NCBI GenBank assembly: GCA_030653505.1
Contig: JAURZK010000109.1
Coordinates: forward strand, 1-64,000
Direction of reading: 5' to 3'
Source: Rubrivivax sp.
GTDB lineage: Bacteria; Pseudomonadota; Gammaproteobacteria; Burkholderiales; Burkholderiaceae_C
Length of the DNA: 64,000 nt
Shown: positions 1 to 64,000 of the stretch, piece by piece
Position numbering within the stretch: position 1 is the first letter of the stretch
Layout of the letters: every line of letters starts with the position of its first letter
The notes under the pieces: model-generated
What the model was told of the DNA's origin: nothing
Seen by the model: the letters and a program-made list of their open reading frames with translations, nothing else
Databases searched by the model: none
Made by a program: the position numbers and the translations under genes

Positions 1-985
1 TGGGCGGGATGCCCAGGGTCAGCATCGGGATGAAGCTGGTCTGCGCACCGGCGTTGTTGGCGCTCTCGGGGCCGGCCACGCCGCGGATGTTGCCCTGGCC
101 GAAAGGCACTTCGCCCGGGCGCATCTTCATCTTCTTTTCGAGCGTGTAGGCGGCAAAGGACGAGAGCAATGCGCCGCCACCCGGCAGCACACCCAGGATG
201 GAACCCAGTGCGGTGCCGCGCAGCACGGCCGGGAAGCCGTCCAGGAAGTCCTGCTTGGTCGGCCAAAGGCCCTTCACGTCCTTGGTGAAGACCTCGCGCT
301 GCTCTTCCGGGCGGCCCAGGTTGGAGATGATCTCGCCAAAGCCGAAGACCCCCATCGCGATGGCCACGAAGCTGATGCCGTCGGTGAGCTCGGGCACGTC
401 GAAGCTGTACCGCGGCACGCCCGAGATGACGTCGGTGTTGATCTGCCCGAGCAAGAGGCCCAGGATGATCATCGCGATGGCCTTGACCAGCGATCCCGAG
501 GCCAGCACCACCGCGCCGATGAGGCCCAGCACCATCAGGCTGAAGTATTCGGCAGGGCCGAACTTGAAGGCCAGTTCGGTGAGCGGCGGCGCGAAGGCCG
601 CGACGATCAGCGTGGCCACGCTGCCGGCGAAAAAACTGCCCAGGCCGGCTGCGGCCAGGGCAGAACCGGCGCGGCCCTTGCGCGCCATCGCGTAACCGTC
701 GATGGCGGTCACCACCGAGGCACTTTCGCCCGGCACGTTGATCAGGATGGCGGTGGTGGATCCGCCGTACTGCGCGCCGTAGTAGATGCCGGCCAGCATG
801 ATGAGCGCCGGCGTGGCGTCCAGCGCGTAGATGCTGGGCAGCAGCATCGCGATGGTGGCCACCGGGCCCAGACCCGGCAGCACGCCGATGAGGGTGCCCA
901 GCAAGGCGCCGGCAAACGCGTAGAGCAGGTTCTGGAGCGTGAAGGCGACGCCGAGGCCGAGCGCGAGGTTGTCGAGTAGTTCCAT
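1..985 (-). CDS. tctA: Tripartite tricarboxylate transporter large permease TctA (C-terminal part truncated by window edge)
   Basis: Minus-strand translation from ATG at 985 (MELLDNLALGLGVAFTLQNLLYAFAGALLGTLIGVLPGLGPVATIAMLLP...) is typical TctA; frame open to position 1. Confidence 0.9.
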   Translation of the reverse strand, partial: MELLDNLALGLGVAFTLQNLLYAFAGALLGTLIGVLPGLGPVATIAMLLPSIYALDATPALIMLAGIYYGAQYGGSTTAILINVPGESASVVTAIDGYAMARKGRAGSALAAAGLGSFFAGSVATLIVAAFAPPLTELAFKFGPAEYFSLMVLGLIGAVVLASGSLVKAIAMIILGLLLGQINTDVISGVPRYSFDVPELTDGISFVAIAMGVFGFGEIISNLGRPEEQREVFTKDVKGLWPTKQDFLDGFPAVLRGTALGSILGVLPGGGALLSSFAAYTLEKKMKMRPGEVPFGQGNIRGVAGPESANNAGAQTSFIPMLTLGIPP

Positions 986-998
986 GTGATGCTCCGGC

Positions 999-1460
999 TC
1001 AGCCCAGGAAATCCGGCCACAGCGGGATGATCAGCCCCAGGCCCTTGATGAAGATGGCCCACGAACCGACCGTGAGAACGATGCAGTTGATCAACACTTC
1101 CTTGATGCGGAATTCGCCACTGGCCATGCTGCCGACGGCAATCAGCATCGGCAGCGCCGTGGCCATGCCGACGTGTGGGATCAGCAGACCAAAGAGCACG
1201 ACCGCCCCGAGGATGATGACGCCCTGCTTGAGCGGCCACGGGCCGATCTTGTCGCCGCCCAGGACCTCGAAGGTCAGCGCCTTGAAGAGGATGATGGCGC
1301 CGAGGATGGCCATGAGGACACCCAGCCCGAACGGGAAGTAGGCAGGCCCGGGTCGCGCCGAACTGCCGAAGCTGTAAGACGTGGCACCCCAGGCGAAGCC
1401 GACGCCCACGGCAATGAACATCAGGCCGGACCAGAAGTCCTTTTCGCTGCGTATCTTCAA
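999..1460 (-). CDS. tctB: Tripartite tricarboxylate transporter TctB family protein (start uncertain; ORF open to 1547)
   Basis: Small 4-TM protein directly upstream of tctA; LKIRSEKDFWSGLMFIAVGVGFAWGATSYSFGSSARPGPAYFPFGLG is TctB-like. Confidence 0.8.
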   Translation of the reverse strand: MKIRSEKDFWSGLMFIAVGVGFAWGATSYSFGSSARPGPAYFPFGLGVLMAILGAIILFKALTFEVLGGDKIGPWPLKQGVIILGAVVLFGLLIPHVGMATALPMLIAVGSMASGEFRIKEVLINCIVLTVGSWAIFIKGLGLIIPLWPDFLG

Positions 1461-1678
1461 ACCCAGTCTCCTCGTTTTCCGCGGCGGCGTGGCGCCCCTC
1501 GTGTGTGCCGACACCGTGCACAGGCCCCGACATGTCCCCATGAACAACGGGGCCGAGGGCCTTCTGCGGCGAGATTCTAGGGACGCAAGTCGCCATCCCC
1601 TGTGTGGTTTCCACGTAAGGCGCCTTCAGCCACGCCGTCGCTCGGCGGGCCTGCGACGGGACGCGCCGGTGCGGCCGC

Positions 1679-3571
1679 TCAGGCGTTCAGCGCGGGCGTG
1701 CTGCGCAGCACTTCTTCCAGCGTCGTCTGGCCCTCGGCGACCTTCATCGCGCCGGCCAGGCGCAGCGGGCGCATGCCGTCGCGCACCGCCTGCTTGCGCA
1801 GCGCGGTGGCGTCGAGGTCGGGGTGCACGGCGGCACGCGTGGCTTCGCTCATCAGCAGCAGTTCGTACAGGCCCGCGCGGCCGCGGTAGCCGGTGTGGCG
1901 GCACTCCAGGCAGCCCACAGCCTTGTAGGGCCGCACGCCACCCGACAGGCGCCAGGGCCGCACTGCTTCGTCCAGCGTCTCGCGGGTGATACTGTCGTCG
2001 CGCACCTTGCAGGCCGGGCACAGCGTGCGCGCCAGGCGCTGCGCCAGTACGCCGATGACGGTGGCGCTGATGAGGTAGCCCGGCACGCCCAGATCGGCCA
2101 GCCGCGTGACAGCGCCCACCGCATCGTTGGTGTGCAGGGTGCTGAAGACGAGGTGGCCGGTGAGCGCGGCCTGGATCGCCATCTCGGCCGTGGCCAGGTC
2201 GCGGATCTCGCCGACCATGATGATGTCCGGGTCCTGCCGCATCAGCGCGCGCAGGCCCTCGGTGAAGCCCATGTCGATGGCCGGCTGCACCTGCGTCTGG
2301 TTGAAGGCCGGCTCGATCATCTCGATCGGGTCTTCGATGGTGCAGACGTTGACTTCTTCGGTGGCCAGGCTCTTGAGCGTGCTGTAGAGCGTGGTCGTCT
2401 TGCCGCTGCCGGTGGGGCCGGTGACGAGGATGATGCCGTGGGGGCGCTTGATGAGCTCCTGCCACGCCTGCGCCTCGGTGGCGCCGAAGCCCAGCGCCGA
2501 CAGGCCCTTGATGGTCGCTTCGGGGTCGAAGATGCGCATCACCATCTTCTCGCCGAAGGCGGTGGGCAGCGTCGACAGGCGCATTTCCACTTCGCCGCCG
2601 GCGCCGTCCACACCGTCGGGGCGGCGCGTCTTGATGCGGCCGTCGAGTGGGCGGCGCTTTTCCACCACGTCCATGCGGCCCAGCAGCTTGATGCGCGATG
2701 TCATCGCGCTCATCACCGTCAGCGGCACCTGGTAGACGGTGTGCAGCACGCCGTCGATGCGGAAGCGGATGGCCCCCTTGTCGCGCCGCGGCTCGAGGTG
2801 GATGTCGCTGGCGCGCTGGTCGAATGCGTACTGCCACAGCCAGTCGACCACCTGCACCACGCCCTGGTCGTTGGCGTCCAGCGCCTTGCTGCTCTTGCCC
2901 AGTTCCACCAGCTGCTCGAAGCTGGCGGTGGCGGCGTTTTCGCCGCTCTTCTGCGCCGCACGCACGTTGCGCGCCAGGGCGTAGAACTCGGTGGTGTAGC
3001 GGCGCACGTCGTCGGGGTTGGCCACCACCAGGCGCACGTGGCGGCGCGTGTGGCTCTCGATCTCGGCCACCCAGCCGATGTCGAAGGGCTCGGCGGTGGC
3101 GATGGTCACTTCGCTGGGCGAGACGGTGACCGGCAAGGCACGGCGCAGCTCCGCGTACTGCACGCTCATCACGTCGGCGACACGGCCGACGTCGACACGC
3201 AGCGGGTCGATGCGCAGGTAGGGCAGCCCGCTGCGCTCGGCCAGCCATTCGGTGAGCGCCTCGGTGTCGAGAACCTTGCCGGTGTGCTGGTGCGACAGGC
3301 CCGCGGCACCGAGGCGCACCAGCGCGTGCAGGCTGGACGCACCGGCGCGGAAGCGCGCGCCCACGCGCTCGGCGTCCTCGGCGCTTATCCAGCCGTCGGC
3401 GTGCAGCCAGCCCAGCAGCTGCGGCCATTCGAGCCGGCCCTTGGGCGCCAGGCCCAGCGTCGGTGGCACCGAAGCCAGCACCGAGGGCCCGGCAGCGGTG
3501 GACGCTGCAGCATCGGCCGTCGCGGAAGCCGTGCGGGTGGTCGTGGGGGCGGCGGGCTTGGACCGGGTCAT
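1679..3571 (-). CDS. GspE/PulE/PilB family secretion/pilus ATPase
   Basis: Walker A GPTGSGKTTTLYSTLKSL, VGEIRDLATAEMAIQAALTGHLVFSTLHTNDA, CPAC/CLEC zinc motif; ATG at 3571. Confidence 0.9.
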   Translation of the reverse strand: MTRSKPAAPTTTRTASATADAAASTAAGPSVLASVPPTLGLAPKGRLEWPQLLGWLHADGWISAEDAERVGARFRAGASSLHALVRLGAAGLSHQHTGKVLDTEALTEWLAERSGLPYLRIDPLRVDVGRVADVMSVQYAELRRALPVTVSPSEVTIATAEPFDIGWVAEIESHTRRHVRLVVANPDDVRRYTTEFYALARNVRAAQKSGENAATASFEQLVELGKSSKALDANDQGVVQVVDWLWQYAFDQRASDIHLEPRRDKGAIRFRIDGVLHTVYQVPLTVMSAMTSRIKLLGRMDVVEKRRPLDGRIKTRRPDGVDGAGGEVEMRLSTLPTAFGEKMVMRIFDPEATIKGLSALGFGATEAQAWQELIKRPHGIILVTGPTGSGKTTTLYSTLKSLATEEVNVCTIEDPIEMIEPAFNQTQVQPAIDMGFTEGLRALMRQDPDIIMVGEIRDLATAEMAIQAALTGHLVFSTLHTNDAVGAVTRLADLGVPGYLISATVIGVLAQRLARTLCPACKVRDDSITRETLDEAVRPWRLSGGVRPYKAVGCLECRHTGYRGRAGLYELLLMSEATRAAVHPDLDATALRKQAVRDGMRPLRLAGAMKVAEGQTTLEEVLRSTPALNA

Positions 3572-3612
3572 GCGGCGTTGCTCGGGACAGGCGGGTGGGT
3601 GGGCACGGCCGT

Positions 3613-4410
3613 TCAGGCAGCGGACGCGGCGGGCAGATCCAGCGGCCGGTAAGGCCGCACCATGCGCAGCCACTTACGCGCCGGCAGCCCCAGGGCCCCG
3701 AACCGCGCTTCGATGAGCGCCGCGCGCGCCGCCAGGACCTCGCGCTCGGGCACCTCGACACCACGCCCGGCCACCACCACCGTGTTGCCTTCGCGCGTGG
3801 GGCGCAGGCTCCACACCTGATGGTTGCCGAACGCAGCGGCAATGCGACCGATGCTGCCATGGAAACTGGCGTGCCTGCCGAAGAGATTGACGCTCATCAG
3901 CCCCCCTTCTTCGAGCACCGCGCGACAGGCGGCGTAGAAATCTTCGCTGTCGAGCACCGGTGCGGCGGCCTCCTCGTCGTAGAGGTCGACGTGCAGCAGG
4001 CGCACGCTGGCGGGTTCGGCCTGCGCCAGCCAGTCGGCCGCATCGCCGCGAACCACCTCGGCCGCCGCGGGCAGGTGGAACCAGGCGGCATTGACATCGA
4101 TGACCTGCGGGTTGATCTCGACCACTGTGGTGGCCATCTTCAGCTGGGCCGTGGTGAAGCGTGTGATGGCCCCGGCGCCCAGCCCCAGCTGCACGGCCTG
4201 GCCTTCGCCCAGTTGCTCGCTGGGCAGCCACAGCAGGCTGGCGAGCATGCGCTGCACGTAGTCGATCTCCACCATCTGCGGCTTCCTGATGCGCATGCCG
4301 CCCTGGATCCAGATCGAGTCGAGGTGCAGGTAGCGCACGCCGTCGTGTTCCGACAGTGTCACCGCCGGCTGGCTGCGTGCGCGGGTCTTGCCTTTCGGCG
4401 GCGTCGTCAT
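3613..4410 (-). CDS. Spermidine synthase-like SAM-dependent methyltransferase-fold protein
   Basis: LGLGAGAITRFTTAQLKMATTVVEINPQVIDVNAAWF...VVRGDAADWL...LLHVDLYDEEA; start ATG 4410. Confidence 0.75.
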   Translation of the reverse strand: MTTPPKGKTRARSQPAVTLSEHDGVRYLHLDSIWIQGGMRIRKPQMVEIDYVQRMLASLLWLPSEQLGEGQAVQLGLGAGAITRFTTAQLKMATTVVEINPQVIDVNAAWFHLPAAAEVVRGDAADWLAQAEPASVRLLHVDLYDEEAAAPVLDSEDFYAACRAVLEEGGLMSVNLFGRHASFHGSIGRIAAAFGNHQVWSLRPTREGNTVVVAGRGVEVPEREVLAARAALIEARFGALGLPARKWLRMVRPYRPLDLPAASAA

Positions 4411-4913
4411 GGGTTCAACAATCCTGCTTGTTCGAAGGCGGCACGCCAGGCGCCCAGCTTGCGTTCGAAGGACCAGCTGGCGTTGGCCGGGCTGGTGGAT
4501 GGCAGGCGCAGCACGGGGTAGCCCAGAGCGGCGACATAGCGCATCGCACGCGCCGACTCGCCGCCGTTGTGCACCACCAGACGCAGCGCCGGGGCACGAC
4601 GGCGCAGGCCGGCGAGGTCGTTGACCTCGGCATCTTCGATGGCCTGGTCGAGGCTGCCCTGGCGCCGGCAGCTGGCGTAGATGTCCCACAGCCCCAGGCC
4701 GCGACGGCGGACCTGCGCCAGACGCTGGCGGTAGGGCAGCGCCACCAGGTCGACACCCCACAGCGCACCCAGCAGCGGCCAGAAGTGGTTGCGCGGGTGG
4801 CCGTAGTACTGCTGCGCCTGCAACGAGGCCACGCCGGGAAAGCTGCCCAGCACCAGCAGCCGCGTGCTGCGCGACAGCACCGGCGGCAGGCCGACCAGCC
4901 GCTCCCCGTTCAC
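4407..4913 (-). CDS. DNA-deoxyinosine (hypoxanthine) glycosylase, uracil-DNA glycosylase superfamily
   Basis: LLVLGSFPGVASLQAQQYYGHPRNHFWPLLGALWG...LPSTSPANASWSFERKLGAW; 4-bp overlap with next gene. Confidence 0.8.
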   Translation of the reverse strand: MNGERLVGLPPVLSRSTRLLVLGSFPGVASLQAQQYYGHPRNHFWPLLGALWGVDLVALPYRQRLAQVRRRGLGLWDIYASCRRQGSLDQAIEDAEVNDLAGLRRRAPALRLVVHNGGESARAMRYVAALGYPVLRLPSTSPANASWSFERKLGAWRAAFEQAGLLNP

Positions 4914-5734
4914 GCCAGCGCCGCCAGCCGCGGCAGCGCGGCGCGTGTGTTGACGCCGGTGATGCGCGCCGTCTCATCCACCGTCCAGCCGCGCAACGCG
5001 GCCAGCACGGCGCCGATGCGGGGCAGTTCGGCAGGCTCGTTGCGGCCCTGCGCCTGGCCTTCGCGCCGCGCCTCGGCGCTGCGGTACAGCCACTGCGGCG
5101 GGATGTCGGGCGCGTCGGTCTCCAGCACCAGGGCGGTCTCGGGCAGGGTCCGGGCCAGCTTGCGGATCTGCAATGCGCGTTCGTAGCTGAGCGTGCCGCC
5201 GAAGCCGAGCCTGAAGCCCAATGCGACGAAGGCCGCCGCCTGCACTGCGCTGCCGTTGAAGGCGTGGGCGATGCCGCCGGGCACGGTGCAACGCCGCAGC
5301 CCGGCCAGCAGGCCGTCGGCAGAGCGCCGCACGTGCAGGATGACGGGCAGGCCGGCATCACACGCCAGTTGCAGCTGGGCGCGGTAGAAGCGATCCTGGC
5401 GTGCGCGATCGGTGCCCTGAACGAAGTGGTCCAACCCGATCTCACCCACCGCCACCAGGCGCGGGTCGTCGCGGCGGGCCTGCAGCGCAGCGGCCAGGCG
5501 TTCCAGGTCGGCGTCTTCGGCGCGGTCAACGTACAAGGGATGGATGCCCAGCGCGTAGGCGGCGTCGTAGCGGTGCGCAAGCTCGCGCACAGCGTCGAAG
5601 TTCGCCACCGCCACCGCAGGCAGCACCAGGCCGCACACGCCCGCCGCGCGGGCACGCTGCACCACGTCGGCGCGGTCGGCGTCGAACTCGGCGGCGTCGA
5701 GATGGCAGTGGCTGTCGGTCCAGGTGGGGCCCAT
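4910..5734 (-). CDS. TatD family hydrolase/deoxyribonuclease
   Basis: MGPTWTDSHCHLDAAEFDADR...VAVGEIGLDHF...VILHVRRS...LVLETDAPDIPPQ. Confidence 0.9.
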   Translation of the reverse strand: MGPTWTDSHCHLDAAEFDADRADVVQRARAAGVCGLVLPAVAVANFDAVRELAHRYDAAYALGIHPLYVDRAEDADLERLAAALQARRDDPRLVAVGEIGLDHFVQGTDRARQDRFYRAQLQLACDAGLPVILHVRRSADGLLAGLRRCTVPGGIAHAFNGSAVQAAAFVALGFRLGFGGTLSYERALQIRKLARTLPETALVLETDAPDIPPQWLYRSAEARREGQAQGRNEPAELPRIGAVLAALRGWTVDETARITGVNTRAALPRLAALA

Positions 5735-5820
5735 GCCGCGATGATGCCCTGGCTGGGCAGGCGGCCGCTGCACCGCTGCCCGCAACGTGATACCGTGCTT
5801 TTCGCCATGCCCCGTACGCC

Positions 5821-6783
5821 ATGAAGAAGGCCCCGCTGTACAGCCGTTCCCCGCGCCGCGCCGCGCCGACGGCCGCGGAATCGCCTGCGGCTGCCGACGC
5901 CGCAGCCGGGCCCGCGCCGGCCGCGCAGCACGCAGCCGGCACCACACTCCGCAAGACGGGGGCGCGTGCCTCCCGGCTGAATGCCGCGTTGTGGGCCGCC
6001 GGGGGTGCCCTGCTCACGGCGGTGCTGATGCTCGGTCTGCTGCAGCTGCGCCCAGGACAGCGGCCCATTACCCAGGACGACATCGACACCGCCGTGCGGC
6101 AGTCGCTCGAGAAGGAACCCCTGCCCTCTGCCGCAGCCAAGGCCTACGAGGCCATATTGCCCTCGGTGGTGCGTGTCGTCGGCCTGATGGACGACAAGGA
6201 CGACGGCGAGGACAAGCCCGAACAGCGCGCGATGGAGCGCAGCCTGGGCACCGGCGTGGTGATCATCGACAACGGCACCATCCTCACCAACCTGCACGTG
6301 GTCACCGGTGCCAGGAAGATCCGCGTGCGCTTCGCCAACGGCCACGAGAGCGACGCCACGATGGTCGGCGCCCAGCCCGAGAACGACCTCGCCGTGCTGC
6401 GCGCCGAAAGCCTGCCCGACGACCTCGAAGCCGCCACCATGCGCAGCACGGGCGACCTGCGGCCGGGCGACCATGTCATCGCAGTCGGCCACCCCTTCGG
6501 CATCGGGCCTTCGGTGAGTTACGGCGTCGTCTCGGGGCTGAAGCGCCAGTTCCGTTCACCCGACGGCGACAAGCCGGACGAGAAGCCGCTGTCCAACCTG
6601 ATCCAGTTCGACGCCGCGGCCAATCCCGGCAACAGCGGCGGGCCGCTGGTCACGATGGACGGCCAGGTGGTGGGCGTCGTCACCGCGATCCTGAACCCGT
6701 CGGAACAGCGCACCTTCATCGGCATCGGCTTCGCGGTGCCGATCGAGAATGCCGCCAACGCCGCCGGCATGCCACCGTTCTGA
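5821..6783 (+). CDS. Membrane-anchored trypsin-like (S1C/Deg-type) serine protease without PDZ domain
   Basis: N-terminal TM segment; catalytic motifs TNLHVV, ENDLAVL, NPGNSGGPL. Confidence 0.85.
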   Translation: MKKAPLYSRSPRRAAPTAAESPAAADAAAGPAPAAQHAAGTTLRKTGARASRLNAALWAAGGALLTAVLMLGLLQLRPGQRPITQDDIDTAVRQSLEKEPLPSAAAKAYEAILPSVVRVVGLMDDKDDGEDKPEQRAMERSLGTGVVIIDNGTILTNLHVVTGARKIRVRFANGHESDATMVGAQPENDLAVLRAESLPDDLEAATMRSTGDLRPGDHVIAVGHPFGIGPSVSYGVVSGLKRQFRSPDGDKPDEKPLSNLIQFDAAANPGNSGGPLVTMDGQVVGVVTAILNPSEQRTFIGIGFAVPIENAANAAGMPPF

Positions 6784-6816
6784 TGCCGCCACCGCGCGAC
6801 CCCGAGGAAACCTTCC

Positions 6817-7800
6817 ATGTCCGAGCACGCCGAGTCCACCGCCACGCTGATGGAGCGCATCCTCTACGAGGTCAAGCGTGTCGTCGTCGGGCAGGACCGC
6901 TTCCTGGAACGTGTGCTGGTGGCCATGTTGGCGCAAGGCCACCTGCTGGTGGAAGGTGTGCCGGGGCTGGCCAAGACGCTGACCGTCAAGACACTCGCGC
7001 GCACCGTGCGCGGCAGCTTCAAGCGCATCCAGTTCACGCCCGACCTCGTGCCTTCCGACCTGGTCGGCACACGCATCTACAACCAGAAGAGCGGCGAGTT
7101 CGGCACCAGCCTGGGGCCCGTGTTCGCCAACCTGCTGCTCGCCGACGAGATCAACCGTGCACCGGCCAAGGTGCAGAGCGCGCTGCTCGAAGTGATGCAG
7201 GAACGCCAGGTGACGATCGCCGGTGAGACGCACAAGGTGCCCGACCCCTTCGTCGTCATGGCCACGCAGAACCCGATCGAGACCGAAGGCACGTATCCGT
7301 TGCCCGAGGCCCAGGTCGACCGCTTCATGATCAAGGTGCTGGTGGACTACCCCACCGACGAGGAAGAGTTCGTCATCGCCGAACGTGTCACCGGCGCACC
7401 GGTCGACATCAACGCCGTGGCCGACACGCACCAGCTGGCCGCGCTGCAGCGTGAATGCCGCGCCGTGTTCTGCGACCCCTCGCTGATGCAGTACGCGGTG
7501 AAGCTGGTGGGCGCGACGCGCCGGCCCGCGAAGTACGACATGGCCGATCTGGCCAAGTACCTCACCTACGGCTGCAGCCCGCGCGCCACCATCGGCCTCA
7601 TCGAGGGCGCCAAGGCGCTGGCGATGATGCGCGGCCGCAGGTACGTGCTGCCCGAGGACATGGTCGACCTCGTGCCGGACGTGTTCAGGCATCGGCTGGT
7701 GCTGAGCTACGAGGCGCTGGCCGAGAACGTCACACCCGATGCGCTGGTGCAGCGGCTGCTGAAGAAGCTGCCCCCACCCGACAAGCCCCTGCAGTCATGA
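6817..7800 (+). CDS. MoxR family AAA+ ATPase
   Basis: VVVGQDRFLERVLVAMLAQGHLLVEGVPGLAKTLTVKTLA...ADEINRAPAKVQSALLEVMQE...ATQNPIETEGTYPLPEAQ. Confidence 0.93.
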   Translation: MSEHAESTATLMERILYEVKRVVVGQDRFLERVLVAMLAQGHLLVEGVPGLAKTLTVKTLARTVRGSFKRIQFTPDLVPSDLVGTRIYNQKSGEFGTSLGPVFANLLLADEINRAPAKVQSALLEVMQERQVTIAGETHKVPDPFVVMATQNPIETEGTYPLPEAQVDRFMIKVLVDYPTDEEEFVIAERVTGAPVDINAVADTHQLAALQRECRAVFCDPSLMQYAVKLVGATRRPAKYDMADLAKYLTYGCSPRATIGLIEGAKALAMMRGRRYVLPEDMVDLVPDVFRHRLVLSYEALAENVTPDALVQRLLKKLPPPDKPLQS

Positions 7801-7895
7801 AGCCCCCAGGCTCACTTCGTTCGCCACCCTCCAGGGGGGCACTTGCTGCGGCGCGGCGGCGCCGGCGCCGCGCAAGACCTTGGTCAAAGGCCGAG
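7798..7895. repeat. REP-like intergenic repeat (betaproteobacterial GCCCCC...GGGGGGC dyad type), copy A
   Basis: agcccccaggctcacttcgttcgccaccctccaggggggcacttgctgcggcgcggcggcgccg; resembles the copy at 23998. Confidence 0.55.
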
Positions 7896-7900
7896 GCGCG

Positions 7901-8863
7901 ATGAGCGAGGCCGCAGCCCCACCCGACCAGCTGCTGCGCGAGCTGGAGTGGACGGTGATCCGCAAGCTCGACGGTCTGCTGCAGGGCGACTACCGCACGC
8001 TGTGGCGGGGTGCGGGTGTCGACCTCGCCGACCTGCGTGAGTACCAGGCCCACGACGACGTGCGCCACATCGACTGGAACGTCACCGCACGGCTGCAGCA
8101 ACCCTACGTGCGCCAGTTCCACGAAGACCGCGACATGAACGCCTGGTTCCTGCTCGACCTGTCGGGCAGCGTCGACTTCGGCAGCGCCGACACCACCAAG
8201 CTGAACGTTTCGGCGGGCTTCGTGGCCACGCTGGCGCGTGTCATCACGCGGCATGGCAACCGGGTCGGCGCCCTGCTCTACGGCAGCGCGGTCCACGGCA
8301 TGATGCCGCCGCGGGCCAGCCGGCTGCATGTGCTGGAACTGCTGCAGCGCATGCGCGCACCGCAGGTGAAGCAGCCGCCCGGCACCGCCACGGTGCTGGC
8401 CGACCTGCTGCAGGCCGCCGACGGCCTGATCAAGCGGCGTGGCCTGATCTTCGTGGTGTCCGACTTCATCAGCCAACCCGGCTGGGAAGATGCACTCGCA
8501 CGCCTGGCGCGCCGCCACGACGTCGTCGCGGTGCGCCTGTGGGATCCCCTGGAGATGGCGCTGCCCGACGTCGGCCTCATGACCCTGGAAGATGCCGAGA
8601 CCGGCGAGCAGGTCTTCGTCGACGGCTCCGACCCTGCCTTCCGCGAGCGCTACGCCGCCATCGCCGAGGAGCAGGAGCGTGTGCTGATGGACAGCCTGGC
8701 CCACAGCGGCGCCGACGTGCTGGAACTGGCCACCGACGACGACATGCTCGAGACCCTGATGCGCTTTGCCGATCTGCGCCGCCAGCGCGCGCGACTGAAG
8801 GTGCCGCTGCGCTTTCCTGCCACGCCGCGACGCGCCGCATTCATCTCGGAGGCCGCGCCATGA
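7901..8863 (+). CDS. DUF58 domain-containing protein
   Basis: GDYRTLWRGAGVDLADLREYQAHDDVRHIDWNVTARLQQPYVRQFHEDRDMNAWFLLDLSGSVDF; start MSEAAAPPDQ chosen over upstream in-frame ATG in the repeat. Confidence 0.9.
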   Translation: MSEAAAPPDQLLRELEWTVIRKLDGLLQGDYRTLWRGAGVDLADLREYQAHDDVRHIDWNVTARLQQPYVRQFHEDRDMNAWFLLDLSGSVDFGSADTTKLNVSAGFVATLARVITRHGNRVGALLYGSAVHGMMPPRASRLHVLELLQRMRAPQVKQPPGTATVLADLLQAADGLIKRRGLIFVVSDFISQPGWEDALARLARRHDVVAVRLWDPLEMALPDVGLMTLEDAETGEQVFVDGSDPAFRERYAAIAEEQERVLMDSLAHSGADVLELATDDDMLETLMRFADLRRQRARLKVPLRFPATPRRAAFISEAAP

Positions 8864-9897
8864 GCTTCCTGTGGCCGACGATGCTGTGGCTGCTGGCGTT
8901 GCTGCCGCTGCTGGTGCTGCTGTACTTCTGGGTGATCAAGCGCAAGCGCAAGACCACCGTCCGCCTGGCCAGCATCAACGTCGCCAAGCTGGCCGCCGGG
9001 CGCGGCCCGGGCTGGCGCCGCCACGTGCCGCCCGTGCTGCTGCTGCTGGCCATGGCCGCGCTGCTGCTGGCGGTGGCGCGGCCCACCGCCATCCTGACAC
9101 TGCCGCTGGCCGAACGCACCATCATCCTGGCGATGGACGTTTCGGGCAGCATGCGCGCCGAGGACGTGAAACCCAACCGCCTGGTGGCCAGCCAGGAAGC
9201 GGCCAAGGCCTTCGTCAACAACCTGCCACGCGAAGTGCGCGTGGGCGTGGTGTCCTTCGCCGGCACGGCTGCCGTGGTGCAGGCGCCCACGGACAGCCGC
9301 GAGGACGTGCTCAAGGCCATCGACCGTTTCCAGTTGCAGCGCGGCACAGCCACCGGCAGCGGCATCATCCTCAGCCTGGCCACGCTGTTCCCGGACGACG
9401 GCATCGAGATCCAGCATGTCACCGGGCAGCGCAACTTCCCCGGCGGCAACAACAGCATCGCGAACAAGGAGGCCAAGCCCTTCACGCCGGTGCCGGCGGG
9501 TTCCTACAACTCGGCCGCCGTGATCATGCTCACCGACGGCCAGCGCACCACCGGCCCCGACCCGCTGGACGCCGCCAAGATGGCCGCCGAACGCGGCATC
9601 CGTGTCTACACCGTGGGCATAGGCACCACCAGCGGCGAGATCATCGGCTTCGAAGGCTGGAGCATGCGCGTGCGGCTGGACGAAGAGACGCTGAAGAACG
9701 TCTCGGTGCTGACACATGGCGAGTACTTCTACGCCGGCACGGCCGAAGACCTGAAGAAGGTCTACGAGTCGCTCAGCTCGCGCATGGTGGTCGAGCGCAA
9801 GGAAGTCGAGATCACCGCGATCTTCGCCGCGCTGGGTGCGCTGCTGGCGGTGGTGGCCGCGACGCTGTCGCTGTGGTGGTTCGGCCGCGTGGCCTGA
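8860..9897 (+). CDS. VWA domain-containing membrane protein (BatA-like)
   Basis: MSFLWPTMLWLLALLPLLVLLYFWVIKRK...IILAMDVSGSMRAEDVKPNR (MIDAS); ATGA overlap with DUF58 gene. Confidence 0.9.
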   Translation: MSFLWPTMLWLLALLPLLVLLYFWVIKRKRKTTVRLASINVAKLAAGRGPGWRRHVPPVLLLLAMAALLLAVARPTAILTLPLAERTIILAMDVSGSMRAEDVKPNRLVASQEAAKAFVNNLPREVRVGVVSFAGTAAVVQAPTDSREDVLKAIDRFQLQRGTATGSGIILSLATLFPDDGIEIQHVTGQRNFPGGNNSIANKEAKPFTPVPAGSYNSAAVIMLTDGQRTTGPDPLDAAKMAAERGIRVYTVGIGTTSGEIIGFEGWSMRVRLDEETLKNVSVLTHGEYFYAGTAEDLKKVYESLSSRMVVERKEVEITAIFAALGALLAVVAATLSLWWFGRVA

Positions 9898-10075
9898 GCG
9901 TCGCTGCCCGGCCCGCGGGCCGCCCCGGCGCCGGCCTTGACGCCGGTCAAGCGACCCCGAATTGCCTCAACCGAGGCGCTCGGCCAGCTCGCCACCGGGG
10001 CTGAACCCGGGCCTGTGCTGGCTACACTGGCGGCCACGACATGCCGAGCCTCGCGCTGCAGAACCCCGATCGCGG

Positions 10076-11431
10076 ATGACGACCCCCACCGAGACCCTGT
10101 TGCCGTCCGCCGGACCCGCGCGGCAGCATCCCGCGCCGCCGGCCCGCCCACAACCGCTTCGTACACCCGCCGACGACACGCAGGCGGCCCTGCTTTCGAT
10201 GGCCATCGAGGTCGATCCGCTGCCGCCCGAGCGGCTGCTGGCCTTGGGCGCGGAACCGGCAGCGGCCTTCATCGCGCCCGGCGGCGACGCGTGGGTGGGC
10301 CTGGGGGCGGCGCGCTGGCTGGGCCCCGGTGCCGACGCCGTGGCCCGCCTCTGGTCTACCTTGCACGACGACAGCCCGAGCGCGCCGCCGCCGGTGGCGC
10401 TGGGCGCGCTGCCCTACCGCGCCGACGAGTTGCCCGACGCCTTGTGGCAGGGCCTGCTGCCGGCCGGCCTGATGCTGCCAGAGCGGCTGTACATCCAGCA
10501 AGGCGGGCGGGCCTGGTGGCGGCTGACGCTGCCCGCCGACCAGGCCGGCACGCTGCGCGGGCGTATGGCGCAACAGCGCGCCGTGCTGGCGGCGCTGGCC
10601 GCCGACGAGACGCTGCCGCTGGCCGCGGCGGTGCCGTTGGCCGAGGACGACGGGCCCGGCCGCTACGCGCAGGCCGTCACCCAGGCCGTCGAGCGCATCC
10701 GCCGCGGCGAGCTGGTCAAGGTGGTACTCGCGCGGCGTCGGGCGGTGGTCTTCGACGCACCGCCGGTGCCAGCGGCCGTGCTGCACCGCCTGGGACAAAG
10801 CCACCCCGACTGCGTGCGCTACGCCTGGCAACGCGGCGGCAAGAGCTGGCTCGGGGCCACCCCCGAAACTCTCGTGCGGCTGGACGGCCGCCAGCTGCGC
10901 ACCGAGGCCCTGGCCGGCACCCGCCCGGCCGGGCGCGCGGCCGAACTGCTGGCATCGGCCAAGGACCTGCACGAGCACACGATCGTCGTCGATGCCCTGC
11001 GCCGCGCCATCGCCCCGCTGGTGCAGAGGCTGCCCGTGACGCAGCCGCCGGTGGTCCGCGCCCTGCGCGGCCTGGCGCACCTGCATACCGCGATCGAGGC
11101 CACGCTGCACGACCGCGTCGACTTCCTGCGCCTGGTGCAGGCGCTGCATCCGACGCCGGCCGTGTGCGGCCTGCCCGCGGCCAACGCGGCGGCGCTGCTG
11201 GCGGCGCTGGAGCGCGATCCACGGGGCCTCTACGCCGGGCCCTTCGTGCGCCTGTCCGCACGCGGCGACGGCCACGCCGTGGTGTCGCTGCGCGGTGTCG
11301 TGCTCGACGGCCGCCTGGCGGTCTTCCCGGCAGGCGCGGGCATCGTCGACGGCTCTGAAGGCGAGGCCGAACTCGCCGAGACGCGCCTGAAGCAGCAGGT
11401 GGTGCTCGACGCCCTGTGCTGCACGGCATGA
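10076..11431 (+). CDS. menF: Isochorismate synthase
   Basis: Chorismate-binding signature LVKVVLARRRAVVF...WLGATPETLVRLDGRQLRTEALAGTRP...LHPTPAVCGLPA; first gene of men cluster. Confidence 0.88.
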   Translation: MTTPTETLLPSAGPARQHPAPPARPQPLRTPADDTQAALLSMAIEVDPLPPERLLALGAEPAAAFIAPGGDAWVGLGAARWLGPGADAVARLWSTLHDDSPSAPPPVALGALPYRADELPDALWQGLLPAGLMLPERLYIQQGGRAWWRLTLPADQAGTLRGRMAQQRAVLAALAADETLPLAAAVPLAEDDGPGRYAQAVTQAVERIRRGELVKVVLARRRAVVFDAPPVPAAVLHRLGQSHPDCVRYAWQRGGKSWLGATPETLVRLDGRQLRTEALAGTRPAGRAAELLASAKDLHEHTIVVDALRRAIAPLVQRLPVTQPPVVRALRGLAHLHTAIEATLHDRVDFLRLVQALHPTPAVCGLPAANAAALLAALERDPRGLYAGPFVRLSARGDGHAVVSLRGVVLDGRLAVFPAGAGIVDGSEGEAELAETRLKQQVVLDALCCTA

Positions 11432-11489
11432 GCGCGCCGGGCCGCTCCCATGCGCTCATGCCGGCGCGCGCAGAGCGCGGGGCGGTTCG

Positions 11490-13376
11490 GTGAGCGCCAC
11501 CGACGACCTGCACAGCGAGTGGGCGCAACTGTTCGCCGCCGCGCTGGCGCAGTGCGGCGTGGCGCAGGCGGTGATCAGCCCGGGTTCACGCTCGACCCCG
11601 CTGGCGCTGGCGCTGGCCGATCACCTGCCCACCACGCTGCTGCACGACGAACGCGTGGCGGCCTTCTTCGCCCTGGGCCAGGTGCGCGCCAGCGGCCGGC
11701 CGAGCGTGGTGCTGGCCACCAGCGGCAGCGCACCCGGCCACTGGCTGCCGGCGGCAATGGAGGCCCACGAAGCCGGGCTGCCGCTGCTGCTGCTCAGTGC
11801 CGACCGGCCCTGGGAGGCGCAGCAGGCGCAGTCGTCGCAGACGGTCGACCAGGCACGCCTCTTCGGCCAGCACGCACGTGCCTGTTTCGAACTCGGCCTG
11901 CCCGACCCGCATCCTGCCGCATTGCGGGCGCTGCAGCGCATCGCCGCGCAGGCGGTGCTGGCCACGTGCTACCCGCTGGCAGGCGCGGTGCAGGTCAATG
12001 CACATTTCCGCAAGCCGCTCGAACCCCAGGCCGCCAGCGGCAACGAGCCCTGGCGGGCGCGTGTGCAGGCGCTGGCGCGCGCCGGCGCGCCGCGCCTGGT
12101 GGCGCCGCTGGCGCAGCCGCACCCCGACGCGGTGGCCCTGCTCGTCGAGCGTGTGCGCGCCGCGCCGCGTGGCCTCGTCGTCGCCGGTCCGATGTCCAGC
12201 GGACAAGGGGGCGCGCTGCGCAAGGCGCTGGCGCGCTTCATTGCCGCCAGCGGCTACGTGCTGCTGGCCGAGGCCACCAGCCAGCTGCGGTTTGGCCTCG
12301 CCGCGCCCGGCGCGGGCGCGGCCTGCATCGGCGCTTTCGACGCCCTGCTGCGCGAGCCGACGCTGCGCCGGCAACTGCAGCCCGATCTGGCGCTGGAGAT
12401 CGGCGCCCCGGCGGTGTCGTCGCAATGGCTGGCCTGGCTGGAAGGTGAACAGGCACCGCCACGCTGGGTCCTGCCCGGCGAGCGCCCGGCCGACCCCGCC
12501 GGCGGCGCACAGGGCATGCTGCTCGGCCCGGTGGCGGCGCTGCTTGACGCTGCCGCCACGGCGCTGCAGGCGCAGTCGCGCGACGCCGACGACCGGGCCG
12601 CAGCGGCGGCCTACGCCGCCGACTGGCAGCGCACCGAGGCCGCGGCCTGGTCTGCGCGTCGGCTCGGCGTAGAGAGCGCCGACCAGACGCTTCTGCACGA
12701 ACACGACATCGCGCCTGCGCTGCGCGCGGCACTGCCGCGTGATGCCTGGCTGGCGGTCGGCAACTCGAGCCCCGTGCGCGACCTCGATCACGACCTGCCA
12801 CCCGACGCCCTGCCCTTGCACGTGCTGCACCAGCGCGGCGTGGCCGGCATCGACGGCGGTGTGGCGGGCGCCGCCGGTGCACGCAGCGCCGGCGCCGCAC
12901 CGCTGGCGCTGCTGCTCGGCGACACCGCGCTGCTGCACGACGCCGGCGGTCTGGCAGCGGCGGCTGGCGTCGACGGGCCGCTGGTCATCGTCGTCGTCCA
13001 CAACGACGGCGGCCGCATCTTCGAGCGCCTGCCGTTGGCGCGCAACCCGGCGATGGCGGCGGCGCGCGAGCGCCTGTTCGTCGCCCCGCATGGCCGCAGC
13101 TTCGACGGCCTGGCCGCCACCTGGGGCATTCACCATGTGTCCGTGGCCACGCGGGCCGAGTTGCAGCAGGCGCTGGCGCGCGGCCTGTCCGCGCCGCGGC
13201 CGCTGCTGATCGAGGCGCGTGTGGCCGCCGGCGGCAGCGCAATGCGGGCCGAGTTGCTGGCGGCGATGGCGCAGGCCGGTGCCGCGGCGTTGGCCATGCC
13301 TGTCGCGCCGCAGTCCGGGCCATCAGCGGCGGCAGCGGCGGCACCGGAGGCAGCGGTGGCAGCGCGGCCGGGATGA
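11490..13376 (+). CDS. menD: 2-succinyl-5-enolpyruvyl-6-hydroxy-3-cyclohexene-1-carboxylate synthase (ThDP-dependent)
   Basis: WAQLFAAALAQCGVAQAVISPGSRSTPLALALADH...LLLLSADRPWEAQQAQSSQTVDQARLFG...VVHNDGGRIFERLP. Confidence 0.95.
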   Translation: MSATDDLHSEWAQLFAAALAQCGVAQAVISPGSRSTPLALALADHLPTTLLHDERVAAFFALGQVRASGRPSVVLATSGSAPGHWLPAAMEAHEAGLPLLLLSADRPWEAQQAQSSQTVDQARLFGQHARACFELGLPDPHPAALRALQRIAAQAVLATCYPLAGAVQVNAHFRKPLEPQAASGNEPWRARVQALARAGAPRLVAPLAQPHPDAVALLVERVRAAPRGLVVAGPMSSGQGGALRKALARFIAASGYVLLAEATSQLRFGLAAPGAGAACIGAFDALLREPTLRRQLQPDLALEIGAPAVSSQWLAWLEGEQAPPRWVLPGERPADPAGGAQGMLLGPVAALLDAAATALQAQSRDADDRAAAAAYAADWQRTEAAAWSARRLGVESADQTLLHEHDIAPALRAALPRDAWLAVGNSSPVRDLDHDLPPDALPLHVLHQRGVAGIDGGVAGAAGARSAGAAPLALLLGDTALLHDAGGLAAAAGVDGPLVIVVVHNDGGRIFERLPLARNPAMAAARERLFVAPHGRSFDGLAATWGIHHVSVATRAELQQALARGLSAPRPLLIEARVAAGGSAMRAELLAAMAQAGAAALAMPVAPQSGPSAAAAAAPEAAVAARPG

Positions 13377-14176
13377 AAACCGGCAGCCACCCAGGGCAGC
13401 GGCATCCGCCGCGCGGCGCCAGCGGGCCGCCCCTGGTGCTGCTGCACGGCTTCTTGGGCACGCCGGCAGCGTGGGACGCCGTGCTCGCCGCGCTGCCCGA
13501 TCACGGCGAGGTCTGGTGCCCCTGGCTGCCCGGCCATGGCCCTGCGCCTCCCGGCCCCGGATCCTTCGACGAGGCCGCGCAATGGCTGGCCGACGCCGTG
13601 CCGGCGGGCGCCGTGCTGGCCGGTTACTCCATGGGTGCACGGCTGGCGCTGGCGGCCACCCTTCGCCGCCCGGGTGCCGCCCGCGCCACGCTGCTCGTCG
13701 GCGGTCATGTCGGGCTGGCCACGCCGAGTGAACGGGCCGAGCGTGCCGCACTCGACGCCCGGCGCGCCGCAGCGCTGCGCGACGGCGACCTCGCGGCCTT
13801 CGTCGACGGCTGGCAGGCGCAGCCCCTGTTCGCGACGCAGCTGGCGCTGCCTGCGGCGGCCCAGGCCGCACAGCGCGCCGCCCGCATGGCCCACGACCCG
13901 CGCGCGCTGGCCTGGGCGTTCGAGGTCGCCGGGCTGGCGCAGATGCCCGACCTGCGGCCGGCGTTGGCGGTCACGCGCCAGCGCGTGTGTTTCACCACGG
14001 GCGCCCTGGACACACGTTTCGGCACGTTGGCGGCGGCGCTCGTGCGGCCGCCCTGGGTGGACCACCGGGTGGTCCCTGATGCTGGCCACAACCTGCTGCT
14101 CGAGGCCCCCGCGGCCGTGGCCCAGCTCCTGCGTGTGCTGACCGGCGGCGCGGTCAACGCGCCCAGCCAGCGGTGA
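13373..14176 (+). CDS. menH: Alpha/beta hydrolase, MenH (SHCHC synthase)-like
   Basis: LVLLHGFLGTPAAWDAVLAALPDHGEVWCPWLPGHG...VLAGYSMGARLALA; overlaps menD stop and menC start. Confidence 0.85.
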   Translation: MKTGSHPGQRHPPRGASGPPLVLLHGFLGTPAAWDAVLAALPDHGEVWCPWLPGHGPAPPGPGSFDEAAQWLADAVPAGAVLAGYSMGARLALAATLRRPGAARATLLVGGHVGLATPSERAERAALDARRAAALRDGDLAAFVDGWQAQPLFATQLALPAAAQAAQRAARMAHDPRALAWAFEVAGLAQMPDLRPALAVTRQRVCFTTGALDTRFGTLAAALVRPPWVDHRVVPDAGHNLLLEAPAAVAQLLRVLTGGAVNAPSQR

Positions 14177-15330
14177 GCGCCGCACTGGCGCTGACGCTGG
14201 ACCCGCCCTGGCGCGTACCCGCCGCGACGCTGACCGTGCGCGGCACGCCACGCTCTCGCACGGCGGTGCGCATCCGGCTGCGTGATGGCCAGGGCCAGGC
14301 CGGCCACGGCGAGGCTCTGCCGCTGCCGGGCTACAGCAGCGACGACGCCGACGCCGCCGAGCGCGCCCTGGCGCTGCTGGCCGCCCGTGGGGCCCTGCGC
14401 GTGCCGGCCTCGGCCGCCATCACCGGGGCCGGCGGCCCGGGCTCGGCGGCCGCCCTGCTCGACGCCGTGCTGAGTCCGGATGCCGAACTGCTTGCCGCCG
14501 CGCCCAGCGCGCGCTTCGCCCTCGAATGCGCCCTGCTCGACCTGCTGGCGCGCCGCGCCGGCCTGAGCGCGGCGCAATGGCTGGCCCAGGGCCGGGCGCT
14601 GCAGCCGGTGCCGGTGAGCGTGCTGCTGCCCGAGGACAGCGCGCCTGCGGTCGCCGCCGCCACGCAGGCGGTGCGGGCCGGCCACCGCGTGCTCAAGCTC
14701 AAGATCGCACGCGCCGACCGCACCGCAGCCCAGGACCACGCCCTGCTGGCCGCCGTGCGCGCCGCGGCCGACGCTGCGGCATCCGCCGAGGCCGCTGCGT
14801 CCCCTGGCGCGTCGACCTGCCCAGCGGTGCTGCTGCGCCTGGACGCCAACGGCGCGCTGACGCCGGCCGCGGCGCCGGCCCGCCTGGCCGGACTGCAGTG
14901 CCACGGCGTCGAAGTTGTCGAGGAGCCCGTCGCCGGTGCCAACCTGCTGGCGCTGCCGCCGCTGCCGCTGCGCTGGGCGGCCGACGAATCGCTGGCCGAT
15001 CCCGCGCTGGCCGCAGCCCTGCTGGCCTTGCCTGCGGGCCGCCGGCCGGCGGCGCTGGTGCTCAAGCCCGCCCTGCTGGGGCTGGCACGCTGCCTGGTGC
15101 TCGCCGATGCCGCCGCCGCCCGTGGCGTGGGCCTGATCGTCACCCATGCCATGGACGGTGATCTCGGCCTGGCCGTGGCCTGCGCGCTGGCCGCGGCCTT
15201 GCCGGTGCCGCCGTGGCCCTGCGGTGTGGCGCCCCACGCGGGCCTGCGCCATCCGGCGCCGTCGCGGCCGTGGCTGGCGCCGCCTGCGGCGGTCGGCTTG
15301 TTCGTGCACGTCGATTTCGACGCGGCGTGA
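14173..15330 (+). CDS. menC: o-Succinylbenzoate synthase (enolase superfamily)
   Basis: GHGEALPLPGYSSDD...LKLKIAR...LRLDANGAL...EVVEEPVAG...AADESLADP...LVLKPALLGL...IVTHAMDGDLGLA; men cluster context. Confidence 0.88.
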   Translation: MSAALALTLDPPWRVPAATLTVRGTPRSRTAVRIRLRDGQGQAGHGEALPLPGYSSDDADAAERALALLAARGALRVPASAAITGAGGPGSAAALLDAVLSPDAELLAAAPSARFALECALLDLLARRAGLSAAQWLAQGRALQPVPVSVLLPEDSAPAVAAATQAVRAGHRVLKLKIARADRTAAQDHALLAAVRAAADAAASAEAAASPGASTCPAVLLRLDANGALTPAAAPARLAGLQCHGVEVVEEPVAGANLLALPPLPLRWAADESLADPALAAALLALPAGRRPAALVLKPALLGLARCLVLADAAAARGVGLIVTHAMDGDLGLAVACALAAALPVPPWPCGVAPHAGLRHPAPSRPWLAPPAAVGLFVHVDFDAA

Positions 15331-15541
15331 AAGGCCGCCATGCGGCGCCGCTCTCGACGCCGCGTCCCGAGGGGGACGGGCAGAGTGGCAGCGCGCGCTG
15401 GCCGTGCGGCGAAGGCCGGGCTGGCTGACGTGGATCAACGCCCGCGGCCGGGGCCCGTGACAGATTGGCAGCGCGACCTGCCGACCCGCCGCACGGGAAG
15501 CCTGAAGTCCCGGCCCAGCAGCAGCCCCGGTCGCGGCAACC

Positions 15542-17080
15542 ATGAACGAGTGGATCGCCACGCTGTGGCGCGATGAGACGCCCTACCTGCTGGCCACCGC
15601 CCTGGCGCTGGCGCTCGTGCTCTACCCCTGGCTGGCCGCCGGGCGCAGGACGCTGAAGCACTCGTTGCTGTTCTTCGGCTTCCTGCTGCTGCTGGACGCA
15701 CTGGCTGCGGTGTTCGCCGTGCGCGGCGAAACCGGCATCGCCACTGGCATGCACCAGGCCGTGCTGCTGGGTCTGGGCGTGGTGCTCATCCGCCTGGCCG
15801 GCCTGGCGCTCTTCCGCGTGCTGCTGCCCGCGCTGCGCATGCCCATGCCGGACATCGCCGAGGACATCGTCGTCATCGGCGGCTACGTGCTCTGGGCCAT
15901 GGTGCGGCTGTCGTACGCAGGCGTCGAGCTGTCGAGCCTGGTCGCCACCTCGGCGGTGATCACCGCGGTGCTGGCCTTCGCCATGCAGGACACCCTGGGC
16001 AACATACTCGGCGGGCTGGCGCTGCAGCTCGACAACTCGCTCGAGATCGGTGACTGGATCAAGGTCGACGACCTGTCGGGCCGTGTCGTCGAGATCCATT
16101 GGCGCTTCACCGCCATCGTCACGCGCAACGGTGAGAAGGTGGTGATGCCGAATGCGCAGCTGATGAAGAGCAAGTTCGTCGTCGTCGGCAAGGCCGCGGT
16201 CGGGGCAGCGGGCGGCGAAGCAGGCCCATGCGGCTGGCGGCGCTGGATCTGGTTCAACGTCGGCTACGACGTGAGCCCGGCGCGCGTGATCCAGGCGGTG
16301 GCCGAAGGCACGGCCGGGGCAGAGATCCCCAACGTCGCACGGGCACCCCAGCCGTCCTGCGTGGCCATGGCCTTCGAGCCGGGCTCGGTGCGCTACGCGC
16401 TGCGTTACTGGCTCGTCGACCCGCGGGACGACGACCCCACCGACTCTGCCGTGCGCTGCCACCTGCTGGCCACGCTGCAGCGCAACGGCTGGCGCATCGC
16501 CGTGCCCGACCAGTCGGTGCACCTGGTGCAGGACGACCAGGCGCACCAGGAAGCGGTGTGGCAGCGCGAACTGGCGCGCCGCCTGAAGGCGCTTTCCGGC
16601 ATCGAGCTCTTCGCCTTGCTCGACGAGGCCGAACGCCGCAAGATCGCCGAACGCCTGGTCTACGCACCGTTCGCCAGCGGCGACGTGATGACACGCCAGG
16701 GTGCCACCGCGCACTGGCTCTACATCGTCGCCAGCGGCGAGGCCGAGGTCTGGTGGCAGGCCCCCGATGGCGAACGCCGCCTGGTGTCGCGCCTGCCGCC
16801 GGGCAGCGTCTTCGGCGAGATGGGGCTGATGACCGGCGCGCCGCGCGCCGCGACCGTGGTGGCGGCCAGCGACGTCGAGTGCTACCGGCTCGACAAGGCC
16901 AGCTTCGAGGACATCATCCACGAGCGCCAGGCCATCGCCGAGAGCATGTCGCAGATCCTGGCGCAACGACAACAGGCCTACGGCGAGACGCAGGAAGCCT
17001 TCCGCAAGGAACAGCGCGAGCCGGCGGCGCACCGCGCCGACATCCTCCAGCGCATGCGCAACTTCTTCGGGTTGGGCTAG
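15542..17080 (+). CDS. MscS-family mechanosensitive channel with C-terminal cyclic nucleotide-binding domain (bCNG-like)
   Basis: MscS core AFAMQDTLGNILGGLALQLDNSLEIGDWIKVDDLSGRVVEIHWRFTAIVTRNGEKVVMPNAQLMKS, then CNB fold MTRQGATAHWLYIVASGEAEVWW...GSVFGEMGLMTGAPRAATVVA. Confidence 0.9.
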   Translation: MNEWIATLWRDETPYLLATALALALVLYPWLAAGRRTLKHSLLFFGFLLLLDALAAVFAVRGETGIATGMHQAVLLGLGVVLIRLAGLALFRVLLPALRMPMPDIAEDIVVIGGYVLWAMVRLSYAGVELSSLVATSAVITAVLAFAMQDTLGNILGGLALQLDNSLEIGDWIKVDDLSGRVVEIHWRFTAIVTRNGEKVVMPNAQLMKSKFVVVGKAAVGAAGGEAGPCGWRRWIWFNVGYDVSPARVIQAVAEGTAGAEIPNVARAPQPSCVAMAFEPGSVRYALRYWLVDPRDDDPTDSAVRCHLLATLQRNGWRIAVPDQSVHLVQDDQAHQEAVWQRELARRLKALSGIELFALLDEAERRKIAERLVYAPFASGDVMTRQGATAHWLYIVASGEAEVWWQAPDGERRLVSRLPPGSVFGEMGLMTGAPRAATVVAASDVECYRLDKASFEDIIHERQAIAESMSQILAQRQQAYGETQEAFRKEQREPAAHRADILQRMRNFFGLG

Positions 17081-17207
17081 CTCCAGGCGTGCACCGCCCG
17101 CGCGCAGCGGCGGGCAAGCCCGACGGCGCCCGTCAGGCCCGGGTCTCTGCGCCGTGCGCGGCCGTGGTGCGACCCTGCGCCGAGGCGCGTGGTCACGCGC
17201 AACGGAA

Positions 17208-17231
17208 AAGGGACCGCCGCGGCGGTCCCTT
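17208..17231 (-). terminator. 24-bp perfect palindrome followed on minus strand by TTTTCCG; likely terminator of the downstream minus-strand gene
   Basis: aagggaccgccgcggcggtccctt read directly. Confidence 0.6.
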
Positions 17232-17275
17232 CATGCCGGCGAAGCGCGAGCGCTGCCGGCGGCCCTTGGGATGGC

Positions 17276-17749
17276 TTACTTGACGATGGCGGCCTTGACC
17301 TCGGCCTTGCCTTCGGCCTTCACGCCGGCGGTGTTGGCCTTGGCCAGCGACTTCTCGGCGCCGGCTTCGACCTTGGCCTTGTCGGCAGATGCGTCGGCCT
17401 TGATGCCGGTCTTGGTCGCGCTCGCGTCGGCCTTGGCGCCAACCATGTCGGCCTTGGCGTCGGCCTTGGCCTTGTCCTGCGGCTGGGCCTTGGCGACCTT
17501 GGCCTTCGCGGCGGCCTTGTCCTTGGCGGCATCGGCCTTGGCGTCGGCCTTCGTCTCGGCGGCCTTGGCGTCGGCCTTGACGACCTTGGCGTCAGCCTTG
17601 GCGCCGGCCTTCACTTCGGCGTCGACGGCCTTGGCCGTGTTCTGATCGGCACTGGCCTGGGCCTTGGCGACGGCCGGCGTGGCCGGGGCTTGGGCCATCG
17701 CGACGGAAGCGAAAGAAGTGACTATCAGGGCGGCGATCAGCTTGTTCAT
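17276..17749 (-). CDS. Secreted Ala/Lys/Asp-rich low-complexity repeat protein (LEA/histone-H1-like composition)
   Basis: Signal peptide MNKLIAALIVTSFASVAMAQA followed by KADAKAAETKADAKADAAKDKAAAKAKVAKA-type repeats. Confidence 0.75.
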   Translation of the reverse strand: MNKLIAALIVTSFASVAMAQAPATPAVAKAQASADQNTAKAVDAEVKAGAKADAKVVKADAKAAETKADAKADAAKDKAAAKAKVAKAQPQDKAKADAKADMVGAKADASATKTGIKADASADKAKVEAGAEKSLAKANTAGVKAEGKAEVKAAIVK

Positions 17750-17948
17750 TGAATTCCTGGTGCGGTCTACGGATGTGGTTGATCGATCTCGACCCGCCAT
17801 CCCACCCTCAACGAGGGACGAGTGACCGCGGTTGACAACGACCACGTGAGGCGCCCGCGAGGCGCGACTTGGCCGCCCGCTCCAGAACAGCGCCTGCGGA
17901 AGGTGGGTCGTCGGCGGAAGCGACGGGTCAGCGGTTTTTCATGCCCGT

Positions 17949-19133
17949 TCAGCGTTCGACGCGCAGCAGCTGCCCGTTGCCGCTGTCGGTCAACAGGTAG
18001 AGCCAGCCGTCGGGGCCCTGGCGCACGTCGCGGATGCGTTCGCGCAGCTCCCTGAGCAGTGCCTCGCGCGCCACCACGGTGTTGCCACTGAACTCGATGC
18101 GCCACAGCGCCTGCCCGGCCAGTGCGCCCATGAAGAGCTGGCCGCGCCACTCCGGGAAGCGGCTGCCGGTGTAGAAGACGAGGCCGCTGGGCGCAATGGA
18201 GGTCGGCACCCAGAAGCTCACGGGCAGCTCGAAGCCCGCGCCCGTGCTGGCGCCGCCCACCGGTGCGCAGGTGCCGACGGGCGAACCGTACTCGCAGCCG
18301 TGGCTCACCAGCGGCCAGCCGTAATTGGCGCCGCGGTGGACACGGTTGAGTTCATCGCCGCCCTGCGGGCCGTGTTCGGTGGCCCAGAGCTCACCGGTGC
18401 TGGGGTGCAGCGCCGCGCCCTGCACGTTGCGGTGGCCGTAGGACCAGGTTGTCGGCTGCGCGCCGCTGCGGCCGACGAAGGGGTTGTCGGGCGGCACGCT
18501 GCCGTCGCTGCGGATGCGCACGATCTTGCCGTGGCCCTGCGACAGGTCCTGCGCCTTGCCACGTTCGCTGTTCAACTGGCGGTCGCCCAGCGTGACGTAG
18601 AGCAGCCCGCCCGGCGCGACCACGATGCGGCCGCCGAAGTGGCCGGCGCTGGCGACCTTCGGCGCCTGCCGGTAGATGACCTGCCAGCCGGTGAGTGCCG
18701 TGGCGCTGGCATTCAGCAGTGCAGTGCCCACGGCCAGGCCGTTGCGGCCGGCCTCGGCGCCGCTGCCGGCTTCGGCGTAGCTGAGGAAGACGCGGCGCGT
18801 GCTGGCGAAGTCGGCCGCCGGCGCCACGTCGAAGAGTCCGCCCTGCCCCCGGGCATCCACTGCCGGCACGCCGGCGATGGCCGGCGACACGGTTCGGCCG
18901 TCGGCCGACACCAGCCGCAGCCGGCCCGGGCGTTCGGTGACGAGCATTCGACCGTCGGGCAGGAAGGCCAGGCTCCAGGGGTTGACCAGCCCGCTGGCCA
19001 GCGGCGTGGCGCGCAGCGGGCCGGCCGCGGCCGCCGGCGGCGTGGCCGCAATGGCTTCGTCGGCACCACCACCGCCACCGCACGCCGCCAGCACGGCCAC
19101 TGCAAGGATCGTCGTCGTTCGCTCCATGTCCAT
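17949..19133 (-). CDS. PQQ-dependent sugar dehydrogenase (glucose/sorbosone dehydrogenase family) lipoprotein
   Basis: Lipobox-like LAACGG; LVNPWSLAFLPDGRMLVTERPGRLRLV...GHFGGRIVVAPGGLLYVTLGDR...WATEHGPQGGDELNRVHRGANYGWPLVSHG. Confidence 0.9.
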   Translation of the reverse strand: MDMERTTTILAVAVLAACGGGGGADEAIAATPPAAAAGPLRATPLASGLVNPWSLAFLPDGRMLVTERPGRLRLVSADGRTVSPAIAGVPAVDARGQGGLFDVAPAADFASTRRVFLSYAEAGSGAEAGRNGLAVGTALLNASATALTGWQVIYRQAPKVASAGHFGGRIVVAPGGLLYVTLGDRQLNSERGKAQDLSQGHGKIVRIRSDGSVPPDNPFVGRSGAQPTTWSYGHRNVQGAALHPSTGELWATEHGPQGGDELNRVHRGANYGWPLVSHGCEYGSPVGTCAPVGGASTGAGFELPVSFWVPTSIAPSGLVFYTGSRFPEWRGQLFMGALAGQALWRIEFSGNTVVAREALLRELRERIRDVRQGPDGWLYLLTDSGNGQLLRVER

Positions 19134-19200
19134 CGCTCCATCTTCGCGCAGCCGCTGCGGCGCGCTGCAAGCCCGTGCAACCGCCGCGCCCGGGGTGGGG

Positions 19201-20958
19201 TCAAGCCGCGGCTTCCACCACCATCTGCACCCGCTGCCTGCCGTTCCATTCGTCCAGTGCCAGCCGGTAGGCCAGGCGCGCCTGTGCCGGCAAGGCTTCG
19301 GCATGGCCGAACCAGATCGCGTCGCGTTCCTGGCCGGCGTGACGCACACGCAGCTTCATGTGCTTTTCACCCACCAGGCGCTGCTGCAGCACCTGCACCT
19401 CGTCGCAGAAGACCGGCGCCTCGAAGCCCTGGCCCCAGACCTGCGCGTCGAGCACGGCCACGGTCTGCGGGTTGAACCACTCCAGCGCCAATGGGCCGTC
19501 GGTACGCAGCGTGCGTGTGAGCGTGGCGCGGTCGAGCCACTCCTCGGCGACGCGCTGCAGTGCGTCGCCGAACACCGCCACGGCGCCCTCCAGCGCGCCC
19601 AGTGTGCAACCCGCGGCCATCGCATGGCCACCGAAGCGCAGCAGCAGCCCGGGGTGGCGCTTGGCCACGAGGTCGAGCGCGTCGCGCAGGTGGAAGCCGG
19701 GGATGCTGCGGCCCGAACCCTTCAGCCGCCCGTCGACGCCGCGCGCGAAGACGAAGGCGGGGCGGTGCAGTTGGTCCTTGACGCGGCCGGCCACGATGCC
19801 GACCACACCTTCGTGGAAGCTCTCGTCGAACAGCGTCACGGCCGGCGGCACGGCAACCGCGTCGTCGCTGCCGTCGGGCGCCGCGAAGGCCTGGAGCGTG
19901 CGTTCGGCCAGTTCACGCATGCCGCCTTCCACTTCGCGGCGCTCGCGGTTGATGGCGTCGAGCTGCGCGGCCAGTTCGGCGGCGCGCGAGGGGTCGTCGG
20001 TGAGCAGGCATTCGATGCCGAGTGTCATGTCGGCCAGCCGCCCGGCGGCGTTGATGCGCGGGCCGAGCGCAAAGCCGAAGTCGAAACCCGCGGCGCGCGC
20101 CGGCTCGCGCGACGCCGCCTGGAACAGCGCCGCCAGGCCCGGCTGCATGCGGCCGCTGCGCACACGTTTCAGGCCCTGCGCCACCAGGCGGCGGTTGTTG
20201 GCGTCGAGCTTGACCACGTCGGCGACGGTGCCCAGCGCGACGAGGTCGAGCAGGCTGTCGAGCTTGGGCTGCGCGGCCGCCGTGTAGGCGCCGCGCGCAC
20301 GCAGTTCGGCACGTGTGGCCAGCAGCACGTAGAACATGACACCCACGCCGGCCAGCGCCTTGCTGGCGAAGTTGCAGTCGGGCTGGTTGGGGTTGACGAT
20401 GACGTCGGCGTCGGGCAGCGAGACCAGACCGTCGACGAGCGCCGGCAGGTGGTGGTCCGTCACCAGCACCTGCATGCCGCAGGCGCGGGCATGCGCCACG
20501 CCGGCATGGCTGGCGATGCCGTTGTCCACCGTCACCAGCACCTGTGGCGGGCCGTTGTGGTGCGCCCGGGCCAGCTCGACGATGGGCGGCGTGAGGCCGT
20601 AGCCGTGCACGGCGCGGTCGGGCACCACGTAGCCCAGGGTGGATGGTGCCGCACCCAGCAGTGCCAGGCCGCGCAGCGCCACGGCGCAGGCGGTGGCGCC
20701 GTCGCAGTCGTAGTCGGCGACCACGCACAGGCGTCTGCCCGCGGCGATGGCGTCGGCAAGCAGGCGGCCGGCGTCGGCAGCGCCCTTCAAGGTGTCGGGC
20801 GGCAGCAGGCGGGCCAGGCTGTCATCGACTTCGTGGACCTCGCGCACGCCGCGTGCGGCCAGCAGGCGCGCCAGCAGCGGGTGCACGCCGGCCTGTTCGA
20901 GCGCGTAGCTCACGCGTGGCGGCACGTCGCGCTGCAGAAGTTGCGGGCCGGCACTCAC
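19201..20958 (-). CDS. recJ: Single-stranded-DNA-specific exonuclease RecJ
   Basis: VVADYDCDGATACAVALRGL...VTVDNGIASHAGVAHARACGMQVLVTDHHLPA (DHH/DHHA1); GTG start at 20958. Confidence 0.95.
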   Translation of the reverse strand: MSAGPQLLQRDVPPRVSYALEQAGVHPLLARLLAARGVREVHEVDDSLARLLPPDTLKGAADAGRLLADAIAAGRRLCVVADYDCDGATACAVALRGLALLGAAPSTLGYVVPDRAVHGYGLTPPIVELARAHHNGPPQVLVTVDNGIASHAGVAHARACGMQVLVTDHHLPALVDGLVSLPDADVIVNPNQPDCNFASKALAGVGVMFYVLLATRAELRARGAYTAAAQPKLDSLLDLVALGTVADVVKLDANNRRLVAQGLKRVRSGRMQPGLAALFQAASREPARAAGFDFGFALGPRINAAGRLADMTLGIECLLTDDPSRAAELAAQLDAINRERREVEGGMRELAERTLQAFAAPDGSDDAVAVPPAVTLFDESFHEGVVGIVAGRVKDQLHRPAFVFARGVDGRLKGSGRSIPGFHLRDALDLVAKRHPGLLLRFGGHAMAAGCTLGALEGAVAVFGDALQRVAEEWLDRATLTRTLRTDGPLALEWFNPQTVAVLDAQVWGQGFEAPVFCDEVQVLQQRLVGEKHMKLRVRHAGQERDAIWFGHAEALPAQARLAYRLALDEWNGRQRVQMVVEAAA

Positions 20959-21884
20959 AGCGTCTCCATCAGGGCGGGTGGTGAAGGCCGTTTCAGCAGC
21001 GCGCGGGCGCGGCGCATCAGGCTGCCTGGCGCTGCTTCGAGACGCACCCAGGCACGTTCGCCGCACAGCGTCAGCGCGGCGGGATGTTCGGTCGCTGCGC
21101 ACTCGCGCAGCTTCGCCAGCGGGCCGTCGTCCAGGGTGTCCCAGGCCTTGACCCACGCCGCCCAGTCGTCGGCGAGCGCGGGGCCGCGCAGGCGTTCGTC
21201 GACCTGCGGCGCAACGCCGGTCTCGGGCTGGGTCGGGCCGCAGCCGCTGAGCCAGAAGGAGTTCACCGGCAGCAAGCCGCGCGCCACGCGGTCGTCGTTG
21301 ATCGGGTGGTTGTAGAGCAGCATCTGCACCTCGCTCTGCAGGCGTCGCAAGGCCCGCGCGGCCGGATCCTTGCCCAGCCAGGCGTCGACGTTGCGGCCGA
21401 CCACACGGTCGAGCGACGCGGTGGCCAGCGTGGCCAGGCTCTCGTGCGCGAGGTACCAGCGCTGCGGTGCGCCGTAATGCAGCGCGTAACCCTCGCTCAG
21501 GAAGAGCGGCAGCACGGCGGCGAAGAGCGCACGCGAGGTGCTGTCGTCGAGCATCAGCGTGGCCGGGTCGAGCAGGCTGATTTGCTCCGTGCCCAGGTGC
21601 CAGTGCACAGGCGTCAGCAGGCCCCAGGACAGGTCGCCGGGTTCGATGCCGTCGGCCCGCGCCGCGCGCGCCGCCCAGGGCAGTTGGCCGCTGCCACCCT
21701 GCCAGCCCAGCGCCAGTGCCAGCGCCCGCTCGTGCGGCGGCGACAGGCTCCACTCGTCGGCTTCGTCGCGCTGCACCTCGGCCCAGCGCGCCATCAGCCA
21801 GCGCAGGTTGGGCAGCGTCAGCGAGGCGGCGGCCTGGCGGCCCGCTTCGGACAGCGGCGCCGCGAAGGGGATCAGCAGGTGCAT
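20955..21884 (-). CDS. Conserved hypothetical protein (RpfE/phosphoglycerate-mutase-like annotation in related genomes, uncertain), coupled to recJ
   Basis: MHLLIPFAAPLSEAGRQAAASLTLPNLRWLMARWAEV...; 4-bp overlap with recJ. Confidence 0.7.
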   Translation of the reverse strand: MHLLIPFAAPLSEAGRQAAASLTLPNLRWLMARWAEVQRDEADEWSLSPPHERALALALGWQGGSGQLPWAARAARADGIEPGDLSWGLLTPVHWHLGTEQISLLDPATLMLDDSTSRALFAAVLPLFLSEGYALHYGAPQRWYLAHESLATLATASLDRVVGRNVDAWLGKDPAARALRRLQSEVQMLLYNHPINDDRVARGLLPVNSFWLSGCGPTQPETGVAPQVDERLRGPALADDWAAWVKAWDTLDDGPLAKLRECAATEHPAALTLCGERAWVRLEAAPGSLMRRARALLKRPSPPALMETL

Positions 21885-22020
21885 GCCGGCATTATCCCGG
21901 CGCCTCATGGAAGGGCCTGCCGAGCCCACCGGCCCCGCCACGCCTGCGGTCGGTACGGCACCGCACCGGTCGCGGCGATGCCGTCCGTTAGCATCCGCCA
22001 CCCATGACCTCGACGCCCCC

Positions 22021-23266
22021 ATGAACCTGCCCTACGAGTGGCACATCGGCTGGCGCTACACACGCGCCGGCCGCGCGGGCCGACGCAACGGCTTCATCAG
22101 CTTCATCAGCGGCGTCTCTATGCTCGGCATCGCTTTAGGCGTGGCCGCGCTGATCATCGTGCTGAGCGTGATGAACGGCTTCCAGAAGGAAGTGCGCGAC
22201 CGCATGCTGAGCGTCATCGCACATGTCGAGGTCTTCGACGCCGCCGGCGGCGCGCTGCCCGACTGGCGCGCCACCGCCGCTGCCGCGCAACGCGACACGC
22301 GTGTCATCGGCGCCGCGCCCTACGTGGCCGCGCAGGCGCTGGTGGGGCGCGGCGACGACCTGCGCGGTGCCGTCGTGCGCGGCATCGAGCCGGCCGAGGA
22401 AGCCAAGGTCACCGACCTGGCGCGCACCCAGGGTGCCACCTTCGCGCTGCTGAAACCGGGCGAGTGGAACATCGTCGTCGGCGCCGAACTGGCGCGGCTG
22501 ATCGGCGCGCGCATCGGCGACAAGATCACGCTGGTCGCGCCCGGCGGCCAGGTGACACCGGCCGGTGTGGTCCCGCGCCTGAAGCAGCTCACGCTGGTCG
22601 GCACCTTCGAGGCCGGGCACTACGAGTACGACAGCGCGCTGGCGCTGATCCACGTCGACGATGCGGCGCGCCTCTTCCGTGTCGAAGGCCCCACGGGCGT
22701 GCAACTGCGCCTGGCCGACGTGCACACGGCGCGCACGGTTGCCGCCGCGCTGACACAGAGCCTGGGGCCCGACGTCATCGTGCGCGACTGGACGCGCACC
22801 AACCGCAACTGGTTCGACGCCGTGCAGATCGAGAAGCGGCTGATGTTCATCATCCTCACGCTCATCGTCGCCGTGGCGGCCTTCAACCTCGTCAGCACGC
22901 TGGTGATGACGGTGACCGACAAACGCGCCGACATCGCCATCCTGCGCACCCTCGGCGCCAGCCCGCGTTCGATCATGGGCATCTTCATGGTGCAGGGCGC
23001 CACCAGCGGCATCATCGGCACGCTGGGTGGCTGCGCCCTGGGCCTGCTGGTGGCCTTCAACATCGACGTCATCGTGCCCGCGATGGAACGCGCACTGGGC
23101 GTGGCCTTCCTGCCCGGCAGCATCTACGTCATCAGCCGCATGCCCAGCGAGCCGATGGCGGCCGACATCGTGCCGGTGCTGGTGATCTCGCTGCTGCTGT
23201 CCTTCGTGGCCACGATCTACCCGAGCTGGCGCGCCAGCCGCGTCAACCCGGCCGAGGCGCTGCGGT

Positions 23267-23274
<8 letters not shown>
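22021..23274 (+). CDS. lolC: Lipoprotein-releasing ABC transporter permease LolC/LolE
   Basis: [60 protein letters not shown]; FtsX-like C-terminus. Confidence 0.93.
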
Positions 23275-23992
<718 letters not shown>

Positions 23993-23997
23993 ACGAG

Positions 23998-24085
23998 GCC
24001 CCCAAGCTCGCTGGCGCTCGCTACCCCCCGGGGGGCCGTCCGCCAACGGCGCGGCAGAGCCGGTTCCGTGGCGGGAAGCCTGGTG
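23998..24085. repeat. REP-like intergenic repeat, copy B
   Basis: gaggcccccaagctcgctggcgctcgctaccccccggggggccgtcc; same pattern as copy at 7798. Confidence 0.55.
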
Positions 24086-24140
24086 GGGACTCTGCAGCGC
24101 ATGCAGTGCGTGCGCGAGAGCCGCTTCCTACAATGGGCTC

Positions 24141-25004
24141 GTGCTCCTGCTCAACGCCGACCTCCACTGCCACAGCAACGTCTCTGACGGCACCCTCACC
24201 CCCGAAGCGCTGGCCGCACGTGCGCACGCCAACGGCGTCGATCTCTGGGCGCTGACCGACCACGACGAACTCGCCGGCCAGCGCCGGGCGCGAGACACAG
24301 CGCTGGGCCTCGGCATGGCCTACCTGACCGGCACCGAGATTTCGGTCAGCTTCGCGGGCCAGACGGTGCACATCGTCGGCCTCGGTTTCGACGACGAGGA
24401 CGAAGAATTGAACGCCGGCCTGGCGGCCACCCGTGGTGGGCGCCTGCAGCGCGCGCACGACATGGCCGCCGGGCTGGCCAAGGTGGGCATCCACGGCGCC
24501 TTCGAAGGCTCGTTGCGCTACGTCGGCAACCCCGAGCTCATCTCGCGCACCCACTTCGCGCGTTTCCTGGTGGAAAGCGGCGTGTGCCCAGACACCCACA
24601 GCGTCTTCCGCCGTTACCTCACCGAAGGTCACCCGGGTTACGTGCCGCACCGCTGGGCAACGCTGGGCGATGCGGTGCGCTGGATCACCCAGGCTGGCGG
24701 CGTGGCCGTCATCGCGCACCCGGGCCGGTATCGCTTCACCCCGACAGAGGAGTACGCGCTCTTCACCGAGTTCATCGCCCACGGCGGCCAGGGCGTCGAG
24801 GTGATGACGGGCAGCCACAGCGCTGCCGAGCACATCCGCTACGCCGACACGGCCATCGAGTTCGGCCTGTGCGCCTCGCGCGGCAGCGACTTCCATGCCC
24901 CGGGCGAAAGCCGCACCGAACTGGGCAGCCTGCCCGACCTGCCGGGCAGGCTGCAGCCGGTGTGGGAGGTGCTGGCGCCGCGTGTGCAGCGCGCCGCCGG
25001 TTGA
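24141..25004 (+). CDS. PHP domain protein (3',5'-nucleoside bisphosphate phosphatase / RNase AM type)
   Basis: NADLHCHSNVSDGTLTPEALAARAHANGVDLWALTDHDEL; GTG start. Confidence 0.88.
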   Translation: MLLLNADLHCHSNVSDGTLTPEALAARAHANGVDLWALTDHDELAGQRRARDTALGLGMAYLTGTEISVSFAGQTVHIVGLGFDDEDEELNAGLAATRGGRLQRAHDMAAGLAKVGIHGAFEGSLRYVGNPELISRTHFARFLVESGVCPDTHSVFRRYLTEGHPGYVPHRWATLGDAVRWITQAGGVAVIAHPGRYRFTPTEEYALFTEFIAHGGQGVEVMTGSHSAAEHIRYADTAIEFGLCASRGSDFHAPGESRTELGSLPDLPGRLQPVWEVLAPRVQRAAG

Positions 25005-25017
25005 AGAAAGCCAGGTA

Positions 25018-25289
25018 CTAACCCGAATCCGGGTTATACTGTGAGGCTGGCCTGGGTGTTGATACCGACAAACAGGCCGTTCGTTCATCCCCTTCGGCCT
25101 CTTGCCACTCAAGCCCAGACCTGTCGGTCGCAGCTGCGGTGCGCTTCTCACGGGTCGGCGGCGATGCCGTCGCACGACCTTCCGGCCCGTCCATTCAGAC
25201 ACCCAGGGCCGGGAAACCTACGCGACTTCACCTTGTGTGTCCCATCTGGGACGCATTGGCATGCCTTTGTGTGCCCAGAGAGAGTACCG
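25018..25289 (+). promoter_or_regulatory. Putative promoter and structured long 5' leader of rhlE
   Basis: Possible -10 TATACT (25035-25040); hairpin GTCCCA-TC-TGGGAC and paired segments ACCGACA/TGTCGGT before start codon. Confidence 0.4.
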
Positions 25290-26636
25290 ATGAGTTTCGA
25301 GAGCCTGAACCTGAACGAAGTGCTGACGCGCGCCCTGAGCGCCGCCGGCTACACCGAACCCACCGAAGTGCAAGCCGCGGCCATCCCGGCGGCGCTGGCC
25401 GGCAAGGACCTGATGGTCAGCAGCCGCACCGGCAGCGGCAAGACGGCCAGCTTCGTGCTGCCGGCGCTGACGCGTATCCTGGCCCAGCGCGAGCAGGCCG
25501 CCGCCGAACGCAAGGCCACCGGCCCGGCGAATGCGCAGGGCAATGGCCCGCGCGTCACGCCCTTCAGCAACGCCACCCGCGGCCCGCGCATCCTGGTGCT
25601 GGCCCCGACGCGTGAACTCGCCATGCAGGTGTCCAAGGCCGCCAGCGACTACGGCCGTTTCGTGCCCGGCCTGCGTGTGGCCACCGTCGTCGGCGGCGTG
25701 CCCTACGGCGCGCAGCTCGCCGCGCTGCGCGGCCCGCTGGACATCCTGATCGCCACCCCCGGCCGCCTCATCGACCACCTCGGCTCGGGCAAGTGCCAGC
25801 TCGGCAACGTCGAGATGCTGGTGCTCGACGAAGCCGACCGCATGCTCGACATGGGCTTCATCGACGACATCCGTCTCATCGTGGATGCCACCCCGAAGCA
25901 GCGCCAGACGGCGATGTACAGCGCCACGTTCAGCGGCACCGTCGGCCGCCTGGCCGCCGACCTGCTGCGCGACCCGCTGCGCATCGAAGCCAGCTCGCAG
26001 ACCGAAGGCCATGCCGACATCGAGCAGCGCCTGCACTGGGCCGACGACTTCGAGCACAAGAACGCGCTGCTCGACCACATCCTGACCGAGCGCAGCATGG
26101 AGCAGGCCGTGGTCTTCACGAGCACGCAGCGCGACGCCGACTGGCTGGCCGACCGCCTGCACGACATGGGCCACAGCGTGGCCAGCCTGCACGGCGGCAT
26201 GCCGCAGGGCCGCCGCACGCGTGTGCTGCAGGGCCTGCGCAGCAAGCACCTGCGTGTGCTGGTGGCCACCGACGTGGCCGCGCGCGGCATCGACGTGCCC
26301 AGCATCAGCCACGTCATCAACTACGGCCTGCCGATGAAGGAAGAGGACTACGTGCACCGCATCGGCCGCACCGGCCGTGCGGGCCGCGCCGGCCTGGCCG
26401 TCACGCTGGCCGAGCGCCGCGACAGCGGCATGATCCACCGCATCCAGCGCTACACCACGCAGCGCATGCCGGTGGCCACCATCGTCGGTCTGGAACCCAA
26501 GCGCGCCGAGCCGCCGAAGCCTTTCGACCGTCCGTTGCGCCCGGCCGGCAAGAGCTTCGGCCCGCGCCCGGCCGGCAAGGCCTTCAAGCCTGCGGGCAAG
26601 ACCTTCAGCAAAGCGGGCCCGCGCCCGGCACGCTGA
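25290..26636 (+). CDS. rhlE: DEAD/DEAH-box ATP-dependent RNA helicase RhlE-like
   Basis: MSFESLNLNEVLTRALSAAGYTEPTEVQAAAIPAALAGKDLMVSSRTGSGKTASF...VLDEADRMLDMGF...HRIGRTGRAGR; PAGK-rich tail. Confidence 0.93.
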   Translation: MSFESLNLNEVLTRALSAAGYTEPTEVQAAAIPAALAGKDLMVSSRTGSGKTASFVLPALTRILAQREQAAAERKATGPANAQGNGPRVTPFSNATRGPRILVLAPTRELAMQVSKAASDYGRFVPGLRVATVVGGVPYGAQLAALRGPLDILIATPGRLIDHLGSGKCQLGNVEMLVLDEADRMLDMGFIDDIRLIVDATPKQRQTAMYSATFSGTVGRLAADLLRDPLRIEASSQTEGHADIEQRLHWADDFEHKNALLDHILTERSMEQAVVFTSTQRDADWLADRLHDMGHSVASLHGGMPQGRRTRVLQGLRSKHLRVLVATDVAARGIDVPSISHVINYGLPMKEEDYVHRIGRTGRAGRAGLAVTLAERRDSGMIHRIQRYTTQRMPVATIVGLEPKRAEPPKPFDRPLRPAGKSFGPRPAGKAFKPAGKTFSKAGPRPAR

Positions 26637-26652
26637 GCCTTCTGCCGCAATG

Positions 26653-26678
26653 AAAAAGCGCCCCGCGGGGCGCTTTTT
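26653..26678. terminator. Bidirectional rho-independent terminator between rhlE and the convergent FKBP gene
   Basis: Perfect palindrome aaaaagcgccccgcggggcgcttttt with A/T tracts on both sides. Confidence 0.92.
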
Positions 26679-26750
26679 TTGGTTTCGACATCACATCGCT
26701 GTGCGATATGCGTCTTCACCGCAGCGCAAGCGCTGTCCTCTGCGCCGGTT

Positions 26751-27107
26751 TCAGACGCCGATCAGGTCGACCTCAAAAACAAGGGTCGCGTTGGGCGGAA
26801 TGACGCCGCCGGCGCCGCGGGCGCCGTAGCCCAGTTCGGCCGGGATCGTCAGCACCCGCGTGCCGCCGACCTTCATGCCCTGCACACCTTCGTCCCAGCC
26901 GCGGATGACCTGGCCTTCGCCCAGGCCGAAAGCGAACGGCTGGCCGCGGTCCTTGCTGGAATCGAACTTCTTGCCGCGTGTATTGGCGGCGGTGGGGTCG
27001 TAGAGCCAGCCGGTGTAGTGCACGCGCACACGCTGGCCGGCTTTCGCTTCGTCGCCGCTGCCGACGGTGGTGTCTTCGTACTGCAGGCCCGAGGGGGTGG
27101 TGGTCAT
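26751..27107 (-). CDS. FKBP-type peptidyl-prolyl cis-trans isomerase
   Basis: GLQYEDTTVGSGDEAKAGQRVRVHYTGWLYD...FDSSKDRGQPFAFGLGEGQVIRGWDEGVQGMKVGGTRVLTIPAELGYG. Confidence 0.95.
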   Translation of the reverse strand: MTTTPSGLQYEDTTVGSGDEAKAGQRVRVHYTGWLYDPTAANTRGKKFDSSKDRGQPFAFGLGEGQVIRGWDEGVQGMKVGGTRVLTIPAELGYGARGAGGVIPPNATLVFEVDLIGV

Positions 27108-27191
27108 GTTCGATCACTGGAGGGTGGGAAGGGCGCAATGATGCCAGTCCGGCGGCCACAGGCAGGCGGGGCAGGCGCCGCCTGCCCTCGT

Positions 27192-27623
27192 TCACTCGGC
27201 CGCTGCCTCGCGGCCCGCGTCGCGCCGGCGCCGGTCCAGGGCCCCGGCGGCAGCGGCCTTCAGCAGCTTCTGGAAAGTCGGGCATTGCGCATGACTGGGT
27301 GCAGGACAGGCCGCCGCGTGCCGCAGCCCGCGACTCATGGCGCGCAACTGCCTGACCTGGGTGTCGATCTCGTCGGCCTTGGCCGCCAGCAACTTGCGGT
27401 CGATGTTCGGCCCGCCGTTGGGCGCGAGCATCGATTGGATTTCGTCCAGCGTCAGCCCGGCAGCCTGGCCTAGCGCGATCAGCGCAAGCTGATCCAGCAC
27501 ACCCGGCGCGAACCGACGCCGGATGCCCGCCGGGCCGACCGACGCAATGAGACCCCGCCGTTCGTAGTAGCGCAGGGCCGACGCAGCGACGCCGGCGCGT
27601 CGGGAGACTTCGGCAATGTCCAT
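27192..27623 (-). CDS. MerR family transcriptional regulator
   Basis: MDIAEVSRRAGVAASALRYYERRGLIASVGPAGIRRRFAPGVLDQLALIALGQAAGLTLDEIQ; Cys pair AACPAPSHAQCPTF near C-terminus. Confidence 0.92.
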   Translation of the reverse strand: MDIAEVSRRAGVAASALRYYERRGLIASVGPAGIRRRFAPGVLDQLALIALGQAAGLTLDEIQSMLAPNGGPNIDRKLLAAKADEIDTQVRQLRAMSRGLRHAAACPAPSHAQCPTFQKLLKAAAAGALDRRRRDAGREAAAE

Positions 27624-27638
27624 GAGCGTCGAATGTCC

Positions 27639-27669
27639 TTGACTTGAAGTTGACTTCAACTTCTATGCT
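27639..27669 (+). promoter_or_regulatory. MerR-type promoter: -35 TTGACT, 19-bp spacer containing dyad TTGAAGT-TG-ACTTCAA, -10 TATGCT
   Basis: Read directly; spacing and dyad are hallmarks of MerR-family controlled promoters. Confidence 0.75.
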
Positions 27670-27709
27670 GACTTCCATTGCCCCACCCGTCAAGACCGAA
27701 GGAACCTCG

Positions 27710-28204
27710 ATGCACACACTTTCCACACTGCCCCACGCTGTCATCGTCGGCGTCGGTGCGACGGCGCTGATGGACATCTGGTTGCTGCTGCTGCAGCGCG
27801 CCGGCGTCCCGACGATGGACTTCGCATTGCTGGGGCGCTGGGTCGGCCACCTGTGCCACGGCCAGTTCGCGCACGACGCCATCCGGCGTGCACCCGCGAT
27901 ACGCGGCGAGCGGACCCTGGGCTGGCTGACGCACTACGTCGTGGGCATCGTGTTTGCCGCCATGCTGGTGGCCCTGCAGGGTGAACTCTGGCTGCACAAG
28001 CCGTCCTTGCTACCGGCCCTGGCGTGGGGCCTGGCCACGGCGGCAGCGCCACTGCTGCTGCTGCAACCGGCGATGGGTGCGGGCATCGCATCGTCGCGGA
28101 CCCCGGCGCCACTGAAGAACGGCCTGCGCAGCCTCGTCAACCACGCCGTCTTCGGCCTCGGCCTGTTCGTCAGCGCAAGCACCGTGGCCGCGCTGACGGC
28201 CTGA
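27710..28204 (+). CDS. DUF2938-like membrane protein
   Basis: MHTLSTLPHAVIVGVGATALMDIWLLLLQRAGVPTMDFALLGRWVGHLCHGQFAHDAI...; several TM segments. Confidence 0.75.
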   Translation: MHTLSTLPHAVIVGVGATALMDIWLLLLQRAGVPTMDFALLGRWVGHLCHGQFAHDAIRRAPAIRGERTLGWLTHYVVGIVFAAMLVALQGELWLHKPSLLPALAWGLATAAAPLLLLQPAMGAGIASSRTPAPLKNGLRSLVNHAVFGLGLFVSASTVAALTA

Positions 28205-28246
28205 GCCTGCGGCGATCCATGTTCCACCCCCAACTTGCTCGAAACC

Positions 28247-28816
28247 ATGCATCAACTCGCCATCGTCTACCACAGTGCCCAGGGGCACACCGAACACATC
28301 GCCCGCCACATCGCCGAGGGCGCACGCAGCGCGGGCACCTCCGAGGTCGAACTGCTCACCGCCGACACCCTTGCTCGCGAACCCGACCGGCTGCTGCCGT
28401 ACGACGGCCTCATCCTGGGCTCGCCCACCTACCTGGGCGGCGTATCGGCACCGTTCAAGGGCTTCATGGACGCGACCGGGCGGCTGTGGCGCACGCAGGC
28501 CCTGAAGGGCAAGCTTGCCGCCGGATTCACGGTGTCCTCGCTGCCCGCCGGCGACAAGCAGTCCACGTTGATGTCGATGTGGGTGTTCAGCATGCAGCAT
28601 GGGATGGTCTGGGTCGGCAACCCCTTCCTGCCCGAACAGCACAAGGGGGTGCCCTACGACGAGGCGGCCAACCGCCTGGGATCCTGGTCGGGGCTCATGG
28701 CGCAGGCCGGACACGGGTCAGCCGCAGATGCCTTCGTCGCGGGTGACCTGAAGACAGCAGACATGTTCGGGCGGCACTTTGCCGACACCCTGGCGCGCTT
28801 CGCCGTGCCGGCCTGA
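28247..28816 (+). CDS. Flavodoxin family protein (NAD(P)H:quinone oxidoreductase/WrbA-like)
   Basis: LAIVYHSAQGHTEHIARHIAEGA...YDGLILGSPTYLGGVSAPFKGFMDATG. Confidence 0.87.
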   Translation: MHQLAIVYHSAQGHTEHIARHIAEGARSAGTSEVELLTADTLAREPDRLLPYDGLILGSPTYLGGVSAPFKGFMDATGRLWRTQALKGKLAAGFTVSSLPAGDKQSTLMSMWVFSMQHGMVWVGNPFLPEQHKGVPYDEAANRLGSWSGLMAQAGHGSAADAFVAGDLKTADMFGRHFADTLARFAVPA

Positions 28817-28842
28817 AACCACACCAGCCACCGGAGCTTCAT

Positions 28843-29070
28843 ATGCTGCCCAGGAAACTCGCGCCGATGCTCTTCGGGCTTCTGCTGTCAGGTTTGATGT
28901 CGTTGTTGGTGTCGGGCATCTCGACGTGGCATGCAGGCGGGCTGGCCGCTGGTTTTGCCGCCAGCTGGGTCGGCGCCTGGCTGACGGCGTGGCCCATCGC
29001 CTTTCCCGCCGTCCTGCTTGCCGCGCCACTGGCGCGCCGCGCGGTGAATCGACTGGTGGCAACGCCATGA
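28843..29070 (+). CDS. DUF2798-like small membrane protein
   Basis: MLPRKLAPMLFGLLLSGLMSLLVSGISTWHAGGLAAGFAASWVGAWLTAWPIAFPAVLLAAPLARR. Confidence 0.75.
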   Translation: MLPRKLAPMLFGLLLSGLMSLLVSGISTWHAGGLAAGFAASWVGAWLTAWPIAFPAVLLAAPLARRAVNRLVATP

Positions 29071-29106
29071 GCCGATGAGCCGATGAGCCGATGGGCCGAT
29101 GGGCCG
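29067..29106. repeat. Five tandem 8-bp units ATGAGCCG/ATGGGCCG overlapping the DUF2798 stop codon
   Basis: atgagccg atgagccg atgagccg atgggccg atgggccg read directly. Confidence 0.9.
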
Positions 29107-29118
29107 ACATCGTCTTCC

Positions 29119-29175
29119 GCCGCCTGCCGCCAGCCGCCTGCCGTCTGCCGTTGCCGCCTGCCGCCTGCCGCCGGC
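29119..29175. repeat. Degenerate tandem CCGCCTG/CTGCCGC heptamer array
   Basis: gccgcctgccgccagccgcctgccgtctgccgttgccgcctgccgcctgccgcc. Confidence 0.85.
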
Positions 29176-29217
29176 CTCACCGCCGAACAGGCACGGTGCC
29201 TGAGCGCCACTGACGCG

Positions 29218-30147
29218 TCACCGGGCGCGCTCGCCACTCGCGTCGTCGCAGCGTGGCAGGCAGGCGTGGTGCTCGCCCCACGCGTGCACCGCCTGGGCCA
29301 GCCAGTCGGCCGCGCCTTGCGCCGCCAGCGCCGGCAGACCGAGCACCCTGCCTGCGGCCCGCAGCGCGCTCAGCACGGCCGCCTCGGTGACCAGGTGCAG
29401 CGGCATGGCAGCGTTCTGCTTGCTCAGCTTGCGGCCGTCGGCGGCCAGCACCAGCGGCGTGTGCAGGTAGCGCGGGGTCGGCAGGCCCAGGGCGCGCTGC
29501 AGCAGGATCTGGCGCGCCGTGTTGTCGGCCAGGTCCTCACCGCGCACGACGTCGGTGATGCCCTGCGCAGCGTCGTCCACCACCACCGCCAGCTGGTAGG
29601 CCCACAGCCCGTCGGCGCGGTGCAGCACGAAGTCGCCCACCGCGGCGGCGACGTCCTGCTGCATCGCGCCCAGTCGGCGGTCGGTCCACTGCACCACGCC
29701 TGCGGCGCGGAAGCGCACGGCGCGTGACGGCCGGCCGTGCAGACCCCCGCCGGGTCCGGGCCGGCAGGTGCCGGGGTAGATGCGTTCGGCCTCGGCCTCG
29801 TGAGGCACGCCGCGCGCCAGCCAGTACAGCTCGATGTCCTTGCGCGTGCAGGCGCAGTCGTAGGCGTGGCCGCCCGCACGCAGTTGCCGCAATGCCGCCG
29901 CATAGGCGGCACCGCGTGTCGACTGCCACCACGGCGGCTCGTCGGGCCGCATGCCGCAGGCCGCCAGCTGGCCCAGGATGCCTTCGCCCGCGCCGGGCAC
30001 GCAGCGCGGGGTGTCGATGTCCTCGATGCGCACCAGCCAGGCACCACGGTGGGCACGTGCATCGAGCCAGCTGGCCAGTGCCGCCACCAGCGAACCGGCG
30101 TGCAGCAGCCCGGTGGGCGAAGGCGCAAAGCGGCCGCGGTAGGCCAC
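29218..30147 (-). CDS. gluQ: Glutamyl-Q tRNA(Asp) synthetase
   Basis: [50 protein letters not shown]...[27 protein letters not shown] start. Confidence 0.93.
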
Positions 30148-30154
30148 GGCCGCG

Positions 30155-31147
30155 TCAGCAGAGCGGCCCGGCGTGCCGCTGCAGCAAGGCCCGCTGCGTC
30201 GCCGGGCTCTCCAGCTGCGCCAGCCACCACTGCAACGCACGGCCCAGGCCCAGCGTGCCGCCGCGCTCGGCGCGCCAGGCGTAGTGCATGCTGGCCACGG
30301 TGGCCGCACGCGCCGTCTCCTTCTGCACCAACGTGCCGGCTTCCAGGTGCGGGCGCGCCAGCGGCTCGGGGATGAAACCGCAGCCCAGGCAGCGCAGCAG
30401 CGCTTCCAGCTTCATGCGCATGTTGGGCACCGTCAGCACGTCCTGTCCGGGCAGCAGGTTCAGCGTCATCGGCGCCAGGCGCTGTGCGGTGTCGGCCACG
30501 GCCACCGCGCGGTGGTGCACGAGCTGGGCGTCGCTGAGCGGCCCGCTGACCGCCGCCAGGGGGTGGTGCGGCGCGACGCAGTAGACGAAGGGCACCTCGC
30601 CCAACGGCCGCAACTCGATGCCGCCCGGGTTGGTGTGCAGCGCCGAGACACCGATGGCCAGGTCGACCTGGCCCGTCACCAGCGCCTCCCAGGTGCCGGT
30701 GAGCACGTCGGTGCGCAGCCGTACGCGGGTCGCGGGGCCCGCCGAGGCACCCTCGTCGCGCACGTCGCGGACCTCGCAGAAGGCCTGCACCAGCTCGAAC
30801 ACCGTGGGCACCGAGAGGATGTCTTCGATGCTGATCGCCAGCTGCGTCTCCCAGCCGCTGGCCACGCGGCGCACACGGTTGGCCACGGCGTCCATTTCCT
30901 GCAGCAGGCGGCGGCCTTCGTGCAGCAGTTCGGTGCCTGCGGCCGTCAGCTGGGCCTGGCGTGAGCTGCGGTCGAAGAGCAGCACGTCCAGGGCCTCTTC
31001 GAGTTGCCGCACGCTGTAGGTCAGTGCCGAGGGCACCTTGCCCAGCTCACGCGCCGCGGCGGCGAAGCTGCCGGTGCGCGCGATGGTGTCCATCATCACC
31101 AGGGCGTCGGGGGTGAGGGCGTTGTTGCGGTCGGCCATGGGCTTCAC
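30155..31147 (-). CDS. LysR family transcriptional regulator
   Basis: [60 protein letters not shown]; may start at 31138 (MADRNNA). Confidence 0.92.
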
Positions 31148-31157
31148 TTTAATTGAA
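31143..31157. promoter_or_regulatory. Candidate LysR-type (T-N11-A) dyad in the divergent lysR/pirin intergenic region
   Basis: ttcactttaattgaa = TTCA-N7-TGAA imperfect dyad. Confidence 0.45.
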
Positions 31158-31230
31158 CGGCCTCTTCAAGCCGGGTCAGCCACCGCACGGATGGCGCTGC
31201 CTACAGTCGTCACACTGCAAGGAGCACCCC

Positions 31231-31965
31231 ATGATCACCCTGCGCAAGTCCGCCGAAAGAGGTTACGCCGACCACGGCTGGCTGAAGAGCTTCCACAGCT
31301 TCAGCTTCGCCGATTACCACGACCCGCGCCACATGGGCGTGGGCAACCTGCGTGTCATCAACGAAGACCGCATCGCCCCCGGCACCGGCTTCGGCACGCA
31401 CGGGCACCGCGACATGGAGATCGTGTCCTACGTGCTCGAAGGTGCGCTGGCGCATGCCGACAGCATGGGCAATGGGTCGCTCGCCGGCGGAGCCGGCGGC
31501 GGGGCGGCGAGCGTCATCCGCCCCGGCGACGTGCAGCGCATGAGCGCCGGCACCGGCGTGCGCCACAGCGAGTTCAACCATGCCGCCGACGCCACCACAC
31601 ACTTCCTGCAGATCTGGATCCTGCCGACCAAGACCGGCATCGAGCCCGGCTACGAGCAGAAGCACTTCGACGCCCAGAGCAAGCGCGGCCGCCTGGTCAC
31701 CGTGGCCTCGCCCGACGGGCGCGAGGGTTCGGTGACCGTGCACGCCGACGCCCTGCTGCGTGCCGGCCTCTTCAGCGGCGAAGAACACGCCGAACTCGCA
31801 CTGGACCCGGCACGCATCACCTACGTGCACCTGGTGCGCGGCAGTCTGCGTGTCAACGACCGCCAGCTGCACGCCGGCGACGCAGTGCGCCTGGACCGCG
31901 AGAACCGGCTGAGCCTCGAGGGCGGCGAAGACGCCGAGGTGCTGGTCTTCGATCTGGCGCCCTGA
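31231..31965 (+). CDS. Pirin family protein
   Basis: MITLRKSAERGYADHGWLKSFHSFSFADYHDPRHMGVGNLRVINEDRIAPGTGFGTHGHRDMEIVSYVLEGALAHADSMGN. Confidence 0.95.
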   Translation: MITLRKSAERGYADHGWLKSFHSFSFADYHDPRHMGVGNLRVINEDRIAPGTGFGTHGHRDMEIVSYVLEGALAHADSMGNGSLAGGAGGGAASVIRPGDVQRMSAGTGVRHSEFNHAADATTHFLQIWILPTKTGIEPGYEQKHFDAQSKRGRLVTVASPDGREGSVTVHADALLRAGLFSGEEHAELALDPARITYVHLVRGSLRVNDRQLHAGDAVRLDRENRLSLEGGEDAEVLVFDLAP

Positions 31966-32007
31966 GACCACCCCGACACCACCCGTTCACCCCCCAAGGA
32001 GTCCCCC

Positions 32008-32562
32008 ATGAGCAAGATCGTCATCGTCTACCACAGCGGCTACGGCCATACGCAGAAGATCGCCGAGGCCGTTGCCGAGGGCAGCGGCGGCGCGCTGCTG
32101 GCCATCGACGCCGAAGGCCAGCTGCCCGAGGGCGCCTGGGAACGGCTGGCCGCCGCCAAGGCCATCGTCTTCGGTTCACCCACCTACATGGGCAACGTGA
32201 GCTGGCAGTTCAAGAAGTTCGCCGACGCATCGAGCAAGCCCTGGTTCAGCAAGACCTGGCGCAACAAGCTGGCCGCCGGCTTCACGAACAGCGCCACCAT
32301 CAACGGCGACAAGTTCAGCACTGTGCAGTACCTGATGACGCTGAGCCAGCAGCACGGCATGTTGTGGGTCGGCATGGGCATGCACGCGCCCAATGCCAAG
32401 CAGCACACACGTGACGACGTCAACAACCTGGGCGGCTACAGCGGCCTGATCACGACCACACCCTCGGACGCCTCGGTCGACGAGATGGTGCCGGGCGACA
32501 TCGCCACCGCCAAGGCCTTCGGCCAGCGCGTGGCCGAAGCCGCCGCGCTGCTGCGCGACTGA
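32008..32562 (+). CDS. Flavodoxin family NAD(P)H-dependent oxidoreductase (WrbA-like)
   Basis: MSKIVIVYHSGYGHTQKIAEAVAEGSGG...AIVFGSPTYMGNVSWQFKKFADAS. Confidence 0.9.
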   Translation: MSKIVIVYHSGYGHTQKIAEAVAEGSGGALLAIDAEGQLPEGAWERLAAAKAIVFGSPTYMGNVSWQFKKFADASSKPWFSKTWRNKLAAGFTNSATINGDKFSTVQYLMTLSQQHGMLWVGMGMHAPNAKQHTRDDVNNLGGYSGLITTTPSDASVDEMVPGDIATAKAFGQRVAEAAALLRD

Positions 32563-32619
32563 CGCTGCGCTGCCGGTGCCGTGCGCCCGGGCGCGCGGCC
32601 CGGCGCTACAGTGCGCGCC

Positions 32620-33339
32620 ATGGACACCCTGGCTTCGCTCTGGCGCGTGCTGCCCTGGCCCGACTGGGTGGCGCTGGCGCTGTTCTTCGTCGCGTGGGTG
32701 GGCTACGCGCGATTTGCGCACCGGCGCGCCACGACCAAGCCGTCGCTGCTGGCGCTGACCAACCGCGAGCGCACGCGCTGGATGCTGCAGGCCACCTGGC
32801 GCGATACACGCGTCATCGACGGCTCGGTGGTGCAGACGCTGTCGGCCAGCCCGTCCTTCTTCGCCAGCACCACCATCCTCATCATCGGCGGCCTGCTGGC
32901 CGTGCTGTCGACGACCGACAAGGCCAGCGACCTGGTGCGCGAGATTCCCTTTGCGGCGCGCACCTCGATGCTGGTGTTCGACCTCAAGGTGGTGCTGCTG
33001 ATGGCCATCTTCGTCTACGCCTTCTTCCGCTTCACCTGGAGCCTGCGCCAGTACGGTTTCGGGGCGCTGCTGCTGGGCGCCGCGCCGCTGCCCGAGCGCT
33101 ACACCGACGAGGCCCTGCGCACCGCCTTCGCCAGCCGCGCCGGCCGCGTCATGGGCCTGGCCGCCGAGGCCTTCAACGACGGCCTGCGCGCCTACTACAT
33201 GAGCTTCGCGGCCGTGGCCTGGTTCTCCTCGCCTTGGGCGCTGATGGCGGGCACGGCAGGCGTCATCTTCGTGCTCTACCGGCGCGAGTTCCATTCCGAC
33301 GTGCTGGCCGTGCTGGCCGCCGATGGCACGGGGCCCTGA
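32620..33339 (+). CDS. DUF599 family membrane protein
   Basis: WPDWVALALFFVAWVGYARFAHRR...RTRWMLQATWRDTRVIDGSVVQTLSASPSFFASTTILIIGGLLAVL. Confidence 0.85.
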   Translation: MDTLASLWRVLPWPDWVALALFFVAWVGYARFAHRRATTKPSLLALTNRERTRWMLQATWRDTRVIDGSVVQTLSASPSFFASTTILIIGGLLAVLSTTDKASDLVREIPFAARTSMLVFDLKVVLLMAIFVYAFFRFTWSLRQYGFGALLLGAAPLPERYTDEALRTAFASRAGRVMGLAAEAFNDGLRAYYMSFAAVAWFSSPWALMAGTAGVIFVLYRREFHSDVLAVLAADGTGP

Positions 33340-33392
33340 GGCGCCCGCGCCGCCGCACGCCCGCGCATCCCACCCCGCAGGAGGACGCTCCC

Positions 33393-34382
33393 ATGCCCCG
33401 CCCCACACGCCGCAGCTTGCTCGGCCTGGCCTTCGGCAGTGTTGCCGCATCGATGCTGGCCGCCGGCGCGCAGTACGCCCGTGCCGAAGCCCGACCGGTG
33501 AAGATCCTGGTCGGCTTCCCGGCCGGCGGCGGCACCGACGCCATCGCGCGCACGCTGGCCGACAGGCTGAAGGATCAACTCGGCGTGCCGGTGATCGTCG
33601 AGAACAAGCCCGGCGCCGGCGGCCAGCTCGCGGCGCAGGCACTGAAGGCGGCCGCGCCCGACGGCAACACGTTTTTCATCAGCCATGACCACACCATCAG
33701 CGTGTTGCCGCTGGTGGTCAAGAGCCCGGGCTTCGACCCCGCGAAGGACTTCGTTCCGGTTGCGGGCTTCGCCAGTTTTGTCAACGGCTTCGCGGTCTCG
33801 CCCGGCACGCCGGCGCGCAGCATGGCCGAGTACGTGGCCTGGGTGAAGGCCAGCGGTCAGGGCAAGGGCGCGGTGGGTGTGCCGGCGCCTGCGTCGACGC
33901 CCGAGTTCATGGTCAAGGTGCTGGGCGGCCAGTACGGGCTCGACCTGGTGCCCGCGCCCTACCGCGGCAGCGCGCCCATGCTGGCCGACATGCTGGGCAA
34001 CCAGATCCATGCCGGCGTCGGTTCGGTGCCCGATTTCATCGAGACCCACCGCGCCGGCCGCATCCGCCTGCTGGCCGTGGGCGGCGCGGCGCGCCAGCCC
34101 GCACTGCCCGAGGTGCCCACGCTGGCCGAACTGGGCCTGGCCGGCTTCGAGGCGCTGCCGTACTACGGCTTCTTCGCACCCGCAGGCACGCCCAGGGCGG
34201 CGCTGGACGGCTTCGCAGCCGCGCTGAGCCGGGTGTTGGCGCAGCCCGAGGTGAGGGTCCGGCTGACGGCCCTGGGCCTGGCGGTGGAGTTCATGGACGC
34301 CACGACGCTGGCTGCGCGGGAACAGGCCTACGCCCGCACCTGGGCAGAGATCATCCGCAAGACCGGTTTCCAGCCGCAGTAG
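33393..34382 (+). CDS. Bug (TctC)-family tripartite tricarboxylate transporter substrate-binding protein
   Basis: Signal peptide MPRPTRRSLLGLAFGSVAASMLAAGAQYARA; VKILVGFPAGGGTDAIARTLADRLKDQLGVPVIVENKPGAGGQLAAQALKAAAPDG. Confidence 0.93.
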   Translation: MPRPTRRSLLGLAFGSVAASMLAAGAQYARAEARPVKILVGFPAGGGTDAIARTLADRLKDQLGVPVIVENKPGAGGQLAAQALKAAAPDGNTFFISHDHTISVLPLVVKSPGFDPAKDFVPVAGFASFVNGFAVSPGTPARSMAEYVAWVKASGQGKGAVGVPAPASTPEFMVKVLGGQYGLDLVPAPYRGSAPMLADMLGNQIHAGVGSVPDFIETHRAGRIRLLAVGGAARQPALPEVPTLAELGLAGFEALPYYGFFAPAGTPRAALDGFAAALSRVLAQPEVRVRLTALGLAVEFMDATTLAAREQAYARTWAEIIRKTGFQPQ

Positions 34383-34599
34383 CCTCGGCTTCGCCGGGTT
34401 TCGGCTCGCGCAGCAGAGCCCAGGCCGTGGCCAGGCCGAAGCCGACGTTGAGCAGCGCGATGAAGGCCAGGAGCAGCAACGCCGTCGTGTTCAGCGGCAG
34501 TGTGCGCATGGCCCAGGCGCAGGCCGACGACAGCAGGTTGAAGAGCACCATCTGCCAGAAAAGGCCACGGCGCGGCTGCCACAGCCGACCCAGCTTCAC
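34351..34599 (-). CDS. Small hypothetical membrane protein
   Basis: VKLGRLWQPRRGLFWQMVLFNLLSSACAWAMRTLPLNTTALLLLAFIALLNVGFGLATAWALL; GTG start; 3' end overlaps convergent Bug gene. Confidence 0.6.
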   Translation of the reverse strand: MKLGRLWQPRRGLFWQMVLFNLLSSACAWAMRTLPLNTTALLLLAFIALLNVGFGLATAWALLREPKPGEAEATAAGNRSCG

Positions 34600-34609
34600 G
34601 GCGCGGCGT

Positions 34610-35635
34610 TCACTTCGCGGCCAGGCGCGTGTCGGCCAGCTTCGCGCCCGCGGCCAGTGCACGGAGCTTGGCTTCGGCCACGGCGCGGCTCATCGGCGCC
34701 AGGCCGCAGTTGGTGCAGGCGATGAGGTGCTGGCGGGGCACGAACTGCAGCGCGCGGACTATGGTGTCGGCCACCTCTTCCGGTGTCTCGATGGTGTCGC
34801 TGGCGACGTCGATCACGCCCACCATCACGTCCTTGCCCGTCAGCAGCGCCATCAGGTCGGGCGGCACGTGCGAGTGGAAACACTCCAGGCTCACTTGCTT
34901 GATGCTGCTCCTGGCCAGCGCCGGGAACACCTTCTCGTACTGCCGCCACTCCTGGCCCAGGCTGTTCTTCCAGTCGATGTTGGCCTGGATGCCGTAGCCG
35001 TAGCAGATGTGCACCGCCGTCGTGCAGGTCAGGCCCTGCGCGGCGCGCTCCAGCGCCTCCACGCCCCAGGTGGCCGCGTCGTCCATGTAGACGTTGAAGG
35101 CCGGTTCGTCGAACTGCACGATGTCGATGCCGTCGGCCTGCAGCGCCAGCGCCTCCTCGTTCAGCAATTCGGCGAAGGCCATCGCGAGCTGGCGACGGTC
35201 GCCGTAGAAGCGGTCGGCCACGGTGTCGACGATGGTCAGCGGCCCGGGCAGCGTGAACTTGATCTTGCGCGTGGTGTGGGCGCGCAGGAATTGCGCCTCT
35301 GTGGCGTGCACGCGCCCCTTGAGCTTCAGCGCCGCCACCACCTGCGGCACCATCGCCTTGTAGCGGTCGTTGCGGATGCCCATCTCGACCTTGTGCTCGA
35401 AGTCGATGCCCTCGACCTGCTCCAGGAAGCCGTGCACGAAGTGCTGGCGGCTCTGCTCGCCGTCGCCGATCACGCTCAGGCCGGCGTCTTCCTGCGCCTT
35501 GATCCACAGCAGCGTGGCGTCGAGCTTGGCCTGCGCGAGTTCGGCGCCTTCGGCCTGCCACTGCGGCCAGAGTTTCTGCGTCTCGGCCAGCCAGGCGGGT
35601 TTGGGCAGGCTGCCGGCGATGGCGGTATCGAACAT
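34610..35635 (-). CDS. Core-MetE-like cobalamin-independent methionine synthase (C-terminal catalytic domain only)
   Basis: LPGPLTIVDTVADRFYGD...GIDIVQFDEPAFNVYMDDAATWG...AVHICYGYG...LECFHSHVPPD...CTNCGLAPMSRAVAEAKLRAL; zinc ligands present, N-terminal MetE half absent. Confidence 0.88.
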   Translation of the reverse strand: MFDTAIAGSLPKPAWLAETQKLWPQWQAEGAELAQAKLDATLLWIKAQEDAGLSVIGDGEQSRQHFVHGFLEQVEGIDFEHKVEMGIRNDRYKAMVPQVVAALKLKGRVHATEAQFLRAHTTRKIKFTLPGPLTIVDTVADRFYGDRRQLAMAFAELLNEEALALQADGIDIVQFDEPAFNVYMDDAATWGVEALERAAQGLTCTTAVHICYGYGIQANIDWKNSLGQEWRQYEKVFPALARSSIKQVSLECFHSHVPPDLMALLTGKDVMVGVIDVASDTIETPEEVADTIVRALQFVPRQHLIACTNCGLAPMSRAVAEAKLRALAAGAKLADTRLAAK

Positions 35636-35835
35636 GGTCCAGGTCTCCGTCTGTTTGGGGGTCGCAACGTGGGGCCGGCAGGTTACCGCAGCGGCGCTCG
35701 GACAGTTGGCAGTCGGACTTGCGGGCCAGGTTTCGCGCCCGGCTTCAGGCCACCTGCGGCGCGTTTGGTCGCCGACGCAGCGCTCTTGGTCGCAGCCCGC
35801 CCCGCAGCGGCCGCGCGCGGTTAGGCTGCGAGCCC

Positions 35836-37128
35836 ATGTCAGACGCCCCACACGCCCACCTTCAGGCGCTCGACCAGCCGCTGCCCGCCGACCTCACCGG
35901 CACGGGCCAGGGTTGGTTCACGCGCTACCGCCGTTACCCCGTGTTCAGCGTGCCCTGGGCGCGCCTGCGCAGCCTGTCCTTCGGCACCGTGGCTTTGCTG
36001 GCGCTGGCGGTGGTGGTGGGCCCGTCGGCGCTGGACGAGCCGCTGGACCGCATCCCCGTGGGCGGTTTTGCGCAACTGGGGATGCAACTGCTGATGCCGC
36101 TGCTGCTCGGCCCCTGGCTGGGCAGCCGCGTGCGCGCGCTGGGCCTGCCCGAGAAACGCGAGTACGCGGCGCTGGTCTCCGCCGTCGTGGCGACGGTACT
36201 GGCGGTGCTGGCCTTCCACCAGTTTGCCGCCGAGCCGATGAAGCAGCGCCTGGCCGAGCTCACCGGCGCGGTCGATGCCAGCGGCCAGCGCAAGCGCGTG
36301 GCGGTGGCCATCGGCGTGATGGTGCGCAACGCCGACGAAGCGGCATCGGCCGCCGCCGTCGGCGCGCCGTCCAGGATGCCCGGCCCAGAAGCCAGGCTCA
36401 CCAACGCCATCGCCAGCATCGCAGTCAGCTTCTGGCTTGGCGGTGGCGCGGCGCTGTGGGGCTGGCGGCGCGAACGTGCCGGCCTGGCCGCGTTGGCGCG
36501 TGAACGTGAACTCGCGCAGGCGCAGGCGCAGCGGCGCGAGGCCGAACTGCGGCTCAGCGTGCTGGCCGCGCAGGTGGAACCGCACTTCCTCTTCAACACC
36601 CTGGCCGGCGTGCGCAGCGCCATCGCCACCGACCCGGCGCGCGCCAGCGAGATGATCGACCGCCTCGTCGACTACCTGCGTGCTGCCATCCCGCGCCTGC
36701 GCAGCAGCGGCGGCAGCGAGGCCTCGCTGGGCGGGCAGCGCGAGATCGTGCGCGCCTACCTGGGCCTGATGGCCGCACGCATGCCACGTCTGCGCTACAC
36801 CATCACGGCCGCGCCCGAACTGCTGGCCGCACCCTGCCCGCCGTTGATGCTGATCTCGCTGGCCGAGAATGCCGTCAAGCACGGTGCCGAGCCCAAGATC
36901 GGCCCGGTGCACATCGAAGTGACGGCGCAACGCAACGCCGCCGGCGGGCTGGACGTGACGGTGGCCGACGACGGCGCCGGCTTCGGCGCCAGCGCAGGCG
37001 GCAGCGGCATCGGCCTGACGAACATACATGAGCGGCTGCGCGAGATGTACGGCGGCCACGCCGCGCTGCTGCTCAAGGCCCGAGCGCAAGGCGGCGTCGC
37101 CGCCACGATCACCCTGCCCCCGGAGTGA
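35836..37128 (+). CDS. LytS/YehU-type sensor histidine kinase
   Basis: LRLSVLAAQVEPHFLFNTLAGVRSAIATDPARASEMIDRLVDYLRAAIPR...GIGLTNIHERLREMYG. Confidence 0.9.
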   Translation: MSDAPHAHLQALDQPLPADLTGTGQGWFTRYRRYPVFSVPWARLRSLSFGTVALLALAVVVGPSALDEPLDRIPVGGFAQLGMQLLMPLLLGPWLGSRVRALGLPEKREYAALVSAVVATVLAVLAFHQFAAEPMKQRLAELTGAVDASGQRKRVAVAIGVMVRNADEAASAAAVGAPSRMPGPEARLTNAIASIAVSFWLGGGAALWGWRRERAGLAALARERELAQAQAQRREAELRLSVLAAQVEPHFLFNTLAGVRSAIATDPARASEMIDRLVDYLRAAIPRLRSSGGSEASLGGQREIVRAYLGLMAARMPRLRYTITAAPELLAAPCPPLMLISLAENAVKHGAEPKIGPVHIEVTAQRNAAGGLDVTVADDGAGFGASAGGSGIGLTNIHERLREMYGGHAALLLKARAQGGVAATITLPPE

Positions 37129-37152
37129 ACCGGAATACACCCGAGTACAGCC

Positions 37153-37935
37153 ATGTCGAACACCGAGACCGCTGCCCCCACCGCACTGATCGCCGACGAC
37201 GAGGACCTGCCGCGCGCCGAACTGCGCCGCATGCTGAGCCTGGCCTGGCCCGAGCTGCGCGTGGTGGCCGAGTGTGAACACGGCCCGGCCGCGGTCGAGG
37301 CCATCGAGGCGCATGCGCCGCTGGTCGCCTTCCTCGACATCCGCATGCCCGGCTGCAGCGGCCTGGACGTGGCACGCGCCGCCAGCGGGCGCTGCCACAC
37401 CGTCTTCACCACGGCCTACGACAGCCATGCCGTGGCCGCCTTCGAGGCCGGCGCGGGGGACTACCTGCTCAAGCCCATCGCCGCCGACCGCCTGGCGCAG
37501 GCCTGCGCGCGCCTGCGTGAACGCCTGCAGGGCCGCAGCGAGGCGCCCGACCTCGAGGCCCTCGTGCAGCGCCTCGCCGGCCGACTCCACCAGGGCCGCG
37601 AGACTGCACCGCGGCTGCGCTGGCTGAGCGCCAGCGTCGGCGACACCATCAAGATGTTCGCCATCGACGAGGTGCTGTTCTTCCAAAGCGACGAGAAGTA
37701 CACCCGTGTCGTCACCGCCGGCGACGAAGCGCACGTGCGCAAGCCGCTGCGCGAGATCGCCGACGGCCTGGACCCCGAGCACTTCTGGCAGGTGCACCGC
37801 GGCGCCATCGTGCGTGCCAGCGCCATCGCGCGGGCGCAGCGTGACGAACTCGGCCGCATCACGCTGCACCTGCGCCAGCACCGCGAAACGCTGCCGGTGA
37901 GCCAGGCCTGGGCCTGGCGCTTCAAGCCGATGTGA
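37153..37935 (+). CDS. LytTR-family response regulator
   Basis: REC domain ALIADDEDLPRAELRRML...FLDIRMPGCSGLDVA; C-terminal LytTR IKMFAIDEVLFFQSDEKYTRVVT...VHRGAIVRASAIA. Confidence 0.92.
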   Translation: MSNTETAAPTALIADDEDLPRAELRRMLSLAWPELRVVAECEHGPAAVEAIEAHAPLVAFLDIRMPGCSGLDVARAASGRCHTVFTTAYDSHAVAAFEAGAGDYLLKPIAADRLAQACARLRERLQGRSEAPDLEALVQRLAGRLHQGRETAPRLRWLSASVGDTIKMFAIDEVLFFQSDEKYTRVVTAGDEAHVRKPLREIADGLDPEHFWQVHRGAIVRASAIARAQRDELGRITLHLRQHRETLPVSQAWAWRFKPM

Positions 37936-37987
37936 GAGATTGACACCCGGCAGGCCCGCGGCACGCGCCGCGTGGCAGACTGCCCCG

Positions 37988-39895
37988 ATGTTGGCCCCTG
38001 CAGCGCTGCTGCCACTCCCTGCGAGCCGCTGGCGCGCCCTGCGCGGCCCGCTGGCGGCCGGGTGTGCACTGCTGGCGCTGGCCGCCAGCGCCGCGTGGTT
38101 CGCCTACTGGGTGTCGCTGAACAGCGCCATGCGCGACCTGCAGGACGCTGCCGTGCGCCGGCTGGACAGCGTGGCCGCGACGCTGGACAGCGCACTGGCC
38201 CGCTTCGACTACCTGCCCGCGCTGCTGGAGACCACGCCGGCCGTGATGGACCTGCTGGCCCGCCCCGGTGACCCCGCCCTGCGCGACCAGGCCAACCGCA
38301 CGCTGGTGCGCATCAACGCCATCGCCGGCGCCGACATGCTCTTCGTGCTCGACGCCGGCGGCGACGCCCAGGCCGCAGCCGACTGGGACCAGCCCGCGAT
38401 CACCACGCTGGGCCACAACTACAGCTACCGCCCCTACATGAAGGACGCGCTGGCGTCCGGGCGCGGGCGCTTCTTCGGCGTCGGTGCCACCAGCCGCATC
38501 CCGGGCTACTTCCTGTCCTATGCGCTGAAGGGCAACGAGCGCACGCTGGGCGTGGCCACGGTGAAGGTCAATCTCGACGCCGCCGAGCGCGTGTGGGCCA
38601 CGCTGCCCGGCGACATGCTGGTCAGCGACGAGCGTGGCGTGGTCATCCTCAGCTCGCGGCCGGCATGGCGCTTCCAGGCCCTGCGGCCGCTGACGGCCGA
38701 AGAGCGTGCCGTGGTGGCCGAGGAGAAGCCCTACACCGCCGACCCGGCCGTGCTGCCCTGGGCCGGCGACGGCCCGCTGCAGACCGGCCAGCACATCGTC
38801 GTCGACGGCGCCGTGCACCTGGTCACCGCGCGCGCGCTGCCGACGCAGCGCTGGCACATGCAGGCCCTGGCCCCGATGGCGCCGGCCTACGGCCGCGCCC
38901 GCAACCAGGCCTTGATGGCGGCGCTGGCCGCGGCCGTGGCCGGGCTGCTGTTGATGGCCGCCTGGCAGAGCCGGCGCAACGGCATGCAGAAGCTGGCTAC
39001 GCAGGCGGCGCTGCAGGCCGCGCACGACACGCTGGAAACCCGTGTCGCCGAACGCACGCGCCAGCTGTCGGACGCCAACACCTCGCTGGCCGCGGAGATC
39101 GAGACGCGCAAGGCGGTCGAGCAGAGCCTGCACGCCACGCAGGCCGAACTCGTGCACGCCGCGAAGATGGCGGTGCTGGGGCAGCTCTCGGCGGGCCTGG
39201 CGCACGAACTGAACCAGCCGCTGGCCGCGCTGCGCACGCTGTCTGACAACGCCGTGGTGCTGATGGACAAAGAGCGCCTGCCCGAGACCCGCGGCAACCT
39301 CGAGCGCATCTCGCAGCTCGTCGGCCGCCTGGGCGAGCTGACGCGCCGGCTCAAGACCTTCGCCCACAAGCCCGGCGAAAAACTGGTGCCCACACCGCTG
39401 GCCGCGGCCGTGGCCAACGCACAGGGCCTGCTGGCCGACCGGCTGAAGCGGCTGGACGTGGCCTTCGAGGTGCAGGTCCGGCCCGAGGGCCTGTGTGCGC
39501 TGGCCGACCCTGGCCTGGTCGAACAGGTCCTGGTGAACCTGATGGTCAACGCGCTGGATGCCATGGCCGCGATGGACGCCACCCCCTCGACGCGCCGCTT
39601 GCGCGTGGTGGCCGACCTGCACCCCAACGCGCAGGGCGACCGGGTGCACCTGCAGGTGCAGGACAATGGCCCAGGCATCGCGCCCGAGATGCGAGCCCGC
39701 CTCTTCGAGCCCTTCGCCACCAGCAAGCCCGCGGGCGCCGGGCTGGGCCTGGGGCTGATGATCTCGCAGCGCATCGTGCGCAGCTTCGGCGGCGAGCTCG
39801 ACTTGCGCGAGGCCACCGAGCCCGGCTGGGGCGGCGCCTGTTTTCAGATCGACCTGCCCGCCTGCACGGCCGCCCCCTTCCCCACCACCACCTGA
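37988..39895 (+). CDS. dctB: DctB-type C4-dicarboxylate sensor histidine kinase
   Basis: Periplasmic NYSYRPYMKDALASGRGRFFGVGATSRIPGYFLSYAL; GQLSAGLAHELNQPLAALRTLSDNAVVLMDKERL; HATPase. Confidence 0.87.
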   Translation: MLAPAALLPLPASRWRALRGPLAAGCALLALAASAAWFAYWVSLNSAMRDLQDAAVRRLDSVAATLDSALARFDYLPALLETTPAVMDLLARPGDPALRDQANRTLVRINAIAGADMLFVLDAGGDAQAAADWDQPAITTLGHNYSYRPYMKDALASGRGRFFGVGATSRIPGYFLSYALKGNERTLGVATVKVNLDAAERVWATLPGDMLVSDERGVVILSSRPAWRFQALRPLTAEERAVVAEEKPYTADPAVLPWAGDGPLQTGQHIVVDGAVHLVTARALPTQRWHMQALAPMAPAYGRARNQALMAALAAAVAGLLLMAAWQSRRNGMQKLATQAALQAAHDTLETRVAERTRQLSDANTSLAAEIETRKAVEQSLHATQAELVHAAKMAVLGQLSAGLAHELNQPLAALRTLSDNAVVLMDKERLPETRGNLERISQLVGRLGELTRRLKTFAHKPGEKLVPTPLAAAVANAQGLLADRLKRLDVAFEVQVRPEGLCALADPGLVEQVLVNLMVNALDAMAAMDATPSTRRLRVVADLHPNAQGDRVHLQVQDNGPGIAPEMRARLFEPFATSKPAGAGLGLGLMISQRIVRSFGGELDLREATEPGWGGACFQIDLPACTAAPFPTTT

Positions 39896-41271
39896 TGAGC
39901 AGCCTCAGCACCCCCGAGATCGCCGTCGTGCTCGTCGAAGACGACGAAGACGTGCGCCACGGCACCGCCCAGGCGCTGGAACTGGCGGGGCTGCACGTGC
40001 ACTGCTACGGCAGCGTCGAGGCCGCCCGTCGCAGCGTGGGCCCGAGCGCACCCGTCGTGCTGTTGTGCGACGTCAACCTGCCCGGCATGCACGCCACCGA
40101 CTGGCTGCCCGAGGTGCGCGCGGTGGACGCCGACCTGCCGATGATCCTCGTCACCGGCCACGGCGACATCGCGATGGCCGTGAAGGCACTGCAGCAGGGC
40201 GCCTACGACTTCATCGAGAAACCGGCTTCGTCCGACCGCATCGTCGCCGTGGTGCAGCGCGCGGTGGAAAAGCGCCGCCTGGTGCTGGCGCTGCGCGCCG
40301 CCGACGGCCGCGCCGCGGCGCAGCGGGGCATCGAGGCGGTGATGATCGGCCGCTCGGCGGCCATGCAGGCGCTGCGCCGCACCGTGCTCGACCTGGCCGG
40401 CACCACCGCCGACGTGCTGGTCTACGGCGAGACCGGCAGCGGCAAGGACCTGGTGGCGCGCTGCCTGCACGACTACAGCCCGCGCCGCGCCGGGCCCTTC
40501 GTGCCCATCAACTGCGGCGGCCTGCCCGAGACGCTGGTGGAAAGTGAACTCTTCGGCCACGAGGCCGGCGCCTTCACAGGGGCGCAGAAGGCGCGCGCCG
40601 GCAAGCTCGAGTCCGCCGACCGGGGCACGCTCTTCCTGGACGAGATCGAGAGCATGCCGCTCGCCGTGCAGGTCAAGCTGCTGCGTGTGCTGCAGGAACG
40701 CACGGTGGAACGCCTGGGCTCCAACCGCGCGCTGCCCGTGGACTGCCGCGTGGTGGCGGCCAGCAAGACCGACCTGCTGGTGGCCAGCGAGGATGGCCGC
40801 TTCCGCGCCGACCTGTACTACCGCATCGGCGTGGCCTTCATCCACCTGCCGCCGTTGCGCGAGCGGCGCGAGGACATCGGCATGCTCTTCGAGCACTTCG
40901 CGCTGCTCGCCGCCAGCCGCTACGGCCGCGACCTGCCGGTGCTGCAGCCGGCCCAGCTGGCCGAACTGCTGGCCTACGACTGGCCCGGCAACCTGCGCGA
41001 GCTGGGCAACGTGGCCACGCGTTTCGTGCTTGGGCTGGTCACCGGCCGGCTCACCCCTGGCAGCGGTGGCGCGGCGGCGCCGACCGCCGCGACGCAGTCA
41101 CTGAACGAACAGCTCGACCAGTTCGAACGTGCGCTGATCGCCGACACCCTGCGCCGCCTCGGGGGCGACGTGACCGCCAGTGCGAAGGCGCTGCAACTGC
41201 CCAAGCAGACGCTCTACGACAAGATGAAGCGGCTGCAGGTCCAGGGCGCCGACTACCGCAACGCCGGCTGA
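39895..41271 (+). CDS. dctD: DctD-type sigma-54-dependent response regulator
   Basis: REC domain; AAA+ VYGETGSGKDLVARCLHDYSPR...ESELFGHEAGAFTGAQKAR (GAFTGA loop); C-terminal HTH. Confidence 0.92.
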   Translation: MSSLSTPEIAVVLVEDDEDVRHGTAQALELAGLHVHCYGSVEAARRSVGPSAPVVLLCDVNLPGMHATDWLPEVRAVDADLPMILVTGHGDIAMAVKALQQGAYDFIEKPASSDRIVAVVQRAVEKRRLVLALRAADGRAAAQRGIEAVMIGRSAAMQALRRTVLDLAGTTADVLVYGETGSGKDLVARCLHDYSPRRAGPFVPINCGGLPETLVESELFGHEAGAFTGAQKARAGKLESADRGTLFLDEIESMPLAVQVKLLRVLQERTVERLGSNRALPVDCRVVAASKTDLLVASEDGRFRADLYYRIGVAFIHLPPLRERREDIGMLFEHFALLAASRYGRDLPVLQPAQLAELLAYDWPGNLRELGNVATRFVLGLVTGRLTPGSGGAAAPTAATQSLNEQLDQFERALIADTLRRLGGDVTASAKALQLPKQTLYDKMKRLQVQGADYRNAG

Positions 41272-41298
41272 GCGGCCGCGCGCGGCCTGCCATACACC

Positions 41299-43311
41299 TC
41301 AGCCGGGCACGGGGCTGGCCTGCGCCGACGCAGGGTGGGGGACACGCGCCGCGCCGCCGTCACCGGCCCGCACCAGGTCGGCGAGCGTGGCGCTGTAGAT
41401 CACCGTCTGCGGGTCGTCCGGGTCGGCCTTGACGGCAAAGCCGAAGCGGTCGAAGAGCGCACGCATGCGCGGGTTCTCGTTGCGGTAGGTGGTGGCGTGG
41501 TAGGTCTTCGCGCCCATCGCGCCCCAGTCGATCAGCATCTGCATCAGGTGCCTGCCGATGCCCTGGCCGCGCAGGTCGCTGCGGCGCGAGAACGAAACCT
41601 CGTAGGTGCCAGCGTCGTCCATGCGGAAGGCGTGGGCCACGCCGATGATCTCGTCGTCGAGCTCGACGATGAAGGCCGCGTGCTGCCGGTAGTCCAGCGT
41701 GTCGTGGTACAGGCGCGAGAGCCTTGCCGGCGACGTGAGGTAGTCCACCGTGACGGTGCCCATGTAGCGTGTGCGCCGGTCGTCACCGCTCAGGCGGGTG
41801 ATGTAGGCGCCGATGGCTTCGATGTCGTCCTTCGTCGCCGGGCGCAGCAGCGCGTGGCGGCCGTCCTCCAGCGCGATCAGCTGCGCCGGTATCGCGTCCA
41901 CGCCCTGCATCGACGGCAGCGCGCGCGCCTCCTTGGCCAGCAGGCTGCGCCAGTCCGGGTGCGCCACGCCCAGCATCGCGTCGACGCGCTGCGGGTCGTT
42001 GAGGTGGCGCAGGTCGGCCACGCCCTGTTCGGTGACCACCACCACCGGCAGGTCGGCGCCTATCGTGTGGTGCGCGCCCTCGGGGTGCAGCGCCACGATC
42101 TTGCTCTGCTGCGCGCCGTCGCGGCGGTCGACCACGCTGGGCAGCGCGATGATGGCGATGCCGGCCCGCGCCCACGACGCGCCGAGCGCGAAGTCGAACT
42201 GGCCCCCGACGTCGGAGTAATAGTGGTTGGCGATCATCGAGGCACAGACCTCGCCGCTCAGGCTGACCGCCAGCGCGCTGTTGATGCTGGCCATGGCCGG
42301 GTTGTGCTTGATGACCGCCGGGTCGTTGACGATTTCCTGCGGCAGCACCGCGAACGCGGGGTTGTCGTGCATGGTCTCGTAGAGCGCGCGGCTGCCGAGC
42401 ACGAAGCCGACGACGATGCGCTCGCGCAGCGCCGGGCCGTGCGTGTCGCGCACCAGGCCGGCGCGGTAGAGCGCCAGCACGCCGTCGGAGAACAGCTCCG
42501 ACCACACGCCGCGCACCGACACGCCCAGCGCGACGAGTTCGTTCGCCACCGCATTCGGGATCTTGCCTATGCCCAGCTGGATGGTGTGCGGCAGCGCCGT
42601 GCCGCCGGGCTCCGGCGCGGCCCGGCGCAGCAGCGCGACGATGCCGCGGGCGATGGCGCCGGTCTGCGCTTCCTGCGCGGGCGAGGTGGGCGCCATGTGG
42701 TGCTCGCACAGCGGCTCGTCGATCTCGACGACGAGATCGAAGTCAGACAGGTTCATCGCGCAGCCGCTGTCGATGCGCTGCCCGGTGGCGGGGTCATCGA
42801 GGGTGGCGATGTGCCAGCGCGGCATGCGCGCATTGACCATCGCCACCTTGAACAGCGCCTGCCTGACCGGCGCGAAGTCGATGCCCGCGTTCAACCCCAG
42901 CGTCACGCGGCCCTGGGCGTCGGGCGGCGAGGTGTGCGCGAAGGCCACCTGCGGCCGCCAGGGGCCTTCGAACAGCCTGGGCACCTGAGACAGGTTGCAG
43001 CGGATGTTGCGCGCCAGTCCGGCGTTGACCAGCTCGCGCACGCCCGGGCCGATGAACGGCGTGACGATGCCCACGCCGCCCATCACGGCGCGCCGCCAGC
43101 CCGTGGCCGGGCCCAGCGCCAGCACCTGGAAGACATCGACGCCGGCAAAGCGCTGCGGCTGCTCGAAGATCAGGCGTTCGACGGCGTCGATGCGGCCCGC
43201 GTTGCCGGGCAGGTAGCACACCGGCCGGGCACCCTGCACGGCGTGGCGCGCCAGCCGCCGCGTGACGATGTCCAGCGCGGTGTCGAAGGGGGTCGTGCGA
43301 ATTGCGGTCAT
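41299..43311 (-). CDS. Bifunctional acetyl-CoA hydrolase/transferase family protein with C-terminal GNAT acetyltransferase domain
   Basis: IQLGIGKIPNAVANELVALGVSVRGVWSELFSDGVLALYRAG...FALGASWARAG...; C-term ALLRPATKDDIEAIGAYITRLSGDDRRTRYMG...GQGIGRHLMQMLIDWGA. Confidence 0.9.
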   Translation of the reverse strand: MTAIRTTPFDTALDIVTRRLARHAVQGARPVCYLPGNAGRIDAVERLIFEQPQRFAGVDVFQVLALGPATGWRRAVMGGVGIVTPFIGPGVRELVNAGLARNIRCNLSQVPRLFEGPWRPQVAFAHTSPPDAQGRVTLGLNAGIDFAPVRQALFKVAMVNARMPRWHIATLDDPATGQRIDSGCAMNLSDFDLVVEIDEPLCEHHMAPTSPAQEAQTGAIARGIVALLRRAAPEPGGTALPHTIQLGIGKIPNAVANELVALGVSVRGVWSELFSDGVLALYRAGLVRDTHGPALRERIVVGFVLGSRALYETMHDNPAFAVLPQEIVNDPAVIKHNPAMASINSALAVSLSGEVCASMIANHYYSDVGGQFDFALGASWARAGIAIIALPSVVDRRDGAQQSKIVALHPEGAHHTIGADLPVVVVTEQGVADLRHLNDPQRVDAMLGVAHPDWRSLLAKEARALPSMQGVDAIPAQLIALEDGRHALLRPATKDDIEAIGAYITRLSGDDRRTRYMGTVTVDYLTSPARLSRLYHDTLDYRQHAAFIVELDDEIIGVAHAFRMDDAGTYEVSFSRRSDLRGQGIGRHLMQMLIDWGAMGAKTYHATTYRNENPRMRALFDRFGFAVKADPDDPQTVIYSATLADLVRAGDGGAARVPHPASAQASPVPG

Positions 43312-43386
43312 GGGTGGCGCGTCCGGTAGGTGGAAGTGTTCCGTGTAAGCCCAGAGTCAGCCTGGAGGTCAATGCTGCACTGCAAC

Positions 43387-43698
43387 ATGATTGCACATTC
43401 CGTACCACTCCAACTGGGGCTCGAGGATCTGCTGGGTGATCTGCATCACGCGCGCCGCACCCGGGACCTGGGTCGCCTGGCCTGGCTGGCCTACTGCGAA
43501 GTCCGTCGCTGGGCGCGCATGGCCGGCGAGCACGCCCTGGCCGAGCACTCGTCGGAGCTCATCACCCACGCGCCGCACACCAGCCGCGAGGCTTTTCTGG
43601 CCGAGGTCGACGAACTGATCTTCGAACTGGAACTGGCACGCCAGCGTGGCCTGGCCACCGCAGCCACCGCGGCCACCGCGGACAGCACGCAGCACTGA
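43387..43698 (+). CDS. Hypothetical protein
   Basis: ORF open 43330-43698; likely start MIAHSVPLQLGLEDLLGDLHHARRTRDLGRLAWLAYCEVRRWARMAGEHALAEHSSELI. Confidence 0.55.
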   Translation: MIAHSVPLQLGLEDLLGDLHHARRTRDLGRLAWLAYCEVRRWARMAGEHALAEHSSELITHAPHTSREAFLAEVDELIFELELARQRGLATAATAATADSTQH

Positions 43699-43855
43699 CA
43701 CGCTGAAGCGCCGTCACCCACGGCGCACGGAATTCCGGACGACCGGCGCCGCCACCGCCCGGCCGGCCGTGCAGCGGCCGCCACCGCAAACCGGCCTCGG
43801 CTTGCAAGTCACTGTCACCAAAGGACTTTTTTATTTCGCCGTGGCGGGGCGCCGG

Positions 43856-43870
43856 TGGCACGAAGGCTGC
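43856..43870 (+). promoter_or_regulatory. Candidate sigma-54 (-24/-12) promoter of frdCAB-dcu
   Basis: TGGCAC-gaagg-CTGC; GG and GC doublets at exact -24/-12 spacing; 63 bp from promoter end to frdC ATG. Confidence 0.55.
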
Positions 43871-43932
43871 GATAGGTGAACCAGACAGCAGCGCGGGCAA
43901 GGGGCCTGCGCAGCGCAACGCGAGGTTCACCG

Positions 43933-44778
43933 ATGTCCCCTGTTTCCGCCAACGCCTCCCGGCAGCAGACCCTGGTCGACGGCGTCGGCCTCACCGAACG
44001 CCCGCGCAAGAGCCGCTGGCCGGCGCGCCTGGACCTGGCGCAGAGTGTCAGCGGCGGCATGCTGGCCCTTTTCATGTGGGGCCACATGTTCTTCGTCTCC
44101 AGCATCCTCGTCAGCCCCGACGTGATGTGGATGGTGACCAAGGCCTTCGAGGGCTACTTCGTCTTCGGCACGCCCTACCCGCTGATCGTCTCGGGCGTGG
44201 TGGCCGTGGTGCTGGCCCTCGTCGTGGGCCACGCCCTGCTGGCGATGCGCAAGTTCCCCGGCAACTGGCGACAGCTGCACCTGTTCAGGGCGCACCGCCG
44301 GCTGCTGGGGCATGAGGACACCACGCTGTGGTGGGTGCAGGCCGTCACCGGCTTTGCGCTCTTCTTCCTGGCCAGCGTGCACCTGTACCAGATGCTGATG
44401 CACCCGGGCGCCATCGGCCCCTACGAGTCGGCCGCCCGTGTCTGGCACGGCTGGTGGCCGCTCTACCTGGTGCTGCTGCTGGCGGTGGAACTGCACGGCG
44501 GCATCGGCCTGTACCGGCTGGCCGTGAAATGGGGCTGGATGGACAGCGCCGACCCCGACCGTTCACGCCGCCGCCTGCGCACCGCGAAGTGGGCCTTGAC
44601 CGTCTTCTTTCTCGTACTGGGGCTGTTCACGCTGGGCGCCTACCTGCGCATCGGCCACGCCCAGCAGCACCTGGTCGACCCCGTCTACACACCGGCCTGG
44701 CTGGCCAACCCGCCGACGGCCGCGCCGCCCGCCTGGTGGCCGAGCTGGCTGGAACGGCCTTTCCGCATTCACCCCTGA
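43933..44778 (+). CDS. frdC: Fumarate reductase di-haem cytochrome b subunit (epsilonproteobacterial/Wolinella type)
   Basis: ARLDLAQSVSGGMLALFMWGHMFFVSSILVSPDVMWMVTKAFEGYFVFGTPYPLIVSGVVAVVLALVVGHALLAMRKFPGNWRQ...HLYQMLMHPGAIGPYESA...VELHGGIGLYRLAVKWGW. Confidence 0.93.
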   Translation: MSPVSANASRQQTLVDGVGLTERPRKSRWPARLDLAQSVSGGMLALFMWGHMFFVSSILVSPDVMWMVTKAFEGYFVFGTPYPLIVSGVVAVVLALVVGHALLAMRKFPGNWRQLHLFRAHRRLLGHEDTTLWWVQAVTGFALFFLASVHLYQMLMHPGAIGPYESAARVWHGWWPLYLVLLLAVELHGGIGLYRLAVKWGWMDSADPDRSRRRLRTAKWALTVFFLVLGLFTLGAYLRIGHAQQHLVDPVYTPAWLANPPTAAPPAWWPSWLERPFRIHP

Positions 44779-44796
44779 GCACCGAGGACCCGACGA

Positions 44797-46791
44797 ATGA
44801 ACGTGATCTATACCGACGTGCTGGTGATCGGTGGTGGCCTGGCCGGCCTGCGCCTGGCCATCGCCGCCAAGCGCCGCGGCCACGAGACCATCGTGCTCAG
44901 TCTGGTGCCGCCCAAGCGCAGCCACTCCAAGGCCGCCCAGGGCGGCATGCAGGCCAGCCTGGGCAACGTCATCAAGGGCGAAGGCGACAACGAGGACGTG
45001 CACTTCGAGGACACCGTGCGCGGCAGCGACTGGGGTGCCGACCAGGAGGTCGTGCGCATGTTCGTGAACACGGCGCCCAAGGCCGTGCGTGAACTCGCCG
45101 CCTGGGGTGTGCCCTGGAGCCGGGTGCGCCAGGGCGACCGCACCGTGGTCATCAACGGCCAGCGTGTGACCATCACCGAGAAGGAAAGCGCCCACGGCAC
45201 CGTGGCGCAACGCGACTTCGGCGGCACGAAGAAGTGGCGCACCTGCTATGTGGCCGACGGCACCGGCCACGCCATGCTGCAGGCCGTGGGCGACCACGCC
45301 ATCGGCGACGGCATCGCAGTGCACGAACGCACCGAGGCCATCGCGCTCATCCACGATGGCAGCCGCTGCTACGGCGCCGTGGTGCGCCACCTCGTCACCG
45401 GCGAGCTCATCGCCTACGTCGCCAAGGCTACGGCGATTGCGGCCGGTGGCGCCGGGCGCATCTACCGCGTGACCACCAACGCGACCATCTGCGAAGGCAT
45501 GGGCGCGGCAATAGCGCTGGAGACCGGCGTCGTCGCCCTGGGCAACATGGAGGCGGTGCAGTTCCACCCCACCGGCATCTTCCCGGCGGGCATCCTGGTG
45601 ACCGAAGGCTGCCGTGGCGACGGCGGGCTGCTGCGCGACGTGGCCGGCCACCGCTTCATGCCCGACTACGAGCCCGAGAAGAAGGAGCTGGCCTCGCGCG
45701 ACGTGGTGAGCCGGCGCATGGAAGAGCACATCGCCAAGGGCCTGGGTGCGCAGAGCCGTTTCGGCGAACACCTGTGGCTGGACATCACGCAGCTCGGCGC
45801 GCACCACATCCAGCACAACCTGCGCGAGGTCTACGAGATCTGCCAGCACTTCCTGGGCGTCGACCCGGCGAAGGACTGGATCCCGGTGCGCCCTGCGCAG
45901 CACTACACCATGGGCGGCGTGCGCACCCTGCCCTCGGGCGAGAGCCCCACGCTGAAGGGCCTGTTCTCTGCCGGCGAAGCCGCCTGCTGGGACATGCACG
46001 GCTTCAACCGCCTGGGCGGCAACTCGGTGGCCGAGACCGTGGTGGCCGGCATGATCGTGGGCGAGCGCATCGCCGACTTCTGCGACCGCGAAGAACTGGA
46101 CATCCCGCTGGGCCTGGTGCGCGAGGCCGTCGAGCGCGAACGCGGCGCGCTCGACCAGCTGCTGCACGGCAGCGGCACCGAGCAGGCGACCCCGCTGCGC
46201 GTCGCCATGCAGCAGGTCATGACCGACAAGGTCGGCATCTTCCGCCACGGCGACAAGCTGGCGCAGGCGGTGGACGAACTTCAGCAGCTGCTGCGCCGCA
46301 GCCGCCAGATCGGCGTGCCGTGCAAGGCGCCCGGCGCCAACCCCGAACTGGTGGCCGCCTACCGCACGCAGAAGATGCTGAAGGTGGCGCTGACGGTGGC
46401 CTACGGCGCGCTGGTGCGCACCGAAAGCCGCGGCGCGCACTACCGGCAGGACCACCCGCGCCGTGACGACGCGGGCTGGCTGCGTCGCACGCTGGCGACC
46501 TGGAAGCACCCCGGTGACACGCTGCCCACGCTGGCCTACGAGCCGCTGGACGTGATGAAGATGGAACTGCCCCCGGGCTGGCGCGGCTACGGCGCCAAGG
46601 ACTATCTCGACCACCCCGACACCCCTGCCCGCCAGGCCGAGGTGGCGGCGCTGAAGGCCCGTCTGGCCGGCGCCGACCGCCATGCCGTGCAGGCCGAGCT
46701 GCTGCCCTTTGCGCACCAGCTGCCCGAACGACTGCGCGGCCGCAACGAACGCATCGACGAACCCTTCGCGACGGCACCGGTCGCGGCCTGA
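44797..46791 (+). CDS. frdA: Fumarate reductase flavoprotein subunit
   Basis: [50 protein letters not shown]...[32 protein letters not shown]...[27 protein letters not shown]. Confidence 0.96.
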
Positions 46792-46817
46792 GCACCGACA
46801 TCGAAAGACACCGACAA

Positions 46818-47690
46818 ATGAACGCCACCCCCGAAGTGATCGCGGTGCCCATCGACACCTCTGCGCTGGTGCGCAGCGGTGGCTGCAGCGACCCCGCCTG
46901 CGGCTGCGGCAAACGCGCGCTGCCGGCCAACGCGCGTGCCGCCGCGGCCACGCGTGTGCAGCGCACGCTGCAGATCCAGGTGCTGCGCTACAACCCGCAG
47001 GACAAGGCCAGCCGGCCGCACCTGCAGACCTTCGCCATCGAAGAAGCCGACGGCATGACGCTGTTCATGGCGCTCAACGAGATCCGCGAGACGCAGGACC
47101 CTTCGCTGCAGTTCGACTTCGTCTGCCGCGCCGGCATCTGCGGCAGCTGCGCCATGCTCATCAACGGCAAGCCGGCCCTGGCCTGCCGCACGCTGACCAA
47201 GAACCTGGCGGCCAGCTTCACGCTGGCGCCGCTGCCCTTCTTCGAGCTCATCGGCGACCTCTCGGTGGACACCGGCAAGTGGATGCGCGGCATGAGCGAG
47301 CGCATCCAGGCCTGGGTGCACACCCAGGGCCACGACGGCGACCTCACGCGCATCGAAGAGCGCATGGACCCCGAGCTGGCCGAGAAGATCTACGAACTCG
47401 ACCGCTGCGTCGAGTGCGGCTGCTGCGTCGCCGCCTGCGGCACGGCGCGCATGCGGCCCGACTTCGTCGGCGCCGTGGCGCTGGCCAAGGTGGCGCGCTT
47501 CAAGCTCGACCCGCGCGACACGCGTACCGACGCCGACTTCTACGAGATCGTGGGCGACGACAGCGGCGTCTTCGGCTGCATGAGCCTGCTGGCCTGCCAC
47601 GACGTCTGCCCCAAGAACCTGCCGCTGGCCACGCAGATCGCCTACATGCGGCGCTCGATGGTCAGGTTCGCGCTCGGCGCAGCGGCCTGA
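46818..47690 (+). CDS. frdB: Fumarate reductase iron-sulfur subunit
   Basis: FVCRAGICGSCAMLINGKPALACRT...LDRCVECGCCVAACGTARMRPDFVG...GCMSLLACHDVCPKNLPLATQIAYMRR. Confidence 0.96.
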   Translation: MNATPEVIAVPIDTSALVRSGGCSDPACGCGKRALPANARAAAATRVQRTLQIQVLRYNPQDKASRPHLQTFAIEEADGMTLFMALNEIRETQDPSLQFDFVCRAGICGSCAMLINGKPALACRTLTKNLAASFTLAPLPFFELIGDLSVDTGKWMRGMSERIQAWVHTQGHDGDLTRIEERMDPELAEKIYELDRCVECGCCVAACGTARMRPDFVGAVALAKVARFKLDPRDTRTDADFYEIVGDDSGVFGCMSLLACHDVCPKNLPLATQIAYMRRSMVRFALGAAA

Positions 47691-47750
47691 TCGGGCGCAA
47701 GGCGCCATTCACATTCGCCCCGCCCGCGGGGCCTACGCAAGAGGGAAATC

Positions 47751-49091
47751 ATGGTACTCACACTTCAACTGGCGATCATCCTGATCTGCCTGTTCTACGG
47801 CGCCAGGAAGGGCGGCGTCGCACTCGGGCTGCTGGGCGGCATCGGCGTCGTGCTGCTGACCTTCGCCTTCGGCCTGCCCCCGGGCAAGCCGCCGGTGGAC
47901 GTGATGCTGACCATCGTCGCGGTGGTCGCCGCGTCGGCCACGCTGCAGGCCTCGGGTGGCCTGGACGTGCTGCTGCAGATGGCCGAGAAGCTGCTGCGCC
48001 GCAATCCGAAGTACGTCTCCATCCTGGCGCCGTTCACGACCTGCGGCCTGACCATGCTGTGCGGCACCGGGCACGTGGTCTACACCATGCTGCCCATCAT
48101 TTACGACGTGGCGATCAAGAACGGCATCCGGCCCGAGCGCCCGATGGCCGCTTCGTCCATCGCCAGCCAGATGGGCATCATCGCCAGCCCGGTCTCGGTG
48201 GCCGTGGTGTCGCTGGTGGCCTTCCTGGCCAAGGCGCCTGAAGGCGCGCCCATCATCGACTTCGTGACCCTGCTGTCCATCACCATCCCGTCGACCCTGG
48301 TCGGCGTGCTGATGATCGGCATCTTCAGCTGGTTCCGCGGCAAGGACCTCGACAAGGACGAAGAGTTCCAGGCCCTGATCAAGGACCCGGAAGCGCGCAA
48401 GAACGTCTACGGCGACAGCATCTCGCTGCTGGGCCAGAAGCTGAGCACGCATCAATGGACCGCGATGTGGATCTTCGTTGGCGCCATCGTCGTCGTCGCG
48501 CTGCTCGGCGCCTTCCCGGCGCTGCGCCCGCTGGTTGCCGGCAAGCCGCTGTCGATGGTGCTGGTGATCCAGATGTTCATGCTCATGGCCGGTGCGCTGA
48601 TCATCATCTTCACGAAGACCAACCCGGCCGAAATCGGCAAGAACGAGGTCTTCCGCGCCGGCATGATCGCCGTCGTGGCGGTGTTCGGTGTCGCCTGGAT
48701 GGCCGACACGGTGTTCGAGGCCAACCTGCCCCTCATCAAGGCCAGCCTGTCGGACATCGTCAAGCTCTACCCCTGGACCTTCGCCATCGCGCTGCTGCTG
48801 GTGTCCAAGCTGGTGAACTCGCAGGCTGCCGCCATCGCCGCGATGGTGCCTTTGGGCCTGTCCATCGGCGTGCCCCCGGGTTACATCGTGGCCTTCGCCG
48901 CCGCCTGCTACGGCTACTACATCCTGCCCACCTACCCCAGCGACCTGGCCACCATCCAGTTCGACCGTTCGGGCACGACCAAGATCGGCAAGTACGTCAT
49001 CAACCACAGCTTCATCCTGCCGGGGCTGATCGGCGTAACGAGTTCCTGCGTCGCCGGCTGGCTGCTCGCCGCCAGCCGCGGGCTGGTCTGA
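47751..49091 (+). CDS. Anaerobic C4-dicarboxylate transporter DcuA/DcuB family
   Basis: [148 protein letters not shown]. Confidence 0.95.
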
Positions 49092-49148
49092 GCGCCACGG
49101 CCGCTGCCTGAACCCAGGCGCGGCTGCCGGACGGTTCGCCGTTCCCTT

Positions 49149-49187
49149 CGGGCCCGCCGCCGTGTGCAACACATGGCGGCGGGCCCG
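49149..49187 (+). terminator. Long GC-rich hairpin after dcu, terminator-like
   Basis: cgggcccgccgccgtgtgcaacacatggcggcgggcccg, 13-bp perfect outer arms, followed by ATTT. Confidence 0.65.
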
Positions 49188-49274
49188 ATTTGCGCTTCAC
49201 GCGCGCCCTTGGCCGGGCACGCCGCGCGCGATACTCCGGACTCGTTTGCTCGCCAGTGCGCCCACCCCGCGTTC

Positions 49275-51281
49275 ATGCCCTCACCCGCCGCGCCCGACAG
49301 CCCAGACCCGCCGCGCCTGGCCGACGACATGGCGCGTCGTTTCGAGCGCGCCACTGCGGCCGCCGGCATCGGCTACTGGGTGCTGCAGCGAGGCGACGCC
49401 AGCGCCACCTGGAGCCCGGCGCTGCGCCAGCTGTTCGGCCTGGGGCCCGACGCCACGGCGCCGACGATGGCCAAGTGGGTGGACCTGCACGTGCATCCCG
49501 ACGAACGCGACGAGGTACGGCGGCAGTTCGCCGCCTGGGTGCACAGCGGCGACGAGAGCCTGGCGCTGCCGATGCGCATCGTGCGGTCCGATGGCAGCCT
49601 GCGCTACCTGTCCACGCACTCGCTGATCGAGCGCGACGCGGCCCAGCCGCTGATGTTCGGCGTCGTCGTCGACCTCACCGCGCGCCGCAGCGCCGAGTTG
49701 GCCCTGCGCAACGTGCAGGAGCGCGTGGCGCTGGCCGCGCGCGGCGCGGGCCTGGGCACCTGGGAACTCGACCTGCAGACCGGCGAGGCCTTCTGGGACG
49801 AGCAGATGTGGCTGCTGCGCGGCCACGCACCGCAGGCGCGCGCGATGGACACCCAGGAACGCCTGGCCTGCCTGCACCCGGACGATCGCGCCGCCGTGCA
49901 CGAGCAGCTGACCGAAGCACTCGCCCGCGGCACGCCCTTCGAGAACGAGTTCCGCGTCATCTGGCCCGACGGGCAATTGCGCTGGCTGGCATCGCGGTCG
50001 GCCGAGATCCGCGACGCCCACAGCGGTGCACGCAGGCGCATCGGCGTGAACTGGGATGTCACCGACAAGCGCACCGCCGAGGCCGCACGGCGCGAGCGCG
50101 AGATGGCGCAGCGCGAGAGCCTCGCCAAGAGCCGTTTCCTGGCGCGCATGAGCCACGAACTGCGCACGCCACTGAACGCCGTGCTGGGTTTCTCGCAACT
50201 GCTGCTGGCCGAGGTGGAGGCCGAAGGCGAAGGTCCGCAAGCGCTCGCGCGCCGGCGCCAGCTCGGGCACATCCACACCGCCGGCGAGCACCTGCTGGCG
50301 CTCATCAACGACGTGCTCGACCTGTCCAGCCTGGAGAGCGGCGAGTTGCGCATCACGCTGCAGCCGGTGGCGCTGGCGCCGCTGCTGGCGCAGACGGTGC
50401 CGATGCTGGACGTGCTGCGCCAGCGCCACGGCGTCGAGCTGCAGCTCGGCGCCCTGCCTGGCGTGGTGATGGCCGACGCGACACGGCTGCGCCAGGTGTT
50501 GCTGAACCTGATCAGCAACGCCATCAAGTACAACCGTCCCGGTGGGCGTGTGCACGTGGAGACGTTGCAGCAAGGCGCCGAGGTGTTGATCCGCGTCGCC
50601 GACAGTGGCTGCGGCATGAGTGCAGAGCAGCTGCGCCACCTCTACGAACCCTTCAACCGCCTCGGGCGGGTCAGCGAAGGGGCCGCGGGGGTCGAAGGCT
50701 CTGGCATCGGGCTGGCCATCGTGAAGGCGCTGATGGACCGCATGGGCGGCCACGTGCAGGTGCAGAGCACGCCGGGTGTCGGCAGCGTCTTCGAGCTGCG
50801 CCTGGCCGACGCGGCGCCTGGCCCGTCGCCCGGCCTTGCTGCGGCGGACGCACCGGCCGCCATGCCAGCGACGCGCGCGCCCGCGGGCGCGCCTGCCGCG
50901 CGCCGCGCCACGCTGCTCTACATCGAGGACAACCCGGTCAACGCCCTGATCATCTCGGAGCTGATCGCGCGCCGCAACGACCTGCAACTGCACCTTGCCA
51001 CCGACGGCCGCAGCGGCGTGCAGCGGGCGCTGGAACTGCAGCCCGACCTGGTGCTGCTGGACATGCAGCTGCCCGACTTCGACGGCCACGAGGTGCTGCG
51101 CCGCCTGCGTGCGCACCCGAAGCTGGCGCAGGTGCCGGTGATTGCGCTGTCGGCCAACGCCATGCCCGACGACATCGAACGTGCGCTGCGTGCCGGCATG
51201 ACCGACTACTGGACCAAGCCGCTGGACTTCACGATTTTCATGACCGCGATGGAGCGTTTGTTCGGCAAGGCCCCGGGCTGA
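49275..51281 (+). CDS. PAS-domain hybrid sensor histidine kinase/response regulator
   Basis: Two PAS domains; FLARMSHELRTPLNAVLGFSQLLLAE...GSGIGLAIVKALMDRMGG; C-terminal REC LLYIEDNPVNALIISELIARRNDLQLHLATDGRSGVQRALELQPDLVLLDMQLPDFDGHEVL. Confidence 0.93.
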   Translation: MPSPAAPDSPDPPRLADDMARRFERATAAAGIGYWVLQRGDASATWSPALRQLFGLGPDATAPTMAKWVDLHVHPDERDEVRRQFAAWVHSGDESLALPMRIVRSDGSLRYLSTHSLIERDAAQPLMFGVVVDLTARRSAELALRNVQERVALAARGAGLGTWELDLQTGEAFWDEQMWLLRGHAPQARAMDTQERLACLHPDDRAAVHEQLTEALARGTPFENEFRVIWPDGQLRWLASRSAEIRDAHSGARRRIGVNWDVTDKRTAEAARREREMAQRESLAKSRFLARMSHELRTPLNAVLGFSQLLLAEVEAEGEGPQALARRRQLGHIHTAGEHLLALINDVLDLSSLESGELRITLQPVALAPLLAQTVPMLDVLRQRHGVELQLGALPGVVMADATRLRQVLLNLISNAIKYNRPGGRVHVETLQQGAEVLIRVADSGCGMSAEQLRHLYEPFNRLGRVSEGAAGVEGSGIGLAIVKALMDRMGGHVQVQSTPGVGSVFELRLADAAPGPSPGLAAADAPAAMPATRAPAGAPAARRATLLYIEDNPVNALIISELIARRNDLQLHLATDGRSGVQRALELQPDLVLLDMQLPDFDGHEVLRRLRAHPKLAQVPVIALSANAMPDDIERALRAGMTDYWTKPLDFTIFMTAMERLFGKAPG

Positions 51282-51315
51282 GAGGCCGGGGCCTGTCCGC
51301 GACGCTTCAGGCGCT

Positions 51316-51381
51316 GGCGGCCTCGGGTACGAGGCCCCGTTTCATCACGCGGCGGCGGCCTCGGGTACGAGGCCCCGTTTC
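51316..51381. repeat. Tandem duplication (two 28-bp copies, 38-bp period) of a hairpin-forming element at the 3' end of the M3 peptidase gene
   Basis: ggcggcctcgggtacgaggccccgtttc at 51316-51343 and 51354-51381; each holds GGCCTCG-GGTA-CGAGGCC. Confidence 0.92.
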
Positions 51382-53411
51382 GCAAGCAGCGGCTGCACCG
51401 TCGCCGGGCGGCCGCGGAAGGCCGCGTACGCCGCACCCGGCTCGACGCTGTTGCCGCTGGCGTAGACGTGGCGGCGCAGTGCCTCGGCCACCGCCGGGTC
51501 GAAGGGGCTGCCGGCTTCGGTGAATGCCCCGTAGCCGTCGGCGTCCAGCACCTCGGCCCACAGGTAGACGTAGTAGCCCGCGGCGTAGCCGCCCGAGAAC
51601 AGGTGCTGGAAGTGCACCAGCCGGTGGTTCAGTCCCACGCCGTGCGGCAAGCCGGCCTGCTGCAGCAGTTCGTCTTCCCAGGCGCAGACATCCACCGGCG
51701 GTTCGGTGTCGTTCAGCGCGTGGATGGCCAGGTCGACCATCGCACTGGCCGTGTAGCGCACCGTCTCGTAGCCCTGGCCGAAACGCTGTGCGCGCTGCAG
51801 CCGTTGCACCAGCGCCGGCGGGATGGGCTCGCCGGTCTGGTGGTGACGGGCGTGGCGCTGCAGCACCTCGGGCTCGTTGATCCAGTGCTCGAAGATCTGC
51901 GAGGGCAGCTCGACGAAGTCGCGCAGCACCTGGGTGCCCGACAGGCGCTCGTAGGTCACGTCGCTCAGCAGCCCGTGCAGGCCGTGGCCGAACTCGTGGA
52001 AGAGCGTGCGCGCGTCGTCCAGCCCCAGCAGCGTGGGTTCGCCGGCGCCGCCCCTGGCGAAGTTGTTGTTGTTCAGGATCACGGGCAGCTGCCTGCCACC
52101 GCCTTCGGCGTTGCGGTGCTGCCAGCGCAGGCTGCTCATCCAGGCGCCGCTGCGCTTGGTGGGGCGGGCGAAGTTGTCCTGCAGGAAGATGCCGATGACG
52201 GTGCCGCCGGCGTCGCGCACCTCGTAGGCCTTGACGTCGGGGTGGTAGACGGGGATGTCGTCGCGCGCCGTGAACTGCAGGCCGAAGAGGCGCTGCGCGC
52301 AGTCGAAGGCCGCCTGCACGACCCTGCCGAGCTCGAAGTAGGGCTTGACCTCGGCGTCGTCCACCGCATAACGCTGGCGCCGCACCTTCTCGGCCCAGAA
52401 ACGCCAGTCCCAGGGTTCGATCTCGCCTGCGACGCCTTCGTCGCGCATCACCGCCAGCAGCTGCTGGCGTTCACGCTCCACCGCTTCCAGCGCACGCGGC
52501 CACACCTGACCCAGCAGCTGCTGCACGGCCGCGCGGGTGCCGGCCATGGTGTCGGTGAGCGCATGGTCGGCGTAGCAGGCGTGGCCGTGCAGCCGCGCCT
52601 GTTCGTTGCGCAGGCGCAGGATGTCGCGCACCACCTCGCGGTTGTCGTGCTCGCCGGCATGTTCGCCGCGGCCGGTCCACGCGCGCCAGGCCTGCTCACG
52701 CAGGTCGCGCCGGGTGCTGAAGCTGAGGAAGGGCACGATCAGCGAACGCGACAGCGTCACCACGTGGCCGGGCAGAGCGCGGTCGACCGCGGCCTGGCGC
52801 GCGTTGGCGCGCACGAAGTCGGGCAGGCCGGCGAGTTCGGCCTCGCCGTGCAGCGGCAGCTGCCAGCTGCTCTCGTCGTGCAGCACGTTCTGCGCGAAGC
52901 GGGTCATCAGCCTTGCCAGTGCCTGCATCACCTCCGCATGGCGGGCTTGCGCCGCGGGCGCCAGCTGCGCACCGGCGCGCACGAAGTCGGTGTGCACACG
53001 TTGCAGCAGGCGCTGCTGCTCGGGCGACAGGCCCAGCGTCTCGCACCGTGCCTGCAGCGCGGCCACGCGCCTGAACAGCGATGCGTCGTTGTAGACCGCG
53101 CTGTGGTGCGCCGCCATCGGCGCGGCCACGTTGCGCTGCACGGCCTGCAGCTCGGGGCTGGTGGCCGACGAGGTCAGGTTGTAGAAGGTGGCTGCCACGC
53201 GGCCCAGGCGGCGGCCGGTGCGGTCGAAGGCTGCCAGCGTGTTGTCGAAGTCGGGCGGCGCCGGGTTCGCGCCCAACGCCGCGAGCTCGTCGCGGTGCTG
53301 CTGCATCGCGGCGTGCAGCGCGGGCTCGAAGTGTTCGGGGCGCAACTCGGCGAAAGGCGGCAGGCCGTAGGGGGTCTGCCAGTCCTGCAGCAGCGGGTTG
53401 CGCACGTCCAT
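51345..53411 (-). CDS. M3 family metallopeptidase (oligopeptidase A-like)
   Basis: MDVRNPLLQDWQTPYGLPPFAELRPEHFEPALHAAM...DDARTLFHEFGHGLHGLLSDVTYERLSGTQVLRDFVELPSQIFEHW (HExxH as HEFGH). Confidence 0.94.
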   Translation of the reverse strand: MDVRNPLLQDWQTPYGLPPFAELRPEHFEPALHAAMQQHRDELAALGANPAPPDFDNTLAAFDRTGRRLGRVAATFYNLTSSATSPELQAVQRNVAAPMAAHHSAVYNDASLFRRVAALQARCETLGLSPEQQRLLQRVHTDFVRAGAQLAPAAQARHAEVMQALARLMTRFAQNVLHDESSWQLPLHGEAELAGLPDFVRANARQAAVDRALPGHVVTLSRSLIVPFLSFSTRRDLREQAWRAWTGRGEHAGEHDNREVVRDILRLRNEQARLHGHACYADHALTDTMAGTRAAVQQLLGQVWPRALEAVERERQQLLAVMRDEGVAGEIEPWDWRFWAEKVRRQRYAVDDAEVKPYFELGRVVQAAFDCAQRLFGLQFTARDDIPVYHPDVKAYEVRDAGGTVIGIFLQDNFARPTKRSGAWMSSLRWQHRNAEGGGRQLPVILNNNNFARGGAGEPTLLGLDDARTLFHEFGHGLHGLLSDVTYERLSGTQVLRDFVELPSQIFEHWINEPEVLQRHARHHQTGEPIPPALVQRLQRAQRFGQGYETVRYTASAMVDLAIHALNDTEPPVDVCAWEDELLQQAGLPHGVGLNHRLVHFQHLFSGGYAAGYYVYLWAEVLDADGYGAFTEAGSPFDPAVAEALRRHVYASGNSVEPGAAYAAFRGRPATVQPLLAKRGLVPEAAAA

Positions 53412-53418
53412 CGCGTCT

Positions 53419-54192
53419 TCACCGGCCGGCACGGATGGCCTTCTCGTCGTCCTCGCGGTAGCGGCGGTTGCCGCACTGGTCCACCCAGTCCTGGCGCTCG
53501 GTCTCCAGCGCCTTCGACGCCTCGTTCCACTGCGCGTTGCGCTGGTTCCAGTCGCTCACGCGCGTGTCGAGCGCGGCCACGCGTGTGTTGTAGGCGGTCA
53601 CTGCGGCCTGGCTCTCGCCCAGCACGGCATCGCGCTCGACGTCGAGCGACTTCTTCTGCACCTCGATCTCTTCGCGCTCGCGCTTGAACTCGCTGTTCCT
53701 GCGCTCGGCGGCAGCGCCGGTGCGGCCGCTGGCGTTGAACTCGGCGACACGCGTGTTCCACGACTCGACACGCGCCGCGTAGTCGCGCAGGCGCACCGAG
53801 AGATCGTCGGCCTTCTTCTTCGCCTCGTCCAGCGGCGCACGGGCGGCACGCACGACGTCCTGCTCGACGGCGATTTCGGCCTTCTCGGTGTCCAGCGGGC
53901 CGCGGCGTGACCTCAGCTCCTCCAGCCGCGTGCGCACCATCTCCTCCTGCTTCAGGCAGGTGCGCAGTTCCTCGCGCGTCAGGATGGGCGCGGCCTTGCT
54001 GCCGCTGCCGCCGCCACCGCCGAGCGTGGCGGTGCCCGTGGCTTCGGCCGCCGGTGCCGCAGCGGGCTTGGCCGGCGCGGGTTTGGCGGCAGCGGGCCGG
54101 GGTGCCGCAGGCTTGGTCGGTGCCGTCTGCGCCTGGGCCTGCCACGCCAAGGCCATGCACAGCCCGCCGAGCAGGTAGGTCTTGAGCTTCAT
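53419..54192 (-). CDS. Hypothetical secreted coiled-coil protein
   Basis: Signal peptide MKLKTYLLGGLCMALAWQAQAQ, PA/KPA-rich linker, then long charged coiled-coil ILTREELRTCLKQEEMVRTRLEELRSRRG. Confidence 0.7.
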   Translation of the reverse strand: MKLKTYLLGGLCMALAWQAQAQTAPTKPAAPRPAAAKPAPAKPAAAPAAEATGTATLGGGGGSGSKAAPILTREELRTCLKQEEMVRTRLEELRSRRGPLDTEKAEIAVEQDVVRAARAPLDEAKKKADDLSVRLRDYAARVESWNTRVAEFNASGRTGAAAERRNSEFKREREEIEVQKKSLDVERDAVLGESQAAVTAYNTRVAALDTRVSDWNQRNAQWNEASKALETERQDWVDQCGNRRYREDDEKAIRAGR

Positions 54193-54377
54193 CGTCGTCC
54201 TCGATCTTGTCGCCGTGCGTGCCGGCAAAGATGCGAATGATGCCACCGGCCCAGTCCGCCGCAGCCGCTGTGGCACAGTGGGCTTTGTCTTCCGACTGCC
54301 CCCGACATGCCGACGCCGCATTCCCCACCCCGCACCACCTTACCCGCCACCCTGCCCGCCCTGCAGGGAGCCCGCTG

Positions 54378-54947
54378 ATGGCGATCAAGGCCACGGTCTA
54401 CAAGGCCAACCTGCAGATCGCCGACATGGACCGCGGCCTCTACGCCACGCACCAGGTGACGCTGGCGCGTGAGCCCTCCGAGACCGACGAGCGGATGATG
54501 GTGCGGCTGCTCGCCTTCGTGCTCAACGTGCCCGCCGACGACCACGACGGCGCGCTCGCCTTTGCACGCGGCGCCGCCGACGCAGAAGAGCCCGACCTCT
54601 GGCAGCGCAGCCTGGCCGGCGACCTGCGGCAGTGGATCGAGGTCGGCCAGCCCGACGAACGCCGCCTGGTGCGCGCCGCCGGCCGCGCCGAGCGCGTGGC
54701 GCTCTACGTCTACAGCAGCGCGGCGCACATCTGGTGGGCCGGCGTGCAGAACAAGCTGGCGCGGCTGAACAATCTGGCGGTGTGGCAGTTGCCCTCGGCG
54801 CAGAGCCAGGCGCTCGCCGCGCTGGCCGCGCGTTCGATGCAACTGCAGGTGACGGTGCAGGACGGGCAGGTCTGGGTCGGCGATGCCGAGCACAACATCG
54901 AGGTGCAGCCCGTCGCACTGAAGACACCCGTCTACCGCAACTACTGA
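54378..54947 (+). CDS. yaeQ: YaeQ family protein
   Basis: MAIKATVYKANLQIADMDRGLYATHQVTLAREPSETDERMMVRLLAFVLNV...VGQPDERRLVRAAGRAERVALYVYSS. Confidence 0.93.
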   Translation: MAIKATVYKANLQIADMDRGLYATHQVTLAREPSETDERMMVRLLAFVLNVPADDHDGALAFARGAADAEEPDLWQRSLAGDLRQWIEVGQPDERRLVRAAGRAERVALYVYSSAAHIWWAGVQNKLARLNNLAVWQLPSAQSQALAALAARSMQLQVTVQDGQVWVGDAEHNIEVQPVALKTPVYRNY

Positions 54948-57088
54948 TGAAGCGGCACGTCGTCGTGCTCGCCCTGGCCCTCGGGCTGCCCACATTCGCC
55001 AACACCATGCCCCAGACCGCACCCGCCCCGCACGATCCCTATCTCTGGCTCGAGGACGTGCAAGGCGCACGTGCACTGGCCTGGGTGCGCGAGCGCAATG
55101 CCGAGAGTGAGGGTGTGCTGCAGGCCGGCGCCGGTTTCGATGGGCTGCGCGCGCAACTGCTCGAAGTGCTGGACAGCAAGGAACAGATTCCCTACGTCAC
55201 CCGCCGCGGCGATGGGCTCTACAACTTCTGGCGCGACGCCGCCAACCCGCGCGGCCTGTGGCGGCGCACGACGCTGGCCGAGTACCGCAAGCCCAAGCCC
55301 GCGTGGGAGACCGTCATCGACGTCGACGCGCTGGGCCAGGCCGAAGGCGAGAACTGGGTCTGGGCCAGCGCCACCTGCCTGGGCCCCGACTACCGCCGCT
55401 GCATGGTGGCACTGTCGCGCGGCGGCGCCGACGCCACGGTGGTGCGCGAGTTCGACACCGTCACGAAGCGCTTCGTCGCCGGCGGCTTCACGCTGCCCGA
55501 GGCCAAGACGCAGGTCGAGTGGAAGGACGCGGACACACTCTACGTCGGCACCGACTTCGGCCCGGGCTCGCTCACCGATTCGGGCTACGCACGCGTCATC
55601 AAGGCTTGGCAGCGTGGCACGCCGCTGGCGCAGGCCGCCACCGTCTTCGAAGGCGAGGCCCGGGACGTGGCCGCCTACGTCGAGGTCGACCCCACACCCG
55701 GCTTCGAGCGCACCGTCTTCGGCCGCGCGCTGGACTTCTACACCTCGCGCAGCTTCCTGCTGCAGGGCCAGGCGCTGCTGCCCCTGGCCAAGCCCGCCGA
55801 TGCCAAGCTGGCCTTCTGGCGTCAACACGTGCTGCTGGAGTTGCGCAGCGACTGGACGGTGGATGGCAAGGCCTGGCCCCGCGGCGCGCTGCTGGTGGCC
55901 GATGCCGCCGCCTTCCTGAAGGGCGAGCGCAACTTCACGGCGCTGTTCACGCCCACGGCCACGCGCTCGCTCGCGAGCTTCGGCGCCACGCGCAGCAAGC
56001 TGCTGCTGGACGTGCTGGACAACGTGGCCAGCCGCATCGAGGAATGGACACCTGCCGGCGCTGCCGGCGAAGGCGGCTGGACCCGCCGCGCGATGCAGGC
56101 GCCCTACCCCGGCAGCCTGGCCATCACGCCGCTGCACGACCCGCTCGTCAAGGACGACGCGCTGGCCGAGGCCTATTTCCTGAACGTGTCCGACTTCCTG
56201 CAGCCCGACGCGCTGCAGCTCGGCCGCACCGGCAGCGCGGCGGAAGACGCGAAGCGCGAGGTGCTGAAATCGCGCCCGGCCTTCTTCGACGCCACCGGCA
56301 TGCGTGCCGAGCAGCGCGTCGCCACCAGCAAGGACGGCACGCGTGTGCCCTACTTCGTGATCTGGCCCCGGGGCGCGAAGCCCGACGGCCGCAACCCGAC
56401 GCTGCTCTACGGCTACGGCGGCTTCGAGAACGCGATGGTGCCCTGGTACTCGGGCGCCATCGGCCGCGCCTGGACGGGCAAGGGTGGCGTCTTCGTGCTG
56501 GCCAACATCCGCGGCGGCGGCGAGTTCGGCCCCGGCTGGCACCAGGCGGCCGTGAAGACCAACAAGCAAAGGAGCTACGACGACTTTGCGGCCGTGGCCG
56601 AAGACCTCATCGCGGGCAGGATCACGAGCCCGAAGCACCTCGGCATCCAGGGCGGCAGCAATGGCGGCCTGCTGGTCGGCGCGGTGATGCTGCAGCGGCC
56701 GGAACTCTTCAACGCCGTGGTCTGCCAGGTGCCCCTGCTGGACATGCACCGTTACCACAGGCTGCTCGCCGGCGCTTCGTGGATGGCCGAGTACGGCGAC
56801 CCCGAGACAGAAGCAGACTGGGCCGCGATCAGCCGCTACAGCCCCTACCAGAACGTGCTGAAGGGCAAGAGTTATCCCAAGGTGCTGTTCACCACCAGCA
56901 CGCGCGACGACCGCGTGCACCCCGGGCACGCCCGCAAGATGGCGGCGAAGATGCGCGAACAAGGCCACCCGCTGCTGTACTGGGAAAACATCGAAGGCGG
57001 CCATGGCGGCGCAGCCGACAACGCCCAGCGTGCGCAGATGATGGCGCTGGAGTACAGCTTCCTCTGGCAACAGCTGGGCGGGCGCTGA
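54947..57088 (+). CDS. S9 family prolyl oligopeptidase
   Basis: DPYLWLEDVQGARALAWVRERNAES...LLYGYGGFENAMVPWYS...IQGGSNGGLLVGAVMLQRPELFNAVVCQVPLLDM...YWENIEGGHGGAAD. Confidence 0.94.
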   Translation: MKRHVVVLALALGLPTFANTMPQTAPAPHDPYLWLEDVQGARALAWVRERNAESEGVLQAGAGFDGLRAQLLEVLDSKEQIPYVTRRGDGLYNFWRDAANPRGLWRRTTLAEYRKPKPAWETVIDVDALGQAEGENWVWASATCLGPDYRRCMVALSRGGADATVVREFDTVTKRFVAGGFTLPEAKTQVEWKDADTLYVGTDFGPGSLTDSGYARVIKAWQRGTPLAQAATVFEGEARDVAAYVEVDPTPGFERTVFGRALDFYTSRSFLLQGQALLPLAKPADAKLAFWRQHVLLELRSDWTVDGKAWPRGALLVADAAAFLKGERNFTALFTPTATRSLASFGATRSKLLLDVLDNVASRIEEWTPAGAAGEGGWTRRAMQAPYPGSLAITPLHDPLVKDDALAEAYFLNVSDFLQPDALQLGRTGSAAEDAKREVLKSRPAFFDATGMRAEQRVATSKDGTRVPYFVIWPRGAKPDGRNPTLLYGYGGFENAMVPWYSGAIGRAWTGKGGVFVLANIRGGGEFGPGWHQAAVKTNKQRSYDDFAAVAEDLIAGRITSPKHLGIQGGSNGGLLVGAVMLQRPELFNAVVCQVPLLDMHRYHRLLAGASWMAEYGDPETEADWAAISRYSPYQNVLKGKSYPKVLFTTSTRDDRVHPGHARKMAAKMREQGHPLLYWENIEGGHGGAADNAQRAQMMALEYSFLWQQLGGR

Positions 57089-57113
57089 GGCGCCGGCGCT
57101 GGGCGCCAACGCC

Positions 57114-57890
57114 ATGGTGCACTGGATCGATGACCAGGAGCCGCTGCCGCCGGCCACGGCGGCATTCGGGCCCGACACCGACCTCCCCGGCCTGGTCGCC
57201 GCCGGCGGGCATGTCACGCCCAGGCGCCTGGAAGAGGCCTACCGCCAGGGCATCTTCCCCTGGTACAGCGCCGGCCAGCCCGTGCTGTGGTGGAGCCCCG
57301 ACCCGCGCATGGTGCTGCACACGGCCGAGTTCCGCTTGAGCACGAGCCTGCGCAAGACGCTGCGCCGCTTCATCCGCACGCCGGGCTGCGAACTGCGCTT
57401 CGACAGCGCCTTCGAGCAGGTGATCCAGGCCTGTGCCCACACGCCGCGCGAGGGCCAGGACGGCACCTGGATCGTTCCCGCGATGGTCCGCGCCTACGCC
57501 GCCTGGCACCGCGCAGGGCGCGTGCACAGCGTCGAGACCTGGGTCGACGGTGAACTGGTGGGGGGCCTGTACTTCGTGAACATCGGCCGCATGTGCTTCG
57601 GCGAGTCGATGTTCGCGCGCCGCACCGACGCGTCGAAGATCGCGCTTGCCGGTTTCGTCGCCGCCTGCCGCGCGCGTGGCATCGGAATAGTCGACTGCCA
57701 GCAGAACACCGGTCACCTGGCCAGCCTGGGCGGGCGCGAGATCACGCGCGGCGACTTCCTGGCCCACCTCACGCGCACCGTGGGCGCTGCTGCGCCTGCC
57801 GAATGGTCCTATGATGAATCGGCATGGGGGCTGCTGTGGCCCCCGGCTGCCGACACCGAAGCCGACGCCGCGCCACGAGACCCCGCGTGA
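57114..57890 (+). CDS. aat: Leucyl/phenylalanyl-tRNA--protein transferase
   Basis: [60 protein letters not shown]...[29 protein letters not shown]. Confidence 0.96.
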
Positions 57891-58663
57891 CCCACCTCAA
57901 GGAATTACCGCTGCGGTCCTTGCAGTTCTATGCAACGGCCCCTTACCCCTGCAGCTACCTGCCCGACCGGCAGGCGCGCTCGCAGGTGGCCACGCCCAGC
58001 CACCTGATCCACGCCGACACCTACTCGGGCCTGGTGGCCAACGGCTTCAGGCGCAGCGGCATGTTCACCTACCGCCCCTATTGCGACGGCTGCCGCGCCT
58101 GCGTGCCGCTGCGCGTGCCGGTGGCGGGGTTCGTGCCCACACGCAGCCAGCGCCGCGCGCACAAGGCCCACGCCAACCTCCAGGCCCGTGTGCTGCGCCT
58201 GGGCTTCGTGCCCGAGCACTACCAGCTCTACCTGCGCTACCAGGCCGGCCGCCACAGCGGTGGCGGCATGGATCACGACAGCGTCGACCAGTACACCCAG
58301 TTCCTGCTGCAGAGCCGCGTCAATTCGCGCCTGGTCGAGTTCCGCGAGCCCGGCAGCAACGGCCTGCCCGGTGTGCTGAAGATGGTGTCCATCCTGGACG
58401 TGCTCAGCGACGGCATCTCGGCCGTCTACACCTACTACGAGCCCGAGCCGAATGCCAGCTTCGGCACCTACAGCGTGATGTGGCAGATCGAGCAGACACG
58501 GCTGCTCAGGCTGCCGCACGTCTACCTGGTCTACTGGATCGCGCAGAGCCCGAAGATGGCCTACAAGGCGCAGTTCGGGCCGCACCAGCTGCTGTTGGAC
58601 GGGCGCTGGCAGGCGGCGCCCGCGGCTGGGTCGCCCGCGGCCGCCGGCCCCTCAGGCGGCTGA
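57887..58663 (+). CDS. bpt: Arginyl(leucyl)-tRNA--protein transferase Bpt/Ate-like
   Basis: [71 protein letters not shown] start overlapping aat stop. Confidence 0.94.
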
Positions 58664-60334
58664 CCAGCGGTCGTCGGCGTCGCAGACGGCCACCCCGTCG
58701 GCTTGCAGCTTCAGCAAGTGGGCCAGCAGCGAGCGCTGCGCCACACCGTGCAGCTGGGCCGGCACGTCGTCGTAGACCGCCTCCACCAGCGCCTCCACCG
58801 CGCCCGGCCCGTGTTCGCGCAGCGCCGCCAGCACCTTGGCCTCGCGCTTGAGCCGGTGGGCGATCAGGCCGCGCAGCACGGCCTGCGGCTGCGCCACCAG
58901 GAAGCCGTGGCCCGGCGCCAGCCAGTCCAGTGTTTCGTCCAGCAGCGCGTGCAGCGAACCCAGGTAGACGGCCATGTCGCCGTCGGGCGGGTTGATGACC
59001 ACGGTGCTGCCCTGCATCACGTGGTCGCCGGTGAAGAGCAGACGCTCTTCCTCGAGCAGGTAACACAGGTGGTTGCTGGCATGGCCCGGCGTGTGCAGTA
59101 CTCGCAGCGTGGCGCCGGGGCCGGCCACGATGCGCTCGCCGTGCAAGGGCAGGCGCTCGGGCGCGAAGTGTTCGTCCTGCCACTCGGGGTGGTCGGCCAC
59201 ACGCCCCCACACCGGCGCGCCGGTGGCCAGTGCCAGTGCCGCGGCGCCGGGTGAATGGTCACGGTGCGTGTGGGTGACGAGGATGCGTTCGAGCCGCCCG
59301 CCGGCGTCGGCCAGCGCCGCCAGCAGCGCCTGTGTGTGGGGTTCGCTCACCGGGCCCGGGTCGATCAGCGTGAAGCGCCCTTCGCCGCCCACCAGGTAGC
59401 TGTTGGTGCCGGGGCCGGTCATCGGCCCGGGGTTGGGCGCGGTGATGCGCAGCACACGCTCGGACAGCCGCACCACGCGGCCGGCCAGCAGCGTGGCGTG
59501 CACGGTGCCGTGGCCCTCGGGGTCGAGCCGGCCGACCTCGGCGTAGGCCAGTTCGTGCGGCATCACGACGCCCGGGCCACGGGCGGTGAGCGCCCGGCGC
59601 GGCATGATCAGCGGCACCGCGGTGCGCTGGCGCATGGCCTCCAGCGCTGAGGCGGCGTCGGCATGCACGCCGAGTTCTTTCAGTATCACGCGGGTCACAG
59701 GCAGCAGCTTCAGACCCAGCGCCGGTTCCAGCGCCTGCGCCGGGCTGATCCACATCAGCTCCAGCGCTTCGTTGCGGTCGGCGTCGGCGTGCTGCCCGGC
59801 CGGCGTCAGCGCGGCGAAGAAGCGGGTGTCAAAACGCTTCTGTGGCCCGGGCGGCGTGAGCCAGTGGCTGCAGTAGACCAGGCCGCGCACGTCGAGCTGC
59901 ACGCCGGTGGCGGCACAGCACTCGGCCATGCCGGCGCTGCCGGCCTGCAAGCGTGCACGCCAGGGCTGCAGCGCCGCGACGTCGAGCGGCGCCCCGTTGG
60001 CCTGCTGCGCCAGCAACAGGCCCACTTCCTCGAAAGTCTCGCGCACCGCGGCCACCAGGTAGTCGAGCGCCCCAGCGGCCATGCCGAGCTGGTGGCTGGC
60101 CCGGGCGTCGTCCAGGCCCAGGCAGTGGGCGTGGGCGGCACGGTCGCGCGCGTCGAGCACACCCCCGGGGAAGACCGCGGCACCACCACGCTGGTCGTCC
60201 TCGCGTTCGGGGCGCACCATCATCAGCACCTCGAGGCCCTCGGCGCCATCGCGCAGCAGCAGCAGCGAGGCCGCAGCGCGTGCACCGGCGGCGGTGGCGT
60301 AGCCCGGCGCGGCGGCGCTCTCTTGCGCGCTCAT
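58652..60334 (-). CDS. NUDIX hydrolase fused to MBL-fold metallo-hydrolase
   Basis: N-term Nudix box [13 protein letters not shown]-term metallo-beta-lactamase [14 protein letters not shown]...[33 protein letters not shown]. Confidence 0.9.
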
Positions 60335-61473
60335 CGTGCGCTCCCTGCCGCACGCAGTGCGGCAATCTCTTCGGCGCTGCAACCCGCCTCGCGCAGCAGT
60401 TCGTCGGTGTGCTGGCCGACCTCGGGCGCCGGCCGTGGGTGGCCCGCCGGCGTGCGGTCGAAGCGCGGCGCCGGCGCCGGCTGCAGCACGCCGCACACAT
60501 CGACGAAGGCGCCGCGACTTTGCGCGTGGCGGTGACGCGGCGCCTCGTCGAAGTCGAGCACGGGTGCGAAGCAGGCGTCGCTGCCTTCGAGAAGCAAACA
60601 CCAGGCGTCACGCGTGCGCTGCTGCACCGCGGCCGTGATGGCCGTGCGCATCTCGGGCCACAGGCTGCGGTCGTACTGGCGCTGCACGAAGCGGGGCTCC
60701 AGCCCCAGCGCCTGCGCCAGCTGGGTGAAAAACTTGGGCTCCAGCGCCGCCAGGCTGACCCAGCGGCCGTCGGCGGTTTGATAGCTGTCGTAGAAGGGCG
60801 CGCCGCCATCGAGCAGGTTCTCGCCGCGCGGCCCATCCCAGTTGCCCGAGGCATGCAGGCCATAGAAGATCGAGGCCAGCGAGGCCGCGCCGTCGACCAT
60901 CGCCGCGTCCACCACCTGGCCCCGGCCCGAGTGCTGGCGCTCGAAGATCGCGGCCATGACGCCGAAAGCCAGGTAGAGCGCACCGCCGCCGTAGTCGCCC
61001 ACCAGGTTCAGCGGCGGCACCGGCTTGCCGCCGGCGCCGCCAATGGCGTGCAGCGCGCCGCTGAGCGCGATGTAGTTCAGGTCGTGGCCGGCCGCACTGG
61101 CCAGCGGGCCCGTCTGGCCGAAGCCGGTCATGCGCCCGTAGACCAGCCGCGGGTTGCGCGCATGGCAGTCGGCCGGGCCGAGGCCCAGCTTTTCGGTGGC
61201 GCCGGGGCGCAGACCTTCGAGCAGCACGTCGGCGGTGGCTATCAGGCGCAACGCGGCGTCGCGGCCCGCGGCGGTCTTCAGGTCCAGCGCCACCGATCGC
61301 CGGCCGCGCGCGTTGACGTCGTGGCGCGGCGCCATCGCCACGCCCAGGCCGCTGGCCTCGGTGCGGTCGATGCGCACCACGTCGGCGCCCAGGTCGGCCA
61401 GCAGCATGCCGCACAGGGGTACCGGGCCGATGCTGGCGAGTTCGATGATGCGCAGTCCTTGCAGCGGTCCCAT
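60331..61473 (-). CDS. CaiB/BaiF family CoA-transferase
   Basis: MGPLQGLRIIELASIGPVPLCGMLLADLGADVVRIDRTEASGL...NPRLVYGRMTGFGQTGPLASAAGHDLNYIALSGALHAIG. Confidence 0.94.
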   Translation of the reverse strand: MGPLQGLRIIELASIGPVPLCGMLLADLGADVVRIDRTEASGLGVAMAPRHDVNARGRRSVALDLKTAAGRDAALRLIATADVLLEGLRPGATEKLGLGPADCHARNPRLVYGRMTGFGQTGPLASAAGHDLNYIALSGALHAIGGAGGKPVPPLNLVGDYGGGALYLAFGVMAAIFERQHSGRGQVVDAAMVDGAASLASIFYGLHASGNWDGPRGENLLDGGAPFYDSYQTADGRWVSLAALEPKFFTQLAQALGLEPRFVQRQYDRSLWPEMRTAITAAVQQRTRDAWCLLLEGSDACFAPVLDFDEAPRHRHAQSRGAFVDVCGVLQPAPAPRFDRTPAGHPRPAPEVGQHTDELLREAGCSAEEIAALRAAGSAR

Positions 61474-61625
61474 GGCGTCCCTGTTCGATGTCGCCCGGCA
61501 GTGTGCCCCAAGGCCGGCCCAGCCGGCCGCCTTGCGGGCGCGCAAGCTGGCGCAGGGCCGTCTGCCCATAATGCGCACGGCCGGCCTGCAGCCCGCAGGC
61601 CCCGTGCCAACCGCAAAGGGCGCTT

Positions 61626-62204
61626 GTGACAGACGAAGTGAAGGTGGAAGTGCGCCGCAGCGGCCGCACGTTCGAGGCCGAGGCCGTGCTCGACCTGGGC
61701 GCCGACGCGCAGACCATCTGGGAGACCATCACCGACTACGATGCGCTGGCGCGCTACATGCCGGGCATCCACCACTGCCACGTCAGCGAACGCAACCCGC
61801 GCGGCAATGGCGACGAGCACCTCGTCGTCGAGCAGCGCGGCGAGTTCCGCTTCATGATGTTCGCGCAGACGATGAAGGTGCTGCTGAACATCGAGAACCG
61901 CCACCTGCAGAGCTCGGTCGCGAAGGCCGTGCGCTTCGACCTCGGCAGCATCTTCACGCGGCGCGCCATCGATGTCTTCGAAGGCACCTACGTGCTGAGC
62001 AAGCTGCCGGTCGAAGGCAGCAGCCCGCGCACGCACCTGGTCTACACCGCCATCATCGGCCTGCGCCTGCCGCCGCCGCCTTCGATCGGGAACATCGCGA
62101 TACGCCAGAACCTGGTGGTGCAGCTCGAGGCGGTGGCCAAGGAAGTGGCGCGCCGTGCCGGGCGGCCAGGGGCCCAGCCGCAGATCGTGAAGACGACCGT
62201 GTAG
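61626..62204 (+). CDS. SRPBCC family protein
   Basis: VLDLGADAQTIWETITDYDALARYMPGIHHCHVSERNPRGNGDEHLVVEQRGEFRFMMFAQTMKVLLNIE. Confidence 0.83.
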   Translation: MTDEVKVEVRRSGRTFEAEAVLDLGADAQTIWETITDYDALARYMPGIHHCHVSERNPRGNGDEHLVVEQRGEFRFMMFAQTMKVLLNIENRHLQSSVAKAVRFDLGSIFTRRAIDVFEGTYVLSKLPVEGSSPRTHLVYTAIIGLRLPPPPSIGNIAIRQNLVVQLEAVAKEVARRAGRPGAQPQIVKTTV

Positions 62205-62273
62205 TGGCGCGGCGCTTCGCCGTGCACCCCGCGCAGGTCGCGGGCCGCCAGCCCCGCAGACGAACTGCGCAAA

Positions 62274-64000
62274 CTACCTGGTCGCAGCCGCCTTTGCACT
62301 CGGCGTTGCCCCACCAGGCGTCGCGGACGCTGCCGGCGCGCGCGCCGAGAACAAGGTCTTGACCCACAGGTAGAACAGCGGCACGAAGAAGATGCCCAGC
62401 ACTGTGGCGCTGATCATGCCGCCCAGCACGCCGAAGCCGATGGCCTTTTGCGAGCCCGAGCCGGCACCGCTGGCCAGGGCCAGCGGCAGCACGCCCATGC
62501 CGAAGGCCAGCGAGGTCATCAGGATGGGCCGCACACGCTGCCGGCAGGCCTTCAGCGTGGCGTCCAGCAGGCCCATGCCCTGGGCCCGCAGCGTCTCGGC
62601 GAACTCGACGATCAGGATGGCGTTTTTTGCGCTCAAGCCCACCGTGGTGAGCAGGCCGACCTGGAAAAACACGTCGTTGCTCTGGCCACCCAGGTGGCTG
62701 CCCGCCAGCGCCCCGAAGATGCCCAGCGGCACCACCAGCATGACGCTGAAGGGCACCGACCAGCTCTCGTACAGCGCCGCCAGGCACAGGAAGATGAAGA
62801 GCACCGAAACGGCATAGAGCAGCGGCGCCTGGTCGCCCGACAGCCGCTCCTGGTAGCTGCGGCCCGACCATTCGTAGCCGATGCCGGGCGGCATCGCGCG
62901 CAGCAGTTGCTCCATCGCCTGCATCGCGGCACCCGAGCTGACACCCGGGGCGATGTCGGTCTGGATCTCGTAGGCCGGGCTGCCGTTGTAGCGCACCAGC
63001 TGGCGCGGGCCGTTGACCCAGCTGCTGCTGGCAAAGGCGCTGAACGACACCATCTGGCCGCTGCCGTTGCGCACGTACCAGTGGCGCAGGCTGTCGGGCT
63101 CGGCGCGGTAGGCGGCCTCGCCCTGCAACAGCACACGCTTGACGCGGCCGCGGTCGATGAAGTCGTTGACGTAGCTGCCGCCCATCGCGATGGACAGCGT
63201 GTCGTTGATCGTCGTCGTGGCCACGCCCAGCGTGCCGGCCTGGTGGTCGTCGATGTGGATGGCGAGCTGCGGTGTTTCGGTCAGGCTGTTGGTGCGCGGC
63301 CGGCTGAACTCGGGCCGGGCTGCGGCGGCGTCGATGAGCTGTTCGCGCGCAGTGGCCAGCGCCTCGGCGCCCAGGCCTCCCAGGTCCTGCAGGAAGAGCT
63401 GCACGCCGGCGCTGCCGCCCAGGCCGCGCACCGTCGGTGGCTGCACGACGAAGACGTTGGCGTCGCGCACGCGGCGGCCGAGCTCGCGGCTGAAGCGCTC
63501 GGACAGTGCCGCGGCACCCTGGCTTGTCGGCTTGCGCTCCGACCAGTCCTTCAGCCGGATGAAACCCTGGCCCGAACCCTGGTCGCCGCCGGCACCGCGC
63601 ACGAGGTTGTAGAACATCACTTCGGGCTGCTCGGCCAGGTAGGCCTCGACGCTCTGCATAACGCCTTCCAGCCGCTCGGCCGTGGCACCGGGCGCCATGC
63701 GCACCTGGATCTGCAGGCCGCCCTGGTCTTCGTCGGGCAGGAAGCTGGTGGGCAAGGTCTTGTAGAGCACGGCGGTGCCGGCGATGAGCAGCACGAACAC
63801 CGCGAAGCTGCGCCAGCTGCGCGCCGACATCCAGCCCACCTGGCCGACGTAGCGCACGGTGAAACGGTCGAAGCCGCGGTTGAAGCCGCCGAAGAAGCGG
63901 TCCAGCAGCGGCCCCAGCGGGCCGCCGTGCGCCGCGTGTTCGCCCTTGTGCACGGGCTTGAGCAACGTGGCGCACACCGCCGGCGACAGGCTCATCGCGA
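62274..64000 (-). CDS. RND efflux transporter permease (AcrB/MexB-like), N-terminal part beyond window
   Basis: [19 protein letters not shown]...[14 protein letters not shown]...[29 protein letters not shown]...[57 protein letters not shown]. Confidence 0.95.
   Translation of the reverse strand, partial: [574 protein letters not shown]

Follow-up and report, generated by a model that had tools for sequence, protein, structure and literature searches.

The window, by which we mean the whole stretch of 64,000 nucleotides that was analysed, contains a set of fumarate reductase genes lying downstream of genes for a two-component system of the DctBD type, and several sequence elements could be recognized in the region just before frdC. 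The features are given below, together with the two other frdC loci (L013 and L014) in which counterparts of the elements are found.

37988–39895, + strand: dctB, sensor histidine kinase (HisKA, HATPase_c) whose periplasmic domain resembles DctB sensor domains of known structure
39895–41271, + strand: dctD, NtrC-family response regulator (Pfam: receiver, sigma-54 activation domain, Fis-type HTH)
41299–43311, - strand: acetyl-CoA hydrolase/transferase-GNAT fusion (CoA-transferase and acetyltransferase families matched weakly)
43725–43740, no strand assigned: DctD-type enhancer site 1, GCACGGAATTCCGGAC, core CGG-N4-CCG; counterparts in L014 (7765) and L013 (7807)
43757–43772, no strand assigned: DctD-type enhancer site 2, GCCCGGCCGGCCGTGC, core CGG-N4-CCG; 32 bp from site 1
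43805–43832, - strand (reverse orientation): IHF-like element, CAAGTCACTGTCACCAAAGGACTTTTTT
43856–43870, + strand: sigma-54 -24/-12 element, TGGCACGAAGGCTGC, a near-consensus match conserved in the window, L013 and L014
43933–44778, + strand: frdC, fumarate reductase cytochrome b of the Wolinella/epsilon type (NF010072, 363 bits, cut-off 187)
44797–46791, + strand: frdA, flavoprotein subunit (NF006383, 1113 bits, cut-off 663)
46818–47690, + strand: frdB, iron-sulfur subunit (NF010071, 411 bits, cut-off 264)
47751–49091, + strand: dcu, anaerobic C4-dicarboxylate transporter (NF009136, 709 bits, cut-off 396)

The periplasmic domain of DctB matches the PDB entries 3e4o (DctB, E = 3.8e-27), 3by9 (E = 3.4e-25) and 2zbb, and the alignment shows good conservation around YSYRPYM and GATSRIPGYFLSYA. 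DctD keeps the GAFTGA motif and is 76% identical to the DctD of L013 and 73% identical to that of L014, and RpoN is encoded in the genome (433 bits, cut-off 277). The Frd subunits exceed the cut-offs of the epsilonproteobacterial-type NCBIfam models. The gaps along the cluster are 18 bp (frdC-frdA), 26 bp (frdA-frdB) and 60 bp (frdB-dcu), and dcu is probably carried on the same transcript as frdCAB. The fusion gene placed between dctD and frd has no conserved neighbour counterpart in L013 or L014 and is probably outside the system. A small ORF of about 107 codons (43375–43698, + strand) lies just before the promoter region; it matches no family, and the other frd loci lack a homologue. On the other side, a pair judged from its sequence to be a LytS-like sensor kinase and a LytTR-like response regulator adjoins dctB upstream (~36480–37935, + strand).

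The original prediction had placed a sigma-54 promoter immediately upstream of frdC, and each of its particulars was found again: the sequence TGGCAC-GAAGG-CTGC at 43856–43870, the exact GG/GC spacing, the single mismatch in the -12 box (CTGC for TTGC) and the distance of 62 bp to the frdC ATG at 43933. The -12 box of the window reads CTGCG rather than TTGCW, and the element has a PWM score of 14.8, joint second in the window. The exact -24/-12 motif occurs four times in the 64 kb against 2.06 expected, and 41 matches are seen against 46.7 expected when one mismatch is allowed. The motif alone is thus at chance level, and its significance stems from its conservation together with the flanking DctD-type sites. 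In the alignment of the three upstream regions, TGGCACG and TGCGAT are invariant across the window, L013 and L014; conservation in orthologous intergenic regions had been named as a check of the original prediction.

A comparison of 88 frdC upstream regions (80 frdC loci from genome contigs and the others from a genome search) revealed how restricted this arrangement is. Only the window, L013 and L014 reached a -24/-12 score of 14 or more no further than 115 bp from the frdC start or match, and no locus but these three has an orthologous DctD nearby; the association (3/3 vs 0/85) has a Fisher p of 9e-6, with a threshold and a distance limit that were set post hoc. In L014 dctB, dctD and frdCAB are contiguous and are followed by a dicarboxylate-type transporter and then a fumarase. 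In L013 some 6.8 kb and other genes separate dctD from frdC, yet the sites stay at frdC. L247 proved to be the same locus as L013, and no additional independent locus of the DctD type emerged when the FrdC search was widened to the genus and its relatives, so that the full layout is seen in three independent loci, all within one clade of four FrdC sequences (window, L013, L014 and L012) that has full support in the FrdC tree. A perfect sigma-54 site far from the gene was also seen: in L006 it lies 408 bp from frdC with an FNR-like box closer, and in L133 (G102:C262) the sequence TGGCACGCGGATTGCA is found about 408 bp before frdC, with the FNR-like box TTGACGTGCATCAA nearer the gene.

The strongest evidence for a DctD/sigma-54 promoter comes from the tandem DctD-type sites, which did not form part of the original prediction. 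The published rhizobial DctD site is TGTGCGgaaatCCGCACA (PMC11077940), and its CGG-N4-CCG core is matched at both window sites; site 1 is close to the rhizobial site, and site 2 is degenerate, with GC-rich central bases. In the window, L013 and L014 alike, the palindromes are spaced at exactly 32 bp, and the distance from the end of the second palindrome to TGGCAC is 83–86 bp in all three, the core being one position off in each of the L014 sites. As a positive control, the same scan of S. medicae dctA (pSymB) found two sites 33 bp apart with a gap of 78 bp. A combined model of two DctD sites plus the -24/-12 element ranked the window, L013 and L014 first to third among the 88 regions (top scores 37.8, 36.8 and 34.4; next region 29.2), and none of 1000 dinucleotide shuffles of each of the three regions reached its own observed score; since the model was built after the sites had been seen, these ranks and shuffles describe the strength of the pattern and are no blind test. 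The involvement of DctD that had been suggested for this promoter is thereby backed by two sites at conserved spacing in three divergent loci with orthologous DctD.

Between the enhancer sites and the -24/-12 element, the AT tract aaggacttttttatttcgcc described earlier as a possible IHF site is present at 43821–43840, and most of it is covered by the element at 43805–43832. A CAAGT plus AAGGACTTTT block is invariant in the window, L013 and L014. Compared with WATCAA-N4-TTR, the window agrees at 6/9 core and 5/6 tract positions in the lambda H' register; the shuffle p values are 0.04 for the window, 0.002 for L014, where the match is stronger, and 0.053 for L013. Consensus WATCAA-N4-TTR sites occupy this interval in some promoters of activators of the same class. 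The element order and spacing kept in the three loci give the IHF proposal moderate support, the evidence from the window alone (p = 0.04) being weak, and the element fits moderately well a reverse-oriented IHF site in the register of lambda H'. The conserved GGAC within it is not explained by IHF, which would not need these bases, and AAGTCC-N11-GGACTT forms a perfect dyad in L014 and a near-perfect one in the window. It is therefore a real possibility, which we rate somewhat below an even chance, that within the same DctD/sigma-54 promoter the CAAGT-AAGGACTTTT element is bound by DctD or by an additional regulator (redox or carbon) and IHF takes no part. Against this stand the agreement of the element with the lambda H' layout and the like elements that precede sigma-54-like sites, in the same register, next to other activators (L127, L180, L192).

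The AAGTCC-N11-GGACTT dyad had also been considered as the DctD site itself and was dropped, as like elements are found near unrelated activators and CGG-N4-CCG fits the published site. Across 401 genomes GGACTT combined with a -24/-12 element showed no visible enrichment over the reversed control and is thus no general feature of promoters. In L127 (~5014–9559) cydAB genes are immediately preceded by a FisR-like PAS/sigma-54 activator. The interval between them contains GGACTTTTTT and TGGCACGGATCGTGCG and resembles the frd promoter, except that the spacing is reduced by about one helical turn. Several of the FisR-like activator loci L166, L168, L172, L180, L184, L187 and L192 carry TGGCACG-N3-CTTGAT, with GA for GC at -12, and many such loci have CAAGTC...TTGATT-type sequences upstream.

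A less circular check than the combined model was made with the core and its spacing alone. A DctD-type core 70–100 bp before a -24/-12 element was found in 20 of 401 genomes of the family against one match in the reversed control, among the matches listed, and several of these adjoin DctD-like genes and precede amino-acid transporter genes. This indicates that the 70–100 bp spacing is a general architecture for activators of the DctD/AauR kind. Near DctD homologues of 53–64% identity, the composite site was not found within 1.5 kb. The core may be common to many NtrC-family regulators of the DctD/AauR kind, and as similarly spaced sites also precede amino-acid transporter genes and asparaginase-like genes adjoining DctD-like regulators, the frd promoter could be imagined to answer to another activator (AauR-like or other), dctBD being nearby for another purpose. 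We regard this as improbable: the sites track orthologous DctD in 3/3 loci, their core equals the published DctD site, and no other close DctD homologue was found at E <= 1e-125 in the genome of the window (G000). More improbable still is that the -24/-12 match arose by chance and that a different regulator controls frd from an ordinary sigma-70 promoter. Although the motif by itself is about as frequent as chance predicts in a window this rich in GC and its -12 box is imperfect, the composite architecture is conserved in three divergent loci and absent from the shuffles and from the 85 other frdC promoters.

The sigma-54 promoter had been proposed in place of FNR control, and here too the search agreed. 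The best match to TTGAT-N4-ATCAA before the window frdC is 6/10 in 450 bp, and TTGAYN4RTCAA with up to one mismatch is missing from the intergenic region. Of the 67 other proteobacterial regions upstream of frdC, 32 contain this box (0.1% in shuffles), whereas none of the window, L013 and L014 does; by itself its absence is weak evidence (Fisher p = 0.24), and it is the -24/-12 and enhancer sites kept in these same three loci that argue for sigma-54. L012, from the same MAG as L014, has a frdC promoter of the FNR type with TTGAYN4RTCAA present. The clade of the window, L013, L014 and L012 therefore holds both types, and the promoter type changed there at least once.

A second frdCAB copy of the window's genome was located at L132 (G000:C30:52000-70000; frdC 8584–9348, minus strand), in a different FrdC clade, with the FNR box TTGATGTGCGTCAA about 98 bp upstream of frdC. 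This genome and the MAG with L012 and L014 thus each have one FNR-type and one DctD/sigma-54-type copy. Tentatively, a division of labour can be envisaged, in which the FNR-controlled frd would serve anoxia and the DctBD/sigma-54 copy would be induced by C4-dicarboxylates; having no FNR site, the latter could possibly be induced with oxygen present too.

Taken as a whole, the sequence comparisons make it very likely that 43699–43932 is a DctD-activated sigma-54 promoter of the frdCAB-dcu operon. In this scheme DctB would sense periplasmic C4-dicarboxylates and bring about phosphorylation of DctD, which would then bind to the tandem palindromes at 43725–43740 and 43757–43772. A bend introduced by IHF at about 43805–43832 would bring DctD to the RpoN holoenzyme at 43856–43870, and frdCAB-dcu would be transcribed from a predicted start near 43882. 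By this route fumarate reductase and the fumarate/succinate exchanger would be substrate-induced, with no FNR site.

The closest likeness is to rhizobial dctA, also under DctBD and sigma-54, which has a DctB-type sensor, tandem DctD sites about 32–33 bp apart with the same palindrome core and a similar distance to the -24/-12 element. There the target is the DctA uptake symporter, whereas in the window it is fumarate reductase with a Dcu exchanger, and the window sites are more degenerate, with the IHF-like element in between. In E. coli the fumarate-respiration genes are under C4-dicarboxylate two-component control by DcuSR together with FNR, with sigma-70; for dcuB, control by FNR/CRP and a two-component system is described in PMC2725144. 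Two-component control of fumarate respiration by C4-dicarboxylates is shared with the window, whose frd promoter differs in its sigma-54 element and in having no FNR box. The other betaproteobacterial FNR-type frdC promoters and the second copy of the genome precede homologous frdCAB genes and differ from that of the window in having a TTGAYN4RTCAA box, no DctD sites and no nearby dctBD. In Geobacter sulfurreducens, dcuB was found by primer extension to depend on RpoN (PMC2725144). Sigma-54 control of a fumarate-respiration gene is common to both cases, although the gene reported there is that of the fumarate/succinate exchanger rather than of fumarate reductase; Geobacter dcuB is the nearest, partial precedent for sigma-54 control of fumarate respiration.

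No report of DctD or sigma-54 control of fumarate reductase was found in the mainly non-subscription literature, and the proposed promoter is of a known type on an unusual, new target. In textbooks, fumarate reductase exemplifies oxygen control through FNR. In one clade this control seems to have given way to an enhancer-dependent promoter linked to a sensor of C4-dicarboxylates, a change that would widen the DctBD regulon from uptake of the substrate to fumarate respiration and make the frd promoter of this clade a testable example of a promoter class switch.
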